From the NCBI GenBank assembly GCA_016219375.1, contig JACRNC010000020.1:1-64000 (forward strand): a stretch of DNA of 64,000 nt, given 5' to 3'. Below the pieces are notes generated by a model. That model worked only from the letters and a program-made list of their open reading frames with translations. It did no database searches and had not been told where the DNA came from. Numbering within the stretch: position 1 is the stretch's first letter; each line of letters starts with the position of its first letter. This stretch comes from Burkholderiales bacterium (GTDB taxonomy: Bacteria > Pseudomonadota > Gammaproteobacteria > Burkholderiales > Burkholderiaceae_C). The position numbers and the translations under genes are program-made. Of this stretch, positions 1 through 64,000 are shown in pieces.

Positions 1-212
1 CCAGCTTGCCGTGGACAACGCATCCGCGTTGCCCACCGCGCCGGCCTTCGCCCACAAGCTCCACAGCCTCCCACCACCATCAATGAACCAGTCTCACAGC
101 TCTGGTCCTATCGGGGCGACAAGTATTCTGACGCGGGGGGGAAGCCCGGCCATATGAAATCCAGAACCGGCGGTTCGCACTCGAACGCCGCCAGGACATC
201 AATCGCCACGAC
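1..212. other. Island interior, no gene recognised
   Basis: These 212 bases hold no gene I can support. One forward frame stays open from position 1 into the next gene's territory, but its translation resembles no family I know, has no start in the window and runs antisense into the HTH gene. The stretch is less GC-rich than the chromosome to the right and belongs to the integrated element. Confidence 0.4.
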
Positions 213-446
213 TCAGTTCCCCGTTCCGTACAGGGACTCGTCGCTCAGCACCTCGGCGATCTGCGAGGTTCGGAAGTAGACCCGCCGGCCGATCTTCAAG
301 CGGGCCTTGTTGATCCGCTGCGTCCATTCGTTCGTCGCACGCAAGCTGATCCGCAACCCATCAGGCGAACGATCCAGGACAGTGGCGAGCTGCGCGATGC
401 TCAGCAGCGGGCCGAAGCGTTGCAGCAGCGTGTCTTCCATCGTCAT
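213..446 (-). CDS. Small helix-turn-helix DNA-binding protein of the integrated element
   Basis: A 77-residue protein. The segment LLSIAQLATVLDRSPDGL looks like an excisionase/MerR-type winged helix-turn-helix, followed by a basic IGRRVYFRTSQIAEVL wing of the kind found in small island regulators. I chose the ATG at 446 (MTMEDTLLQRF) over the in-frame start at 554, because the longer form would run into the divergent gene's start and adds an atypical N-terminus. An ATG at 440 is also possible. Probably a regulator or recombination directionality factor for the island; this is inferred from size and fold only. Confidence 0.6.
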   Translation of the reverse strand: MTMEDTLLQRFGPLLSIAQLATVLDRSPDGLRISLRATNEWTQRINKARLKIGRRVYFRTSQIAEVLSDESLYGTGN

Positions 447-527
447 TGCGTAAACCTCCGTTATCAACTGAATTGCAACGAAGGTTACGCAGCGCCAGGC
501 TTGATGGCAGCTTATTAGTTGGCAATA
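447..527. promoter_or_regulatory. Divergent control region between two island regulators
   Basis: This AT-richer 81-bp gap separates two divergently transcribed DNA-binding proteins, so both promoters must lie here. I see no convincing -35/-10 pair. Autoregulation is plausible but inferred. Confidence 0.35.
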
Positions 528-1547
528 ATGGTTGACATGGAAAACGAAGAGCACGCAAAGAAGCGCCTTGGTCGCTACTACATCCCCATCTGGGAAGGAT
601 GCGACCCCACCGTTTCTCAGTCCATCAAAGATTTCCGCGAACGTTGGAAGCCATACTCCACGTCTTCGCGACGCTACCCCATCGGGCGACTGATCCAGGA
701 AGTGATCGATCCTGCTGTAGCCGCCTACATGGCAACCCTTCCAGTACGTTACTCTGGCTATGTCCCCGGCGCCGGCACGGGTGTGGGCTTCAGCGCGATC
801 ATTGGACTGGTAGGACTTGACGCGATGGTTCGCGTGCAGCGCCAGTTGCTACGCCAGTTCATCAAAACGGAAGACCGACAGACGCCAAGGGATCATCGCT
901 TTACCGCGACCCTCGAAGCCTTGATCGAACTGGTTTGCTGCTGTGCCAGCAAACGCCCGCAAACGTCTGCCCCCGCTCAGGGCGTCAGTCTCAATGCGCA
1001 ACGGAAACACGGCTTCTGCGACTTCTGCGGAGAGCTGTCGGAGTTTTCCGCGTTCATGGCCAAGGTTGCGGAACAGCAGGTCAACGATGCGGAGCTTGAG
1101 AATCGCAAGAAGCTTGAACTTAGTCACCAGTATTGCGAGGGGCATCGACCCAAGCTAACGAATGGCGAATGGAACCCCGCATACAGACAGGCGAAGCGAT
1201 CACTCGCACAGTTTGAACTTGAGCTAGCCAGGCTCAGCCAGCAATGCGCGAAGCCGGCAACGCCGCAAGTGAAATCGGGCGATCAACTCGTTGACGGCTA
1301 CTTCTTCCACTATGTCATGCGCCAGACGTTGCAACCGGCAGACAAGGCGGAACTGCGCAACCAGGCGCGGCTGATGGTGGACTCGAAGCTATCCGATCGC
1401 AAGAAGCAGATCTTGATGCTCCAGTGGTCTGGACTCAATCAGTCGGAGATTGCGCGAAGGTTGGGCATCGAGCGCCAAGCGGTATCGAAGGCGCTGGCAT
1501 CAATCCCCGCAATGTTTCACTTGAAGAAGAAGCGCCCCATCCGCTGA
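528..1547 (+). CDS. Uncharacterised regulator: Cys/His motif plus C-terminal sigma-like HTH
   Basis: About 339 residues from the ATG at 528; a TTG at 519 would add three residues. I do not recognise the N-terminal ~140 residues. The middle carries CDFCGEL and, about 45 residues later, YCEGH, which together could bind one zinc ion. The C-terminus (LSDRKKQILMLQWSGLNQSEIARRLGIERQAVSKAL, described here in two parts: LSDRKKQILMLQ then the helix pair SEIARRLG/QAVSKAL) is a clear sigma-region-4/LuxR-type helix-turn-helix. A DNA-binding regulator of the mobile element is the best reading. The gene reads towards the AlpA-like gene 103 bp downstream and may regulate or be co-expressed with it. Confidence 0.6.
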   Translation: MVDMENEEHAKKRLGRYYIPIWEGCDPTVSQSIKDFRERWKPYSTSSRRYPIGRLIQEVIDPAVAAYMATLPVRYSGYVPGAGTGVGFSAIIGLVGLDAMVRVQRQLLRQFIKTEDRQTPRDHRFTATLEALIELVCCCASKRPQTSAPAQGVSLNAQRKHGFCDFCGELSEFSAFMAKVAEQQVNDAELENRKKLELSHQYCEGHRPKLTNGEWNPAYRQAKRSLAQFELELARLSQQCAKPATPQVKSGDQLVDGYFFHYVMRQTLQPADKAELRNQARLMVDSKLSDRKKQILMLQWSGLNQSEIARRLGIERQAVSKALASIPAMFHLKKKRPIR

Positions 1548-1650
1548 TTTCTTTTGGCGTCAACCAAAAGGGTCAATCATTAGGCCGAATCGATCCGCAT
1601 TGACAGGCACCATCAGGCACATATTCGCAAGTGACTGAAGAGGCCAGGGG

Positions 1651-1896
1651 ATGCAGGCAACCACAAGTAAGACACTCATCAACCGGAAGAAGCTACTGGC
1701 GATGATCCCGCTGTCTGAGCGAACGATCTTCAACATGGAACAGCGCGGGGAGTTCCCGCGCCGGATCGCACTCACCAGCCGAAACGTCGCCTGGGACTTG
1801 GCAGAAATCGAGGAATGGATCGAGGCACGCAAGTCATCGGGCACGCAGGCCATGCGACCCGGCTTCACCCCGTCGGTCGCAGCCACCGCTTTTTAG
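1651..1896 (+). CDS. AlpA-family phage/island transcriptional regulator
   Basis: 81 residues of AlpA type (MerR-like winged HTH). The signature runs LINRKKLLAMIPLSERTIFN, then RGEFPRRI and a WDLAEIEEWIE helix that closes the domain. AlpA proteins act as regulators or excisionases for P4-type integrases, and a P4-type integrase lies convergently just downstream, as is usual. The purine-rich AGGCCAGGGG directly before the ATG could serve as ribosome binding site. Confidence 0.85.
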   Translation: MQATTSKTLINRKKLLAMIPLSERTIFNMEQRGEFPRRIALTSRNVAWDLAEIEEWIEARKSSGTQAMRPGFTPSVAATAF

Positions 1897-1985
1897 CCGC
1901 TAAAACGCCGCGCCCCTCAAGTGTCAATGACAGCCGAGGCCAAGGTCGCTGTTCTGGAGGCGCTGCCTACCTGCCCTCCTCTGAC

Positions 1986-3188
1986 TTAAGCCTTCGGCCG
2001 CTTGAGCGTCCATTCGTCGATCATGTCCGCCCAGTCCTGCAACATCGCCGTCCGCTGCTCGCGGTACTCGGCCTTGTTGTAGACGGCCCTGACGCCTCTC
2101 TGTTCGTGCGCCAGGCACTTCTCGATCCAGTCCGTGTTGTAGCCAGCCTCGTGCAATAACGTGCTGGCCGTGCGCCGCAAGTCATGCGGCCCGAACTTGG
2201 CGAGCGGCTTTCCTTCCTTCTGCGCCAGCCGATACGTCAGCGTCAGCACCTGGTTGAGCGTGGCGCTGCTCATGGGTAGGTCCGAGTCGTACCGCGACGG
2301 CAGCACGTAGTCCGATCCACCGGCGAAGGTTTTCAGGGCAATGAAGATGTCCAGCGCCTGGCGGGACAGAAACACCAGGTGCGGATTGCGCCGCTTCATC
2401 CGCTCCTTCGGGATCGTCCAAAGCGCGTCGCTGAAATTGATCTCGCTCCAGGTCGCGTTGGTCAGCTCGCTCTTGCGCACCATCGTCAACAGCAGCAGCT
2501 TGGCCGCCGCCCGAATGGATGGCGCTGTGCCAATGCGCTCCATGTACTGGTACATCAGGCCGATCTCGTCGGGCGTCAGCGCACGGTCGCGCGGCTCGAA
2601 TTTGGCGATGGACGTTGGACGCACCAGCTCCGCCGGGTTCTCGACCTTCTGGCCACGCTCGATGGCCCAGCGATAGACCTGCATCACCACCTCGCGGACA
2701 TGCACTGCCGTTGCCGGCGCGCCGCGCTCCACGATGGCATCGGTCAGTGCCCGCAAGTCCTCGTGGGTAATCTCGACCAGCTTCTGATTGCCGAATTTCG
2801 GCTTCAAGTCGCGCTCGTAGACTGAGCGGCGCATGTCGCGGGTGGAGTCGGCCATCTGGTAGCCGCGCAGCCACTTCTCCGCCCAGGCCCCGAATGTCTC
2901 CGCGTCCTTGACGCGGGCCTTATCCCGCGCCTTCTCCTTGGCCGGTGACTTCCCGGCCGCGACCATCTTCTTGGCCTCGCCCAACCGCTCGCGGGCTTCC
3001 GCCAGGGTGATGCCGCCGACACCGTAGCGGCCGAAGGTGATGGTCTCCTGCCTACCGTGGATCGAGTAGTTGTAGCGGAATGAGATCGCTCCGGCGGCCG
3101 TCACGGCTACATAGAGGCCGTCACGGTCATTCACCTTGTAGAGCTTGTCCTTCGGCTTGAGGTTGCGCAGCTTGGTATCGGTCAGCAT
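1986..3188 (-). CDS. Tyrosine recombinase, P4-type integrase
   Basis: 400 residues, normal for P4-type integrases. The N-terminal arm-binding domain (DUF4102: LTDTKLRNLKPKDKLYKVND, then RYNYSIHGRQETITFGRY) is followed by a core-binding domain and the catalytic domain. Visible catalytic elements are the Arg in LLTMVRKSEL, the HDLRRT box, the His in AHEQRG and the nucleophile region AVYNKAEY. The gene is intact and its 5' end points at guaA, the usual layout when an element sits in the 3' end of a housekeeping gene next to its attachment site. It should excise and integrate the island. Confidence 0.93.
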   Translation of the reverse strand: MLTDTKLRNLKPKDKLYKVNDRDGLYVAVTAAGAISFRYNYSIHGRQETITFGRYGVGGITLAEARERLGEAKKMVAAGKSPAKEKARDKARVKDAETFGAWAEKWLRGYQMADSTRDMRRSVYERDLKPKFGNQKLVEITHEDLRALTDAIVERGAPATAVHVREVVMQVYRWAIERGQKVENPAELVRPTSIAKFEPRDRALTPDEIGLMYQYMERIGTAPSIRAAAKLLLLTMVRKSELTNATWSEINFSDALWTIPKERMKRRNPHLVFLSRQALDIFIALKTFAGGSDYVLPSRYDSDLPMSSATLNQVLTLTYRLAQKEGKPLAKFGPHDLRRTASTLLHEAGYNTDWIEKCLAHEQRGVRAVYNKAEYREQRTAMLQDWADMIDEWTLKRPKA

Positions 3189-3211
3189 GGTTCTCGCCCT
3201 GATTCAGCTCA

Positions 3212-3319
3212 AATACCATGATCCGAAGACCGGCCCGCCCTGGCGTAAAACATCCATTAAATCCTCGTGTTACGCAAATTCGATACCATGAACATTCGCA
3301 AGATGGTTGCATGGTATCG
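3212..3319. repeat. Repeated ATACCATG motifs in the integrase leader
   Basis: AATACCATG occurs at 3212-3220. A perfect 10-bp inverted pair CGATACCATG (3281-3290) and CATGGTATCG (3310-3319) follows. All lie within 131 bp of the integrase start. They could be arm-type integrase sites or an operator; neither is shown. Confidence 0.5.
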
Positions 3320-3422
3320 GCGACTTCTCATGGCATAGAAGCATTCAATGCCATCCATCATGCCATGAAAAAACGGTGCTTGGCGATGCCAAATGTTGCC
3401 AGGCGGTGCCGAACGAGATCAC

Positions 3423-3448
3423 AAAAAAGCCCGCAATGACGCGGGCTT
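3423..3448 (-). terminator. Intrinsic terminator downstream of guaA
   Basis: The arms AAGCCCGC (3427-3434) and GCGGGCTT (3441-3448) form an 8-bp stem with a 6-nt loop. On the minus strand it is followed by a run of six T (complement of 3423-3428). It lies about 50 nt past the guaA stop codon. Confidence 0.8.
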
Positions 3449-3515
3449 AGGTGTGCTTTCGTGCTACTAGATGCCAACCGGTGCCAGACGCCGAATCACT
3501 CCCACTCGATCGTCG
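3449..3515. other. Probable attachment-site junction at the 3' end of guaA
   Basis: Inferred from position. The integrase gene starts about 300 bp from the last codons of guaA, a known integration site for genomic islands. The core sequence cannot be fixed because the partner repeat is not in the window: the guaA 3' end (CACTCCCACTCGATCGTC) does not recur in 1-3490. Confidence 0.35.
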
Positions 3516-5094
3516 CCGGCGGCTTGCTGGAGACGTCGTAGGTCACGCGGTTGATGCCGCGCACCTCGTTGATGATGCGGCCCGAGACCTTCTTGAGCAG
3601 GCTGTAGGGCAGCTCGGCCCAGTCGGCGGTCATGAAGTCGCTGGTCTGCACCGCGCGCAGGGCCACCACATAGTCGTAGGTGCGGCCGTCGCCCATCACG
3701 CCCACGCTCTTGACCGGCAGGAAGACGGCGAACGCCTGGGACGTGAGGTCGTACCAGGTCTTGCCGCTCACCGGGTCCAGCGTCTTGCGCAGCTCCTCGA
3801 TGAAGATGTGGTCGGCACGGCGCAGCAGGTCAGCGTAGTCCTTCTTCACCTCGCCCAGGATGCGCACGCCCAGGCCGGGGCCGGGGAAGGGATGGCGAAA
3901 GACCATCTCCGGCGGCAGGCCGAGCTCGATGCCGAGCTGGCGCACCTCGTCCTTGAACAGCTCGCGCAGCGGCTCCAGCAGCTTCAGGCCCAGGGTCTCG
4001 GGCAGGCCACCTACGTTGTGGTGGCTCTTGATGGTGGTGGCCTTCTTGGTCTTGGCCCCGCCGGACTCGATCACGTCCGGATAGATCGTGCCCTGGGCCA
4101 GCCACTTCGCACCCTTGTTGCCCTGGCCCTTGAGCTTCTCGGCCTCGGCGGTGAAGACCTCGACGAACTCGCGGCCGATGATCTTGCGCTTGGCCTCCGG
4201 TTCGGCCACGCCGGCAAGCTGGCCCATGAACTGGTCCACCGCGTCCACATGGATCACCTTGGCATGCAGCCGGCCGGCGAACATGTCCATCACCATCTGC
4301 GCCTCGTTCAGCCGCAGCAGGCCGTGGTCGACGAAGACACAGGTGAGCTGGTCGCCGATGGCGCGGTGGATGAGTGCTGCGGCCACGCTGGAGTCGACCC
4401 CGCCCGAGAGGCCGAGGATGACTTCCTCGTCGCCCACCTGCTCGCGGATGCGCGCCACCGCCTCGGCGATGTAGTCGCCCATGATCCAGTCGCCCGAGCA
4501 GCCGCAGATCTCGCGCACGAAGCGGTGCAGCATGGCCGAGCCCTGCAGCGTGTGCGTGACCTCCGGGTGGAACTGCACGCCGTAGTAGTGGCGCGCCTCG
4601 TCGGCCATGCCGGCGATCTCGCAGCTGGGCGTGGAAGCCATCAGCTTGAAGCCCGGTGGCAGCGCCGTGACCTTGTCGCCGTGGCTCATCCACACCTTGA
4701 GCATGCCGTGGCCCTCGGCGGTGCGGAAGTCCTCGATGGCATCCAGCAGCTGCGTGTGGCCGTGGGCGCGCACCTCGGCATAGCCGAATTCGCGGTGGTC
4801 GCTCCACTGCACCTGCCCGCCCAGCTGCACCGCCATCGTCTGCATGCCGTAGCAGATGCCCAGCACCGGCACGCCGGCGTCGAACACCGCCTGCGGGGCG
4901 CGCAGCTCGTGGTCCTCGTAGGTGCTGGCATGGCTGCCCGACAGGATGATGCCCTTGGCGCCGAAGCCGCGGATGAAGTCGTCCGAGACGTCGTTGGGAT
5001 GGATCTCGCAATAGACATGCGCCTCGCGCACGCGGCGGGCGATGAGCTGCGTGACCTGGGAGCCGAAGTCGAGGATGAGGATCTTGTCGTGCAT
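3496..5094 (-). CDS. guaA: GMP synthase (glutamine-hydrolysing)
   Basis: 532 residues, full length. It converts XMP to GMP using ATP and glutamine, the last step of de novo GMP synthesis in the cytosol. The N-terminal class I amidotransferase domain shows the nucleophile Cys81 in GICYGMQ and the His/Glu of FHPEVTHT. The ATP pyrophosphatase domain follows with its PP-loop [11 protein letters not shown], and the C-terminus ends in TIEWE. The gene shares the strand with a transporter gene and guaB upstream, so all three may be co-transcribed. The 3' end is intact in spite of the neighbouring integrated element. Confidence 0.98.
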
Positions 5095-5105
5095 GGCAAG
5101 CCGGC

Positions 5106-6425
5106 TCAGGCGGCCGTCTCGATCGTGGAGTCACGCGCGGCAGCAGCCGGCATGACGTGGGGATGATGGCGGTGCAGCCGCCGGAAATGCGCCGCGGCCA
5201 CCACCGCGGCCGCGCCCTGCAGCAGCGCGCAGAAGTAGAACGGCAGGCCCAGCCGCCAGTCGGTGCGCGGCAGCGTGGCCACGGAGGCCAGCAGCGGTGC
5301 GCTGAGCAGCGGCCCCAGCACGGCGGCGATGCTGTTGATGGAGGCCACCGCGCCCATGCTGCTGCCCTGGCTGCGGGCGTCCACCGCGTTGGAGATCATG
5401 CTCTGGATCACCGGCTGGGTGGCAAAGCCGAAGAGGTTGGCCACGATGACGGCGTACATCATCCAGCCCTCGGTCACGGCGCCCCAGGCGGCAAAGGCGA
5501 TGGTGGACGAGGTCAGCCCGATCAGCGCCAGCTTCTGCAGCCGGATGTGCTTTTGCATCAGCCGCAGCAGGCCGCCCTGCACCAGGGCCGTCATGATGCC
5601 CACGGCGAACATCGACCAGCCGTTGGCCTCGGCATCCCAGCCGAACTTGAACTGCGTGTAGAGCAGCCAGCTGGTGTGCAGCGTGAACTGCGCCAGCGCC
5701 ATCAATGCCACCACGCCCACGAGCAGGCCCACTCCCTTGAGCTCGGCCAGCCGGCGCAGGGATGTCAGCGGATTGGCCGCAGCCAGCCGGAAGGCGCGCC
5801 GCCGCTCGCGCGGCAGCGACTCCGGCAGCACGAACCAGCCATAGAGGCAGTTGATCAAGGCCAGCGTGCCGGCGACGAAGAACGGCAGGTGGATATCCCG
5901 CGCGCCGAGCAGCCCGCCGGTCACCGGACCCAGGATGAAGCCCACGCCGAACATGGCACCGATCAGGCCGAAGTTGCGTGCGCGGTGCTGCGGCGGCGTC
6001 ACGTCGGCCACATAGGCGTTGGCCACCGCGATGTTGGCGTACATCGCACCGCCGAAGACGCGCACCGCCACCAGCATCCACAGCTCGGTGGCCAGCGCGG
6101 TGGCGAAGAAGTTGACCGCCAGCGCGAACAGACCCAGCAGCAGCACCGGCCGGCGGCCGTAGCGGTCGGACAGCCCGCCCAGGATGGGGGCGCTGACGAA
6201 CTGCGCCAGCGCAAAGGCCACGGTCACCACGCCGTACCACCAGGCCTGCTCGGCCGGGGTGGAGACGAAGCGCCCGACCAGCGTGGGCAGCACCGGGATG
6301 ATGATGCCGATGGCCAGCATGTCGATCAGCACCGTCGCCATGATGAAGGGCATGGCCGAGCGCCGGCCTGCCCCTGGCATGGCAGCGGCAGGCGTGTCGG
6401 TCACCGTCTCGTGGTGGGTCGTCAT
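5106..6425 (-). CDS. TetA-like MFS exporter between guaB and guaA
   Basis: 439 residues with about 12 membrane segments. Motif A between segments 2 and 3 reads [14 protein letters not shown], and the first segment ([15 protein letters not shown]) is typical of the TCR/Tet drug:H+ antiporter branch. The protein sits in the inner membrane. Its substrate cannot be read from sequence; tetracycline resistance should not be assumed, since many chromosomal relatives have other roles. It lies 11 bp upstream of guaA and 92 bp downstream of guaB on the same strand, so a link to purine or purine-analogue efflux is possible. Confidence 0.85.
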
Positions 6426-6517
6426 GCGGGCGGCTCAAATTGAAAACCGCGCGCCACCCGTGCAACGGGCCGTGCGCGCGGCAGGCGGCGTCGCCGCAGT
6501 GCGGCGAAGCGCGGGCT

Positions 6518-8107
<1,590 letters not shown>

Positions 8108-8158
8108 TCACAAAACCCGCATACGCCGCCCACGGCCCGCGGCCTAAACTCCTGCGCC

Positions 8159-8665
8159 ATGAAGCCTGCCCTGACCGCCGCAGCCCTGAGCCTGGCTGCC
8201 CTGCTGACGGCTTTCACCGGCCCCGCCGCGGCCCAGTGGAAGTGGCGCACGTCCGACGGCCGCGTGCAGTACAGCGACCGCCCGCCGCCGCCCGGCGTGG
8301 CCGAGAAGGACATCCTGCAGCAGCCGCGCGGCTCGTTACGGCCGGCCGCCGGCGCGTCGCCATCTGCGGCGGCCAGCCCGGCTGCAGCAGCAAGCCCTGC
8401 GACTGCAGCCTCCGACCCCGAGCTGGAAGCCCGCCGGCGCAAGGAGAAGGAGCAGCAGGACGCCCAGCGCAAGGCCGAGGAAGACAAGCTGGCCAAGCAG
8501 CGCGCCGAGAACTGCCAGCGCGCCCAGGGCTATCTGCGCAGCCTGAACGACGGCATCCGCATCGCCCGCACCAATGCCCAGGGCGAGCGCGAGATCCTGA
8601 GCGACGATCAGCGCGCCGAAGAGACGCGCCGCACGCAGCAGATCATCGCGTCGGACTGCCGCTGA
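8159..8665 (+). CDS. Secreted DUF4124-domain protein
   Basis: 168 residues starting at the ATG at 8159. A signal peptide (residues 1-25, ending TGPAAAQ) leads into a DUF4124 domain with the usual W-K-W-R-T-SDGRVQYSDRPPP pattern. An Ala/Pro/Ser linker and a charged coiled-coil-like stretch (about residues 85-125) follow. Probably periplasmic; function unknown. TAAACT at 8145-8150 would place transcription start almost on the ATG. Its last 23 bp overlap the convergent rnfH gene. Confidence 0.8.
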   Translation: MKPALTAAALSLAALLTAFTGPAAAQWKWRTSDGRVQYSDRPPPPGVAEKDILQQPRGSLRPAAGASPSAAASPAAAASPATAASDPELEARRRKEKEQQDAQRKAEEDKLAKQRAENCQRAQGYLRSLNDGIRIARTNAQGEREILSDDQRAEETRRTQQIIASDCR

Positions 8666-9014
8666 GGGCTTCGGCTGCGCTGTCGGCAGCCCCTGCCGCA
8701 GCGCGCCTGGCCGCCCGCCGCGCCGGCTGTCCGCGATAGCGCAGCCGGCGTGACTCCTTCGGGTCGGCCGTGAGCTCGCGCAGCACCTCGATGCGGTCGC
8801 CGTCGCGCAGCAGCGCATCCGCCCCGCAGTTACGGCCCCACAGCGCCAGCGCACACGACGCGGCCCGGGGATGCTCCTGCAGCAGGCCGCTGGCCTGCAG
8901 CGCCTGGCCCACGGTCGCGCCCGCGCTAAGCGTGACGATGCGGCTCCACACCGCGCGCGCAGCCGGGCTGAAGAGCACCTCGATGCGCAGCGCCTGCGGC
9001 TCAACGGGCGCCAT
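8643..9014 (-). CDS. rnfH: RnfH-family ubiquitin-like protein
   Basis: 123 residues. The beta-grasp domain (about 1-95) fits the RnfH/UPF0125 family: LRIEVLFSPAARAVWSRIVTL, then GADALLRDGDRIEVLRELTADPKE. A basic, Ala/Arg-rich tail follows. The function is unsettled. The gene is nearly always paired with ratA and here overlaps its 3' end by 14 bp. Confidence 0.88.
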   Translation of the reverse strand: MAPVEPQALRIEVLFSPAARAVWSRIVTLSAGATVGQALQASGLLQEHPRAASCALALWGRNCGADALLRDGDRIEVLRELTADPKESRRLRYRGQPARRAARRAAAGAADSAAEALSGSPTR

Positions 9015-9468
9015 ACACCTGCTCCGCGCGCTTCACGAAGGCATCGACGAAGGTGTTGGCGATGCGGTCGAAGACGGGGCTCACGACCAGCTCCAGCGGC
9101 CGGCTGGCGAAGGTGTAGCGCAGCTCGAACTCCACCTTGCAGGCCGGCGAGTTGGGCCCGGCCACCGTGCCCTGCGGCGCACCCAGCGGCAGGAAGCGCC
9201 ACATGCCGTCGAGCAGCGAGAACGGCCCGTCCACCAGGCTCATGTGTACCGAGACACCGGGCACGATGACGTTGCGCGTGGTGAAGCACTGGCTGATGCC
9301 CGCGAAGTGCAGATGCAACCGGGCGGTGACCCCATCCTCGTGCCGCTGCAGCACCTCGGCCTTGCTGCACCAGGGCAGGAAGCGGGGGTAGTCCTCGATG
9401 GCGGTGACCAGGTCGTGCATCTGCTGCGGCGAGTACCACAGCAGGACGGACTTGTTGACTTGCTTCAT
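9001..9468 (-). CDS. ratA: RatA-like START/COQ10-domain protein
   Basis: 155 residues from the ATG at 9468 ([20 protein letters not shown]). The family is named for a reported toxin that binds the 50S subunit, but its fold is that of COQ10-type lipid/ubiquinone-binding START proteins. The hallmarks [16 protein letters not shown] and [21 protein letters not shown] are present. It is transcribed divergently from smpB, a pairing common across proteobacteria. A -10 box 11 nt before the ATG suggests a nearly leaderless mRNA. Confidence 0.9.
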
Positions 9469-9486
9469 ACAATGGCCCGATTGTAT
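9467..9486. promoter_or_regulatory. Symmetrical divergent promoter of ratA and smpB
   Basis: The inverted repeat ATACAAT-6 nt-ATTGTAT gives a TACAAT -10 box on each strand (9468-9473 for smpB, 9485-9480 for ratA). The plus-strand box would give smpB a leader of about 50 nt; the minus-strand box would give ratA one of a few nucleotides. Confidence 0.6.
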
Positions 9487-9530
9487 TGAGCGCCCCTGCG
9501 CCGGGGTCCGCACTCCAACGCGCCCCTTCG

Positions 9531-9992
9531 ATGAGCATCGCTGAGAACCGCAAGGCCCGCTTCAACTACCACATCGAAGAACACTTCGAGGCGGGCATCG
9601 TGCTGGAAGGCTGGGAGATCAAGGCCATCCGCGAGGGCCAGGTGCAGCTGACGGACGGCTACATCGTCGTCAAGAACGGCGAGCTCTTCCTCATCGGCCT
9701 GCGCATCAATGCGCTGCGCAGCGCCTCCACCCACATCAAGCCCGACGCCGACCGCACCAAGAAGCTGCTGGCGCACAAGGACCAGATCCGCCGCCTGATC
9801 GGCAAGGTGGAGCAAAAGGGCTACACCCTGGTGCCGCTGGACCTGCACTACAAGGGCGGCCGGGTGAAGGTGGAGGTGGCGTTGGCCAAGGGCAAGGCCG
9901 AGCACGACAAGCGCGAGACGGTCAAGGAGCGCGACTGGCAGAAGGAGAAGGGCCGGCTGATGCGTCACAAGATCTCCGGGGGCAAGAGCTGA
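9531..9992 (+). CDS. smpB: SsrA-binding protein SmpB
   Basis: 153 residues from the ATG at 9531 ([17 protein letters not shown]); an in-frame start at 9486 lies inside the promoter. SmpB binds tmRNA and enters the decoding site of stalled ribosomes in trans-translation. The OB-barrel motif [10 protein letters not shown] is present, as is the basic C-terminal tail [20 protein letters not shown] that occupies the mRNA channel. The tmRNA gene itself is not in this window. Confidence 0.98.
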
Positions 9993-10051
9993 TCCCGGAG
10001 TGGCGCGGGGGCTTGCCCCTTCCCGTCTTCGGTCAGGCTGGCTCACCGCCC

Positions 10052-10087
10052 GAATAACGGCCCGAATCACGGCCAAAATCACGGCCA
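10052..10087. repeat. Three 12-bp tandem repeats
   Basis: AATAACGGCCCG, AATCACGGCCAA and AATCACGGCCAG lie head to tail between the convergent smpB and the MFS gene. Confidence 0.75.
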
Positions 10088-10106
10088 GAAGCGGCGGCGA
10101 TGCCGC

Positions 10107-11312
10107 TCAACCCGCACGCTGCCACGCCGGCGCCCTCCACAACACCAGCGCGGCCACCGCGCTGATCAGGGCGCCCGCCACAAACGTCGCCGCCGGGCCG
10201 ACTCCGTCCCACAGCAGGCCCGCGGCCACGCTGGCCGCGAGCATGGCCAGCCCGCTGGCCAGGTTGAAGAAGCCGAACGCCGTGCCGCGCAGATCAGCCG
10301 GCGCGGTGTCGGCCACGAGCGCGGCCAGCAGACCCTGCGTTGCGCCCAGGTGCAGCCCCCACAGCGCCACGCCGGCCAGCACCCAGGCCCAGCCCGGACC
10401 GATGCGGCCCGCCACTGCCAGCACGATGTCCGCCGCGATGAGCAGCAGCAGGCCCGCGCCCAGCAGGCGTCGATGGTCCATGCGGTCCGACAGCCGGCCC
10501 AGCGGATAGGCCGAGACGGCGTATACGACGTTCATCGCCACCATGACCAGCGGCACCCAGGCGGCCGGGATGCCCTGCTGATGGGCGCGCAGCACAAGGA
10601 AAGCCTCGCTGAAGCGCGCCAGCGTGAACACCGCGCCGATGCCCACCACCCACCAGTAGGCCGACGGCAGCCGGCGCAGCCCGGCGCGGCTGATGGGCGA
10701 GCGGGTGGGCGGCGGCAGGCTCGCGGGGCGGGCGGGCTCATGTACACCCCGCCACAGCAGCAGCACGGCGAGCGCGCCCGGCACGACGGCCACCCAGAAG
10801 ACCGCGCGATAGTTTCCCTGCCACAGCAGCATCAAGCCCGTAGCACACAAGGGGCCGAGAAAGGCGCCCACGGTGTCCAGCGACTGCCGCAGCCCGAAGG
10901 CCGCCCCGCGCACCTCGGCGGGCGTGACGTCGGCGATCAGGGCATCGCGCGGCGCCCCGCGCAGCCCCTTGCCCAGCCGGTCTGCCAGCCGGGCAGCCAG
11001 CACCACGCCGGCCACCGGCGCCACGGCGAAGAGCGGCTTGCTGGCCGCCCCCAGGCCGTAGCCGAGCAGGGCCAGCGGCTTGCGCCGGCCCATGCGGTCG
11101 CTGATGACGCCGGAGAAGACCTTGACGATGAGGGCCAGCGACTCGGCCAGCCCCTCGATCAGCCCGACCATCACCGTGCTGGCACCCAGGCTCGCCACCA
11201 TGAAGAGCGGCAGCAGGCTGTGGATCATCTCGGATGAGACATCCATCAGCAGGCTGACGAAGCCCAGCGCCCAGACCGCGCGGGGCAGCGTGGCAGGCGA
11301 GCGGGGTGTCAT
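10107..11312 (-). CDS. MFS transporter
   Basis: 401 residues from the ATG at 11312; a GTG at 11327 is an alternative. Twelve membrane segments are predicted. The first contains MDVSSEMIHSLLPLF, and motif A reads GVISDRMGRRKPLA. The loop RLGKGLRGAPRDALIADVTP matches a widespread but uncharacterised MFS branch in proteobacteria. Inner membrane; substrate unknown. It stands alone between smpB (convergent) and tRNA-Thr (same strand, upstream). Confidence 0.85.
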   Translation of the reverse strand: MTPRSPATLPRAVWALGFVSLLMDVSSEMIHSLLPLFMVASLGASTVMVGLIEGLAESLALIVKVFSGVISDRMGRRKPLALLGYGLGAASKPLFAVAPVAGVVLAARLADRLGKGLRGAPRDALIADVTPAEVRGAAFGLRQSLDTVGAFLGPLCATGLMLLWQGNYRAVFWVAVVPGALAVLLLWRGVHEPARPASLPPPTRSPISRAGLRRLPSAYWWVVGIGAVFTLARFSEAFLVLRAHQQGIPAAWVPLVMVAMNVVYAVSAYPLGRLSDRMDHRRLLGAGLLLLIAADIVLAVAGRIGPGWAWVLAGVALWGLHLGATQGLLAALVADTAPADLRGTAFGFFNLASGLAMLAASVAAGLLWDGVGPAATFVAGALISAVAALVLWRAPAWQRAG

Positions 11313-11442
11313 AAGCAGCGGCGGCACGCAGCAGTCAGGCGATGGGCAGCTTCACAGCTCGCACGCCGGCAAACGATGGGCCGCCGCACAGACCCGCGCT
11401 GGCGGGTGCCGCAGGGATGCACAAGGCCAGCGGCGAAGCAGA

Positions 11443-11471
11443 AAAGACAAAAGCCGCACGAGGCGGCTTTT
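11443..11471 (-). terminator. Terminator of tRNA-Thr
   Basis: A perfect 9-bp stem AAAAGCCGC/GCGGCTTTT (11449-11457, 11463-11471) with a 5-nt loop; T-rich sequence follows on the minus strand. It lies about 40 nt downstream of the tRNA. Confidence 0.85.
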
Positions 11472-11511
11472 GAGGGATGCGGCCTTGCGGTGCGCAAGGC
11501 AAAGCAGAGAT

Positions 11512-11587
11512 TGGTGCCGGTGAAAGGAGTCGAACCCTCGACCTTCTCATTACGAATGAGCTGCTCTACCAACTGAGCTACACCGGC
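11512..11587 (-). tRNA. tRNA-Thr(CGT)
   Basis: 76 nt including an encoded CCA. The acceptor arms GCCGGTG/CACCGGC pair fully. The D arm is GCTC-AGTTGGTA-GAGC, the anticodon loop is TTCGTAA (anticodon CGT, reads ACG), and the T loop is TTCGACT. The G27-A43 mismatch at the top of the anticodon stem also occurs in E. coli thrW. The sequence is transcribed right to left. Confidence 0.97.
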
Positions 11588-11692
11588 AGCAAAGCACGCG
11601 ATTCTAGCAAGAGCCGGCAGGGCTGCAAGCCCCGCCGGGGCTGCACGGCGCACGGGCTTCGCCGGGCGAGCGGCCCGTGCACCGCAGCGGCG

Positions 11693-12700
11693 TCATGCCG
11701 CCTCGTGGTGGTAGGCGGTGACGCGCTCGACTTCGTTCTTGCTGCCCAGCACCACGGCCACACGCTGGTGCAGTTCGGTGGGGGGGATGTCCAGGATGCG
11801 CTGGCGGCCGTCGGTGGCCGCGCCGCCGGCCTGCTCCACCAGGAAGGCCATCGGATTGGCCTCGTACATCAGGCGCAGCTTGCCCGGCTTGCCCGGCTCG
11901 CGCTTGTCCCACGGGTACATGAAGATGCCGCCGCGGGTGAGGATGCGGTGCACGTCGGCCACCATCGAGGCGATCCAGCGCATGTTGAAGTCCTTGCCGC
12001 GCGGGCCTTCCTTGCCGGCCAGGCATTCGTCGATGTAGCGCTTCACCGGCGGCGCCCAGTGGCGCATGTTCGACATGTTGATGGCGAACTCCTTGGTGTC
12101 TTCCGGGATGCGCACCTTGTCTTCCGTCATGACCCAGGAGCCCTGCTCGCGGTCCAGCGTGAACATGACGACGCCATTGCCCACGGTGAGCACCAGCGTG
12201 GTCTGCGGGCCGTAGACGCAGTAGCCGGCGGCCACCTGCTCGCAGCCGGGCTGCAGGAAGCTCTTGGCGCTCACTTCCTGGCCATCGCGGTGCTGCAGCA
12301 CGCTGAAGATGGTGCCGATGCTGACGTTGACGTCGATGTTGCTGGAGCCGTCCAGCGGATCGAACAGCAGCAGGTACTCGCCGTGCGGATAGCGGTTGGG
12401 CACGGTGTAGATGTCGTCCATCTCCTCGGACGCCATCGCCGCCAGGTGGCCGCCCCACTCATTGGCCTCGATCAGCACCTCGTTGGCGATGACGTCGAGC
12501 TTCTTCTGCACCTCGCCCTGGACGTTCTCGGTGCCCAGGCTGCCCAGCACGCCGCCGAGCTCGCCCTTGTTGACGTTGATGGCGATGCGCTTGCAGGCGC
12601 GGGCGACGATTTCGATGAGCAGGCGCAGCTGGGGCGTGATGCGGCCGTTGTCGCGCTGCTGCTCGATCAGGTAGCGCGTGAGGCTGACGTTGTGAGTCAT
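11693..12700 (-). CDS. fbp: Class I fructose-1,6-bisphosphatase
   Basis: 335 residues, full length. It hydrolyses fructose-1,6-bisphosphate to fructose-6-phosphate in gluconeogenesis (and the Calvin cycle where present). Metal and substrate motifs are visible: [20 protein letters not shown] (Li-sensitive phosphatase signature), the [20 protein letters not shown] loop and [12 protein letters not shown] near the C-terminus. It lies 27 bp downstream of pepN on the same strand and is probably co-transcribed with it. Confidence 0.97.
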
Positions 12701-12727
12701 GGGCTCGTCCTGGTTTGATGAAGTGGT

Positions 12728-15403
12728 TCAGGCCTGCAGGGCACGCGTGACGATCTCGCGCACGTCGTCCGACAGCTCCGGCCGGCCCGCGATGCGTGCG
12801 ATGGCCTCGCGCGCGGCGCTGCGGTAGGGCTCGGCCAGCTGGGTCCAGCGGTCCAGGGCGCGGGCCAGGCGGGCGGCCAGCTGCGGGTTGATCGGGTCGA
12901 TCTCGATCACGCGATCGGCCCAGAAGACGTAGCCCGCCGCATCGGTGCGGTGGAAGGCCGAGGGGTTGAGCATGCACAGGCTCATCAGCAGGCTGCGCGC
13001 GCGGTTGGGCGTGCGCAGGGTGAAGTCCGGATGCTGCATCAGCGCCTTGGCGCGGGCGAAGACGCGGCCGTCGCGCTCAGGTGCGGCCACCTGCAGCGCG
13101 AACCACTTGTCGATGACCAGCGGCTCGTCGCGGAACTGGGCATGGAAGCGCTGCAGCGCCGGCTCGGCCAGCTCGGCATGGGCGTGCACCAGGGCGGCCA
13201 GCGCGCCGAAGCGGTCGGTCATGTTGGTGGCGTCCTTGAAGCGCTGCAACGCGCGGCCGGGCCACACCGGGTTGCCGCATTCGGTGGCGTGCAGCACGAG
13301 GTTGGCCAGCGCCAGGTTGGCCAGCGCGCGGCGGCCGGCGCTGACCGGGTCGGGCGAGTAGGCGCCGGTGTCGTGGTGCGCCTCCCAGATCGCCGCCCAT
13401 TCCTCGTGCAACGCGGCGGCCAGTTGGCTCTTGAGCGACTCGCGTGCGGCGTGGATGCGCTGCGGGTCGACCACGTCGAGCTGCTCGGCGACGATGCTCT
13501 CGCCGGGCAGGGTCAGCACCAGCTCCTTGAAGGCGGCGTCGAGCTTGGGCGCGCGCAGGATGGCGCGCAGGGCCTCCACGTAGCGCTCATCGGCCGTGAT
13601 GGCGCCGCCGCCCTGCACGGCTGCCACCAGCCGGCGCAGCGCCAGCTGCTGCGCCGCCTCCCAGCGGTTGAACGGATCGTGGTCATGCGCGAGCAGCGTG
13701 AAGAGCTGATCGTCGGTGTAGTCGGCCTCCAGCACCACCGGCGCGGAGAAGCCGCGCAGCAGCGAGGGTACCGGCTCCACCGGCACGTGCACGAAGGTGA
13801 AGGTCTGCTCCGGCTGGTCGAGCACGACCACCTCTTCGGTGCCGCCGGGCATCAGCTCGCCTTCCGGATGGATGACGAGGTTGCGGCCATCCGGGGCGAC
13901 CAGGCCCAGGGCCACCGGGATGACGAAGGGCTGCTTCTCGGCCTGGCCGGGCGTGGCCGGGCAGGACTGGGTCAGCGTGAGGCGGTAGCTGCGCGACTCG
14001 GCGTCGTATACCCCGCGGGCCTTCACGCGCGGCGTGCCGGCCTGGGCATACCAGCGCTTGAAGGCGCCCAGCTTCTTCGCCAGCTCGCTGTCGGGGTTGG
14101 CATCGGCGATCGCCTGGGCGAAGTCGTCGCAGGTCACCGCCTGGCCATCATGGCGCTCGAAGTAGAGCTTCATGCCCTTGGCGAAGCCCTCGCGGCCGAC
14201 CAGGGTGTGCATCATGCGCACGACCTCGGCGCCCTTCTCGTAGACGGTGGCGGTGTAGAAGTTGTCGATGGCCAGGTAGCTGTCCGGGCGCACCGGGTGG
14301 GCCATCGGGCCGGCGTCCTCGGAGAACTGGAACTGGCGCAGCTGGCGCACGTCCTCGATGCGCTTGACCGCGCGGGCCGAGGGCGAGCCGGCCATGTCCT
14401 GGCTGAACTCCTGGTCGCGGAAGACCGTCAGGCCTTCTTTCAGCGAGAGCTGGAACCAGTCGCGGCAGGTGACGCGATTGCCCGTCCAGTTGTGGAAGTA
14501 TTCGTGGGCGACCACGCTCTCCACATTGGCGAAGTCGGCATCGGTGGCCGTGGCCGGGTTGGCCAGGACGAACTTGGTGTTGAAGATGTTCAACCCCTTG
14601 TTCTCCATCGCGCCCATGTTGAAGTCGCTGACCGCGACGATCATGAAGCGGTCCAGGTCCAGGGGCAGGCCGAAGCGGGCTTCGTCCCAGACCAGGGAGG
14701 CGATGAGCGAGTTCATCGCATGCTCGGTCTTGTCGAGGTCGCCCCGGCGCACATAGACCTGCAGCAGGTGATCGCGGCCGTTGCGCGCCCTGACCTTCTG
14801 CTCGCGCGCCACCAGGTCGGCGCCGACCAGGGCGAACAGGTAGCAGGGCTTGGGATGCGGGTCGTGCCAGCGGGCCTCATGGCGGCCGCCGTCCAGGTCC
14901 TTGGTCTCCAGCAGGTTGCCGTTGGACAGCAGGACGGGGAAGCGCGCCTTGTCCGCACGCAGCGTGACCGTGTAGACCGCCATCACGTCGGGCCGGTCCA
15001 GGAAGTAGGTGATGCGGCGAAAGCCCTGCGCCTCGCACTGGGTGAAGAAGCCGCCGCTGGAGGTGTAGAGCCCGCTGAGCTGGGTGTTCTTCTCGGGCGC
15101 GCAGGTGGTGCGCACCTCCAGGCTGAACTCGCCCTCGGGCAGGTTGTCCAGCACGAGCTGGTGGCCCTCGACGCGGAAGGACACCGACTCGCCGTTGACC
15201 AGCACCCGCGTGAGGTTGAGGTCCTCGCCGTCCAGGCGCAGCGGGCCGGCGGGCTGGTCCGCATTGCGCACCAGCTGCATGCGGTTGATGACCAGGGTCT
15301 TGGCCGGGTCCAGGTCGAAGGTCAGGTCGACCGTCTTGATCCAGTAGGCCGGGGCGGTGTAGTCCTCGCGCCGGACGATGCTGGCAGTGCCTTCGCGCAT
15401 CAT
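12728..15403 (-). CDS. pepN: Aminopeptidase N (M1 family)
   Basis: 891 residues, the length of bacterial alanyl aminopeptidases. It removes N-terminal residues from peptides in the cytosol or periplasm. The exopeptidase motif GAMENKGLNIF is present. The zinc site HEYFHNW plus Glu of LKEGLTVFRDQEFS follows about 40 residues later. The C-terminal ARM-like domain is complete. The start is MM at 15403/15400. It sits 54 bp downstream of prfB; prfB-pepN-fbp reads as one unit. Confidence 0.97.
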   Translation of the reverse strand: MMREGTASIVRREDYTAPAYWIKTVDLTFDLDPAKTLVINRMQLVRNADQPAGPLRLDGEDLNLTRVLVNGESVSFRVEGHQLVLDNLPEGEFSLEVRTTCAPEKNTQLSGLYTSSGGFFTQCEAQGFRRITYFLDRPDVMAVYTVTLRADKARFPVLLSNGNLLETKDLDGGRHEARWHDPHPKPCYLFALVGADLVAREQKVRARNGRDHLLQVYVRRGDLDKTEHAMNSLIASLVWDEARFGLPLDLDRFMIVAVSDFNMGAMENKGLNIFNTKFVLANPATATDADFANVESVVAHEYFHNWTGNRVTCRDWFQLSLKEGLTVFRDQEFSQDMAGSPSARAVKRIEDVRQLRQFQFSEDAGPMAHPVRPDSYLAIDNFYTATVYEKGAEVVRMMHTLVGREGFAKGMKLYFERHDGQAVTCDDFAQAIADANPDSELAKKLGAFKRWYAQAGTPRVKARGVYDAESRSYRLTLTQSCPATPGQAEKQPFVIPVALGLVAPDGRNLVIHPEGELMPGGTEEVVVLDQPEQTFTFVHVPVEPVPSLLRGFSAPVVLEADYTDDQLFTLLAHDHDPFNRWEAAQQLALRRLVAAVQGGGAITADERYVEALRAILRAPKLDAAFKELVLTLPGESIVAEQLDVVDPQRIHAARESLKSQLAAALHEEWAAIWEAHHDTGAYSPDPVSAGRRALANLALANLVLHATECGNPVWPGRALQRFKDATNMTDRFGALAALVHAHAELAEPALQRFHAQFRDEPLVIDKWFALQVAAPERDGRVFARAKALMQHPDFTLRTPNRARSLLMSLCMLNPSAFHRTDAAGYVFWADRVIEIDPINPQLAARLARALDRWTQLAEPYRSAAREAIARIAGRPELSDDVREIVTRALQA

Positions 15404-15457
15404 GGTCGTCTCGCTGTGTTGTTGTGGGCGGGGGCCGGGCGGGGCGTCGGGCCGCGC

Positions 15458-16562
15458 TCAGACGCCCTGCTTGAGGCTGGCTTCGATGAAGGGGTCGAGG
15501 TCGCCGTCGAGCACCTTCTGCGTGTTGCTGATCTCGACGTTGGTGCGCAGGTCCTTGATGCGGCTCTGGTCGAGCACATAGCTGCGGATCTGGTGGCCCC
15601 AGCCGACGTCGGTCTTGCTGTCCTCCAGCTTCTGCTGCTGCTCGCGCTGCTTGCGCATCTCGTGCTCGTAGAGCCGCGCGCGCAGCATCTGCCAGGCCTC
15701 GTCGCGGTTGCGGTGCTGCGAACGGTCGTTCTGGCACTGCACGACGATGCCCGTGGGGATGTGCGTCAGGCGCACGGCGGAGTCGGTCTTGTTGATGTGC
15801 TGGCCGCCCGCGCCGCTGGCACGGAAGGTGTCGGTGCGCACGTCGGAGGGGTTGATCTCGATCTCGATCGAGTCGTCGACCTCGGGGTAGACGAACACCG
15901 ATGCGAAGGACGTGTGGCGCCCACCGGACGAGTCGAACGGGCTCTTGCGCACCAGGCGGTGCACGCCGGTCTCGGTGCGCAGGTGGCCGAAGGCGTACTC
16001 GCCCTCGATCTTGATGGTGGCGCTCTTGATGCCCGCCACGTCGCCGGGCGACTCTTCCATCACGTCGGCCTTGAAGCCCTTGCGCTCGCAGTACTTGAGG
16101 TACTGGCGCAGCAGCATGCTGGCCCAGTCGCAGGCCTCGGTGCCGCCGGCGCCGGCCTGGATGTCCAGGAAGCAGGGCATGTGGTCGGCCGGGTTGTTGA
16201 ACATCCGGCGGAACTCCAGGCCCTCGACCTGTTTGGCGAGCTCCCCGGCATCGGCCTCGATGGCCAGCAGGCTGTCGGTGTCGCCCTCGGCCTTGGCCAT
16301 CTCGTAGAGCTCAAGGTTGTCCGACAGGTTGCCGGTGAGCGACTCGATGGTCAGCACCACGGCTTCGAGCGACTTCTTCTCGCGCCCCAGCTCCTGGGCG
16401 CCCTTGGGGTCGTTCCAGACGGCGGGGTCTTCGAGTGCGGCGTTGACCTCGCTCAGGCGGCGGGACTTCTCATCGAAGTCAAAGATACCTCCGTAGGTCC
16501 TGGGTGCGCTGGCTGAGGTCGGCGAGGTGCGTACCCAGGGCGTTGATGCGTTCGATGTCCAT
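15458..16562 (-). CDS. prfB: Peptide chain release factor 2, with programmed +1 frameshift
   Basis: RF2 terminates translation at UGA and UAA. The gene starts at the ATG at 16562 ([10 protein letters not shown]) and reads 27 codons to ...LRRYL, where an in-frame UGA lies at 16481-16479. The sequence there is CGG AGG TAT CTT TGA C: an internal Shine-Dalgarno (GGAGG) three bases before the CTT slip codon and a UGA-C stop, the classic autoregulatory +1 shift. Reading resumes at GAC (D-F-D-E-K-S) and gives a total of 367 residues. The SPF anticodon-mimic motif ([11 protein letters not shown]) and the GGQ loop ([15 protein letters not shown]) are present. A single-frame reading extended upstream to 16963 is an artefact. 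Confidence 0.97.
16479..16494 (-). promoter_or_regulatory. RF2 recoding site
   Basis: GGAGGTATCTTTGAC carries the internal Shine-Dalgarno GGAGG, the slippery CTT and the UGA stop with a following C. RF2 shortage favours the +1 shift and so RF2 synthesis. Confidence 0.93.
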
Positions 16563-16652
16563 GACTTGATCCTTGTCTTGGCCGCGGCGCAGAGCCGGGC
16601 TGGGTGTGAGGAGGGCCGCGCATCACCGCTGCGGCCGAAGCCGTGGATTTTC

Positions 16653-17588
16653 TCATGCGCCCTGCCCCCAGAAGGCCTGCAGCAGGGCGGCCACACGCTC
16701 GGGCTGGTCGTGGTGGAGCATGTGGCCGGCGGCGGCCACCGTCTCGCGCCGGGCACGCGGCACCACCTGCAGGCGCTGGGCGAATTCGCTGCGGGGATAG
16801 CGGTCGCCCCACCAGGCGCGCGTCTCGTCGATCTCGGCCTCGATGACGAGCGTGGGCGCGGTGATGGCGGCCCAGCAGGCCATGACCTCCTCCTTGCGGT
16901 AGAGCATGGGGTTGCTGCGCTTGTGGGCCGGGTCGCCGCGCAGCGTCCAGCGGCCGGACTCACCCTGGCTGGCCCAGTGCGCCGCCAGCCAGCGGGCGCG
17001 CTCGTTGGTCAGGCGCGGGTTGTTGGCCTGCATGCGCTGGGCCACGGCATTCAGGCTGTCGTAGTCCTTCAGGCGGCCGGGCTTCTTGAGCTCGTCCAGC
17101 CAGCCGGCCAGGCGGGCGGGGGCCTCGGCGGGCTGGGTGGCGGGCATGCCGAAGCCCTCCAGGTTGACCAGGGTGCGGATGCGCTGCGGGCGCAAGCCGG
17201 CGTAGACCATCACCACGTTGCCGCCCATGCTGTGGCCGACCAGGTCGATGGGCTGCTGCAGGCCGCAGGCGTCCAGCAGGCCGTCCAGGTCGCCCAGGTA
17301 GTCCGGGAACCAGTAGGCGTCGGTGCCGGGGCCGGGCGTCAGGCCGAAGCCGCGCCAGTCGGGGGCGATGATGTGGCGGTCCTCGCCCAGGGCATCGACC
17401 ACGAACTGGAAGGAGGCGCCCACGTCCATCCAGCCGTGGACCATGACCACCGTGGGCCGCTCGGGCGTGGCCAGGCTGCGGTCGCCCCACTCCAGCAAGT
17501 GATAGCGCAGGCCGCGCACATCGACGAAGGCGCTGCGCGCGGGGCGGCGGGGGTGATAGGCGGGCGCGGGCGTGGCGGCAGGTGGCAT
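16653..17588 (-). CDS. Alpha/beta-fold hydrolase
   Basis: 311 residues from the ATG at 17588, the only good start after the upstream palindrome. The nucleophile elbow is GHSMGG, the oxyanion HGWMD sits at the first strand ([11 protein letters not shown]), and the catalytic His lies in [14 protein letters not shown] near the end. An acid residue follows in [11 protein letters not shown]. Probably a cytosolic esterase or epoxide-hydrolase-like enzyme; the substrate is unknown. It diverges from a thioesterase gene across a perfect palindrome, so the pair may share a regulator. Confidence 0.85.
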
Positions 17589-17630
17589 GGGCGTGGCGCT
17601 TGCCGGCGGATGCCCCTGGCCGGCAAAAGT

Positions 17631-17646
17631 GAACGAACGTTCGTTC
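17631..17646. promoter_or_regulatory. Perfect 16-bp palindrome, probable TetR-type operator
   Basis: GAACGAACGTTCGTTC reads identically on both strands and sits in the 99-bp gap between the divergent hydrolase and thioesterase genes. Its size, symmetry and position fit an operator for a TetR/AcrR-family dimer. No regulator gene is adjacent. Confidence 0.65.
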
Positions 17647-17687
17647 GATAATGCCACGCCCTCCTGCTTGTATACCGAGGTGTTTGC

Positions 17688-18527
17688 ATGAGTACCCCGC
17701 CCGTCCACCTGTATGACCTGCTGGCCGCGCGCACCGTCAGCGGCAGCCGCGTGCAGGCCCGCATCACCGAGGACTGGCTGCAAGGCCGCACCACCTTCGG
17801 CGGGCTGATCGCCGTGCTGGGCGTGCAGGCCATGCGCGACATCGCCGGCCCAGCCTGGCCCGCCGACGTGAGCCTGCGCGCGCTGCAGACCAACTTCGTC
17901 GGCCCGGTGGGCGTTGGGCAGGTCGATGTGGACGTGACGCTGCTGCGCGAGGGCAAGAACGTGCGCCAGGTGCAGGCCACCGTGTCGCAAGGCGGGCAGC
18001 TGGCCGCGGTGCTGCTGGGGGTCTTCGGCGCGCCGCGCGAGACCTCCCTGCCGCCGCTGATCCCGCAGCGCCCTGCCCCGCTGCGCGAGGCCGACGACCT
18101 GCCCGCCCTGCCCTTCGTGCCGGGCCTGACGCCCAACTTCACCCAGCACATCGACTTCCGCTGGTCCGACGGCGCCCTGCCCTTCACCGGCGGGCAGCAA
18201 TGGAACTCCAGCATCCACATGCGGCTGCACGGGGACGAGCTGCCGGCGGAGCTGGCCCACCTGGACGAGCTGCTGACCGTGCTGCTGGCCGATGCTGCGC
18301 CCACGCCGGTGCTGGGGCGCCTGCAGAAGATGGGGCCGGCCAGCTCGGTGTCCTGGGCGCTGGAGGTGCGGCCGCTGCCCGCTGGATCGACCACGACCGG
18401 CTGGTGGCGCGTGGACAAGGAGGCGCTGGCCGCGGCCGACGGGTACGTCAACGAGCGCGCGCTGCTGTGGGCCCCGGACGGCTCACTGGCGGCCTACGGC
18501 TACCAGGTCGTGGCCGTCTATGCCTGA
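17688..18527 (+). CDS. Acyl-CoA thioesterase-like double-hotdog protein
   Basis: 279 residues. The N-terminal half (WLQGRTTFGGLIAVLGVQAM, then SLRALQTNFVGPV) is the first hotdog of the TesB/4HBT_3 class, and the second half carries the matching domain. Such proteins hydrolyse acyl-CoA thioesters; chain-length preference cannot be read. The next gene starts inside its stop (8-nt overlap), so it is probably co-transcribed with the chromate transporter genes although they are functionally unrelated. Confidence 0.85.
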   Translation: MSTPPVHLYDLLAARTVSGSRVQARITEDWLQGRTTFGGLIAVLGVQAMRDIAGPAWPADVSLRALQTNFVGPVGVGQVDVDVTLLREGKNVRQVQATVSQGGQLAAVLLGVFGAPRETSLPPLIPQRPAPLREADDLPALPFVPGLTPNFTQHIDFRWSDGALPFTGGQQWNSSIHMRLHGDELPAELAHLDELLTVLLADAAPTPVLGRLQKMGPASSVSWALEVRPLPAGSTTTGWWRVDKEALAAADGYVNERALLWAPDGSLAAYGYQVVAVYA

Positions 18528-19155
18528 TCGGGTTGGCGAGGCCGCCGCTCCGCGGGGCCCGGCATCGCCCTGGGAGCTGTTCACCACCTTCACCGTGCTG
18601 GCACTGCAGGGCTTCGGCGGCGTGCTGGCGGTGGCGCAGCGCGAGCTCTGCGACCGCCGCGGCTGGCTCACGCCGGCCGAGTTCGTGGAGATCCTCTCCA
18701 TCGGCCAGGTGCTGCCCGGGCCCAACGTGTGCAACCTGTCGCTGATGGTGGGCGACCGCTTCTTCGGCTGGCGCGGCGCCTTTGCCGCGCTGGCCGGCAT
18801 GACGGCGCTGCCGCTGCTCATCGTGCTGGTGCTGGCGGCCCTGCTGGGCGGCGGCGGCGTGCATCCGCTGGTGGACGGCGCGCTGCACGGCATGGGCTTG
18901 ACCGTCTCCGGACTGATCGGCGGCACCGCGCTGCGGCTGGCCGCCCCGCTGCGCCACAGCGCGATGGGCCGGCTGGCCTGCGCGGCGGCGGCGGGCCTCA
19001 CCTTCGTGCTGATCGCCTTCGCGCGGCTGCCGCTGGTGTGGGTGCTGGCCGGCGTCGGCCTGCCGGCCATCGCCTGGGCGGGCTGGCAGCTCACGCGCCA
19101 GGCGCAGGCGCAAGCCCGGGCGCGCGCTCCGGGCACGGCCGGCCAGGAGGACTGA
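18520..19155 (+). CDS. chrA: Chromate transporter, N-terminal-type subunit
   Basis: 211 residues from the ATG at 18520, which overlaps the thioesterase stop. It matches one CHR domain: LQGFGGVLAVAQRELCDRRG, then the signature GQVLPGPNVCNLSLMVGDRF, followed by about five membrane segments. Together with the next gene it forms a two-gene short-chain CHR transporter in the inner membrane that probably exports chromate; activity on chromate is inferred from family. Confidence 0.88.
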   Translation: MPDRVGEAAAPRGPASPWELFTTFTVLALQGFGGVLAVAQRELCDRRGWLTPAEFVEILSIGQVLPGPNVCNLSLMVGDRFFGWRGAFAALAGMTALPLLIVLVLAALLGGGGVHPLVDGALHGMGLTVSGLIGGTALRLAAPLRHSAMGRLACAAAAGLTFVLIAFARLPLVWVLAGVGLPAIAWAGWQLTRQAQAQARARAPGTAGQED

Positions 19156-19686
19156 ATGGCCGCCGACTGGGATGCCGTGCTGCAGCTCTTCACCGGCTTC
19201 GTGCAGCTGTCGCTGCTGGCCATCGGCGGGGCGGTATCGGTGGCGCCGGAGATGCACCGCGTCTTCGTGAGCCAGCAAGGGCTGCTCAGCGACGCGCAGT
19301 TCACCAGCTCGATGGCGCTGGCGCAGGCCGCCCCGGGGCCCAATGTGCTGTTCGTGGCGGTGATGGGTTTCCATGCCGCCGGGGTGGCCGGCGCGCTGGC
19401 GGCCCTGGCCGGGATCATGCTGCCCTCCACCACGCTGGCGCTGGTGGTCTCGCGCTGGGGCCGCCGGCGCGGCGACTGGCTGCCGTTGCAGGCCTTCAAG
19501 CTGGGCATGGCGCCGGTGACGCTGGGGCTGATCGCGGCCACCGGCTGGCTGTTGGCCCCGCCGGCCGACCAGCCCGCCGCCGTGGCCCTGACCGTGGCCT
19601 GCGCGCTGATCGTCTGGCGCACGCGGCTGCACCTGCTGTGGCTGCTGGCCGCAGGCGCGCTGGCCGGGATGCTGGGCTGGGTGTAG
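19156..19686 (+). CDS. Chromate transporter, C-terminal-type subunit
   Basis: 176 residues; the ATG directly follows the previous stop (TGAATG). A second CHR domain: LSLLAIGGAVSVAPEMHR, then ALAQAAPGPNVLFVAVMGF, with 5-6 membrane segments. Short-chain CHR proteins work as pairs with opposite membrane topology, and this gene is the partner of the preceding one. Confidence 0.88.
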   Translation: MAADWDAVLQLFTGFVQLSLLAIGGAVSVAPEMHRVFVSQQGLLSDAQFTSSMALAQAAPGPNVLFVAVMGFHAAGVAGALAALAGIMLPSTTLALVVSRWGRRRGDWLPLQAFKLGMAPVTLGLIAATGWLLAPPADQPAAVALTVACALIVWRTRLHLLWLLAAGALAGMLGWV

Positions 19687-19790
19687 CGCCCTGGGTGTAA
19701 CGCCTGATGCACGCACGCCAGCCGCCGGCCGACACGGCAGCGATGAGCCTGCTGACGTCAGGCCCGGCACCGGGGTGCCAAACTGCCGGC

Positions 19791-20108
19791 ATGAACACCA
19801 GCAGCTCCACTCCTTCGCCCGGTGTCGAGGTCGTGCACAACACGGCCGAGCACCGCTTCGAGACCCGCGTGGACGGCCTGCTGTGCGTGGCCGACTACCA
19901 CCTGACCGACGGCCCGGCCGGCCGCGTCATGCACATGACACACACCGGCGTGCCGCGCCCGCTGGAAGGCCGCGGCATCGCCGCCGCGCTGGTGGGCCAG
20001 GCCCTGCAGTGGGCGCGCGAGCAGGGCCACAAGGTCAACCCCGCCTGCTCTTACGTGCGCACCTACATGCAGCGCCACCGCGAGACGCAGGACCTGCTGG
20101 CGCGCTGA
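19791..20108 (+). CDS. GNAT-like N-acetyltransferase (YjdJ/Gcn5-related small type)
   Basis: 105 residues from the ATG at 19791; an in-frame start at 19707 would add 28 residues. The short GNAT fold of the COG2388 class is visible: RFETRVDGLLCVADYHL, HTGVPRPLEGRGIAAALVGQ (acetyl-CoA loop) and ACSYVRTYMQRH near the end. Acetyl acceptor unknown. CAAACT 8 nt before the ATG resembles the close -10 boxes seen elsewhere in this window. Confidence 0.85.
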   Translation: MNTSSSTPSPGVEVVHNTAEHRFETRVDGLLCVADYHLTDGPAGRVMHMTHTGVPRPLEGRGIAAALVGQALQWAREQGHKVNPACSYVRTYMQRHRETQDLLAR

Positions 20109-20178
20109 GACGGTAAGAGCCGGCCCCGCGCCGCGGCAGCCGGGCATCCGGCCACGTCGCAGGCGGGCCGTGACCCGC

Positions 20179-20703
20179 TCAGTCCAGCGTCTTGACCAGG
20201 ATGGTGCCGCGCGCGATCAGGGCCGTGCCCGAGCGCGCCGTGCTGGCCGTGCCCTCGATCTGGGCCAGGTGGCCGCCCAGGCGGGCATGCCACTCCACGG
20301 TCGCCACGCGCCAGGACAGCTGGATGTCTTCATCAGCGAACACCGGCGCCTTGAACGAGAAGTTGTAGTTCAGGCCCACCATCTCGCGCTGGATACCGTC
20401 GTCGCTGCGCGAAAAATAGCTGGCCGACAGGCCCATCAGCATGGACGGGGCGTGAGAGCAGCTGGCGATGACCTCGCCGAAGCGCGAATGCGCCGCGGCG
20501 TCGCTGTCACGGTGCAGCGGATTGCGGTCATGGCAGGCGGTGGCAAATGCCGCGATGTCGGCCAGGCTGAAGTGCACCGTGGTGGACACCGTCTCGCCCA
20601 CCGCCACCGGCGCGCGCGCCGGCTGCACGGCCGGCCGTGATGCCGCGCCCGCTTCATCGGCCTGCGGGAACAACCCTGGAATGTTTTCTTTGAAGGCGTT
20701 CAT
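20179..20703 (-). CDS. MaoC-like hotdog dehydratase
   Basis: 174 residues. The hydratase-2 motif is present as [18 protein letters not shown] (catalytic Asp and His), and the [11 protein letters not shown] stretch and a second strand-rich half complete a single hotdog. Probably hydrates or dehydrates an acyl-CoA; substrate unknown. Its ATG overlaps the aceK stop by 4 nt, so it is translationally coupled to aceK. Confidence 0.85.
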
Positions 20704-22487
20704 GTCGGATCCCGTTGTTCGGCTTCGGCTGCGGGCAGCCGGTTCTTGAAGCGCCGAGACACGTCGTAGGGGAAGACGTCGTGGACGTGGCCGGCGAGGA
20801 TACGTTCCTTGTGGCCCTGCCAGAAAGCGGCGTCCAGCAGCTCGGCATGGTGTTTCATGAACACGTCGCGCACCTGTGGATTGCCCAGCAGGAAGGGGCC
20901 GAAGGTCTCGGGGAAGACGTCCTTGGGGCCCACCCGGTACCAGATCTCGCCCGACATCTCCACCTCTTCGCTGGGCGCGGGCGGCACCTTGCGGAAGTTG
21001 CAGTCGGTGACGTACTCGATCTCGTCGTAGTCATAGAACACCACCTTGCCGTTGCGCGTGACGCCGAAGTTCTTCCACAGCATGTCGCCGGGGAAGATGT
21101 TGGCGGCCACCAGGTCCTTGAGCGCGTTGCCGTACTCGATCACCGCGTGCTCCACCTGCTCGGGGCTGGCCTCCTGCAGGTAGATGTTGAGCGGGATCAT
21201 GCGGCGCTCGATGTAGACATGGCGCAGGATCAGCGCCTCGCCCTCTTCCTTGATCAGGCTGGGGGCGAAGTGCTGGAGCTCCTGCATCAGCTCCTCGTCG
21301 AAGCGCTCGCGCGGAAAGGCCACGTTGGTGAACTCCAGCGAGTCGGCCATGCGCCCGACGCGGTCGTGGCGCTTGACCATCTGGTACTTCTCCATCACCT
21401 GCTCGCGCGTGGTCTCCTTCTGCGGCGGGAAGAAGTCCTTGATCACCTTGAAGACGAAGGGATAGGACGGCAGGTCGAACACCAGCATCACCATGCCCTT
21501 GATGCCGGGCGCGATGCGGAAGTTGTCGCTGGAGTGGCGCAGGTGGAAGAGGAAATCGCGGTAGAAGAGGTTCTTGCCGTGCTTCTGCAGGCCGATGGCG
21601 TTGTAGAGCTCCGCGCGCGGCTTGCGCGGCATCATCGAGCGCAGGAACTGCACATAGGCCGAGGGGATGTCCATCTCGACCATGAAGTAGGCGCGCGCAA
21701 AGCTGAACAGCGCCTGCATGTCGTCCTCGCCGAACAGCGCCGTGTCCACATACAGCCGGTTGCGCGAGTTGTGCAGGATGGGGATGGCGAACGGCAGCGA
21801 GCGAAAGCCGTTGACCACCTTGCCGACGATGTAGGCGCCCTTGTTGCGGAAGAACAGCGACGACAGCACCTGGATCTGGAAGTTGGTGCGCAGCCGCACG
21901 TTGCCCACCTGCGCGCGCAACTCGTCCAGCACGAAGCCGATGTCGCGGTCCAGGTCTTCGAACTCCGTCTTGAGCCTGAAGTTGTCGACGATCTCGCGCA
22001 GCGTCTGCCCCAGCGTCTCCATCTTGGGGTAGTAGGCCTTGAAGGTCAGCAGCTCCTGGCGCTCGTCGATCTCGATGTACTCGGTGGAGACGGCCGGCCG
22101 CACGAAGATGAAGTCGTTGCGGTAGTAGCGCCGGTGCAGGATGCGGATGGTGACCGAGTTGAAGAAGGTCTCGGCCAGCTCGGGCTGGTGGTGGTTGGTC
22201 AGCAGGCCGATGTAGTGCAGTTTGACCATCTGCCAGACCTCCATCGGCAGGGTGCTGGCCTTGTAGTCGCGCGCCAGGATCTCGGCGCATTCATCGACGC
22301 GCAGGTCGTAGAACTCGATGCGCTCGCGCTGCACGCGCTGCTGGCCGTGCCAGTCGGCGACCTCGAAGCGCTCCTTGGCTTCGGCGCTGGCCTTGCGGAA
22401 GAGCCGGTAGTGGCGGTTGAAGCCCTCCAGCATCGCCTGGGCGATGTCCAGGGCGTCGGTGTGGACGGTGGGCAGCGTGGTCAGCAT
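20700..22487 (-). CDS. aceK: Isocitrate dehydrogenase kinase/phosphatase
   Basis: 595 residues, usual length. AceK phosphorylates and dephosphorylates isocitrate dehydrogenase and so sets the flow between the TCA cycle and the glyoxylate bypass. The kinase-type lobe is clear: [33 protein letters not shown] and [13 protein letters not shown]. The gene is not next to aceB/aceA here. It begins directly after the carbonic anhydrase gene (stop and ATG adjacent) and is followed by the MaoC gene. Confidence 0.97.
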
Positions 22488-23177
22488 TCAGGCGCCCTCC
22501 CCGGCGACCGGCAGGGCCAGCATCTCCTCATGGCGGCGCTTGAGCGCCTGCAGGGCATGGTCATAGGCGGCGCGCACGCTGCCGGCGTCCTCCAGGTCGA
22601 AGGACAGGTCCTTGGCCAGGCCGTTGTGGATGCCGTAGACCCAGGCGTGGATGGACACGTCCTGGCCGCGGGCCCAGGCCTCCTGCACGACGGTGGTCTG
22701 GCAGACGTTGACCACCTGCTCCAGCACATTGAGCTCGCACAGCGCGTCGTGGCGGCGGTTGTCGTCGGGCAGGGTGTCGAGCCAGTCCTGGTGGCGATTG
22801 CGCACGTCCTGCACGTGGCGCAGCCAGTTGTCGGCGATGCCCACGCTCAGGTTGTCCATCGCCGCGCGCACGCCGCTGCAGCCGTAGTGGCCCACGACCA
22901 TGATGTGGCGCACCTTCAGCAGGTCGATGGCGAACTGCATCACCGACAGGCAGTTGAGGTCGGAATGCACCACCACGTTGGCAACGTTGCGGTGGACGAA
23001 GAGCTCGCCGGGCAGCAGGCCGACGACCTCGTTGGCCGGCACGCGGCTGTCGGCGCAGCCGATCCACATGTACTGCGGCGCCTGCTGGGCACGCAGCCGG
23101 CTGAAGAAGCCAGGCATGCGCTGCTCGATGTCCCGCGCCCAGGCGCGGTTGTTGTCGAAGAGGTGGGTGAGTTTCAT
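22488..23177 (-). CDS. can: Beta-class carbonic anhydrase
   Basis: 229 residues from the ATG at 23177 (MKLTHLFDNNRAWARD). It interconverts CO2 and bicarbonate. The zinc ligands are Cys, Asp and His/Cys in MWIGCADSRVPANE and VVGHYGCSGVRAA; FVHRNVANVV is also typical. First gene of the can-aceK-maoC unit. Confidence 0.96.
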   Translation of the reverse strand: MKLTHLFDNNRAWARDIEQRMPGFFSRLRAQQAPQYMWIGCADSRVPANEVVGLLPGELFVHRNVANVVVHSDLNCLSVMQFAIDLLKVRHIMVVGHYGCSGVRAAMDNLSVGIADNWLRHVQDVRNRHQDWLDTLPDDNRRHDALCELNVLEQVVNVCQTTVVQEAWARGQDVSIHAWVYGIHNGLAKDLSFDLEDAGSVRAAYDHALQALKRRHEEMLALPVAGEGA

Positions 23178-23673
23178 CGCTGCGGATCGGCCCGGGCGGC
23201 TGGGCCGCCGGCACTGGGCTGGCGGGGGCGGCGGGGCGGTTGAAGGCTGGCAGGGGCGGGCCTGCGCACCGCCGTCTGCGGCCGCAAGCACCATGCCAGC
23301 GGCAGCGGCGGCCGGCGCCCCCGTGGGCGGGGGAGACCCGGTTTGCATCGCTCCCAGGGTGGCGGACTGCCGGCCCAGGGTCAGGGCCGCCATTGTCTAC
23401 CCGGCGCACCGCATCGCACCGCAACGGGGCGGACGGGCAGACGGACAACGGCGGCGGGTTGTGAGCAACATTGCGAACAGGTCGGGCGTTTCGCCAGCAG
23501 CCCATCGTTCCGCATGGCGGGCGATGTACCGCTCGCGGGCGTAACCGTATGCCGCTTCGCGGTATGCCCGCATACCAAACGGCTCGGCATGAACCCGCGG
23601 GGCCGACACGGGCCGGGCCCGGCTTCCTAGAATCGGCCGCTTCGCTGTTCCCTGCGGTGCCCCCGCCTGCCCC
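23178..23673. promoter_or_regulatory. Divergent intergenic region between can and the MBL-fold gene
   Basis: 496 bp without a supportable gene. It holds an inverted repeat GGTATGC-CC-GCATACC (23561-23576), with a related half site CCGTATGC at 23545-23552, and a TAGAAT -10 box at 23628-23633 that would start the rightward transcript about 35 nt before the MBL gene. The can promoter must lie in the left part; I see no clear box. Confidence 0.5.
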
Positions 23674-24774
23674 ATGTCCCACGCCCCGGCCGCCCTGCAT
23701 TACCCCTTCGATCAGGCCGTGCCGGAGCCGGGCCGCGTGCTACAGATCGCGGACGGCGTGCTGTGGCTGCGCATGGCCATGCCGTTTGCGCTGAACCACA
23801 TCAACCTGTGGCTGCTGCGCGACCGGCTGGACGGCCGCGAAGGCTGGACCATCGTGGACTGCGGCCTGGGCAAGTCCGACGTGCGCGAGCAGTGGGAACA
23901 GGTCTTCGCCAGCGCCCTGGGCGGACTGCCGGTGCTGCGCGTTGTCGTCACCCACATGCACCCGGACCACATCGGCTCGGCCGCCTGGCTGACCGAGCGC
24001 TGGTCCACGCCGCAGCAGGCCTGCCGCGCCTGGATCAGCGCGGGCGACTTCTTCGCCGCGCAGCTGGCCATGAGCCACGACGCCGATGCCGGCGGCGACC
24101 GCGCGGCCGACTTCTTTGCCAGCCACGGGCTGACCGACCCGGCCGCACAGGCCGGCGTGCGCGAGCGCTCGGGCTACTACCAGCGCCTGGTGCCGGCGCT
24201 GCCGCCGCAGCATGTGCGGCTGCTGGGCGGCCAGGTGCTGCGCATCGGCGACGACAGCTGGCACTGCATCGCCGGCTACGGCCACGCGCCGGAGCACATC
24301 AGCCTGCACTGCCCGGCGCGCGGCCTCTACATCGCCGGCGACATGCTGCTGCCGCGCATCTCCACCAACGTCAGCGTGCACAACAACGAGCCCGAGGGCG
24401 ACCCGCTGTCGCTCTATCTGGATTCGCTGGCCGCGCTGGCCCGGCTGCTGCCGCCACAGACGCTGGTGCTGCCCTCGCACGGCCTGCCCTTCGGCGGCGA
24501 GCAGGCGGCAGACGGCCGGGGCGGAGCGCACACGCGCATCAACGAGCTGGCCCGCCATCACGACGAGCGGCTGCAGGAGACGCTGCACGCCTGCCGCCAG
24601 CAGCCCACCAGCGCCGCCGACCTGCTGCCGGTGCTCTTCCGCCGCCAGCTCGACCTGCACCAGACCACCTTCGCGATGGGCGAGGCCCTGGCCCACCTGC
24701 ACCGCCTGTGGCTGGCCGGCGAGCTGCGGCGCGAGCGTGGCGCGGACGGGGTCTATCGCTTCTCGCTGGCCTGA
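23674..24774 (+). CDS. Metallo-beta-lactamase-fold hydrolase
   Basis: 366 residues. The dinuclear metal motif is VVTHMHPDHIGSAAWL (H-x-H-x-D-H); further ligands lie in GYGHAPEHISLH and YIAGDMLLPRIS, and the last His in VLPSHGLPFGG. A C-terminal winged-helix-like domain (from about residue 285) resembles the LACTB2/BLACT_WH type. Probably a thioester or glyoxalase-II-like hydrolase; substrate unknown. Confidence 0.87.
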   Translation: MSHAPAALHYPFDQAVPEPGRVLQIADGVLWLRMAMPFALNHINLWLLRDRLDGREGWTIVDCGLGKSDVREQWEQVFASALGGLPVLRVVVTHMHPDHIGSAAWLTERWSTPQQACRAWISAGDFFAAQLAMSHDADAGGDRAADFFASHGLTDPAAQAGVRERSGYYQRLVPALPPQHVRLLGGQVLRIGDDSWHCIAGYGHAPEHISLHCPARGLYIAGDMLLPRISTNVSVHNNEPEGDPLSLYLDSLAALARLLPPQTLVLPSHGLPFGGEQAADGRGGAHTRINELARHHDERLQETLHACRQQPTSAADLLPVLFRRQLDLHQTTFAMGEALAHLHRLWLAGELRRERGADGVYRFSLA

Positions 24775-24917
24775 AGGCCGGGCCAGAGCCGCGTCGGCGC
24801 GGCTGGCGCGTCACAGGTCACAGCGCGGGCGGGTCCGCGGCCATCTTGCCTGCAGGCCGGGCGCCGCGCCGCGGCCACCTTGCCCAGCGTGCTGCGCCGC
24901 AGGGGCCGCTTCGGCGC

Positions 24918-26033
24918 TCAGCCGCCCAGATCGGGCAGCACCTCGTTGCGCAGGCCCTGGCGCACACGGTCCACGTCGGGGATGACGGAGCGCACCACGT
25001 CCCAGAAGCGCGGGCTGTGGTTCATCTCGCGCAGGTGGGCCAGCTCGTGGGCGACGACGTAGTCGATGGTGGCCATGCCCAGATGGATCAGCCGCCAGTT
25101 CAGGCGGATGGAGCCGTCGGCGCTGGCGCTGCCCCAGCGCGTCTGCGCGTTGGACAGCTGCAGCCGCGTCACGCGCACGCCCAGCTTGTCGGCGTAGTGC
25201 GTGCAGCGCTCCTCGAAGATGCGCCGGGCCTGGCGCTGCAGCCAGGCCTGCACCGCGTCGCGGATCTGCGCCGGCGCGGCGGTATGGGGCAGGCCCAGGT
25301 GCAGCGTCAGCCTGGGCACGCCGGGCAGGGCCTCGATATCGGTGTGCAGCACCGCGCCGGTGACGCGCTCGTCGAGCACCAGGATCACCGTCTCGCCCAG
25401 GAAGGGCAGCGATGCGCCGTCGGCCCATTCGATGCGGGCGGCCTCGCCGCGGCGGGCGCGCTCGCGCTGATCGGCCAGCTTGCTGCGGATCCACGCGGCC
25501 TTGGCATGCAGGGCCGATTCGATCTCGGCCACGCCCACCCAGCGCGGCGCGCGCACGCTCAGGCCTTCTGCGCTGACCACCATGCCGATGCTGCGGCGGC
25601 GCGCACGCGTGAGCTCGTAGGCGACCACCGCTTCGCCCAGGCGGATCTCGCGGCTGGCGCGCGGATGGCGAAAGAGCACCGTGGCCGCAGGCGGCTCCAC
25701 GCCGGGGGCCCCCGTGGACCGGGGCCGCGCGGGCGCCAGCGGCCTGCCCGGCGCGGGCGCCGGAGCGGGCGCGGGACCGGCCGCCGGCGCGGGCGCGGGC
25801 GCGGATGCAGGCTCGATCAGCCCGGGCCGATCGTCCGCCGCGATGGCACCGGCTGCCGGCAATACGCCGGGGGATGCCTCGCCCGCAGGCGGCCGGCCGG
25901 CGCCCGGGCGCACCGCACCGCGCCCGGCCGCATCGCCGGTCGGGCGGCGCCCTGCCACGGCGGCTTCCGCCTCACCGAACAGGCTGAGCTGCCCAGCCGC
26001 GGCCCGGGCGCTGTCGCGTGCGTCGCGGCTCAT
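24918..26033 (-). CDS. YgjP-type zinc metallopeptidase with N-terminal clamp motif and long linker
   Basis: 371 residues from the ATG at 26033; an ATG at 26093 would overlap plsC by 44 bp. The C-terminal 250 residues are the YgjP/COG1451 domain. The zinc site is H329-E330-L-A-H333 with H339 as likely third ligand, preceded by the conserved QTRWGSASADGSIRLNWRLI. Residues 15-19 read QLSLF, the consensus bacterial sliding-clamp-binding pentapeptide. Residues 20-118 are a low-complexity Ala/Pro/Gly linker. The fold is related to the WLM and SprT zincins, which include DNA-protein crosslink proteases. It ends the corC-lnt-glyQS-gmhB-plsC strand. Confidence 0.85.
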   Translation of the reverse strand: MSRDARDSARAAAGQLSLFGEAEAAVAGRRPTGDAAGRGAVRPGAGRPPAGEASPGVLPAAGAIAADDRPGLIEPASAPAPAPAAGPAPAPAPAPGRPLAPARPRSTGAPGVEPPAATVLFRHPRASREIRLGEAVVAYELTRARRRSIGMVVSAEGLSVRAPRWVGVAEIESALHAKAAWIRSKLADQRERARRGEAARIEWADGASLPFLGETVILVLDERVTGAVLHTDIEALPGVPRLTLHLGLPHTAAPAQIRDAVQAWLQRQARRIFEERCTHYADKLGVRVTRLQLSNAQTRWGSASADGSIRLNWRLIHLGMATIDYVVAHELAHLREMNHSPRFWDVVRSVIPDVDRVRQGLRNEVLPDLGG

Positions 26034-26049
26034 CGCTTCCAGGGCCGGC

Positions 26050-26838
26050 TCAGGCGGATGCGTGGCTGCGGCCCGCTTCGGTCGCGCCGGCATAGGCCTC
26101 GGGGTCCAGGCGGCGCATCTCGGTCTCGATCCAGCTCTCGACCGCGGCCATCAGCGATTCCACCGTATGCCCGGCCGGCAAGATCGGCGGGCCGACGGAC
26201 ACGTCGATCACGCCCGGGCGCTTGATCACCGAGTTCTTGGGCCAGCAGCGCGCCGAGGCCACCGCGATCGGCACGATCGGCGTGTCGGTGGCCACGGCCA
26301 GCCGGGCGGCGCCCGTCTTGTAGCGCCCCACGCGGCCGCGGCGGATGCGCGTGCCCTCGGGGAACATGATCATCCACATGCCCTGCTCCATGAAGCGCCG
26401 GCCCTGGCTGGCCACGCGCTCCCAGGCCTGCGTGCCCTTGGAGCGGTCGATGTGCACCATGTCCAGCCGCGCCATCGCCCAGCCGAAGAAGGGCACGTAG
26501 ATCAGCTCGCGCTTGAAGACGTAGCTCAGCGCGCGCGGCATCACGGTCGGGAAGAAGAAGGTCTCCCAGGTGGACTGGTGCTTGGAGCACAGGATGACGC
26601 GCTGGCCGCGGGCATGCAGGGTCTGGATGTGCGACCAGCCGTGCACCCGGTGGCGGATGCCGCAGATGTGTCGCGCACCGAAGAGCGCGATGCGCAGCCA
26701 GCCGGCGGCCACCCAGAACAGGCGCTCGCCGCGGATGCCGATGGACAGCACCATCATCATGATGGCCCACGGCACCACGGTGGTGGCCATCCACAGATTG
26801 AGCAGCAGCGAGCGCAGCGCCAGCAACGGCAGGTTCAC
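26050..26838 (-). CDS. plsC: 1-acyl-sn-glycerol-3-phosphate acyltransferase
   Basis: 262 residues with one or two N-terminal membrane segments. Makes phosphatidic acid at the inner membrane. The acceptor motif reads CSKHQSTWETFFFP, that is H-x4-E rather than the common H-x4-D, and the glycerol-phosphate motif is MFPEGTRIRRG. It overlaps gmhB by 4 nt (ATGA), so the two are coupled. Confidence 0.93.
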   Translation of the reverse strand: MNLPLLALRSLLLNLWMATTVVPWAIMMMVLSIGIRGERLFWVAAGWLRIALFGARHICGIRHRVHGWSHIQTLHARGQRVILCSKHQSTWETFFFPTVMPRALSYVFKRELIYVPFFGWAMARLDMVHIDRSKGTQAWERVASQGRRFMEQGMWMIMFPEGTRIRRGRVGRYKTGAARLAVATDTPIVPIAVASARCWPKNSVIKRPGVIDVSVGPPILPAGHTVESLMAAVESWIETEMRRLDPEAYAGATEAGRSHASA

Positions 26839-27446
26839 GATGCGGTCTCCAGCGCAGCCGGCGCGCGCGGCTCGGCGCGCGCTTCATCGGCAATCAGGGC
26901 ATCGGCAAAGGCGCCCAGGTCGGCATGCACGTGCAGGCCCGGCGCCTGGCGGCGCAGCTCGGCGATGTCGTCATCGCTCAGCCGCGCGCCCTGCCCCGTG
27001 CGCACCAGGTGCGGCCGGCAGCCCACCGCCACACCGGCAAGCAGATCGCGCGGCATGTCGCCCACCATCGGCACGCCGCGCAGGTCCACGTTGAATCGAT
27101 CCGCAATGGCGGCAAACAGCCCCGGCTGCGGCTTGCGGCAGCCGCACTGGTCGTCCGGCGTGTGCGGGCAGAAGAACACCGCCTCGATGCGCCCGCCCAG
27201 CTGCATCAGCAACTGGTGCATGCGCGCGTGCATGGCATTGAGTGCGGCCATGTCGAAGAGCCCCCGCCCCAGCCCGGACTGGTTGGTCGCCACCACCACC
27301 TGCCAGCCCGCCTGGTTGAGCCGGGCGATGGCCTCCAGCGCGCCGGGGATGGGCACCCACTCGTCCAGCGACTTGACGTAGTCGTCACGGTCCTCGTTGA
27401 TGGTGCCGTCGCGGTCGATGATGACCAGACGGGGGACTGCTTGCAT
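26835..27446 (-). CDS. gmhB: D-glycero-beta-D-manno-heptose-1,7-bisphosphate 7-phosphatase
   Basis: 203 residues, HAD superfamily. It removes the C7 phosphate in ADP-heptose synthesis for the lipopolysaccharide core. The catalytic DRDGTINED, the loop VVVATNQSGLGRG, the zinc-binding CPHTPDDQCGCRKPQPG and MVGDMPRDL are all present. It lies between glyS (12 bp upstream) and plsC. Confidence 0.95.
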   Translation of the reverse strand: MQAVPRLVIIDRDGTINEDRDDYVKSLDEWVPIPGALEAIARLNQAGWQVVVATNQSGLGRGLFDMAALNAMHARMHQLLMQLGGRIEAVFFCPHTPDDQCGCRKPQPGLFAAIADRFNVDLRGVPMVGDMPRDLLAGVAVGCRPHLVRTGQGARLSDDDIAELRRQAPGLHVHADLGAFADALIADEARAEPRAPAALETAS

Positions 27447-27458
27447 CGGATTGCCTTG

Positions 27459-29615
27459 TCAGGCGGCCAGGCGGGACAGATCAGCCACGCGGTTCATGGC
27501 CGCATGCAGCGTGGCCAGCAGGCCCAGGCGATTGGCGCGCAGCGCGGGGTCGTCCGCGTTGACCATCACGCCGTCGAAGAAGGCGTCCACCGGGCCCTTG
27601 AGCACCGCCAGCGCCTGCAGCGACGCGGTGTAGTCGCCGCGCTCGAAGGCCGCATCGGCCTGCGGGGCAGCCGCTTGCAAGGCCTGGGCCAGCGCGGCCT
27701 CGGCCGGCTCCTTGAGCAGCGCCGCGTCTACGCGGGCTTCCACCGGCGTCTCCACCTTGCGCAGGATGTTGCCCACGCGCTTGTTGGCGGCAGCCAGGGA
27801 CTCCGCTTCCGGCAGCGCGGCAAAGGCGCGCACCGCCGCCAGGCGCTGGGGCACGTCGGCCAGGCGCTGGGGCTGCAGCGCGAGCACGGCGTCCACCTCC
27901 TGGGCCGTGTAGCCGGATTCACGCAGGCTGCCGGCCAGGCGCTCCAGCATGAAGGCCTGCAGCGCGGCCGTGGAGCCACTGAACGGCGTCTGCGTCGGCA
28001 TGCGGCCGGGGAAGACGAGCGCCGCAGCCTCCAGCACCTCGCCCAGGCCCAGCGGCAGACGGCGCTCGATCAGCATGCGGATCACACCCAGCGCATGGCG
28101 GCGCAGGGCGAACGGGTCCTTGTCGCCGGTGGGCAGCTGGCCGATGCCGAACAGGCCGACCAGCGTCTCCAGCTTGTCGGCCAGGGCCACGACCACGCCG
28201 ACGTCGCTGCGCGGCAGTTCGTCGCCGGCAAAACGCGGGCGGTAGTGATCCTCGATCGCCTCGGCCACGGCGCCAGGCAGGCCGTCGTGGCGGGCGTAGT
28301 AGCCGCCCATCACACCCTGCAGCTCCGGAAACTCGCCGACCATGTCGGTCAGCAGGTCGGCCTTGGCCAGCTCGGCCGCCTGGTCGGCCTGCTGGGCAAA
28401 GGCCGCATCGCCCGCTCGCCACAGCTCGGCCAGCGCCCGCGCGATGGCGCGCACCCGCTCCACGCGCTCACCCTGGGTGCCAAGCTTGTTGTGATAGACG
28501 ACGCGGGCCAGGCCAGGCACGCGGGAGGCCAGCGTCTTCTTGCGGTCCTGGTCGAAGAAGAACTTGGCATCGGCCAGCCGCGGGCGCACCACGCGTTCGT
28601 TGCCGCCGATCACGGCGCTGGGGTCCTGCGGGCGGATGTTGCTGACGATGAGGAACTGGTTGGTGAGCTTGCCGGCCGCGTCCAGCAGCGGGAAGTACTT
28701 CTGGTTGGCCTTCATCGTCAGGATGAGGCACTCCTGCGGCACGTCGAGGAAGGCCTGCTCGAAGCGGCCCAGCAGCACATTGGGCCGCTCCACCAGTGCG
28801 GTCACCTCGTCGAGCAGCGCGTCGTCCTCGATGGGCTTCAGGCCCTGCCCGGCAGACGCGGCGGCAGCCTGCAGCTGGCGGGCGATCTCGGCGCGGCGGG
28901 CGTCAAACGACGCGATCACCGCGCCCTGGCGCTCCAGCAGCTCGGCATAGGCATCGGCATCCGGCAGCGCGATGGGGTCGGCGGCCGCCTCGAAGCGGTG
29001 GCCGTGGGTGTCGCGGCCGGCATGCAGGCCCAGCACCGACACCGGCACCACGTCCGCTCCGTGCAGCGCCACCAGGCCGTGGGCCGGGCGCACGAAGTGC
29101 ACGCTGGTCCAGCCGGGCTGGAAGTCCGCGCCCTCGCCCGTCTCCAGCTGGTAGGTCATCACCTTGGGGATGGGCAGCTTGGCCAGCGCCTCGTCCAGCG
29201 CCTTTTGCAAGCCCTCGGCCAGCGTGGCGCCGGCAACCGTCGTGTCCAGGAACAAGGCCTCGGCCTTGCCGTCGGGCTTGCGCTGCAGCTGCGGCACGAC
29301 CGACGCATCCGCGCCAAGCGCAGACAGCTTCTTGAGCAGCGCGGGCGTGGGCTGGCCGCCGGCATCCAGGGCCACGGCCACCGGCATGAGCTTTTGCGAC
29401 ACGGCCTTGTCGGCCGCACGCGGCAGCACGCCGGTGACATGCGCGGCCAGGCGGCGCGGCGAGGCATAGGGCGTGACCACCGCCCCCTCCTCCACCAGCC
29501 CCTGGGCACGCAGCGCGGCCACCAGGCCGGACGCAAAGGCCTCGCCCAGCTTCTTCAGGGCCTTGGGCGGCAGTTCTTCGACGAACAGTTCGACGAGCAG
29601 GTTCTTGGCGGACAT
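27459..29615 (-). CDS. glyS: Glycyl-tRNA synthetase beta subunit
   Basis: 718 residues from the ATG at 29615 ([20 protein letters not shown]). The beta subunit of the alpha2beta2 enzyme binds and positions tRNA-Gly. The N-terminal [18 protein letters not shown] and the central [19 protein letters not shown] motif identify it; an HD-like region and the C-terminal anticodon-binding domain follow. It is 35 bp downstream of glyQ. Confidence 0.97.
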
Positions 29616-29650
29616 CGGTTCTCGTTCTTTCAGCGGGCTCATCGAAGAGT

Positions 29651-30589
<939 letters not shown>

Positions 30590-30774
30590 CGTGGGTCGAG
30601 GAGTCGTGGAAGGCGCAGGTCGCGCGGGCCCATGCCCGGGGCTGCAATCCGTCGAGGGATGAATGAGCCGCTGCCGATGGCGCGGGCAATCGGCGGATTC
30701 TAAGTAAGAGGTGATCTGCAAACCGGTGCGACAGGCGCGGCCCGGGCGTCACTCAGCCGCCATCCGCATGCTGA

Positions 30775-32325
30775 TCAGCGCCGCCGCCAGCCCGCCCAGC
30801 CGAGCACCGCGATCACCCCTCCGATCAACGGCCACAGGCCCGCATGGCCCGCCCACCACGCATAGGGTGTGACGCCGTCACGGCCCTGAACCGTGCCGCG
30901 CAGCACGCCGCGGGTGTGGGGCGGCAGCAGTGCCGTCACCCGGCCCGTGTGGTCGATGACGGCGGTGGCCCCGGTGTTCGTCGCACGGATCATCGGCCGC
31001 TGCAGCTCCAGCGTGCGCATGCGCGAGATCAGCAGGTGCTGCTCGATGGCATGCGAGCGGCCGAACCAGGCGATGTTGCTAACATTGGCAAAGATGGTCG
31101 GCGCGTTCACGCGATCGACCAGCCGCGCGGCCAGCTCTTCGCCGAAGAGATCCTCGTAGCAGATGTTCGGCCCGATGCGCTGCGCGCCCACCACGAACGG
31201 CGGCGGCGCCAGCGGCCCGCGGCTGAAGTCGCCCAGCGGCATGTGCATGAGGTCCACAAACCAGCGGAAGCCCCAGGGGATGAACTCACCGAAGGGCACC
31301 AGGTGGTGCTTGTCGTAGCGGTAGAAGCCGGCCGGGGACAGCGCCGTGTCCGCCGACAGCCCGGCCACCGAGTTGGTGTAGCCCGCCTTGTCGTTGCCCA
31401 GCGGCACGCCGACCAGCGCGGCGCGATCCGGGCGATTGAACAGCCGCCGCAGCTCGTCCCAGTAGCCCTCGGGCATCTGCTGCGGCAGCAGCGGGATGGC
31501 CGTCTCGGGTGCCACCACCAAGCCGGGGCCGGCATCGACCAGCTGCCCGGTGTGCCACTGCAGCGCGGCCAGCATGTGCTCAGGGTCGAACTTCTGGTCC
31601 TGCGGCACGTTGCCCTGCAGCAGGGTCACGCGCAGCTCGCCCACGGGCCGGGTGAAGCTCATGCCGCCCCAGGCGGCCAGCGCAGCCAGGCCCACGCCCG
31701 TTGCGACGAGCGCCGGCACGGCCGCGCGCAGCGTGCGCGCCAGGGCCACCCAGGCGGCCAGGCCCGCCGCCACCGCGCCGATGCCGTAGACGCCGACGAG
31801 AGGCGCCAGCCGCGCCAGCGGCCCGTCCACCTGCGCATAGCCGCTGGCCGCCCACGGAAAGCCGGTGAAGATCACGCCGCGCGCCCATTCGGCAGCCGCC
31901 CACAGCGCGGCAAAGAGCAGCGCGTCGCCGGCCGCCCGGCCGCGGGCCAGCCGGCGGAACGCACCGACGGCCAGCATCAGATAGAGCGACAGCGCCCCAG
32001 ACAGCGCCAGCACCGCCGCGGCCGACAGCCAAGCCGGCATGCCGCCGTAGCGATGCATGCTGATGAACAGCCAGCCGGTGCCTGCCACCAGCCACGCGGT
32101 GCCGAATACCCAACCCAGGCCGGCCGCCCGCCAGGCCGACGGCGCCCGGCCGGCCCGCGCGGCCAGCCAGCCGGCCGACAGCAGCGTCAGCGGCCACAGC
32201 GTCGCCATGCCGACAACGCCCGGTGCGCTGGCCAGCGCCTGCAGTGCCCCGGCCAACGCGGCCAGCAGCAGATCGGGCAGCAGCGGCCAGCCCGTGGCCG
32301 GTCGCGCCGGGGCGGCGACCCTCAC
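30775..32325 (-). CDS. lnt: Apolipoprotein N-acyltransferase
   Basis: 516 residues. Transfers the third acyl chain to lipoproteins at the inner membrane before Lol sorting. About seven membrane segments are followed by a periplasmic nitrilase domain with the catalytic Glu in VVAPETAIPLLP, Lys in YRYDKHHLVPFGEF and Cys in IGPNICYEDLFG. It overlaps corC by 4 nt, the usual corC(ybeX)-lnt pair. Confidence 0.97.
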   Translation of the reverse strand: MRVAAPARPATGWPLLPDLLLAALAGALQALASAPGVVGMATLWPLTLLSAGWLAARAGRAPSAWRAAGLGWVFGTAWLVAGTGWLFISMHRYGGMPAWLSAAAVLALSGALSLYLMLAVGAFRRLARGRAAGDALLFAALWAAAEWARGVIFTGFPWAASGYAQVDGPLARLAPLVGVYGIGAVAAGLAAWVALARTLRAAVPALVATGVGLAALAAWGGMSFTRPVGELRVTLLQGNVPQDQKFDPEHMLAALQWHTGQLVDAGPGLVVAPETAIPLLPQQMPEGYWDELRRLFNRPDRAALVGVPLGNDKAGYTNSVAGLSADTALSPAGFYRYDKHHLVPFGEFIPWGFRWFVDLMHMPLGDFSRGPLAPPPFVVGAQRIGPNICYEDLFGEELAARLVDRVNAPTIFANVSNIAWFGRSHAIEQHLLISRMRTLELQRPMIRATNTGATAVIDHTGRVTALLPPHTRGVLRGTVQGRDGVTPYAWWAGHAGLWPLIGGVIAVLGWAGWRRR

Positions 32326-33230
32326 TGGGCCAGGCCGGCGCGCTCGCCTTCGGCGCGCGTCACCTTGAACCAGCGCACGGCACCGCCGCGCGCCAGCATC
32401 ACCGTGAAGCGCAGCCCGGCCAGGTCTGCGGCCTCGCCGCGGCGCGGCACATGGCCCACCTCATGGGCCACCAGGCCGCCGATGGTGTCGAACTCGTCGT
32501 CCGGCAGGTGCACGCCGAAGGCCTCGTTGACCGCGCGGATCTCAGCGTCCCCCGCCACGCGCTGGCTGCCGTCGGCCAGGGTGAAGATGGCGCTCTCGCC
32601 ATCCTTGTCGTCGAACTCGTCCTCGATCTCGCCGACGATCTCCTCCAGCACGTCCTCGATGGTGATCAGGCCCGCGGTGCGGCCGAACTCGTCCACGACG
32701 ATGGCCAGGTGGTTGCGGTTGGAGCGGAAGTCGCCCAGCAGCTCGTTCAAGCGCTTGGATTCGGGCACGAAGACCGCCGGCCGCAACAGCGTGCGCAGGT
32801 TCAGCTCCGGCGCGCGCTGCAGCTTGAGCAGGTCCTTGGCCATCAGGATGCCGATGATGTTCTCGCGGTCGCCGTCGTAGACCGGGAAGCGCGAGTGCCC
32901 GGTGTCGATCACCACGTGCAGCAGCTCGTCGTAGGGCGCGTCGATGTCCAGCAGATCCATGCGCCGGGCAGCGACCATCACGTCGCCGGCGGTGAGGTCC
33001 GCCATGCGCAGCACGCCTTCCAGCATCACGCGGGATTGCGGCTCGATCAGTTCACGCTGCTCGGCATCAGCCAGCGTTTCGATCAGTTCGGCCTTGGAAT
33101 CAGGCCCGGGGGAGAGGAATTCGACCACCCGCTCGAACAGGCTGCGGCGGTCGTGGTGGGCACCCGCGCGTTCGGCCCGCTCGGCGGGCCGGTCGCCGCG
33201 CGGCGGCCGACTGGGATAGGGGTCGGACAC
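32322..33230 (-). CDS. corC: CorC/HlyC-family protein (CBS pair plus CorC_HlyC domain)
   Basis: 302 residues from a GTG at 33230. Two CBS domains (about 75-195: VMVAARRMDLLDIDAPYDEL and AIVVDEFGRTAGLITIEDVL) precede a C-terminal CorC_HlyC domain with the typical GGLVAHEVGHVPRRGE. There is no membrane domain; this is the cytosolic YbeX type, linked in the literature to Mg2+/Co2+ resistance and ribosome function. Mechanism unsettled. Confidence 0.93.
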   Translation of the reverse strand: MSDPYPSRPPRGDRPAERAERAGAHHDRRSLFERVVEFLSPGPDSKAELIETLADAEQRELIEPQSRVMLEGVLRMADLTAGDVMVAARRMDLLDIDAPYDELLHVVIDTGHSRFPVYDGDRENIIGILMAKDLLKLQRAPELNLRTLLRPAVFVPESKRLNELLGDFRSNRNHLAIVVDEFGRTAGLITIEDVLEEIVGEIEDEFDDKDGESAIFTLADGSQRVAGDAEIRAVNEAFGVHLPDDEFDTIGGLVAHEVGHVPRRGEAADLAGLRFTVMLARGGAVRWFKVTRAEGERAGLAQ

Positions 33231-33322
33231 AGGAAGGTGTCGTCGTTGGGATCCGGCAAGAATACCCCATGCCCCGGCGCAGCCCCGAGCAGCGCTAGCA
33301 TGGCGTTTTGCAGCGAGAAAAC

Positions 33323-34363
33323 ATGAGCCTGATCCCCGTCACCATCCTCACCGGCTTCCTGGGCAGCGGCAAGACGACCCTGCTCAAGCGCGTGCTCTCC
33401 GAGAGCCACGGCATGAAGATCGCCGTGATCGAAAACGAGTTCGGCGAGGAGAACATCGACAACGACATCCTGGTGTCCGACACCCAGGAGCAGATCATCC
33501 AGATGAGCAACGGCTGCGTCTGCTGCACCATCCGCGAGGATCTGCGCGCCACGCTGGCCGAGCTGGCCACCAAGCGCCGCAAGGGCGAGCTGGATTTCGA
33601 GCGCGTGGTGATCGAGACGACCGGCCTGGCCGACCCCGGCCCCGTCGCCCAGACCTTCTTCATGGACGACGAGATCGCCGAGTTCTACCTGCTCGACTCC
33701 ATCCTCACGCTGGTGGACGCCAAGCATGCCCAGGGCCAGCTCGACCAGCGCCAGGAGGCGCGCCGCCAGGTGGGCTTTGCCGACCAGATCTTCATCAGCA
33801 AGACCGACCTAGTCACGCCCGAGGAGGCCGATGCCCTGGCCCACCGCCTCAAGCACATGAACCCGCGGGCGCCGCAGCGCCGGGTGCATTTCGGCGAGGT
33901 GCCGCTCTCGGAGGTCTTCGACCTGCGCGGCTTCAACCTCAATGCCAAGCTGGATATGGACCCGGACTTCCTCACCGGCGACGGTCATGGCCACAAGCAC
34001 GAGCACCACGACCATGACCATGAGCATGGTGAGCACTGCGACCACCCGCACCACCACCATCACGACGACGACGTGAAGTCCTTCGTCTACCGCTCCAACC
34101 GGCCCTTCGACGCGGCCAAGCTGGAGGACTTCCTGGGCGCAATGGTGCAGCTCTACGGCCCCAAGATGCTGCGCTACAAGGGCGTGCTCAACGTCGTCGG
34201 CATGGACCGCAAGGTGGTCTTCCAGGGCGTGCACCAGCTCATGGGCAGCGACGTCGGCCCCAAGTGGGCGCCCGGCGAGCAGAAGGTGAGCAAGATGGTG
34301 TTCATCGGCATCGACCTGCCCCGCGACATCCTGGAGCAGGGCCTGGCCCAGTGCCTGGCCTGA
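33323..34363 (+). CDS. COG0523-type metal GTPase (CobW/ZNG1-like) with His-rich insert
   Basis: 346 residues from the ATG at 33323. G-protein motifs: Walker A GFLGSGKTTLLKRVL, the metal motif GCVCCTIRED (CxCC), and SKTDL as the G4 motif. A His/Asp-rich stretch (about residues 222-250) separates the GTPase from the CobW C-terminal domain (SFVYRSNRPFDAAKLEDFL). Such GTPases insert or deliver metal, often zinc, and many are induced by zinc shortage. It is followed by a zinc-finger-less DksA. Confidence 0.93.
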   Translation: MSLIPVTILTGFLGSGKTTLLKRVLSESHGMKIAVIENEFGEENIDNDILVSDTQEQIIQMSNGCVCCTIREDLRATLAELATKRRKGELDFERVVIETTGLADPGPVAQTFFMDDEIAEFYLLDSILTLVDAKHAQGQLDQRQEARRQVGFADQIFISKTDLVTPEEADALAHRLKHMNPRAPQRRVHFGEVPLSEVFDLRGFNLNAKLDMDPDFLTGDGHGHKHEHHDHDHEHGEHCDHPHHHHHDDDVKSFVYRSNRPFDAAKLEDFLGAMVQLYGPKMLRYKGVLNVVGMDRKVVFQGVHQLMGSDVGPKWAPGEQKVSKMVFIGIDLPRDILEQGLAQCLA

Positions 34364-34484
34364 GGGCCCGGCCCGGTCGGTCTTGATCCTGGCCTGATCC
34401 TGGCTTGCTCCTGCGCCGGTACGTGGCGGCGCAGGAGGCCGGCGACACCGGGGCAGTACGGGTACTGCTGCGAGGTGCGGTGGC

Positions 34485-34490
34485 TACAAT
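34485..34490 (+). promoter_or_regulatory. -10 box of dksA
   Basis: TACAAT about 68 nt before the GTG start; a weak -35 (GTACTG at 34462-34467) has 17-bp spacing. Confidence 0.45.
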
Positions 34491-34557
34491 CGCCGCGCCC
34501 AAAACGGGCACCCCGGTTGGCGCCCTGCCCGGAACTGACCATCGCCAGGAGAAAGTT

Positions 34558-35319
34558 GTGAGCAAGACCACGGCCCAGCGCGAGACGGCAGCAGCGGGAA
34601 AACCCGCAAAGGCGGCCCCGCGCGCCGAAGCCCCTGCCAAGAAGGCCCCCGCGGCAAAGAAGGCCACGGCCAAGCCGGCCGAGGCCTCACAACCGGAAAC
34701 CCCCACTCAAGTCGGCGCCCGCAGCGCCGATGCCAAATCATCCAAGGCAGCCAAGGCGGCCGCGCCCCAGGCGCCCACCCAGCCTGCCCCCACAACGGCC
34801 CGCCCATCCGCCTCCGGCGCCAAGGCGAGCCGCCCCGAATCCCCCATGCCCCAAACTGCCACCAAAGTCGATCCGAAGCTCGCCAACGCCTGGAAATCCA
34901 AGGCGGGCCGCGACCTGACCGACGAAGAAGTGCTCGCCATGCCCGACAGCGAGTACATGAACGACAAGCAGATGGAGTTCTTCCGCACCCGCCTGGAGCA
35001 GCTGAAGAACGACCTGCTGTCCAACGCCGGCGAGACCACCGAGCACCTGCGCGAGGACACCTCCATCGTCCCCGACCCGGCCGACCGCGCCACCATCGAG
35101 GAAGAGCACGCCCTGGAGCTGCGCACCCGTGACCGCGAGCGCAAGCTGCTCAAGAAGATCTCCCAGGCGCTGGCCCGCATCGAGGCCGGCGACTACGGCT
35201 ACTGCGACGAGACCGGCGAGCCCATCGGGCTGGGCCGGCTGATCGCCCGGCCCACCGCCACGCTGTCGCTCGAAGCGCAGCAGCGCCGCGAACTCAAGCA
35301 AAAGCTGTTCGGCGACTGA
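34558..35319 (+). CDS. dksA: RNA-polymerase-binding DksA, zinc-free type with long N-terminal tail
   Basis: 253 residues from the GTG at 34558, chosen because AGGAG lies 6 nt upstream; an in-frame start at 34405 precedes the promoter. DksA enters the RNA polymerase secondary channel and mediates the ppGpp response. The coiled-coil tip DPADRATIEEE (D-x-x-D-x-A) is intact. The C-terminal globular region reads YGYCDETGEPIGLGRL with a single Cys (C216): three of the four zinc ligands of the E. coli protein are missing, as in DksA2. The first ~100 residues are Ala/Lys/Pro-rich with PAKKA-like repeats and probably disordered. Confidence 0.93.
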   Translation: MSKTTAQRETAAAGKPAKAAPRAEAPAKKAPAAKKATAKPAEASQPETPTQVGARSADAKSSKAAKAAAPQAPTQPAPTTARPSASGAKASRPESPMPQTATKVDPKLANAWKSKAGRDLTDEEVLAMPDSEYMNDKQMEFFRTRLEQLKNDLLSNAGETTEHLREDTSIVPDPADRATIEEEHALELRTRDRERKLLKKISQALARIEAGDYGYCDETGEPIGLGRLIARPTATLSLEAQQRRELKQKLFGD

Positions 35320-35352
35320 CGCGTCCCGCAGCATCGCCCATTGCGTCTCGAG

Positions 35353-37113
35353 ATGGCCGACCAGAAGAACGTCCCCGGTTTCCTGGCCAAGGTGGCGCGC
35401 TTTGTCGCCAATCCGACGACGGACTGGTCCGACCTCGCCTCGGTCGGCCCCGACGCGGCCGAGAGCGAATACGCCAAGTCCGAGATCAAGGCGATGATCG
35501 AGCGCAAGCGGCGCAACGACTTCGTGCGCAAGCGCGAGCTCGACATGCTGCGCAAGATCCGTCGCGAGGGCCTGTCCGGCCAGCCCGAGGCGCTGCTGCC
35601 CACGTCCAACCTGGACTCCGAGGGCCGGCACCAGGACAACGCCCGGCCGCAGTTGGCGGTCAAGGACAAGATCGACGCCATCGAGCAGCAGATGGTGGGC
35701 GAATCGCTGCGCCGGCATGCCGTGCAGCAGGAGCGCTCGGCTTCCTTCTTCAACGCCACGACGCTGCCGGCGGCCATGGGCGAGGAGCCGCTGGCCCGGC
35801 CCGCCGAGGCGGACAACAACATCTCGCCGGCGGTGATCGAGGCCGCCCGCGCGGCCGGCCAGCCGCAGACCGCGCCCGACATGAGCTGGCAGCATGCGGC
35901 CACCGCGCCGCTGACGCTGCCGCCCACCTCGCCGCTGTCGCCCCTGGCCGGCGGCACGCCGTCGGACTTCGTCAACGCGATGGCCGTGGACGTCAGCGAG
36001 GTGGTGCACGACCCGGAGCTCGACGAGGCGGTCATCGCCTTTGCCAATGCCGACTTCGACCAGTGCGAGCGGTCGCTGATGGGCCTGATCGCCGACGGCG
36101 CCAGCCGGGCTGATCACCCCGACACCTGGCTGGTGCTCTTCGACCTCTACCGCGCGACCGACCAGCAGGACAAGTTCGAGCAGCTGGCCGTCACCTTCGC
36201 CCAGCGCTTCGGCCAGTCTGCGCCGCAGTGGTTCTCGCTGCCCCGCCAGGTGGCCGCCGCCGCCGAGCAGGCGCGCGCTGCTGCGCCGGCGCCCGCCCAG
36301 GCCGCCGCCGGCTCTCCGGCGCCGGCCGGTGCCGTGGCCGGCTGGGTCAGCCCGGTGCGGCTGGATGTGGAGGCCGTTGCCCGGCTGCGCTCGCAGCTGC
36401 TGCAGACGCCGCGGCCCTGGCACCTGGACTGGACCGACCTGGGCAGCATCGAAACCCAGGCCTGTGCCGAGCTGAGCCAACTGCTGCGCGCCTGGGCCAG
36501 GGAGCCGATGGAGATGCGCTGGGCTGGGGTGGACCAGCTGCAGGGCGTGCTGCGTGACGCCACGCCCACCGGCGTGCGTGACGTCGACCCGGCCTACTGG
36601 CTGCTGCGCCTGGACGTGATGCGCCTGGTCAACCGGGCGGATCAGTTCGACGAGGTAGCCATCGACTACTGCGTGACCTACGAGGTCTCGCCGCCTTCCT
36701 GGGAGCCCACCGCCTGCAAGGTGGAGACGCACGACGAGGGCAGCAGCACCACCGCCGCGCCGCTGTCGCGCATCAGCGATGTGTCCACCTCCTTCGTCGA
36801 GTCGCGCCTGATGGACGAGCCGGCGCAGCTGCAGGTGGCCACGCTGGAGCTCAGCGGCCAGCTGGTCGGCGACATCGGCTCCACGCTCAAGGGCCTGGAC
36901 GAGGCACTGGGCGCCGCCAACGTGGTGGAGATCGCCTGCACGCGGCTCATCCGCGTGGACTTCATCGCCGCAGGCGACCTGCTCAACTGGGTGCTCGCCC
37001 GACGCGGCGAGCAGCGGCTGATCCAGTTCGAGCAGGCCAACCGGCTGGTGGCGCTGTTCTTCGGCGCGATGGGCATCAACGAGCACGCCCGCGTGCGGCT
37101 GCGCAACGTCTGA
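35353..37113 (+). CDS. STAS-domain protein of unknown function
   Basis: 586 residues from the ATG at 35353 (MADQKNVPGFLAKVARFVAN); a TTG at 35341 is possible. The N-terminal ~110 residues are basic and helical. A middle part resembles a TPR-like helical region (about 215-285: DEAVIAFANADFDQCERSLM), then comes an Ala/Pro linker. The C-terminal ~95 residues form a STAS fold (VATLELSGQLVGDIGSTLKG to LFFGAMGINEHARVRL). No conserved phosphorylatable Ser is obvious. It sits 33 bp behind dksA and 336 bp before hslVU; a partner-binding scaffold is a guess. Confidence 0.8.
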   Translation: MADQKNVPGFLAKVARFVANPTTDWSDLASVGPDAAESEYAKSEIKAMIERKRRNDFVRKRELDMLRKIRREGLSGQPEALLPTSNLDSEGRHQDNARPQLAVKDKIDAIEQQMVGESLRRHAVQQERSASFFNATTLPAAMGEEPLARPAEADNNISPAVIEAARAAGQPQTAPDMSWQHAATAPLTLPPTSPLSPLAGGTPSDFVNAMAVDVSEVVHDPELDEAVIAFANADFDQCERSLMGLIADGASRADHPDTWLVLFDLYRATDQQDKFEQLAVTFAQRFGQSAPQWFSLPRQVAAAAEQARAAAPAPAQAAAGSPAPAGAVAGWVSPVRLDVEAVARLRSQLLQTPRPWHLDWTDLGSIETQACAELSQLLRAWAREPMEMRWAGVDQLQGVLRDATPTGVRDVDPAYWLLRLDVMRLVNRADQFDEVAIDYCVTYEVSPPSWEPTACKVETHDEGSSTTAAPLSRISDVSTSFVESRLMDEPAQLQVATLELSGQLVGDIGSTLKGLDEALGAANVVEIACTRLIRVDFIAAGDLLNWVLARRGEQRLIQFEQANRLVALFFGAMGINEHARVRLRNV

Positions 37114-37324
37114 CCCCGCCAGCCTTGCGCGCCTCGCGCGGGGCGGCGCGGGCTCGGCGGCCTCCCCGGCAACGACCACTGAGCGGCTGTTTCCTGGCCG
37201 CTCCCCGGCTGCTTCCTGCCTGATGGCGCGGCGCCCCAAGGCTCGTGGCGAGCTCCGTACCCGCCCGCATGGCCTGTCGCCGCATCTGCCGCATCGGCAT
37301 GCGCCGCGTCTCTCTGGCCTACGT

Positions 37325-37384
37325 TCTCGGCCCACGTCTTCGGCCACGTGTTGGGCCACATATTTCGGCCAGATTTGGCTGCCG
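37325..37384. repeat. Five imperfect 12-bp tandem repeats
   Basis: Successive units TCTCGGCCCACG, TCTTCGGCCACG, TGTTGGGCCACA, TATTTCGGCCAG and ATTTGGCTGCCG end just before the sigma-32 -35 element. They share a CGGCCA-like core with the repeats at 10052-10087. Confidence 0.6.
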
Positions 37385-37387
37385 GGG

Positions 37388-37415
37388 CTTGAGTCCTGCG
37401 GTTTCGCCGCCATCT
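37388..37415 (+). promoter_or_regulatory. Sigma-32 heat-shock promoter of hslVU
   Basis: CTTGAGT (37388-37394), 13-bp spacer, CGCCATCT (37408-37415), against the consensus CTTGAAA and CCCCATNT. Transcription would start near 37422, leaving a leader of about 28 nt to the hslV ATG. Confidence 0.7.
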
Positions 37416-37449
37416 GCTCAGCCCGAGTTTCCAACCCGAAAGACCCGCA

Positions 37450-38025
37450 ATGGAGCCCTTCCACGGCACCACCATCGTCAGCGTGCGCCGGCCCGACGGC
37501 CAGGGCGGCTGGCAAGTCGCCCTGGGTGGCGACGGCCAGGTCACGCTGGGCCACATCGTCGTCAAGGCCAGCGCGCGCAAGGTGCGCAAGCTCTACCGTG
37601 AGCAGGTGCTGGCCGGCTTTGCCGGCGCCACGGCCGATGCCTTCACGCTGTTCGAGCGCTTCGAGGCCAAGCTGGAGAAGCACCAGGGCCACCTGGCCCG
37701 CGCTGCGGTGGAGCTCACGCGCGACTGGCGCACCGACCGCGTGCTGCGCCGCCTGGAGGCCATGCTGGCCGTGGCCGACGCGCAGACCTCGCTGATCATC
37801 ACCGGCAACGGCGACGTGCTGGAGCCCGAGCACGGGATCATCGCCATCGGCTCCGGCGGCGCCTATGCGCAGGCCGCTGCCCGTGCCCTGCTGCAGCACA
37901 CCGAGATGCCGGCCGCCGACATCGTCAAGCGCGCGCTGGAGATCGCCGGCGACCTGTGCATCTACACCAACCAGAACCACACCATCGAGACGCTGGGCGG
38001 CACCGCAGCCGCGGGCGGCCGCTGA
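37450..38025 (+). CDS. hslV: HslV peptidase subunit of the HslUV (ClpYQ) protease
   Basis: 191 residues. The mature N-terminal Thr follows processing at [29 protein letters not shown] and [15 protein letters not shown] are typical. HslV forms two stacked hexamers that degrade unfolded substrates fed by HslU. Ten bp upstream of hslU. About ten residues longer than E. coli HslV. Confidence 0.97.
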
Positions 38026-38035
38026 AGGACACACC

Positions 38036-39379
38036 ATGAGCGCAGCCCTCACCCCGCAGCAGATCGTCGCCGAGCTGGACCGCCACATCATCGGCCAGCG
38101 CGATGCCAAGCGCGCCGTGGCCATCGCCCTGCGCAACCGCTGGCGCCGCCAGCAGGTCGAAGCCGCCTTGCGCCAGGAGATCACGCCCAAGAACATCCTG
38201 ATGATCGGCCCGACCGGCGTGGGCAAGACCGAGATCGCCCGCCGCCTGGCCCGGCTGGCGGATGCGCCCTTCATCAAGGTGGAGGCCACCAAGTTCACCG
38301 AGGTGGGCTACGTGGGCAAGGACGTGGACTCCATCGTCCGCGACCTGGTCGAGTCCGCCGTCAAGCAGGAGCGCCAGGCCCAGGTGCAGGCCCTGCGCGG
38401 CAAGGCCGAGGACGCCGCAGAAGAACGCATCCTCAATGTGCTGGTGCCGCCGCCGCGCAGCGAATTCGGCATCGCGCCCGGCAGCGCGCAGCCCGAGGAC
38501 AACGCGGCCCGGCAGATCATGCGCAAGCGGCTGCGCGAAGGCGCACTGGACGACAAGGTCATCGAGATCGAGCTGGCCGAGGCGCGCGGCCAGGCGATGG
38601 AGATCGTCACCCCGCCGGGCATGGAGGAGATGGCCGAGCAGCTGCGCGGCATGTTCTCCCAGCTGGGCGCGGGCAAGCGCAGCACGCGCAAGCTGACCAT
38701 CGCCGAGGCCCGCAAGCAGCTGATCGACGAGGAAGCCGGCCGCCTGGTCAACGAGGACGAGATCCGCAGCCGCGCCGTGCACAACGCCGAACAGAACGGC
38801 ATCGTCTTCATCGACGAGATCGACAAGGTGGCCACGCGCTCGGAAGCCGGCGGCGCCGATGTGTCCCGCCAGGGTGTGCAGCGCGACCTGCTGCCGCTGG
38901 TGGAGGGCACCACGGTGAACACCAAGTACGGCATGGTGCGCACCGACCACATCCTCTTCATCGCCTCCGGCGCCTTCCACCTGAGCAAGCCCAGCGACCT
39001 GATCCCCGAGCTGCAGGGGCGCTTCCCGATCCGGGTGGAGCTGGCCTCGCTCAGCGTCGAGGACTTCGAGGCCATCCTGACGCAGACCGAAGCCAGCCTG
39101 ACGCGCCAGTACCAGGCGCTGCTGGCCACCGAGGGCGTGGCCATCACCTTCACACCCGACGGCCTCAAGCGCCTGGCCCAGGTGGCCTACGAGGTCAACG
39201 AGCGCACCGAGAACATCGGCGCGCGGCGCCTGTCCACGGTGATGGAGCGGCTGCTCGACGAAGTGAGCTTTGCCGCCAGCGACCGCAGCGGCGAGACGGT
39301 GACCATCGACGCGGCGTATGTCGATGCCCGCCTGGGCGAGCTGTCGCGCAACGAGGATCTGTCGCGCTTCATCCTTTGA
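38036..39379 (+). CDS. hslU: HslU ATPase/unfoldase subunit of the HslUV protease
   Basis: 447 residues from the ATG at 38036 ([20 protein letters not shown]). Walker [15 protein letters not shown], the pore loop VGYVGKDV, Walker [14 protein letters not shown], an I-domain in between, and the C-terminal [19 protein letters not shown] plus terminal LSRFIL that docks into HslV. The reading frame is intact. Confidence 0.98.
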
Positions 39380-39479
39380 GGGCCGGCACGGCGCGCGGCC
39401 TCTCGCTCCCACCTGCCAGCCGCGGCGGGCGCTGGCCGCAGCGGCTGCAGGTCGCGGCCGCGGCCTTCGGCGGGGCGCT

Positions 39480-40250
39480 TCAGGCCGGCTCGGCAGCGAG
39501 CTTGAGCAGGCCCTCGAAGACCAGGGTGTCGAGCATCTCGTGCGGCAGGCCCAGGCTGGGCGCCACCTTGATGGCCGCGCCGCCGGACAGCAACACGGCC
39601 GGCGTCTGGCCGCTGCGGGCGGACAGCCGGCGGGCCATGCGCTCGACCGCGCCGGCAATCGCATCGGTGCCGCCGCTCATCAGCGCATCGCTGGTGTTGG
39701 TGGGGAAGTCGCGCACCTCGCCGGAGGGCACGCGCAGGCCGGCGGTGCCGGTCTCCAGCGCGGCCAGCATTAGGCCGTAGCCGGGCAGGATGCAGCCGCC
39801 CAGGAAGCGGCCGGACTCGTCCAGCGCGTCCACCGTGACCGCCGTGCCCACCATCACCACCACCGCAGCGCGCGGCGCCTGGCCGGCGGCCTGCCGCAGC
39901 AGGCGATGGCGCGCACCGACCAGCGCCGCCCAGCGGTCGGCGCCCAGGCGGGCGGGGTGTTCATAGCTGTTGTGCACGCCGGCCGCCTCGGCCTGGGCCA
40001 CCACCCAGCGAGGCTGCAGCTGCCACATGCTGAGCTGCTCCTCCACGCGGCGGCGCACGGCCTCGCCGGCCACGGCGCAGCCCAGCATGGCCTGCGGATG
40101 CGGCAGCCCGTGCCACTGCACGCGGGCGAGCTGGTCGATGTCCTCCAGCAGCGCGACGCCGCCGTGCAGCAGGGCGGACTGCGGATCCGCCTCGGCATAC
40201 AGCGCCCACTTCAGGCGGGTGTTGCCGATGTCCATCACGAGGAAGCTCAT
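39480..40250 (-). CDS. coaX: Type III pantothenate kinase
   Basis: 256 residues from the ATG at 40250 ([17 protein letters not shown]). First step of CoA synthesis. DIGNTRLKW is the ATP-phosphate motif; [13 protein letters not shown] carries the catalytic Asp; [14 protein letters not shown] and [15 protein letters not shown] are also family motifs. Type III kinases are not inhibited by CoA. The usual partner birA is not adjacent. It converges on hslU across 100 bp. Confidence 0.95.
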
Positions 40251-40512
40251 GCCTCTTGCCCCTGGTCGAATGCGGCGACGGGGGCCCGGCGGCGGGACGG
40301 CAAGGAAACGGTCGTGGGGGACAAGGCCGGCAGCCCGCAGGCGGGCGAGAGGTGAAAACAGGGGGATTGTGACAGCGGCGCCTGCCGCACCCGCCAATCG
40401 GTTACATCTGCGACCGTGAGGAAATGCGGGCGGCCCGACCGTGCCGCGTAACATGCCGCGCCCGCTCGACAACGCCCCGGCCCAGACCGGGGCTCACCAA
40501 CAGGAGAAGACG

Positions 40513-41100
40513 ATGAAGACTGCATCCTTCCTGCGCGCCGCCGCCATCGTGGCCGCCATTGCCGCCGCCCCCGCCTGGGCCGCCATCGAGGTCGCCGGCA
40601 TCAAGTTCGACGACACCGCGCAGCTCGGCGGCCAAGCCCTGGTGCTCAACGGCGCCGGCCTGCGCACCAAGGTGATCATCAAGGTCTATGCCGCGGGCCT
40701 GTACCTGCCGCGCAAGGACGCCACGGCCACCGGCGTGCTCAGCCAGCCCGGCCCCAAGAGCGTGCATGCCGTGATGCTGCGCGACCTCAGCGGCGAAGAC
40801 TTCGCCGAGGCCATGATCAAGGGCTTCAAGGCCAACAACTCGGCCGCCGACGTGGCCAAGTTCCAGTCCAAGCTCGACGAGTTGCGCGCGCTGATGCTGC
40901 AGGTGGGCACGGCCAAGAAGGGCTCCAGGCTGGAGCTCAACTTCCTGCCCGGCACCGGCACCCGCGTGCTCTTCAACGGCGAGCAGAAGGGCCGCGACAT
41001 CCCCGGCGAGGACTTCTACCAAGCCATCCTGCGCATCTGGCTGGGCAGCGACCCGGTCGATGAAAGCCTCAAGGAAGGCCTGCTGGGCAAGGCCAAGTAA
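40513..41100 (+). CDS. Exported chalcone-isomerase-like protein
   Basis: 195 residues from the ATG at 40513, preceded by AGGAGA. A signal peptide (1-23, ending APAWA) leads into the chalcone_isomerase-like fold: LVLNGAGLRTKVIIKVYAAG, LYLPRKDA and IPGEDFYQAILRIWLG. Bacterial relatives of this periplasmic type are not known to be chalcone isomerases; fatty-acid binding has been suggested. A second copy lies at 54388-55266. The terminator at 41131 closes the transcript. Confidence 0.85.
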   Translation: MKTASFLRAAAIVAAIAAAPAWAAIEVAGIKFDDTAQLGGQALVLNGAGLRTKVIIKVYAAGLYLPRKDATATGVLSQPGPKSVHAVMLRDLSGEDFAEAMIKGFKANNSAADVAKFQSKLDELRALMLQVGTAKKGSRLELNFLPGTGTRVLFNGEQKGRDIPGEDFYQAILRIWLGSDPVDESLKEGLLGKAK

Positions 41101-41130
41101 AACGGCCCGCTGACCCGGCACCCACCTGAC

Positions 41131-41162
41131 GACCCCCGGCCCCCCCGGGGGTCGTTTGCTTT
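41131..41162 (+). terminator. Terminator after the chalcone-isomerase-like gene
   Basis: A 9-bp stem GACCCCCGG/CCGGGGGTC (41131-41139, 41145-41153) with a C5 loop, followed by GTTTGCTTT. Confidence 0.8.
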
Positions 41163-41258
41163 GGGCGGCGTCTGCGCGGCGAGGCATGCCCGGGAAAGTG
41201 CCTGCTCAAGTCCGCCCGCAATGCGCCGATGCTGTCGTCAAGGACCGAAAGAGCCGCC

Positions 41259-42101
41259 ATGCTGACCCGCCCCCTGCCCGACCTGTCGGCCTGGATCGCC
41301 CACTTCCGCAAGGCCGGGATCCCGGTGCTGCCCAGCACCATCGAGGAGCTGGCGCTGCTGCGCCAGGCCGAGGAAGAGCGCGGCTGCGTGGACGCCAAGA
41401 TGATCAGCCAGAGCGTGGGCAGCGACCCACTGATGGCGCTGCGCGTGCTGATCGAGGCCGCACGCCGGCGGCCGGACACCGTGGTCACTGACGCCGAGAC
41501 CGTCACCGCGGCCGTCGTGATGATGGGCATCGACCCGTTCTTCCGCGCCTTCACCACGCTGGAGTCCGTGGCCGCCCGCCTGGAAGGCCAGGTGCCGGCC
41601 ATGCTGGGGCTGCAGCGCGTGCTCAAGCGCGCCTGGCGCTCGGCCAGCTTCGCCCTGGGGTTTGCGGTGCACCGCATGGACGAGGACGCCGCCGTGGTGC
41701 AGACCGCCGCGCTGCTGCACGACTTCGCCGAGATGCTGCTGTGGTGCCACGCGCCCGAGCTGGCGCTGCGCATCCAGGCGCTGCAGCAGGCCGACGCGGC
41801 GCTGCGCTCCTCCGCCGCCCAGCGCGAGGTGCTCGGCATCGAGCTGCAGGACCTGGAGCAGGGCCTGATGAAGGTCTGGCGGCTGCCCAGCCTGCTCATC
41901 CGCATGACGGATGACAAGACCGCCCATCACCCGCAGACGCGCACCGTGATGCTGGCCGTGCGCGTGGCCCGCCACACCCAGGACGGCTGGGACACGCCCG
42001 GCGCCCAGGCCGCGCTGCCCGATGACCTGACCGACGTGGGCGAGCTGCTCAGCCTGTCGCCCGAGGCCACGCTGCGCCTACTGCACGACATCGACAGCTG
42101 A
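41259..42101 (+). CDS. HDOD-domain protein
   Basis: 280 residues from the ATG at 41259; an ATG at 41229 would add ten. The HDOD fold (HD-related output domain) covers about 15-220: LPVLPSTIEELALLRQ-type start (GIPVLPSTIEELALL here), AVVMMGIDPFFRAFTTLESV, and the HD-like AALLHDFAEMLLW with the metal-site pattern HD retained. HDOD proteins usually act in signalling and phase or motility control; the role is unknown. Stands alone, with the convergent sppA 58 bp away. Confidence 0.83.
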   Translation: MLTRPLPDLSAWIAHFRKAGIPVLPSTIEELALLRQAEEERGCVDAKMISQSVGSDPLMALRVLIEAARRRPDTVVTDAETVTAAVVMMGIDPFFRAFTTLESVAARLEGQVPAMLGLQRVLKRAWRSASFALGFAVHRMDEDAAVVQTAALLHDFAEMLLWCHAPELALRIQALQQADAALRSSAAQREVLGIELQDLEQGLMKVWRLPSLLIRMTDDKTAHHPQTRTVMLAVRVARHTQDGWDTPGAQAALPDDLTDVGELLSLSPEATLRLLHDIDS

Positions 42102-42159
42102 AGGCGCAGGGACGCTGCCTCCCTCCGCTGCCCTGGCCTGCGTGCGGGGGCTGGGCTGA

Positions 42160-43122
42160 TCAGCGGATCGCCGCGTCCGTGCCCAGCGCCTTGACGGCGC
42201 CTGCGCCCACGGCCGCGCCGAAGCGCTTGGCCAGCCGCTCGGCCACGTTTTCCTTTGGCGTGTAGTCGATGATGTCCTCGGCCTTGACCACGTCGCGGGC
42301 CACCTCGTCGAGGCTGCCGTAGCGGTCGGCCAGGCCGTTGGCCACCGCCTGCTGGCCGCTCCAGAACAGGCCCGAGAAGGTCTCCGGCGTCTCCTTGAGC
42401 CGCTTGCCGCGGCCTTCGCGCACCACGGTGATGAACTGCTGGTGGATCTGGTCGAGCAGCGCCTGGGCATAGGCGCGATGCCGCTCCTCCAGCGGCGAGA
42501 AGGGGTCGAGCAGCCCCTTGTTGCTGCCGGCAGTCAGCAGGCGGCGCTCGATGCCGAGCTTCTCCATCGCGCCGGTGAAGCCGAAGCCGTTCATCAGCAC
42601 GCCGATGGAGCCGACGATGGAGGCCTTGTCGACGAAGATCTGGTCGGCGCCGACCGCGATGTAGTAGGCGGCGGAGGCGCACATCTCCTCGCACACGGCA
42701 TAGACCGGCTTCTTGTGCAGGGCCTTCAGGCGACGGATCTCGGCGTTGACGATGCCGGCCTGCACCGGGCTGCCCCCGGGCGAGCTGATGCGCAGCACCA
42801 CGGCGCGCGAGCCGCTGTCCTCGAACGCATCGCGCAGTGCGCTGGTCAGCGCATCGGCATTGGCCGGCTCGTCCTCGGCAATGGCGCCGTTGACCTCGAT
42901 CAGCGCGGTGTGGGGCGAGCTGACCGCAGCCTCACCCTCCACGCGTTGGAACAGGCCCACGGCGACCACGATCAGCAGCACCACCCAGATCACGCGCCAG
43001 ATGAGGCGCCGACGGCGCTCGCGGCGCTTGTCGTCCAGATAGGTCTGCATGAACTCCGCCACCAGGCCGGGCGGCAGCACGGTGCCGGCCGGTTGCGGTG
43101 CGGAAACGACGGGGTCGGTCAT
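42160..43122 (-). CDS. sppA: Signal peptide peptidase SppA (S49)
   Basis: 320 residues, the short single-domain form. One N-terminal membrane anchor (about 40-60) leads into the S49 protease domain in the periplasm, which degrades cleaved signal peptides. Ser nucleophile in EEMCASAAYYIAVGADQIF; Lys general base in AGSNKGLLDPFSPL. Downstream of the Rieske gene on the same strand. Confidence 0.93.
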   Translation of the reverse strand: MTDPVVSAPQPAGTVLPPGLVAEFMQTYLDDKRRERRRRLIWRVIWVVLLIVVAVGLFQRVEGEAAVSSPHTALIEVNGAIAEDEPANADALTSALRDAFEDSGSRAVVLRISSPGGSPVQAGIVNAEIRRLKALHKKPVYAVCEEMCASAAYYIAVGADQIFVDKASIVGSIGVLMNGFGFTGAMEKLGIERRLLTAGSNKGLLDPFSPLEERHRAYAQALLDQIHQQFITVVREGRGKRLKETPETFSGLFWSGQQAVANGLADRYGSLDEVARDVVKAEDIIDYTPKENVAERLAKRFGAAVGAGAVKALGTDAAIR

Positions 43123-43281
43123 GGGATACCTCGGGCGAGGAGCAAAGGGCGTGGGCTCAAGCCGCGGGCGCGGCGGCTGTCGGTGGGTATATCGGCAGCC
43201 GGGCCGGATCAGCCGGCGCAGGGCCGATCAGCAGAGCCAGGAGGGCCGTGAAGCCTTTCGCGAACCCGCCCGGCGCGCCGT

Positions 43282-43686
43282 TCAGGACGCCGGATCAGGC
43301 AGCGGCTGGATGTGCCGGGAAGGATACCAACACACCTGCTCGCCCTCCTCGCGCACGTCGACAGGCGTGAGCCGCGCACCGACGCATGGCCCGGCCACGC
43401 AGCCGCCGTGTGCCGGCTCGTACAGGGCGCCGTGGATGGAGCAGATCAGGTAGCGGCGATCCGCGTCCAGGAACTCCCCCGGCTGCCAGTCCATCTCCAC
43501 CGGCACATGGGCGCAGCGGTTCAGATAGGCCACCACGCGGCCGTCGAAGCGCAGGGCGAAGGCCGGCACCTGGCGCCCGTACTGGCTGACGCTGAAGCGC
43601 ACGGCCCGGCCGCGCTCGACCAGGTCGGCCGACGCGCACAGCGGCACGCCGGCGGATGCGGGTGGGGGCGGCTCAGGCGTGCTCAT
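43282..43686 (-). CDS. Rieske [2Fe-2S] protein
   Basis: 134 residues from the ATG at 43686. Cluster ligands: C-x-H in NRCAHVPVEMDW and C-x2-H in ICSIHGALYEPAHGGC. Small soluble Rieske ferredoxin-like protein; it could act as an electron carrier, but no partner oxygenase is near. It overlaps the upstream gph gene by 14 bp, so the two are coupled. Confidence 0.92.
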   Translation of the reverse strand: MSTPEPPPPASAGVPLCASADLVERGRAVRFSVSQYGRQVPAFALRFDGRVVAYLNRCAHVPVEMDWQPGEFLDADRRYLICSIHGALYEPAHGGCVAGPCVGARLTPVDVREEGEQVCWYPSRHIQPLPDPAS

Positions 43687-44338
43687 CCAGCCAGCGGTGC
43701 AGCTCGGCCACCGAATGGGCGACGAAGCGCGGCTCGTAGGCCGCAAAGCTGGCCGGCTCGTGCGCGCCGTAGCTCACGGCCAGCGCATGGGTGCCGGCGT
43801 TGGCGGCCAGCTGCAGGTCGTGCGTGGTGTCGCCGATCATCAGCGTGCGCTCAGGCTCCGTGCCGAACTCGGCCATCAGCTCCAGCAGCATGCGCGGGTG
43901 CGGCTTGGACGCCGTCTCGTCGGCCGTGCGGCTGCCGTCGAACATGCCGCGCAGCTCCACGGTCTTCAGCGCCTCGTCCAGGCCCAGTCGCGACTTGCCG
44001 GTGGCCACCGCCAGCCAGTGGTTGCGCGCCTTGAGCGCCTGCAGCATCTGCAGCGTGCCGGCAAACAGCGTCAGCTCATGCTGGCGGGCGAAGTAGTGAT
44101 GGCGGTAACGGCCGGCCATCGCCGCCACCTGCTCGCGGCCGATGCCGGGGCACACATGGGCCAGCGCCTCGTGCAGGCCCATGCCGATCACGTAGGCGGC
44201 GTCCACGTCCGCCGGCCGCGGCAGGCCCAGGTCGACGCAGGCGTCCTGGATACAGCGCACGATCAGCGCGGTGGAGTCGAACAGGGTGCCATCCCAGTCG
44301 AAGACGACCAGGTCGTACTGGCGGGGGCGCAGGGTCAT
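43673..44338 (-). CDS. gph: HAD-IA hydrolase, phosphoglycolate-phosphatase-like
   Basis: 221 residues. The nucleophile motif is VVFDWDGTLFDST; motif II is AVATGKSR, the Lys lies in ASKPHPRML and the acidic motif is MIGDTTHDLQLAANAG. It may remove 2-phosphoglycolate; related HADs act on other sugar phosphates or nucleotides, so the symbol is tentative. 54 bp downstream of rluC. Confidence 0.85.
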   Translation of the reverse strand: MTLRPRQYDLVVFDWDGTLFDSTALIVRCIQDACVDLGLPRPADVDAAYVIGMGLHEALAHVCPGIGREQVAAMAGRYRHHYFARQHELTLFAGTLQMLQALKARNHWLAVATGKSRLGLDEALKTVELRGMFDGSRTADETASKPHPRMLLELMAEFGTEPERTLMIGDTTHDLQLAANAGTHALAVSYGAHEPASFAAYEPRFVAHSVAELHRWLDEHA

Positions 44339-44392
44339 GGAGTTCAGCAGGGGACACGCCGCGCGGGCGTGAGGGAAAAGGGTTTGCGCACG

Positions 44393-45418
44393 TCAGGCCG
44401 GCAGGGCGCTCAGCAACGCCTGGCAGGCCGGCGGCAGCGGCGCCTGCAGCTCGATCGTCTCACCCGTGGCCGGGTGGGTGAAGCGCAGCAGGCGCGCGTG
44501 CAGGAACATGCGCTCGAAGCGCAGGCCGCCCTCGCCGCGGGCCAGGGCCTTGTTGCGGGCGAAGTCGCCGTACTTCTCGTCCCCGACGATGGCATGGCCC
44601 TCGCCGGCCAGGTGCACGCGGATCTGGTGCGTGCGGCCGGTCTTGATGGTCACGTCCAGCAGACTGGCGTCACGCCAGCTGCGCACCACCTTGACCAGCG
44701 TGATGGAGCGCCGGCCTTCGGCATGGTCGTCGTCCACCGCGCGCACGCGGCGCTCGCCGTCGGCGCCCACATATTTATGCAGGGCCACGTCAATCACCTT
44801 GCGGCTGGCCGGCCAGGCGCCCCAGACCAGGGCGGCGTAGGTCTTGCCGGTCTGCCGCTGGCGGAACTGGTCCTGCAGCGCGGTCAGCGCCGAGCGCTTC
44901 TTGGCCAGCAGCAGGATGCCCGAGGTCTCCTTGTCCAGCCGGTGCACGAGCTCCAGGAAGCGCGCATCCGGCCGCGCGCGGCGCAGCTGCTCGATGACGC
45001 CGAAGCTCACGCCGCTGCCGCCGTGCACGGCCACGCCGGCGGGCTTGTCGATGGCCAGCAGGTGCTCGTCTTCGAACAGGATGGGGAATTCGCGCGGCGG
45101 CGTGGCGTCCTGCGAGGGCCGCTCGGCCACCACCACGGGCGGCACGCGCACCTCGTCACCGGCGGCCAGCCGCGTGTCGGCCGCGGCCCGGCCTTTGTTC
45201 ACCCGCACCTCGCCGCTGCGGATGATGCGGTAGACGTGGGTCTTGGGCACGCCCTTGAGGATGCGCAGCAGGAAGTTGTCCAGCCGCTGGCCGGCGCCTT
45301 CGTCGTCGATGCGCACATGGCGCACGGCGGGAGCGGAAGCTGCGGCGGCCGGCGGCGCGCTGCGCTGCGATACCCCGGGCGCCCCCGGCGTCTTCCCAGC
45401 TTGACGCCGCGTTTTCAC
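44393..45418 (-). CDS. rluC: 23S rRNA pseudouridine synthase RluC
   Basis: 341 residues from a GTG at 45418. A GTG at 45439 is possible, but it would place the rne promoter inside the coding region. Makes pseudouridines 955/2504/2580 in E. coli 23S rRNA. An S4 domain (GQRLDNFLLRILKGVPKTHV) is followed by the catalytic domain with Asp in ELVHRLDKETSGILLLAK and GRTHQIRVHLAGEGHAIVGD. It diverges from rne, as in many proteobacteria. Confidence 0.92.
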   Translation of the reverse strand: MKTRRQAGKTPGAPGVSQRSAPPAAAASAPAVRHVRIDDEGAGQRLDNFLLRILKGVPKTHVYRIIRSGEVRVNKGRAAADTRLAAGDEVRVPPVVVAERPSQDATPPREFPILFEDEHLLAIDKPAGVAVHGGSGVSFGVIEQLRRARPDARFLELVHRLDKETSGILLLAKKRSALTALQDQFRQRQTGKTYAALVWGAWPASRKVIDVALHKYVGADGERRVRAVDDDHAEGRRSITLVKVVRSWRDASLLDVTIKTGRTHQIRVHLAGEGHAIVGDEKYGDFARNKALARGEGGLRFERMFLHARLLRFTHPATGETIELQAPLPPACQALLSALPA

Positions 45419-45427
45419 GCCTATAAT
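45401..45427 (+). promoter_or_regulatory. rne promoter
   Basis: TTGACG (45401-45406) and a perfect TATAAT (45422-45427) with a 15-bp spacer, at the very start of divergent rluC. Transcription would begin near 45434. Confidence 0.7.
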
Positions 45428-45433
45428 GGGTTG

Positions 45434-46059
45434 CACCACGTTAGCGCTGTAAGTGTTTGATTTTTCAGGATTTTAAGCCTGAGACACGGACCGGCCAACG
45501 CGGTGCGGCAAAAGGACCACCGCTTGTTGCGCAATCCCTTTTGCCATTCGAGGCGATGCAACGCGCGCCCGCCGCTCCAGGCCGTCACCCAAGGTGTGCC
45601 GGCGGGGGCCCAGGGCGATGCGGCAGAGCCAGCGTCGAACGAACCGCTACCAAGGTTATCGGTGGCAGGCTTGCCGGGGAGCATGTCTTTCCGTCAGGCG
45701 GCCTGCCACCCGCGTCGAGTGTCTTTCGCGGATGACCCGTCCCCCTGCCTGCCCGACCTGCCGCTCGCTGCCGCGCCATCCGCGCCGCCGGGCCGCGTCG
45801 TCGCGCCTGCTTGGCGGTCGGCCCGGTGGAGCTCGGGCCCCTCAGCCCTTCCCTGCCCTGTCTCGCGTCCCCACTTCCTCGCCAGCAGCCCCGCTGCCGC
45901 TCTGACCTCCTCACGGGGTCGGCGCAGCCTCGGGCGATTCCTTTGGTTCGTCTGCGTCTGTCTCGTGCATCGGTGATGCGCCGCCCGGCCTAGCAAGCCG
46001 GTGCGGCAACAACCGTCTGCCGGCTTCGCCATCCATGCGCGGCCGGCGCTGGAGTGCAC
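45434..46059 (+). other. Long 5' leader of rne
   Basis: About 625 nt between the probable transcription start and the rne ATG. No coding gene is supported: the open frames here have no matching family and poor starts. In E. coli a 361-nt rne leader lets RNase E cut its own mRNA; this longer leader is the likely counterpart. A T/C-rich run (45903-45965) lies near its end. Confidence 0.6.
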
Positions 46060-49000
46060 ATGAAACGCATGCTGATCAATGCGACGCAGCAGGAAGAGCG
46101 TCGCTTGGCGATCGTCGATGGCCAGAAGCTGCTCGACTTCGAGACCGAGATCGAAGGCCGCGAGCAGCGCAAGGGCAACATCTACAAGGCCGTCGTCACC
46201 CGCGTCGAGCCCTCTCTGGAGGCCTGCTTCGTCGACTACGGCGAGGACCGTCACGGCTTCCTGCCGTTCAAGGAGATCTCGCGCCAGTACTTCCGCGACG
46301 GCGTGGACGTGCGCAACGCCAAGATCGCCGACGCCATCAAGGAGGGCCAGGAGCTGCTGGTCCAAGTAGAGAAGGAAGAGCGCGGCAACAAGGGCGCAGC
46401 GCTGACCACCTTCGTGTCGCTGGCCGGGCGCTACCTGGTACTGATGCCCAACAACCCGCGCGGCGGCGGCGTGAGCCGGCGCATCGAAGGCGAGGACCGC
46501 GAGGAGCTGAAGGAAAACCTCGACCAGCTCGACTACCCCAAGGGCATGTCCCTGATCGCCCGCACCGCCGGCATCGGCCGCTCGGTGGCCGAGCTGCAGT
46601 GGGACCTGAACTACATGCTCAAGCTGTGGACGGCCATCGACGAGGCGTCCCAGGCCGGCAAGGGGGCCTTCCTGATCTACCAGGAGTCGTCGCTCGTCAT
46701 CCGCGCCATCCGCGACTACTTCACCGCGGACATCGGCGAGATCCTGATCGACACGGACGACATCTACGAGCAGGCCAAGCAGTTCATGCTGCACGTGATG
46801 CCGGACAACGCCAACCGCGTCAAACGGTACCGTGACGATGCGCCGCTGTTCAGCCGCTTCCAGATCGAGCACCAGATCGAGACGGCCTTCAGCCGCACGG
46901 TGAACCTGCCCTCCGGCGGCGCCATCGTCATCGACCACACCGAGGCCCTGGTGTCGGTGGACGTGAACTCCGCGCGCGCCACCCGCGGCAGCGACATCGA
47001 GGAAACCGCCTTCCGCACCAACCTGGAGGCGGCCGACGAGATCGCCCGCCAAATGCGCCTGCGCGACCTGGGCGGCCTGATCGTCGTGGACTTCATCGAC
47101 ATGGAGGAGTCCAAGAACCGCCGCGAGGTGGAGCAGCGGCTGCGCGATGCGCTGCGCTTCGACCGCGCCCGCGTGCAGCTGAGCTCCATCAGCAAGTTTG
47201 GCCTGCTGGAGCTGTCGCGCCAGCGCCTGCGCCCGGCCCTGTCCGAGGGCAGCCACATCACCTGCCCGCGCTGCAACGGCACCGGCCACATCCGCGACAC
47301 GGAGTCCTCCGCGCTGCAGATCCTGCGCATCATTCAGGAAGAGTCCATGAAGGACAACACCGCCGCCGTGCACGTGCAGGTGCCGGTGGAGGTGACCTCC
47401 TTCCTGCTCAATGAAAAGCGCACCGAGATCACCAAGATCGAACTGAAGCAGCGCGTGACCGTGCTGCTGGTGCCCAACAAGAACCTCGAGACGCCCAACT
47501 ACAAGCTGGAGCGCCTGCGTCACGACGACCCCAAGCTGGAAAACCTGCAAGCCAGCTACACGATGATCGAGGAGCCGGAGGACGAGGTCGGCATCACCCG
47601 CCGCGAGAAGGCCAAGCCCAAGCAGGAGCCGGTGATCAAGGGCGTGCTGCCCGACGAGCCGGCGCCTATAGCCCCGCCCAAGCCGGAGCCCGCCCCTGCG
47701 CCGGTGGCCGCCCCCGCCCCGCAGCCTGCGCCGCTGCCCAGCTTCGCCGCGCCGGCACCGGCCGGCGGCGGCTTCTTCGGCTGGGTCAAGCGCCTCTTCG
47801 GCGGCGCCCCCGAGCCGGTCGTGGCCCCGGCGCCCGCCCCGATCGTGCCGGCTGCTGAACCTGCCACCGACAAGCCGCGCGGCGAAGGACGCCGCAAGCG
47901 CGACGAGGGCGAGCGCCGCGAAGGACGTGGCCCGCGTGGCGAACGCGGTGAACGTGGCGAGCGCGGCGAGGGCCGCGGCCGCCGTGGCGAACGCAACGCA
48001 GAGCGCAACGGAGAACGCGCCGAGCGCAGCGAAGAGGCCCGCGCCGGCCGCGGCGAGCGTCAGTCCGAAGGCCGGGCGGAGCGCGGCGACAAGCCGGCCC
48101 GCCCGCCGCGGGAGGCTCGCGAGCCGCGCGAAGGCCGGGACGCCGAAGCCCGTGCCGAGCGCCCCGCTGGCGAGGAGACCCCACGCGAAGGCCGCGAGCC
48201 GCGCGAGCGCCGCCCGCGTGGTGAGCGCCGCGAAGCGCCTGAGGCCCTTACCCCGCCGGCTGATGAGGTGGTCGTCGAGGCCAACGCGTTTGCCGACACC
48301 GTGCCGTCCGGTGTGGAGCCGGCCGAGGGCCAGGACGGCGGCGAGCGCGAGGGGGGCCGCCGTCGCCGCCGCCGTGGCGGCCGCGGCCGTGCCGAGCGTG
48401 GCGAAGACGCCCAGCAGGACAACGTGGACGTGAACGCCGGCGAGACGGAGCGCGGCGAAGCAGCCACGGCATCCGCCGCACCCGCCGCGACGCAGGCGGC
48501 GGACGGCAGTGAACCGCCGGCCGCCGAAGGCTTGGCGCAGGCCGGCCCGGAGAGTGAACGCGAGGGCGAACGCGACGCAGAACGCGAGGGCGGACGCCGT
48601 CGCCGCCGCGGCCGGGGTCGTGGCGAGCGGGCCGAAGGCGAAGGCCAGCAGGCCCTCGGCGAAGCGGCAGAACGTGCCGAGCCGGCATCCCTGGAGCCGT
48701 CTGCCGGCACGGAAGAGCCTGTGCAAGCCGCTCCGGCCGGTATGGCTGCCCACGCTCCCGCTGCCGAGCCCGAGCGCGCCATCGCACCGCAGCCCGTCGC
48801 CCGCGACGAGGCTCCGGCAGCCGCCGCACCCGTATCCGCAACCGCACCGGCGGCCGATGGCAGCGAGCGCCCCGCGCCCGCGCAGCCCTCAGCCGAGGTA
48901 CGGGCCCAGCAGCCCTTCGTGCTGCCCACGGATGCCCTGGCCCAGCTGGCTCGCGAAGCCGGGCTGGAATGGGTGAACTCCGACGCCGAGAAGGTGCGCA

Positions 49001-49167
49001 GCGTGCAGGAAGCCATCGCCCGCGAGCCGCAGCCGGTGCGCGTGCCGCGCGAGCGGCGACCGGCCGCGGTGGTGGACGAAGGCCCGCTGGTGCTGGTGGA
49101 GACCCGCAAGGATCTCAGCCAGTTCAAGCTGCCCTTCGAGCAGGAGGGCGGCCAGGCCGCAGCCTGA
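46060..49167 (+). CDS. rne: Ribonuclease E
   Basis: 1035 residues from the ATG at 46060 ([20 protein letters not shown]). The catalytic half (1-~530) holds the S1 domain, the 5' sensor, and the DNase-I-like site with Asp in [13 protein letters not shown] and [15 protein letters not shown]. The zinc link is [10 protein letters not shown]. Residues 568-582 ([15 protein letters not shown]) form a short amphipathic segment where E. coli carries its membrane-targeting helix. The remainder is a disordered Arg/Glu/Ala-rich tail with many RGER-type repeats, ending [17 protein letters not shown]. RNase E starts mRNA decay and processes rRNA and tRNA. Confidence 0.97.
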
Positions 49168-49212
49168 GCCGGCGGCGGGGCGCCCACCGCCCCGCCTGCC
49201 CTGACAAACGAA

Positions 49213-49275
49213 GGCCCGGCGCGCAAGCCTGCCGGGCCCCAAGGGTCGCAGCGCGCAAGCCTGCGGCCCTTTTTC
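49213..49275 (+). terminator. Double hairpin terminator of rne
   Basis: Hairpin 1: GGCCCGGC/GCCGGGCC (49213-49220, 49231-49238). Hairpin 2: AGGGTCGCAG/CTGCGGCCCT (49242-49251, 49261-49270) followed by TTTTTCTT. Both loops contain GCGCAAGC. Confidence 0.88.
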
Positions 49276-49422
49276 TTGCCATGTGCTTGCAGTGGCCTCG
49301 CCCCCGCGCCTGGCGCGGCCCGACCGGCGTCGAGCGGGTGGGCCGACGGCTGGCGCAACAGGCCGCCCACCCTGAATCAAGGCCTCGCAGCGCGTCGCGT
49401 GGTGGCGCCGCAAGCTTTCCGG

Positions 49423-49464
49423 TATAAATGCGCCCCGCGGCTTCAAACGAGTGTTTGAAGCCGC
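49423..49464 (+). promoter_or_regulatory. Promoter and PsrA-type operator of the acyl-CoA dehydrogenase
   Basis: A TATAAA -10 box (49423-49428) is followed by a perfect 12-bp inverted repeat GCGGCTTCAAAC-GAGT-GTTTGAAGCCGC (49437-49464). Its core CAAAC-N4-GTTTG equals the published PsrA motif. Placed over the start of transcription, it would block initiation when bound. Confidence 0.6.
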
Positions 49465-49548
49465 CGTTTCAAAACCCGGCCGATCCGCCGGGCCGCCGGG
49501 GCGACCCGGCTGCCGACACCAGAACCACACAGCCACCGAGGTCGACCC

Positions 49549-51366
49549 ATGCCGCAGTACAAGGCGCCTTTGCGCGACATGCGCTTCCTGCTCAACGAAG
49601 TCTTCGACTATCCCGGGCACTACGCCAAGCTGCCCAACGGCGAGGAGGCCTCGCCCGACATGGTCGATGCCATCTTGGAAGGCTGCGCCACCTTCTGCGA
49701 GGAGGTGCTGGCGCCGCTGAACCTGCCGGGCGACCTGGAGGGCTGCCACTTCGACAACGGCGAGGTGCGCACGCCCAAGGGCTTCAAGGAGGCCTACGAG
49801 CAGTACGCCGCGGGCGGCTGGCAGGGCCTGTCGCATCCCAAGGAATACGGCGGCCAGGAACTGCCCATGTCGCTCAACCTGATCAAGTCCGAGATGATGG
49901 GCACGGCCAACTGGTCGTTCACCATGTACCCGGGCCTGAGCCTGGGCTGCATGAACACCATCTACCAGTTCGGCACCACGGAGCAGAAGAACACCTACAT
50001 GCCGCCGCTGGTGGAGGGCCGCTGGGCCGGCACCATGTGCCTGACCGAGCCGCAGTGCGGCACCGACCTGGGCCAGGTCAAGACCCGTGCCGAGCCTGCA
50101 GGCGACGGCACCTACAAGCTGACCGGCACCAAGATCTTCATCTCCTCCGGCGAGCACGACCTGACGGAGAACATCATCCACATCGTGCTGGCCCGCCTGC
50201 CCGATGCGCCCAAGGGCACGCGTGGCATCTCGCTGTTCATCGTGCCCAAGTTCCTGATCAACGCCGACGGCAGCCTGGGCGAGCGCAACGCGGTTCGCGC
50301 CGGCTCCATCGAGCACAAGATGGGCATCCGTGCCTCGGCCACCGCGGTGCTGAACTTCGACGGCGCGGTGGGCTACATGATCGCCGAGCCCAACAAGGGC
50401 CTGGAGGCGATGTTCACCTTCATGAACACCGCGCGCATCGGCACCGCGGTGCAGGGGATTGCCCACGCGGAGCTGTCCTACCAGGGCGCCCTGCCCTATG
50501 CCAAGGAGCGCCGCTCGATGCGCGCCCTGTCAGGCAAGAAGGACGCCGACCACGTCGCCGACGCCATCATCTGGCATGCCGACGTGCGCCGCATGCTCCT
50601 GACGCAGAAGTGCGTGGCCGAGGGCGGCCGGGCCATGATCTACCACGCGGCCAAGCTGGCCGACCACATGGTGGTGGGCATCGCCCAGGGCGACAAGGCC
50701 AAGGCCGATGAATACGACGACCGGCTGGGCTTCTTCACGCCCATCCTCAAGGGCTTCCTGACCGAGATGGGCCTGGAATCCGCCAACCTGGGCATGCAGG
50801 TCTTCGGCGGCCACGGCTACATCAAGGAGCACGGCATGGAGCAGATCGCCCGCGACGCGCGCATCTCCACGCTGTACGAAGGCACCACCGGCATCCAGGC
50901 GCTGGACCTGCTGGGCCGCAAGGTGCTGCTGACCACGCGCGGCAAGTGCGTGCGCGACTTCACCGCCCAGGTCAACGCCTTTGCCCGCGCCAACTTCTTC
51001 AACGGCCGCATCGGCCCGCTGGCGCGCAAGCTGATGAAGCACTCGCTGCAGTGGAACCTGCTGACCACGCGCATCATGCTGCGCGCAGCCAAGGACCGCG
51101 ACATCGTCAGCTCCGCCTGCTACGACTACCTGATGTATTCGGGCTTCGTGATGATGGGCTACTTCTGGGCCCTGCAGGCGGCCACGGCGCAGGACAAGCT
51201 GGCCAAGGGTGGCAAGGAGACGCCGGAGTTCTACCGCGCCAAGATCGAGACGGCCGAGTTCTACTTCGACCGCCTGCTGCCGCGCGCCCGCGCCCATGCC
51301 AAGGCCATGATGTCGCCCACGCGCAGCGTCATGCAGATGCACGCCGACCACTTCAGCTTCAGCTGA
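49549..51366 (+). CDS. Acyl-CoA dehydrogenase (DmdC/FadE-like long form)
   Basis: 605 residues, the long class with a C-terminal extension. FAD-dependent alpha-beta oxidation of an acyl-CoA. N-terminal domain to about 160; the flavin/substrate loop CLTEPQCGTDLGQVKTRA; KIFISSGEHDLTENIIH; the C-terminal helices with YEGTTGIQALDLLGRKVL; and a terminal ~110-residue DUF5915-like extension ending MQMHADHFSFS. Substrate length is unknown; the PsrA-type operator upstream points to long-chain fatty-acid degradation. Confidence 0.92.
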   Translation: MPQYKAPLRDMRFLLNEVFDYPGHYAKLPNGEEASPDMVDAILEGCATFCEEVLAPLNLPGDLEGCHFDNGEVRTPKGFKEAYEQYAAGGWQGLSHPKEYGGQELPMSLNLIKSEMMGTANWSFTMYPGLSLGCMNTIYQFGTTEQKNTYMPPLVEGRWAGTMCLTEPQCGTDLGQVKTRAEPAGDGTYKLTGTKIFISSGEHDLTENIIHIVLARLPDAPKGTRGISLFIVPKFLINADGSLGERNAVRAGSIEHKMGIRASATAVLNFDGAVGYMIAEPNKGLEAMFTFMNTARIGTAVQGIAHAELSYQGALPYAKERRSMRALSGKKDADHVADAIIWHADVRRMLLTQKCVAEGGRAMIYHAAKLADHMVVGIAQGDKAKADEYDDRLGFFTPILKGFLTEMGLESANLGMQVFGGHGYIKEHGMEQIARDARISTLYEGTTGIQALDLLGRKVLLTTRGKCVRDFTAQVNAFARANFFNGRIGPLARKLMKHSLQWNLLTTRIMLRAAKDRDIVSSACYDYLMYSGFVMMGYFWALQAATAQDKLAKGGKETPEFYRAKIETAEFYFDRLLPRARAHAKAMMSPTRSVMQMHADHFSFS

Positions 51367-51386
51367 TCACGGCGGCGGCCGACCCT

Positions 51387-51423
51387 AGCGGCCCCGGGGC
51401 TGGCAGCCCGCGGGGCCGCTTTG
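51387..51423 (+). terminator. GC-rich hairpin after the acyl-CoA dehydrogenase
   Basis: AGCGGCCCCG/CGGGGCCGCT (51387-51396, 51411-51420) with a nested GGGC/GCCC stem, followed only by a short TTT. Possibly a weak or Rho-assisted terminator. Confidence 0.55.
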
Positions 51424-51567
51424 CATTGCGGCTAAGCTTGCGGGTTTCGCGCCAGCGGCCCCACACCCGGGCCGTTCAGCGGCAGCCCTGCCGCCCCGCG
51501 TGTCAGCGGGCCTGCGCGCGCATCCCCACGACCCCTGCGATCCCCGACCCTTTTTCCGAGCACCACC

Positions 51568-53232
51568 ATGGCGCAATACGTTTTCACGATGAACCGCGTC
51601 TCCAAGACCGTGCCGCCCAAGCGGCAGATCTTGAAGGACGTCTCGCTGAGCTTCTTTCCCGGCGCCAAGATCGGCGTGCTGGGCCTCAACGGCTCGGGCA
51701 AGTCCACGCTGCTGAAGATCATGGCCGGCCTGGACAAGGAGATCGAGGGTGAAGCCGTGGCCATGCCGGGCATCAAGATCGGCTACCTGCCGCAGGAGCC
51801 GCAGATGAACCCCGAGCAGACGGTGCGCGAGGCGGTGGAAGAAGGCATCGGCGGCGTGCTGGCGGCCAAGAAGCGGCTGGACGAGGTGTATGCCGAATAC
51901 GCCGAGCCGGACGCCGACTTCGACAAGCTGGCCGCCGAGCAGGCCGAGCTGGAGGCCATCATCGCCGCGGCCGGCTCCGAGAACACCGACCTGCAGCTGG
52001 AGCTGGCCGCCGACGCGCTGCGCCTGCCGCCCTGGGATGCCAACATCGGCAAGCTCTCCGGTGGTGAGAAGCGCCGCGTGGCCCTGTGCCGGCTGCTGCT
52101 GTCCAAGCCCGACATGCTGCTGCTGGACGAGCCGACCAACCACTTGGACGCTGAAAGCGTGGACTGGCTGGAGCAGTTCCTGCAGCGCTTCCCGGGCACC
52201 GTGGTGGCCATCACCCACGACCGCTACTTCCTGGACAACGCCGCCGAGTGGATCCTGGAGCTGGACCGCGGCCACGGCATCCCCTGGAAGGGCAACTACT
52301 CCGACTGGCTGGACCAGAAGGAAAAGCGCCTGGAGCAGGAGTCCAAGGCCGAGGACGCGCGCCTGAAGGCCATGAAGCAGGAGCTGGAGTGGGTGCGCAA
52401 GAACGCCAAGGGCCGCCAGGCCAAGAGCAAGGCGCGCCTGGCCCGCTTCGAGGAACTGAGCGACGTCGAATACCAGAAGCGCAACGAGACCAACGAGATC
52501 TTCATCCCCGTGGCCGAGCGCCTGGGCAATGAGGTGATCGAGTTCAAGAACGTCAGCAAGTCCTTCGGCGACCGCCTGCTGATCGACAACCTGAGCTTCA
52601 AGGTGCCCGCGGGCGCCATCGTCGGCATCATCGGCCCCAACGGCGCGGGCAAGTCCACGCTCTTCCGCCTGATCCAGGGCGTGGAGCAGCCCGACAGCGG
52701 CGAGGTGCTGATCGGCAAGACGGCCAAGCTGGCCTTCGTGGACCAGAGCCGCGAAGGCCTGGACGCCAACAAGACGGTGTGGGAGGACGTCTCCGGCGGC
52801 CTGGACAACATCGTGGTGGGCAAGTTCGTGATGCCCTCGCGTGCCTACATCGGCCGCTTCAACTTCAAGGGCAACGACCAGCAGAAGCAGGTGGGCAGCC
52901 TCTCCGGCGGTGAGCGTGGGCGCCTGCACCTGGCCAAGACCCTGGCCCAGGGCGGCAACGTGCTGATGCTGGACGAACCCTCCAACGACCTGGACGTGGA
53001 AACCCTGCGCGCGCTGGAAGAAGCCCTGCTGGAGTTCGCCGGCAGCGCGATGGTGATCTCCCACGACCGCTGGTTCCTCGACCGCATCTGCACCCACATC
53101 CTGGCGGCCGAAGGCGACTCGCAGTGGTTCTTCTACGAAGGCAACTACCGCGAGTACGAAGAGGACAAGAAGAAGCGCCTGGGCGAAGAGGCTGCCAAGC
53201 CCAAGCGCGTGCGCTTCAAGGCCTTGAAGTGA
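51568..53232 (+). CDS. ettA: Energy-dependent translational throttle protein EttA (ABC-F)
   Basis: 554 residues. Two ABC domains: Walker A GLNGSGKSTLLKI and GPNGAGKSTLFRLI, signatures LSGGEKRRVALC and LSGGERGRLHLAK, Walker B LLLDEPTNHLD and LMLDEPSNDLD. The arm insert in domain 1 and the charged P-site linker (about 245-310: EKRLEQESKAEDARLKAMKQ) are present; there are no membrane segments. EttA binds the ribosomal E site and gates the first peptide bond by ATP/ADP ratio. Confidence 0.96.
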   Translation: MAQYVFTMNRVSKTVPPKRQILKDVSLSFFPGAKIGVLGLNGSGKSTLLKIMAGLDKEIEGEAVAMPGIKIGYLPQEPQMNPEQTVREAVEEGIGGVLAAKKRLDEVYAEYAEPDADFDKLAAEQAELEAIIAAAGSENTDLQLELAADALRLPPWDANIGKLSGGEKRRVALCRLLLSKPDMLLLDEPTNHLDAESVDWLEQFLQRFPGTVVAITHDRYFLDNAAEWILELDRGHGIPWKGNYSDWLDQKEKRLEQESKAEDARLKAMKQELEWVRKNAKGRQAKSKARLARFEELSDVEYQKRNETNEIFIPVAERLGNEVIEFKNVSKSFGDRLLIDNLSFKVPAGAIVGIIGPNGAGKSTLFRLIQGVEQPDSGEVLIGKTAKLAFVDQSREGLDANKTVWEDVSGGLDNIVVGKFVMPSRAYIGRFNFKGNDQQKQVGSLSGGERGRLHLAKTLAQGGNVLMLDEPSNDLDVETLRALEEALLEFAGSAMVISHDRWFLDRICTHILAAEGDSQWFFYEGNYREYEEDKKKRLGEEAAKPKRVRFKALK

Positions 53233-53256
53233 ACGGGCCTGGGGCTTGATGAAAAA

Positions 53257-53274
53257 GGGGCGCTGCGGCGCCCC
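53257..53274 (+). terminator. Terminator of ettA
   Basis: GGGGCGC-TGCG-GCGCCCC followed by TTCTTC; it coincides with the first copy of the tandem repeat. Confidence 0.75.
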
Positions 53275-53361
53275 TTCTTCATGACCGCGCTGCGGCGCCC
53301 CTTCTTCATGGCCGCGCTGCGGCGTCCTTCTTCATGACCGCGCTACGGCGCCTTCTTCCAG
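53260..53361. repeat. Four decaying 26-27-bp tandem repeats of the ettA terminator
   Basis: Units GCGCTGCGGCGCCCCTTCTT + CATGACC at 53260-53286, 53287-53313 (one change), 53314-53339 (one base shorter) and a truncated, more divergent copy at 53340-53361. Each retains a GC-rich hairpin core. Confidence 0.9.
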
Positions 53362-53419
53362 AGCTGGCCGGCTGGACGCTGCGGCTGCGCCCGCCTCTCG
53401 CAGCCCGCTGCTCGCAGGC

Positions 53420-54391
53420 TCAACTGCCGCGCGGATGGTGCTTCTCGTGCAGCTGGCGCAGCCGCTCGCGCGCCACGTGGGTGTAGATCTGCGTGGTGGA
53501 GATGTCGGCATGGCCCAGCAGCAGCTGCACCACGCGCAGGTCGGCGCCGTGGTTGAGCAGGTGGGTGGCGAACGCGTGGCGCAGCGTGTGCGGCGAGAGC
53601 TTTTGCGTGATGCCGGCCTTGCGCGCGCAGGCCTTGACCACCGCCCAGAACATCTGCCGCGTCATCGGGCCGCCGCGGGCGGTGACGAAGAGCGCGTCGC
53701 TGACCTGCCCGCCCAGGATGGCGGCACGCGCATCGCGCAGATAGCGCTCCAGCCAGGCACGGGCCTCGTCGCCGAAGGGCACCAGGCGCTCCTTGCTGCC
53801 CTTGCCGGTGACGCGCACCACGCCTTCGCCCAGGCTGACGAAGACGGTCTTGACGCCCACCAGCTCGCTCACGCGCAGGCCGCTGGCATAGAGCAGCTCC
53901 AGCATGGCGCGGTCGCGCAGGCCCAGCGGCGTGTCGACATCGGGGGCGGCGAGCAGGGCCTCGACCTGGGCCTCAGTCAGCGTACCGGGCAGGCGCTGCA
54001 GCGGCTTGGGCGCATCCAGCCGCAGCGTGGGGTCGGCGGGTAAACGCCCTTCGCGCAGTGCCCAGCGGAAGTAGCGGCGGAAGGTGCTCAGCCGCCGGCT
54101 GACCGAGCTGGAGCGCGAGCCGGCATGGCGCCAGGCGGCGTAGGCCAGCAGGTCGGGCTCGGTGGTCGCATCCAGGCTGCGGCTGTGCTCGCGGGCCAGC
54201 CAGTCGGCATAGAGCGTGAGGTCGCGGCGATAGGCGGCCAGCGTGTTGGCGCTGAGGCCGTCTTCCAGCCAGAGCGCGTCGATGAAGCGGTCGATGGCGG
54301 CCTGGCTGGCAGCCAGGGCCGACCCCGTCTGTGCACCTGCCGCTGGCGAGACGGCTGGCGGCGGCAGCGGCCTGGCCTGGGGGGTGGTCAC
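53420..54391 (-). CDS. xerD: Site-specific tyrosine recombinase XerD
   Basis: 323 residues from a GTG at 54391. Acts with XerC at dif to resolve chromosome dimers. Catalytic residues: Arg in LYASGLRVSELVG, Lys in GKGSKERLVPFG, SPHTLRHAFATHLL, LGHADISTTQIYTHV (His, Tyr). The start overlaps the stop of the upstream gene (GTGA). About 20 residues longer at the N-terminus than E. coli XerD. Confidence 0.94.
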   Translation of the reverse strand: MTTPQARPLPPPAVSPAAGAQTGSALAASQAAIDRFIDALWLEDGLSANTLAAYRRDLTLYADWLAREHSRSLDATTEPDLLAYAAWRHAGSRSSSVSRRLSTFRRYFRWALREGRLPADPTLRLDAPKPLQRLPGTLTEAQVEALLAAPDVDTPLGLRDRAMLELLYASGLRVSELVGVKTVFVSLGEGVVRVTGKGSKERLVPFGDEARAWLERYLRDARAAILGGQVSDALFVTARGGPMTRQMFWAVVKACARKAGITQKLSPHTLRHAFATHLLNHGADLRVVQLLLGHADISTTQIYTHVARERLRQLHEKHHPRGS

Positions 54392-55266
54392 GGCGCGGGG
54401 CTGGAGCCGGGGCCCTCGGGCGCCGGCGTGGACGCAGACGCTGGAGTGGTTGCAGACGCTGCCCAGCCCACGGCCCCTGCCGGGCGATCCATGCCCGTGG
54501 GCGCGGCGGAGCCGCCGGGCCCTGCCGCCGGCGGGGGATCGGCCTGCTCAGCCGGATCGGCAGCCGGCCCGGTGCGGGTACCGGCGCCGGCCACGCCGCC
54601 GGCCAGCAGGCCCTGCTTCATCGTGGCGTCCACCGGCCGCTCGCCGATGAAGATGGCCAGCACCGCCCGATAGAGGTCGGCCCCGGCGATGGGCGCGCCG
54701 CGGGTCTGGCCGTTGACGCGCATGACCATGCCGCGGCCGGGCTGGTAGTCCAGGTCCAGCGTGTCGCCGGGGTGCACGCGGCCGATGTCGTCGATGCGCG
54801 TGGCCAGGCGCTCCAGGCGGTCGGCCATGCCGGCCAGCTGGGGCTCGGCCACGTTCTTGCGCACGCCGCGGCGCACGGCCTTGCCCAGCTCGCTGGCCGG
54901 GGCGTCGAGCAGGATCTTCAGCGTCAGCCGCTTGGGGCCGGGGTCGGCCAGCAGGCGCTGCGCATCGCGGCTGGGCTGCGGCACGTACAGGCCGGCGACG
55001 AAGGCGCGGATCCAGGCCACGCCGCGCAGGCCCATGCCGTTGAGCTGCAGGGCCGCGTCGCCCACGCGGGCCACGGTGTCGAAGGCCACGCCCTCGTGCT
55101 GCGCCTGCGCGGCAGCAGCCGGCACGGGCGCCAGGGCGGCCGGCAAGGCTGCGGCCAGGATCGATGCCGCCAAGGCACAAGCAGAAGACAAGCGCCGCAG
55201 CGGCAGGTGGCACACATGGTGCACATGGTCCATAAGGCGGCGGCGGGAGCGAAGGAACAGGTTCAT
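54388..55266 (-). CDS. Exported chalcone-isomerase-like protein with Pro/Ala tail
   Basis: 292 residues from the ATG at 55266. An N-terminal signal region (about 20-52, ending AAAQA) is followed by the same fold as the 40513 gene (LQLNGMGLRGVAWIRAFVAG, LYVPQPS, IAGADLYRAVLAIFIGERPV). A low-complexity Pro/Ala/Gly tail covers the last ~65 residues. It overlaps queG (upstream) and xerD (downstream) by 4 nt each. Function unknown; periplasmic by prediction. Confidence 0.82.
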   Translation of the reverse strand: MNLFLRSRRRLMDHVHHVCHLPLRRLSSACALAASILAAALPAALAPVPAAAAQAQHEGVAFDTVARVGDAALQLNGMGLRGVAWIRAFVAGLYVPQPSRDAQRLLADPGPKRLTLKILLDAPASELGKAVRRGVRKNVAEPQLAGMADRLERLATRIDDIGRVHPGDTLDLDYQPGRGMVMRVNGQTRGAPIAGADLYRAVLAIFIGERPVDATMKQGLLAGGVAGAGTRTGPAADPAEQADPPPAAGPGGSAAPTGMDRPAGAVGWAASATTPASASTPAPEGPGSSPAP

Positions 55267-56483
55267 GGCGTGTCGTTGCGGGGATGCAGACGGGATGCTG
55301 ACAGAGGCAACCCGCATGCGCTGCCCGGCTGCGCCAGCGCCCAGTCGATGTGCTCGGCCACCAGGGCGCTGGCCGCCGGCTGGGCCGCGGCCAGGGCCTG
55401 GCGCAGCGCCCGGCGCTCTTCGGCCGGCAACGCCGCCGCCGCCAGCGCATTGCCGGTGGCCACGGCCAGGTTGCGCTGCCAGCGCTCGAATCCGATGCGG
55501 CGGATGGGGCTGCCCTCGGTGTGGCGCAGAAAGGCCGCCTCGTCCCAGGACCACAGCTGCAGCAGCGTCGGCGCGGACCACACCTCGCGGGTGTCGAAAT
55601 CCGCCACCACGGCGCGGCGGGCGTACTTGTTCCACGGGCAGATGAGCTGGCAGTCGTCGCAGCCGTAGATGCGGTTGCCCAGCAGCGGGCGCAGCTCCAG
55701 CGGGATGGGGCCGGGGTGCTCGATGGTGAGGTAGGAAATGCAGCGCCGCGCATCCAGCAGCCGCTCGCCGACGATGGCGCCGGTGGGGCAGACGTCGATG
55801 CAGGCGCGGCAGGAGCCGCAGGAGGCGACCTCGGCCGCATCCCGCTCGGTGGGCGGCAGGGCCAGGTCCACGTAGATCTCGCCCAGGAAGAACATCGACC
55901 CCGCCTGGCGCGACAGCAGCAGCGTGTGCTTGCCGCGCCAGCCCAGGCCGCTGCGCGAGGCGAGCTCCACCTCCAGCACCGGGGCGGAGTCGGTGAAGAC
56001 GCGGTGGCCATGCGGGCCCAGGTGCTCGGCCAGCCGGTCGGCCAGCTTCTGCAGCCGCGCGCGCATCACCTTGTGATAGTCCCGCCCGCGGGCATAGAGC
56101 GACACGGTGGCGTCCTGCGGCCGCTGCAGCCGCGCCCATTCGACAGCCTGCCAGCCGTCGGGCAGCGCCGCGGGCAGGTAGTCCATGCGCGCGGTGATGA
56201 CGCTGACCGTGCCGGGCACCAGCTCGGCCGGGCGGGCGCGCTTGAGGCCGTGGGCGGCCATGTAGTGCATCTGGCCGTGGAAGCCGCGGGCCAGCCAGCT
56301 CAACAGGCCGGGCTCGGCGGTGGAGAGATCCACGCCGGTGACGCCGATTTGGGAGAATCCCAGCGTCTGGCCCCACTCGCGAAGCTGAGCGACCAGGGCC
56401 GCGCCCGCCGGGGCGGCAGAGCGCGCGAGCGCCGCCGCGCCGCCCGGGCCGGCAGGGGGCGCAGACTGACCCGACCGATGCAT
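55263..56483 (-). CDS. queG: Epoxyqueuosine reductase
   Basis: 406 residues from the ATG at 56483. Last step of queuosine synthesis, reducing epoxyqueuosine in tRNA with cobalamin and two [4Fe-4S] clusters: CGSCRACIDVCPTGAI and CDDCQLICPWNKYARR. The N-terminal substrate domain (LGFSQIGVTGVDLSTAEPGL) and YHKVMRARLQKLAD are typical. A Pro/Ala/Gly-rich 25-residue N-terminal extension is unusual, but no later start exists, and a TAGAAT box 6 nt before the ATG supports it. The start codon overlaps that of tsaE. Confidence 0.95.
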   Translation of the reverse strand: MHRSGQSAPPAGPGGAAALARSAAPAGAALVAQLREWGQTLGFSQIGVTGVDLSTAEPGLLSWLARGFHGQMHYMAAHGLKRARPAELVPGTVSVITARMDYLPAALPDGWQAVEWARLQRPQDATVSLYARGRDYHKVMRARLQKLADRLAEHLGPHGHRVFTDSAPVLEVELASRSGLGWRGKHTLLLSRQAGSMFFLGEIYVDLALPPTERDAAEVASCGSCRACIDVCPTGAIVGERLLDARRCISYLTIEHPGPIPLELRPLLGNRIYGCDDCQLICPWNKYARRAVVADFDTREVWSAPTLLQLWSWDEAAFLRHTEGSPIRRIGFERWQRNLAVATGNALAAAALPAEERRALRQALAAAQPAASALVAEHIDWALAQPGSACGLPLSASRLHPRNDTP

Positions 56484-56495
56484 CCGCCGATTCTA
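56478..56495. promoter_or_regulatory. Shared start palindrome ATGCAT and leaderless queG -10 box
   Basis: ATGCAT (56478-56483) contains the tsaE ATG on the plus strand and the queG ATG on the minus strand. TAGAAT on the minus strand (56495-56490) ends 6 nt before the queG ATG and lies inside the tsaE coding sequence. Confidence 0.75.
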
Positions 56496-57017
56496 GAAAC
56501 GCCCGCCCTGGCCGAGCGCCATCTCACCTGGCCCGACGAGGCCGCGTGCGCGCAATGGGCCACGCAATTGGCCAGGCAGCTGACCACCCGGCCGGGCCTG
56601 CGCGATGCCTGCATCGAGCTGCATGGCGACCTGGGCGCGGGCAAGACCACCTTCACCCGCCACCTGCTGCGCGCCCTGGGCGTGAGCGGGCGCATCAAGA
56701 GCCCGAGCTACGCCGTGGTCGAGCCGCACGAGGCGCCGGGCCTGCAGGCCTGGCACTTCGACTTCTACCGCTTCAGCGACCCGCGCGAGTGGGACGACGC
56801 CGGATTCCGCGAGGTCTTCGCCGGCCCCGGGCTCAAGCTGGTGGAGTGGCCGCAGCATGCCGCCGGCCTGCTGCCGGTGCCCGACCTGCGGCTGCACATC
56901 GAGGCCCTGGGCGACACCGGGCGCAGCGTGCGCGTGCAGGCCTGCACGCCGCGCGGCCTGGGCCTGCTGGGCCTGCCGGGTGCAGAGCGCGGCACGGACA
57001 GGGAGCAGCATGGCTGA
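56478..57017 (+). CDS. tsaE: tRNA threonylcarbamoyl-adenosine synthesis ATPase TsaE
   Basis: 179 residues. With TsaB and TsaD makes t6A at position 37 of ANN-decoding tRNAs. P-loop HGDLGAGKTTFTRHLLRALG, then IKSPSYAVVEPHE (switch region) and HFDFYRFSDPREWDDAGF, a family signature; VEWPQHA follows. The last 8 nt overlap amiC, a pairing seen in many proteobacteria. Confidence 0.95.
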   Translation: MHPPILETPALAERHLTWPDEAACAQWATQLARQLTTRPGLRDACIELHGDLGAGKTTFTRHLLRALGVSGRIKSPSYAVVEPHEAPGLQAWHFDFYRFSDPREWDDAGFREVFAGPGLKLVEWPQHAAGLLPVPDLRLHIEALGDTGRSVRVQACTPRGLGLLGLPGAERGTDREQHG

Positions 57018-58599
57018 GCGCGACCTGCGGGCTGGCGCCGCATCGCCATCCGGGCCGGCAGCGCCCGATTCGCTGGCCGCATCGCCGCCGGCGCTCTCAC
57101 CGGCGTCATCACCCAGCCCGCGCGGCTGCACCCGCCGCGGCTTCGTCATCCACAGCGGGGTGGCCGTGCTCAGCCTGGGCACGGCTGATCTGGCCTGGGG
57201 CGCAAGCCTGCTGGCCGTGCGCGTATGGCCGGCGCCCGACTACACCCGGGTGACGCTGGAGTCGGACACGGCGCTCAGCGCCCGCCACTTCGTGGTGGAC
57301 AACCCGCCGCGGGTGGTGATCGACATCCCGGCGCTGCAGCTCAGCGCCCAGCTGCGCGAGCTGGTCGGCAAGGTGCGCGCGGACGATCCGTTCATCGCCG
57401 GCGTGCGCGTCGGCCAGTACCAGCCGGATGTCGTGCGGCTGGTCATCGACCTCAAGCAGGCCAGCGCACCGGAGGTGTTCTCGCTGCAGCCGGTGGCGGC
57501 CTACCAGCACCGGCTGGTCTTCGACCTGCACCCCACCCGCGAGCCCGACCCGTTGCTGGCCCTGCTGCGCGAGCGGGAGCCGGCCGCGGCGACGGCGGCG
57601 ACCGCCCCGCCCCGCGCTGCCCGGCCGCAGCCCGGCGACGAGGCGGCCTCTGCCGTGAACGACGCGCTGGGCGAGTTCATCGGCGGCCTGCCGGGCGGGG
57701 CCAGGGGCGACGCCAGAGGCGATGCCAAAGGTGGCAGCGCGCCCCGCGCATCGGCCCCGCGCAGCCGCAGCGGATCACCCGGCGCCGTGATGCAGGCCAG
57801 CCCGCTACCCGGCCAGGCCAGCGCCGACAAGTCCCCGCGCAAGGCGGACGCACCGCCCACTGCCGCCAACGCGCCGCAGCGCGCCACCGAGCGCATCGTC
57901 GTCATCGCGCTGGACCCGGGCCACGGCGGCGAGGACCCGGGCGCCATCGGCCCCTCGGGCCTGCAGGAAAAGCAGGTGGTGCTGTCCATCGCGCGCCGGC
58001 TGCGCGAGCAGCTGGAGGCGCTGCCCAATGTGCGCGTGATGATGACCCGCGACAGCGACTTCTTCGTGCCGCTGGGCGAGCGCGTGCGCAAGGCGCGCCG
58101 GGTGCAGGCCGATCTGTTCGTCAGCATCCATGCGGATGCCTTCATGAACCCGCAGGCGCGCGGAGCGTCGGTGTTCGCGCTGTCGCAAAGCGGTGCCAGC
58201 AGCACCGCCGCACGCTGGATGGCCCAGCGCGAGAACGCCGCCGACCTGGTGGGCGGCGTCAACATCGCCACGCGCGACCAGACGCTGCTGCGCACCTTGC
58301 TGGACATGTCCACCACGGCGCAGATTCGCGACAGCCTGGGCGTGGGCCGCGAGGTGCTCAGCCACATGGGCCGGATCGGCCGGCTGCACAAGGGCCAGGT
58401 GGAGCAGGCCGGCTTTGCCGTGCTCAAGGCGCCGGACATCCCGTCCATCCTGGTGGAGACGGGCTTCATCACCAACCCCGAGGAAGAAGCCAAGCTGGCC
58501 GACGCCGACTACCAGCAGCGCGTGGCCCAGGCGCTGGCCAGCGGCATCCAGCGCTGGCTCGCGCGCAACCCGGCGCTGGCGCGGCAGCGGGCGCTGTAG
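57010..58599 (+). CDS. amiC: N-acetylmuramoyl-L-alanine amidase AmiC, Tat-type signal
   Basis: 529 residues from the ATG at 57010. Cleaves peptide side chains from peptidoglycan at the septum. After a Ser/Pro/Ala leader comes a twin-arginine signal (TRRGFVIHSGVAVLSLG, residues about 40-56). An AMIN domain (about 70-175: RVWPAPDYTRVTLESD) and a long linker follow. The Amidase_3 domain (from about 298: VIALDPGHGGEDPGAIG) has zinc His/Glu, SIHADAF and the catalytic ILVETGFITNPEEE. Confidence 0.95.
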   Translation: MAERDLRAGAASPSGPAAPDSLAASPPALSPASSPSPRGCTRRGFVIHSGVAVLSLGTADLAWGASLLAVRVWPAPDYTRVTLESDTALSARHFVVDNPPRVVIDIPALQLSAQLRELVGKVRADDPFIAGVRVGQYQPDVVRLVIDLKQASAPEVFSLQPVAAYQHRLVFDLHPTREPDPLLALLREREPAAATAATAPPRAARPQPGDEAASAVNDALGEFIGGLPGGARGDARGDAKGGSAPRASAPRSRSGSPGAVMQASPLPGQASADKSPRKADAPPTAANAPQRATERIVVIALDPGHGGEDPGAIGPSGLQEKQVVLSIARRLREQLEALPNVRVMMTRDSDFFVPLGERVRKARRVQADLFVSIHADAFMNPQARGASVFALSQSGASSTAARWMAQRENAADLVGGVNIATRDQTLLRTLLDMSTTAQIRDSLGVGREVLSHMGRIGRLHKGQVEQAGFAVLKAPDIPSILVETGFITNPEEEAKLADADYQQRVAQALASGIQRWLARNPALARQRAL

Positions 58600-58632
58600 C
58601 GGCGCAGGCCGCTCAGGCCTGGTCGGTGCTGA

Positions 58633-59283
58633 TCAGACGGCCGGCGCCTGCTTGCGGCGCGCCTTCCAGCCGCCCCACAGCGCGATGACGCCGGGGATGA
58701 GGATCATGGCCCAGATGATGCGGCTGAGGTTCTGCTGCACGAACTCCGTGCGGCCGAAGAAGTAGCCCGCCAGCGTCAGGCCACACACCCACAGCACGGC
58801 GCCCAGCACGTTGAAGGCCGTGAAGCTGGTGCGGCTCATCTGCGCCACACCGGCCACGAACGGCGCGAAGGTGCGCACGAACGGCATGAAGCGCGCCAGC
58901 ACGATGGTGATGCCGCCGTGCTTTTCATAGAACGCATGCGCGGCATTGAACGCGCCCTTGTTGAAGAAGCGCGACTGCTCCCAGCGGAACACCCGCGGCC
59001 CGATGGCCCGGCCGATGCTGTAGTTGAGCTGGTCGCCGAGCACCGCGGCGATGAGCAGCAGCACCATCGCCAGCGGCAGGCTCATCAGGCCGGCGCCGCA
59101 CAGCGCGCCGACGACGAAGAGCAGCGAGTCGCCGGGCAGGAAGGGCATCACCACCACGCCCGTCTCCACGAAGACGATGGCGAACAGCAGCGCGTAGACC
59201 CACATGCCGTACTGCGCGACGAACTCCGCCAGGTGCTGGTCGACGTGGAGGATGAAGTCGATGAGGAAGTGAGCGATGTCCAT
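58633..59283 (-). CDS. DedA-family membrane protein
   Basis: 216 residues with about five membrane segments. The DedA/SNARE-associated motif is clear: PGDSLLFVVGALCG, the ILGDQLNYSIGRAIG-type stretch (AVLGDQLNYSIGRAIGPRV) and FMPFVRTFAPFVAGVAQM. Family members act in membrane homeostasis and probably flip undecaprenyl phosphate or phospholipids. A GATAAT box 8 nt before the ATG (59297-59292) suggests a leaderless or nearly leaderless mRNA. Confidence 0.93.
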   Translation of the reverse strand: MDIAHFLIDFILHVDQHLAEFVAQYGMWVYALLFAIVFVETGVVVMPFLPGDSLLFVVGALCGAGLMSLPLAMVLLLIAAVLGDQLNYSIGRAIGPRVFRWEQSRFFNKGAFNAAHAFYEKHGGITIVLARFMPFVRTFAPFVAGVAQMSRTSFTAFNVLGAVLWVCGLTLAGYFFGRTEFVQQNLSRIIWAMILIPGVIALWGGWKARRKQAPAV

Positions 59284-59445
59284 GACGCGGGATTATCCGG
59301 AGTCGGCGCCCCGGGCCTGCGGATGAGCCGCCCCCGCAGGCACTGGGACGCGTAGACGGGCGCGCGGGCCGCGCCCGGCCCCGCCGCATCTGCCGGCCAG
59401 ACGGCCGGCGACGCCAGCCGCCAAGGCGGCACCCGCCCGCCTTCC

Positions 59446-59451
59446 TAAAAT
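59446..59451 (+). promoter_or_regulatory. -10 box of leaderless mutL
   Basis: TAAAAT ends 6 nt before the mutL ATG, which would put the transcription start on or next to the start codon. Confidence 0.6.
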
Positions 59452-59457
59452 CCGCCG

Positions 59458-61704
59458 ATGACCCAAGTCCCTGCCGGCACGCTGCCTGACGACCGCGCCG
59501 CCACCGCACCGCGCCGCCCCATCCGCGAGCTGCCCGACGAGCTGATCAGCCAGATCGCCGCCGGCGAGGTGGTGGAGCGCCCGGCCTCCGTCGTGCGTGA
59601 GCTGGTGGACAACGCGCTGGACGCCGGCGCGACGGAGATCACCGTCAAGCTGCTGGCCGGCGGCATCCGCGCCATCGTGGTCGAGGACGACGGTGCCGGC
59701 ATCCCGCCCGATCAGTTGCCGCTGGCCCTGCGCCGCCATGCCACCAGCAAGATCGCCTCGCTGGCCGAGCTGGAGCGGGTGGGCACGATGGGCTTTCGCG
59801 GCGAGGCGCTGGCAGCCATCGCGTCGGTGTCCGAGCTGGCCCTGCTCAGCCGCACGCCGGACGGCGAGCATGCGGTGCGGCTGGACGCGCGCAGCGGCGA
59901 GGTCGGCCCCGCCGCCCGCGGCCGCGGCACCAGCGTGGAGGTGCGCGAGCTGTTCTTCAGCACGCCGGCGCGGCGCAAGTTCCTCAAGACCGAGGCCACC
60001 GAGTTCGCCCACTGCCTGGAGGCGGTACGCCGCCACGCCCTGGCCCGGCCGGACGTGGGCTTTGCCGTCTGGCACGACGGCCGGCTGGTGCAGCAGTGGC
60101 GCGCGGGCGATCTGCAGCGCCGGCTGCGCGACGTGCTGGGTGCGGAGTTCATCGAGCACAGCCGCGACGTGGACCTGCGCGTGGGCCCGCTGCGCATCAC
60201 CGGCCGCGCCGGCCTGCCCGACCACGCGCGCAACCGCAGCGACCTGCAGTACGTCTACGTCAACGGCCGCTGCGTGCGCGACAAGCTGCTGGCCCACGGC
60301 GTGCGCGCCGCCTATGACGACGTGCTGCACGGCAGCCGCCAGCCCACCTACGCCCTCTTCCTCACCTGCCCGCCGGAGATCGTGGACGTCAACGTCCATC
60401 CGGCCAAGAGCGAGGTGCGCTTCCGCGAATCTCGCGAGGTGCACCAGGCGATGCGGCATGCGGTGGAGGCGGCGCTGGCCAAGTCGCGGGCGCCGAAGGG
60501 CGACGCGGCATCCGCCGGTGCGTTCGGCGCCATGACCGGCGTACCGGCTGCTGGCTCTGCGGCAGCGGGCGCCGCGCCGGCCGCAGGCGCACCCTCCAGC
60601 TCATGGTCGGCCGATGCAGGAGGCGACCCAGCCGGTGGGCCGCCCGGCCGCTACACCCTGGCCCCCGGCGCGCAGGCGCCCGGCCTGGAGCAGGGCCAGA
60701 GCTGGACGCCCCGCGGCGGCAGCGGTGGTGCCGCACGCGACTGGCCGCCCCGCCCGCAGGTGCAGGGCGCGCTGCCGCTGCCCGAGACGGCCGGCCTGCA
60801 TGTCAGCGAGCGTCTGCCTCAGTGGCCAGGGGCCTCGGCTGCCGGCTCGGCGGCGCAGGCGCAGTCCCCGCACAGCACGGCCGATCTGGCTGCGTGGAGC
60901 GACGCGGCGGCATCGGGCCCTCAAGCCAGCGCAGGCTCCGCGGACGTCGGCATCGCGGCAGGCATTGCCGCAGGCGCATCCCCCGCTTCGCTTGCCCGCG
61001 GCGACGCTGCCTCACCCGGCGCCCAAGCGGCCGCCAGCCAAGAGCCGGCAAGCGCCTTCGGCCCGGGAGCGCTGCCGGAAGTCTTCACCGCCGGCCCGCA
61101 CGAGGCCCAGCCGGCGCCCCACTGGCCCCTGGGCCGCGCCCTGGCCCAGCTGGCCGGCGTCTACATCCTGGCCGAGAACGCCCAGGGCCTGGTGGTGGTG
61201 GACATGCACGCCGCCCACGAGCGCATCGTCTACGAGCAGCTCAAGGCCAGCCTGGCCGGCTCGGCCATCGAATCGCAGCCGCTGCTCATCCCGGTCACCT
61301 TCGCCGCCAGCCCGGCCGAGGTGGCCACGGCCGAGGCCCAGCGCGACGCCCTGCTGCAGCTGGGCCTGGACATCGCCCCGCTGTCGCCCACGCGGCTGGC
61401 CGTGCGCGCCCGCCCCGCGGCACTGGCCCAGGCGGATCTGGCCGAGCTGGCCCGCGCCGTGCTGGCCGAGCTGGCCCAGTTCGACGCCAGCGAGGTGATC
61501 CAGCGCGCCCAGCACGAGCTGCTCGCCACCCTCGCCTGCCACGGCGCCGTGCGCGCCAACCGCCAGCTGACGCTGGCCGAGATGAACGCGCTGCTGCGCG
61601 ACATGGAGCGCACCGAGCGCGCCGACCAGTGCAACCACGGCCGCCCCACCTGGCGCCAGGTGACGATGAAGGAGCTGGACGGGCTCTTCCTGCGCGGGCG
61701 GTAA
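59458..61704 (+). CDS. mutL: DNA mismatch repair protein MutL, endonuclease type
   Basis: 748 residues. The GHKL ATPase (1-~345) shows IAAGEVVERPASVVRELV, VEDDGAGI and GTMGFRGEALAAI. A disordered linker of about 200 residues (Ala/Gly/Ser/Pro-rich) follows. The C-terminal domain (from ~555) holds D582-M-H-A-A-H-E-R-I-V-Y-E, a form of the DQHA-x2-E-x4-E endonuclease motif, with ACHGAVRANRQ and CNHGRPTW. The clamp motif QPLLIP lies at 607-612. So strand nicking in mismatch repair is probably done by MutL itself rather than by MutH. Confidence 0.96.
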   Translation: MTQVPAGTLPDDRAATAPRRPIRELPDELISQIAAGEVVERPASVVRELVDNALDAGATEITVKLLAGGIRAIVVEDDGAGIPPDQLPLALRRHATSKIASLAELERVGTMGFRGEALAAIASVSELALLSRTPDGEHAVRLDARSGEVGPAARGRGTSVEVRELFFSTPARRKFLKTEATEFAHCLEAVRRHALARPDVGFAVWHDGRLVQQWRAGDLQRRLRDVLGAEFIEHSRDVDLRVGPLRITGRAGLPDHARNRSDLQYVYVNGRCVRDKLLAHGVRAAYDDVLHGSRQPTYALFLTCPPEIVDVNVHPAKSEVRFRESREVHQAMRHAVEAALAKSRAPKGDAASAGAFGAMTGVPAAGSAAAGAAPAAGAPSSSWSADAGGDPAGGPPGRYTLAPGAQAPGLEQGQSWTPRGGSGGAARDWPPRPQVQGALPLPETAGLHVSERLPQWPGASAAGSAAQAQSPHSTADLAAWSDAAASGPQASAGSADVGIAAGIAAGASPASLARGDAASPGAQAAASQEPASAFGPGALPEVFTAGPHEAQPAPHWPLGRALAQLAGVYILAENAQGLVVVDMHAAHERIVYEQLKASLAGSAIESQPLLIPVTFAASPAEVATAEAQRDALLQLGLDIAPLSPTRLAVRARPAALAQADLAELARAVLAELAQFDASEVIQRAQHELLATLACHGAVRANRQLTLAEMNALLRDMERTERADQCNHGRPTWRQVTMKELDGLFLRGR

Positions 61705-61948
61705 GGCTGCCCAGCAGCCTTCAATCTGGCCGACGCGCCTGCGAGCCTGCGCCGATCTCAGCTACGGCACAAAGCTCGGCGTCCGCCGCGCGCAGACCAG
61801 ACGCCCGCCCGGTGATCCCCCGCCCTCGCGGCACGCGCTTGCCGGCCTCACCGGATCGGCGGCGCGCGGTCGGACGGCTGTCCGCACCGCATTTGCGCAA
61901 GCCCGCGCCGATCGCGTCCCGCGGCCTGCATGCTCCAATCCTGCTTCC
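61705..61948. other. Intergenic region, nothing recognised
   Basis: 244 bp between mutL and the pseudouridine synthase gene; no terminator or clear promoter was seen. Confidence 0.5.
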
Positions 61949-63577
61949 ATGACCCAGCGCATCCGCCTCGCCCTGCCCCGCCGCCCTGCCGACGAGGCCG
62001 ACACCCCGCCTGACGACCCGCGGGCCCGCCGGCAGCCCGTGCGCGGCCGGGGCAGCGCGCCGCGCAAGCGGCCCACCGCCGCCGAGGCGGAACAAGCCCG
62101 GGAACAGGCTCGCGAACAGGCTCGAGAACAGGCCCAGAAGGAGGCCCGCCACCAGCCGCCCGAGCGCGCCCCCGGGCCGCGCACGGCCAAGCCGGGCCGC
62201 CCCGGCGCAACCGACAAGCCCCTCTCCGCAAAACCGGCGGGCCGTGCGCCGGATGGGCCCCCGCGTGACAAGCGGCTCGGCGACGACCGGCGCCCGCCCC
62301 GCGGCCAGCCCGAGGAGTGGCGCGCAGACCGCCGCGATCCTTCGGATCGGCGCGATGCACCACGGCCCGCGCGCGGCCGCCCGCCCGGCACCGCAGGCGC
62401 CTCGGACCCGCGGCATCGCCACGCCGATACCCGCCCGGGCAACCCGCCCCATGCCGACGACCGGCGGCACGGCGGCTACATGCGCTCCGACCGCCAGGGC
62501 GCGCGCGCGGCTCCAGACGACCGGCCGCGCCACCAGGAGCGGCCCGATCACGCCGACCGCTCCCCACGCCCGGCTCATCGCGACCCCGCCGCCCGATCGG
62601 CCGGCCCGTCCGGACCGACCGACCGCGACCCCCCGCGCCCGCCCGGTCGCAGCCCGCGCCCGCAGGGTGAGGCGCGCGGCGACCGCCCGTTCGGCAAAGA
62701 CGACCGCGGGTCCAGCCGGTCCGCCGAGCGCGCTGCCGCCTTCACACCGGCCCAGCGCCGCACGCCCTCCCGAGCAGGCACCCCACCCGCTTCGGCGGCC
62801 ACGAGCGCCGACGCCGGCATCCGCCTGTCCAAGCGCATGAGCGAGCTGGGCCTGGCCTCCCGCCGCGAGGCGGATGAATGGATCGCCCAGGGCTGGGTGC
62901 GCGTGGACGGCCAGGTGGTGTCCGAGCTGGGCTCGCGCGTGCAGCCGCACCAGCAGATCACCGTGGACGAGGCGGCCCGCCAGCAGCAGGCCCAGCGCGT
63001 CACCGTGCTGCTGCACAAGCCCATCGGCTATGTCAGCGGCCAGGCGGAGGACGGCTACACGCCGGCCGTGGCGCTGGTGACGGCCGAGAACCGCTGGGAC
63101 GGCGACCGCACCGCCATCCGCTTCTCGCCCGTGCAGCGCCGCCACTTGGCGCCGGCCGGGCGGCTGGACATCGACTCCACCGGCCTGCTGGTGCTGACGC
63201 AGGACGGCCGCATCGCCAAGCTGCTGATCGGCGAAGACTCGCCCATCGAGAAGGAATACCTGGTGCGCGTGCGCCTGGCCGCCGGCCAGCCCGAGGGCGC
63301 GCATGCGTCCGAGCTGCTGCCGCCCGAGGCTCTGGAGCGGCTGCGCCACGGCCTGGAGCTGGACGGCGTGCCGCTGCAGCCGGCCAAGGTGTCGTGGCAG
63401 AACGAGGACCAGCTGCGCTTCGTGCTGCGCGAAGGCCGCAAGCGCCAGATCCGCCGCATGTGCGAGGCCGTCGGCCTGGAGGTGGTGGGCTTGAAGCGCG
63501 TGCGCATCGGCCGCATCCCGCTGGGCGACCTGCCGCCAGGGCAGTGGCGCTACCTGCGGCCGGAGGAGCGGTTCTGA
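61949..63577 (+). CDS. RsuA/RluF-family pseudouridine synthase with ~285-residue disordered N-terminus
   Basis: 542 residues. The last ~250 form the enzyme. The S4 domain (IRLSKRMSELGLASRREADE) is followed by the catalytic domain with Asp in APAGRLDIDSTGLLVLTQDG, EKEYLVRVRL, and GRKRQIRRMCEAVGLEVVGL near the end. It is closest to the RluF type (23S rRNA U2604 in E. coli), but RluB/RsuA cannot be excluded. Residues 1-285 are low-complexity, rich in Arg, Pro, Asp and Gly, with four EQAR-type repeats (48-63) encoded by 12-bp units. The tail may bind RNA; that is inference. Confidence 0.87.
   Translation: MTQRIRLALPRRPADEADTPPDDPRARRQPVRGRGSAPRKRPTAAEAEQAREQAREQAREQAQKEARHQPPERAPGPRTAKPGRPGATDKPLSAKPAGRAPDGPPRDKRLGDDRRPPRGQPEEWRADRRDPSDRRDAPRPARGRPPGTAGASDPRHRHADTRPGNPPHADDRRHGGYMRSDRQGARAAPDDRPRHQERPDHADRSPRPAHRDPAARSAGPSGPTDRDPPRPPGRSPRPQGEARGDRPFGKDDRGSSRSAERAAAFTPAQRRTPSRAGTPPASAATSADAGIRLSKRMSELGLASRREADEWIAQGWVRVDGQVVSELGSRVQPHQQITVDEAARQQQAQRVTVLLHKPIGYVSGQAEDGYTPAVALVTAENRWDGDRTAIRFSPVQRRHLAPAGRLDIDSTGLLVLTQDGRIAKLLIGEDSPIEKEYLVRVRLAAGQPEGAHASELLPPEALERLRHGLELDGVPLQPAKVSWQNEDQLRFVLREGRKRQIRRMCEAVGLEVVGLKRVRIGRIPLGDLPPGQWRYLRPEERF
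62090..62137. repeat. Four 12-bp in-frame repeats encoding EQAR
   Basis: GAACAAGCCCGG, GAACAGGCTCGC, GAACAGGCTCGA and GAACAGGCCCAG encode EQAR, EQAR, EQAR and EQAQ. Confidence 0.85.
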
Positions 63578-63870
63578 GAGCGGGGGCGTCTGGCTTCGTC
63601 GTTCGACCTCTTCTCACTCCCGACAACACCGCCCCGCCGCCCGACAGACTGTGCCCTCCTGCCTCGGCTCGGCACTGCCTGCCCCCTGCCGCCCGCCGCC
63701 CCGGCCCTCCTGCATCACTGCACCACTGCATCACTTCACTGCTTCACCGCCCCCGGCGCCTTGCACCGCTCCGTGAACGACTGACCGCCCAGTCCATCGC
63801 CGTCATCGCGCTCACCCGCTTCTGAGCCATCGCCCCTTTCGCCGCGCTGCAGCCCGCCCGCCCCGCATCC
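63578..63870. other. C-rich intergenic region with short repeats
   Basis: 293 bp without a supported gene. It contains 8-bp repeats TGCATCAC, TGCACCAC and TGCATCAC at 63711-63734 and a later TGCTTCAC. Confidence 0.5.
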
Positions 63871-64000
63871 GTGTCCTCGCCGTCCCTGCCCACCGCCACG
63901 CTCGCCGAATCGCCTCGCCGCGCGGCCATGTCGCCCGCCACGGTGGCCATCACCCTGGCCCTGCTGCTCGGCCTGCAGCCGGTGGCCACCGATCTCTACC
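63871..64000 (+). CDS. MFS exporter, Bcr/CflA type (5' end only)
   Basis: Cut by the window edge. The open frame starts with a GTG at 63871 or an ATG at 63928. From the ATG the first residues are SPATVAITLALLLGLQPVA followed by TDLY, the first membrane segment and the TDxY motif typical of Bcr/CflA multidrug exporters. Only about 43 residues are visible, so the family call rests on this segment alone. Confidence 0.6.
   Translation, partial: MSSPSLPTATLAESPRRAAMSPATVAITLALLLGLQPVATDLY

Follow-up and report, generated by a model that had tools for sequence, protein, structure and literature searches.

This locus raises the question of why a YgjP-family zinc metallopeptidase should carry, near its N terminus, a peptide of the kind that binds the bacterial beta sliding clamp (DnaN). 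The gene lies in a 64,000-nucleotide stretch of DNA from a Burkholderiales bacterium (assembly GCA_016219375.1, contig JACRNC010000020.1, positions 1 to 64,000), which we call the window. A preliminary description had read QLSLF at residues 15-19, followed by an Ala/Pro linker and a YgjP zincin with HELAH, and translation of the open reading frame together with the PF01863 profile confirmed all of these elements. The features on which the analysis rests are as follows:

24918..26033, minus strand: ygjP-like gene, 371 amino acids; tail with a clamp-binding-type motif plus YgjP zincin domain
25977..25991, minus strand: QLSLF, residues 15-19, a five-residue clamp-binding-type motif, from the translation and orthologue conservation
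25680..25976, minus strand: Ala/Pro-rich linker, residues 20-118, with mostly low model confidence up to residue 73
24921..25679, minus strand: YgjP catalytic domain, residues 119-371, of which PF01863 covers 149-363
25035..25049, minus strand: HELAH zinc/catalytic motif, residues 329-333; H329, E330 and H333 are invariant in 48 sequences
26050..26838, minus strand: PF01553 acyltransferase (plsC-like), directly upstream; the synteny marker that defines orthologues

The ATG of the ygjP-like gene lies 16 bases past the stop of the upstream plsC-like gene, and an alternative, longer ATG at 26093 would overlap the acyltransferase gene. Upstream of the acyltransferase is a HAD hydrolase gene, and neither neighbour supports a role in DNA repair or crosslink removal. 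PF01863 matches residues 149-363 of the window protein (E 2.8e-52, 178.2 bits against a cut-off of 26) and has this single match in the window genome; the Pfam scan of the protein returned no domain beyond PF01863, and NCBIfam has no family for it. In the predicted model, the zincin fold and the active site are present, and a beta-rich N-terminal half and the tail come in addition to a minigluzincin-like part. Residues 7-36, 42-46 and 50-73 have pLDDT below 50, and taking low model confidence as disorder, we predict that the tail is disordered. QLSLF sits in a segment with local pLDDT below 50, accessible and probably disordered. The catalytic domain is basic, with a pI above 8.5 in 49/49 sequences.

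When the predicted model was searched with Foldseek, minigluzincins came first (best 4jiu, E 2.2e-5, 26% identity), and the first match outside them was the yeast protease Wss1 (5xbn, probability 1.00, E 0.028), to which the E-values were weak (0.028-0.087). By profile, the window protein falls below the cut-off for both PF10263 (SprT-like; E 0.016, 15.5 bits versus 25.6) and PF08325 (WLM; E 0.023, 15.2 bits versus 26). The earlier placement of YgjP in the same broad zincin group as WLM and SprT therefore holds for the fold and not for the profiles, and by the sequence test the window protein is not a member of the SprT/SPRTN or WLM/Wss1 families. The SprT cut-off is passed by several other PF01863 places of the order sample (for example G175 C74, E 3.3e-10), and many of the SprT matches among the 200 genomes drawn from the order are in fact PF01863 genes, which bars a presence/absence comparison. 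At E 0.001, the SprT-like profile has no match in the window genome, and it has one in 7/14 controls, including E. coli and B. subtilis. Plasmid records label YgjP relatives "SprT family zinc-dependent metalloprotease"; 525 plasmid records carry such relatives, of which 354 are from Klebsiella and 400 are predicted to be conjugative.

We examined 195 PF01863 loci, made up of the window's own, 80 from one scan of named genomes, and an order sample of 30, 24 and 60. An order-wide draw of 200 genomes contained PF01863 in 184, and the order sample was nonrandom, consisting of the 30 best-scoring matches of the 200-genome scan, 24 loci from 20 named handles and 60 hand-picked loci, about one per genus, chosen before the tails were seen. 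Orthologues were defined by synteny, as loci with plsC directly upstream, the tail playing no part in the definition. This kept 150 loci and dropped 45 (34 without plsC, 3 with plsC not directly upstream, 6 with no callable start and 2 duplicates). When 13 of the dropped loci were rechecked, 3 had the strict motif defined below, 4 a form ending in W and 6 neither; 30 further dropped loci, copies without plsC, served as a control. An N-terminal extension, defined as 10 or more residues ahead of the domain, was present in 97/150 orthologues and missing from 53. Start calling scored L110 and L066 as lacking an extension or motif, though QLELLF and LQLDLF are in frame there, and the motif counts lean low at these two loci because of it. 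We called a motif strict when it fitted Q-[LIVA]-x-[LM]-[FL] or Q-[LIVA]-x-[LM]-x-[FL], the five- and six-residue clamp-motif classes for which both expressions are published, as given in PMC13254535.

The strict motif was found in 57 of the 97 extensions, compared to a mean of 2.57 and a maximum of 9 when the extensions were shuffled (2000 trials). A further 17 carried a loose version of it (QFVLDFF, QMELPL and QLTLPW among them), and 23 carried neither. The excess persisted among 49 representatives below 70% domain identity (27 strict; shuffled mean 1.29, maximum 6) and in each source, with 41/69 for named loci (shuffled 1.84) and 15/27 for the order sample (shuffled 0.70), the window making the 57th. 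The two other forward frames gave 0/69 and 0/27 strict matches each, and reversed sequence only 2/69 and 0/27. A median permuted expression matched 2/97. On the other hand, near-synonymous permutations scored about as well as the true expressions (31 matches for Q[LM]x[LIVA][FL] versus 32 in the five-residue class; up to 32 versus 29 in the six-residue class) since they still catch the same peptides, which makes this control only partly useful. The preliminary description had raised the possibility that the motif is absent or random in close orthologues; the counts against shuffled sequence speak against this, although 23 of the extensions fit neither form.

Strict matches outside the N-terminal extensions of orthologues were few. 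They comprised 1/30 among 29 class-sample loci plus E. coli (QIRMNL, L208), 1/30 among those PF01863 copies of the order sample that lack plsC (QLKLL, L093), and 6/150 among C-terminal tails of orthologues, five of these in one Roseateles-type group and one at L059. We treat all of these as probable chance matches. In the Roseateles-type loci L021, L022, L023, L025 and L026, the C-terminal match is a second, six-residue one, QAVLPL or QVVLPL. Within the order sample, the strict motif occurs in 9/35 family codes; QIWLF at L170 looks like a chance match, and its family code has another strict match. Tails without the strict motif also show patterns of their own. Eight of the 23 with neither form have R for Q (RFTLDLF, RYTLDLF, RYTLNLF); at these loci (L024, L027, L028, L030, L032, L049, L053, L055), which belong to Rhodoferax and its relatives, the hydrophobic part is preserved, and the motif may have been weakened or retargeted. 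In Aquabacterium and its relatives, the peptide ends in W (QLSLW, QLNLW, QLGLW). In L137 and L138, of the window's own family code, QQAWRWLVPP or AQRSWDWLVPP replaces the motif as a different conserved tail peptide.

Conservation also singles out the motif. Across 24 disjoint pairs of relatives with a mean domain identity of 0.79, the motif was identical at 120/132 positions (91%) and the rest of the extension at 529/1422 (37%), in a test that required the loose motif in both members and thus favours the motif. When 35 pairs were chosen by domain identity alone, the best-conserved six-residue segment fell on the motif in 17, read off by eye with ties going to the first segment and with 3 R-type pairs among them; in the remaining 18, it lay elsewhere or only partly on the motif, and the pair that includes the window gene was misaligned. 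In orthologues with the strict motif, between 1 and 99 residues (median 33) separate the motif from the domain. Together with the strict count and the pair identities, this bears out the expectation that a QL[SD]LF-type motif would be kept while the linker varies.

Positions not fixed by the expressions also favour residues of known clamp peptides. Position 2 is L in 26/27 representatives, and at position 3 the published clamp-motif preference for S or D is seen in 11/27, with E in 7 more, against a background of 16% for S, D and E combined. In the six-residue form, position 5 is P or D in 13/14 (background P 18%, D 5%). The five- and six-residue forms (QLSLF; QLDLPL, QLSLPF) interchange between close relatives. 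In a domain-only FastTree, QLSLF of L009 is sister to QLSLPF of L004 with support 97, and the window's QLSLF is joined by a weak fork to the QLDLPL found at two Methylibium loci. In the same tree, a single group of 101 rows, itself held by a weak fork, takes in 56 of the 57 strict rows together with 17 loose rows, 18 that fit neither form and 10 that lack an extension; outside this group, 43/49 rows have no extension. Since the tree is quick and has many weak forks, we relied on it for close pairs and drew no conclusion from it as to whether a single gain was followed by losses or several gains took place. The absence of an extension from 53 of the 150 orthologues shows that docking, as predicted from the motif, is an added feature that is dispensable in many lineages and not essential to the basic activity of YgjP.

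An in-frame GTG follows the QLSLF codons in the window gene and leaves a later start possible for this gene alone. On the other hand, the 22 genes with QLSLF use 14 different 15-mer DNA spellings, and conservation with synonymous codon variation argues that the motif is translated. The concern that the true start lies past residue 19 is thus countered by the codon variation and kept alive, for the window gene, by the GTG. A codon pattern covering all spellings of QLSLF matched four times in the 3.58 Mb genome (both strands, all frames), and the same pattern read backward matched twice. Only the window gene translates to QLSLF, the others giving QLSFF twice and QLTLF once. The QLTLF lies at L263 (contig C10 of the window genome, 98109-98123, minus strand) in an ORF ahead of its ATPase part, and judged by eye this ORF looks like PhoH.

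Hda, a known clamp binder and a DnaA-type AAA+ protein whose domain is unrelated to YgjP, offers a comparison from the clamp side, as its six-residue clamp-type peptide stands at the N terminus ahead of the enzyme domain, as in the window orthologues. The E. coli Hda peptide QLSLPL is described as tight binding in PMC12309361. We sought Hda in 28 genomes and scanned 27 loci. Read by eye, each of the 20 readable N termini carries Q-[LIM]-x-L-x-[LIVW] close to its start; the fifth position is D in 11 of them, E in 4 and P in 1. Of these 20 peptides, 12 fit the strict expressions, which thus miss a fair share of real motifs; the proportion caught is of the same size as the 57/97 for YgjP. Hda variants such as QLTLDL, QLALDI and QIPLPL are close to the QLTLDL, QLALDF and QLDLPL of YgjP, and QLTLDLF (L037) and QLALDLF (L048) are near copies of Hda peptides. 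The DnaN of the host is 42% identical to that of E. coli and has the same residues at R152, L155, T172, G174, H175, R176, L177, P242, V247, N320, Y323, S346 and M362-R365, which we take to line the peptide pocket of the clamp. Identification of QLSLF as a beta-clamp-type motif, first made from the published consensus, is now well supported by conservation, the two motif classes, Hda and these DnaN residues, all of which are sequence evidence. Judging from these comparisons, we think it very probable that the motif binds the clamp.

We considered and rejected a chance motif in a biased leader on the basis of the shuffles, the conservation of motif versus flanks, and the frame and reverse controls. 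An ordinary YgjP with an unselected peptide would fit a leader that is high in GC and rich in Ala and Pro, and the lack of the strict motif in 40/97 extensions, but no shuffle reached the observed counts, and the flanks are much less conserved than the motif, whose codons vary synonymously; we give this reading hardly any credence. It is also improbable, though less so, that the peptide serves as a short linear motif recognized by another partner, or as a degradation signal, with only a coincidental likeness to clamp peptides. The eight orthologues with R for Q, a change that a clamp motif should resist, would fit such a reading, as would the terminal W of Aquabacterium and relatives and the different conserved peptide of L137 and L138. 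However, the two clamp-motif classes interchange between close relatives, the free positions lean toward residues of known clamp peptides, and Hda is alike.

Our best explanation, which we regard as somewhat favoured by the evidence, is a clamp-tethered YgjP that acts on proteins stuck to DNA. A YgjP-family zinc metallopeptidase would be tethered to DnaN by its N-terminal QLSLF, which on a flexible leash would dock in the hydrophobic pocket of the DNA-loaded clamp. Docking would keep the basic zincin domain close to freshly replicated or gapped DNA, where it could cleave proteins stuck to DNA, crosslinked covalently or otherwise. That the substrates are proteins on DNA is probable, if less certain than the binding. 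Crosslink repair in the strict sense is an analogy that draws on the resemblance to Wss1 and SPRTN, the basicity of the domain and the position of other family members close to type I restriction genes, and we put it forward tentatively. Counted against the explanation as a whole are the 23/97 extensions with neither form, the 53/150 orthologues with no extension at all, the plsC and HAD hydrolase neighbours, which are no repair genes, the weak Wss1 E-values, and the GTG past the motif, from which a start could remove the tail, as well as a report, in PMC7782752, that the PIP box of SPRTN itself is dispensable for fork recruitment. The same motif evidence would fit a docking that serves regulated turnover of a clamp partner (a polymerase, Hda or an initiator) or of a clamp-bound regulator. 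Motif-less PF01863 genes are widespread, which points to a clamp-independent basic job to which the tail may add a substrate, and Hda in the same order has near-identical peptides that would compete for the pocket. However, nothing points to a specific substrate for such turnover, and the basic domain and Wss1-like fold suggest work near DNA; we consider this alternative unlikely.

Copies of PF01863 away from plsC are often located near type I restriction genes in the order sample. Frames were listed for 14 of the 34 loci without plsC, and one neighbour was scanned for each of 10 (L082, L091, L096, L105, L107, L108, L111, L159, L161, L174), revealing nine HsdR domains and one HsdS domain that is not directly adjacent; size and position guided the choice of neighbours, so these counts give no rate. 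Among the plasmid matches listed, NZ_CP104897.1 overlaps an HsdR gene. The copies near restriction genes, which are without the motif, suggest that the YgjP family can work around DNA-bound machines, and a protease linked to HsdR may merit its own study.

For the putative clamp-tethered YgjP, our findings suggest a protease held at replicating DNA in the window bacterium and many of its Burkholderiales relatives. A conserved peptide of the clamp-docking type is a concrete handle on where a YgjP protease works, with proteins at replicating or gapped DNA as the predicted substrate pool, and the uneven distribution of the tail within a single order supplies natural controls. If crosslinks are removed, this would be a bacterial clamp-coupled protease pathway parallel to SPRTN-PCNA. 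A literature search, with subscription papers mostly and bioRxiv entirely outside its reach, turned up nothing that connects YgjP with the clamp and no paper establishing the job of the widespread YgjP family, and no report of a clamp-binding bacterial metalloprotease was among the matches listed, which is weak evidence of novelty.

Among known systems, the best fold matches of the window protein are the minigluzincins proabylysin, jannalysin and selecase, whose chains among the matches listed have 104-112 residues and to which the window protein adds its N-terminal beta-rich half and tail. E. coli YgjP, the namesake of COG1451/YgjP, from a genome that also served as one of our PF01863 controls, shares HELAH but has 167 residues and no N-terminal extension; it ends in LTQLSLGQNKI (L196, 10961-11464), where the C-terminal QLSLGQ is a near miss outside the published motif. 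Wss1, the yeast WLM crosslink protease, resembles the window protein as an HExxH zincin and as its first fold match beyond the minigluzincins, and differs in that the WLM profile stays below the cut-off. SPRTN has, in addition, ubiquitin- and p97-binding parts and belongs by sequence to another family (PF10263, E 0.016 for the window protein). According to PMC7782752, SPRTN is likewise a zinc metallopeptidase with a sliding-clamp peptide outside the protease domain, one that is lost with the C terminus, whereas the peptide of the window protein is N-terminal and the clamp bacterial. SPRTN would be a functional analogue if the crosslink step holds, and it is conceivable, though we would not count on it, that Burkholderiales independently evolved an SPRTN-like, clamp-docked crosslink metalloprotease, built on YgjP rather than SprT and with an N-terminal rather than a C-terminal peptide.
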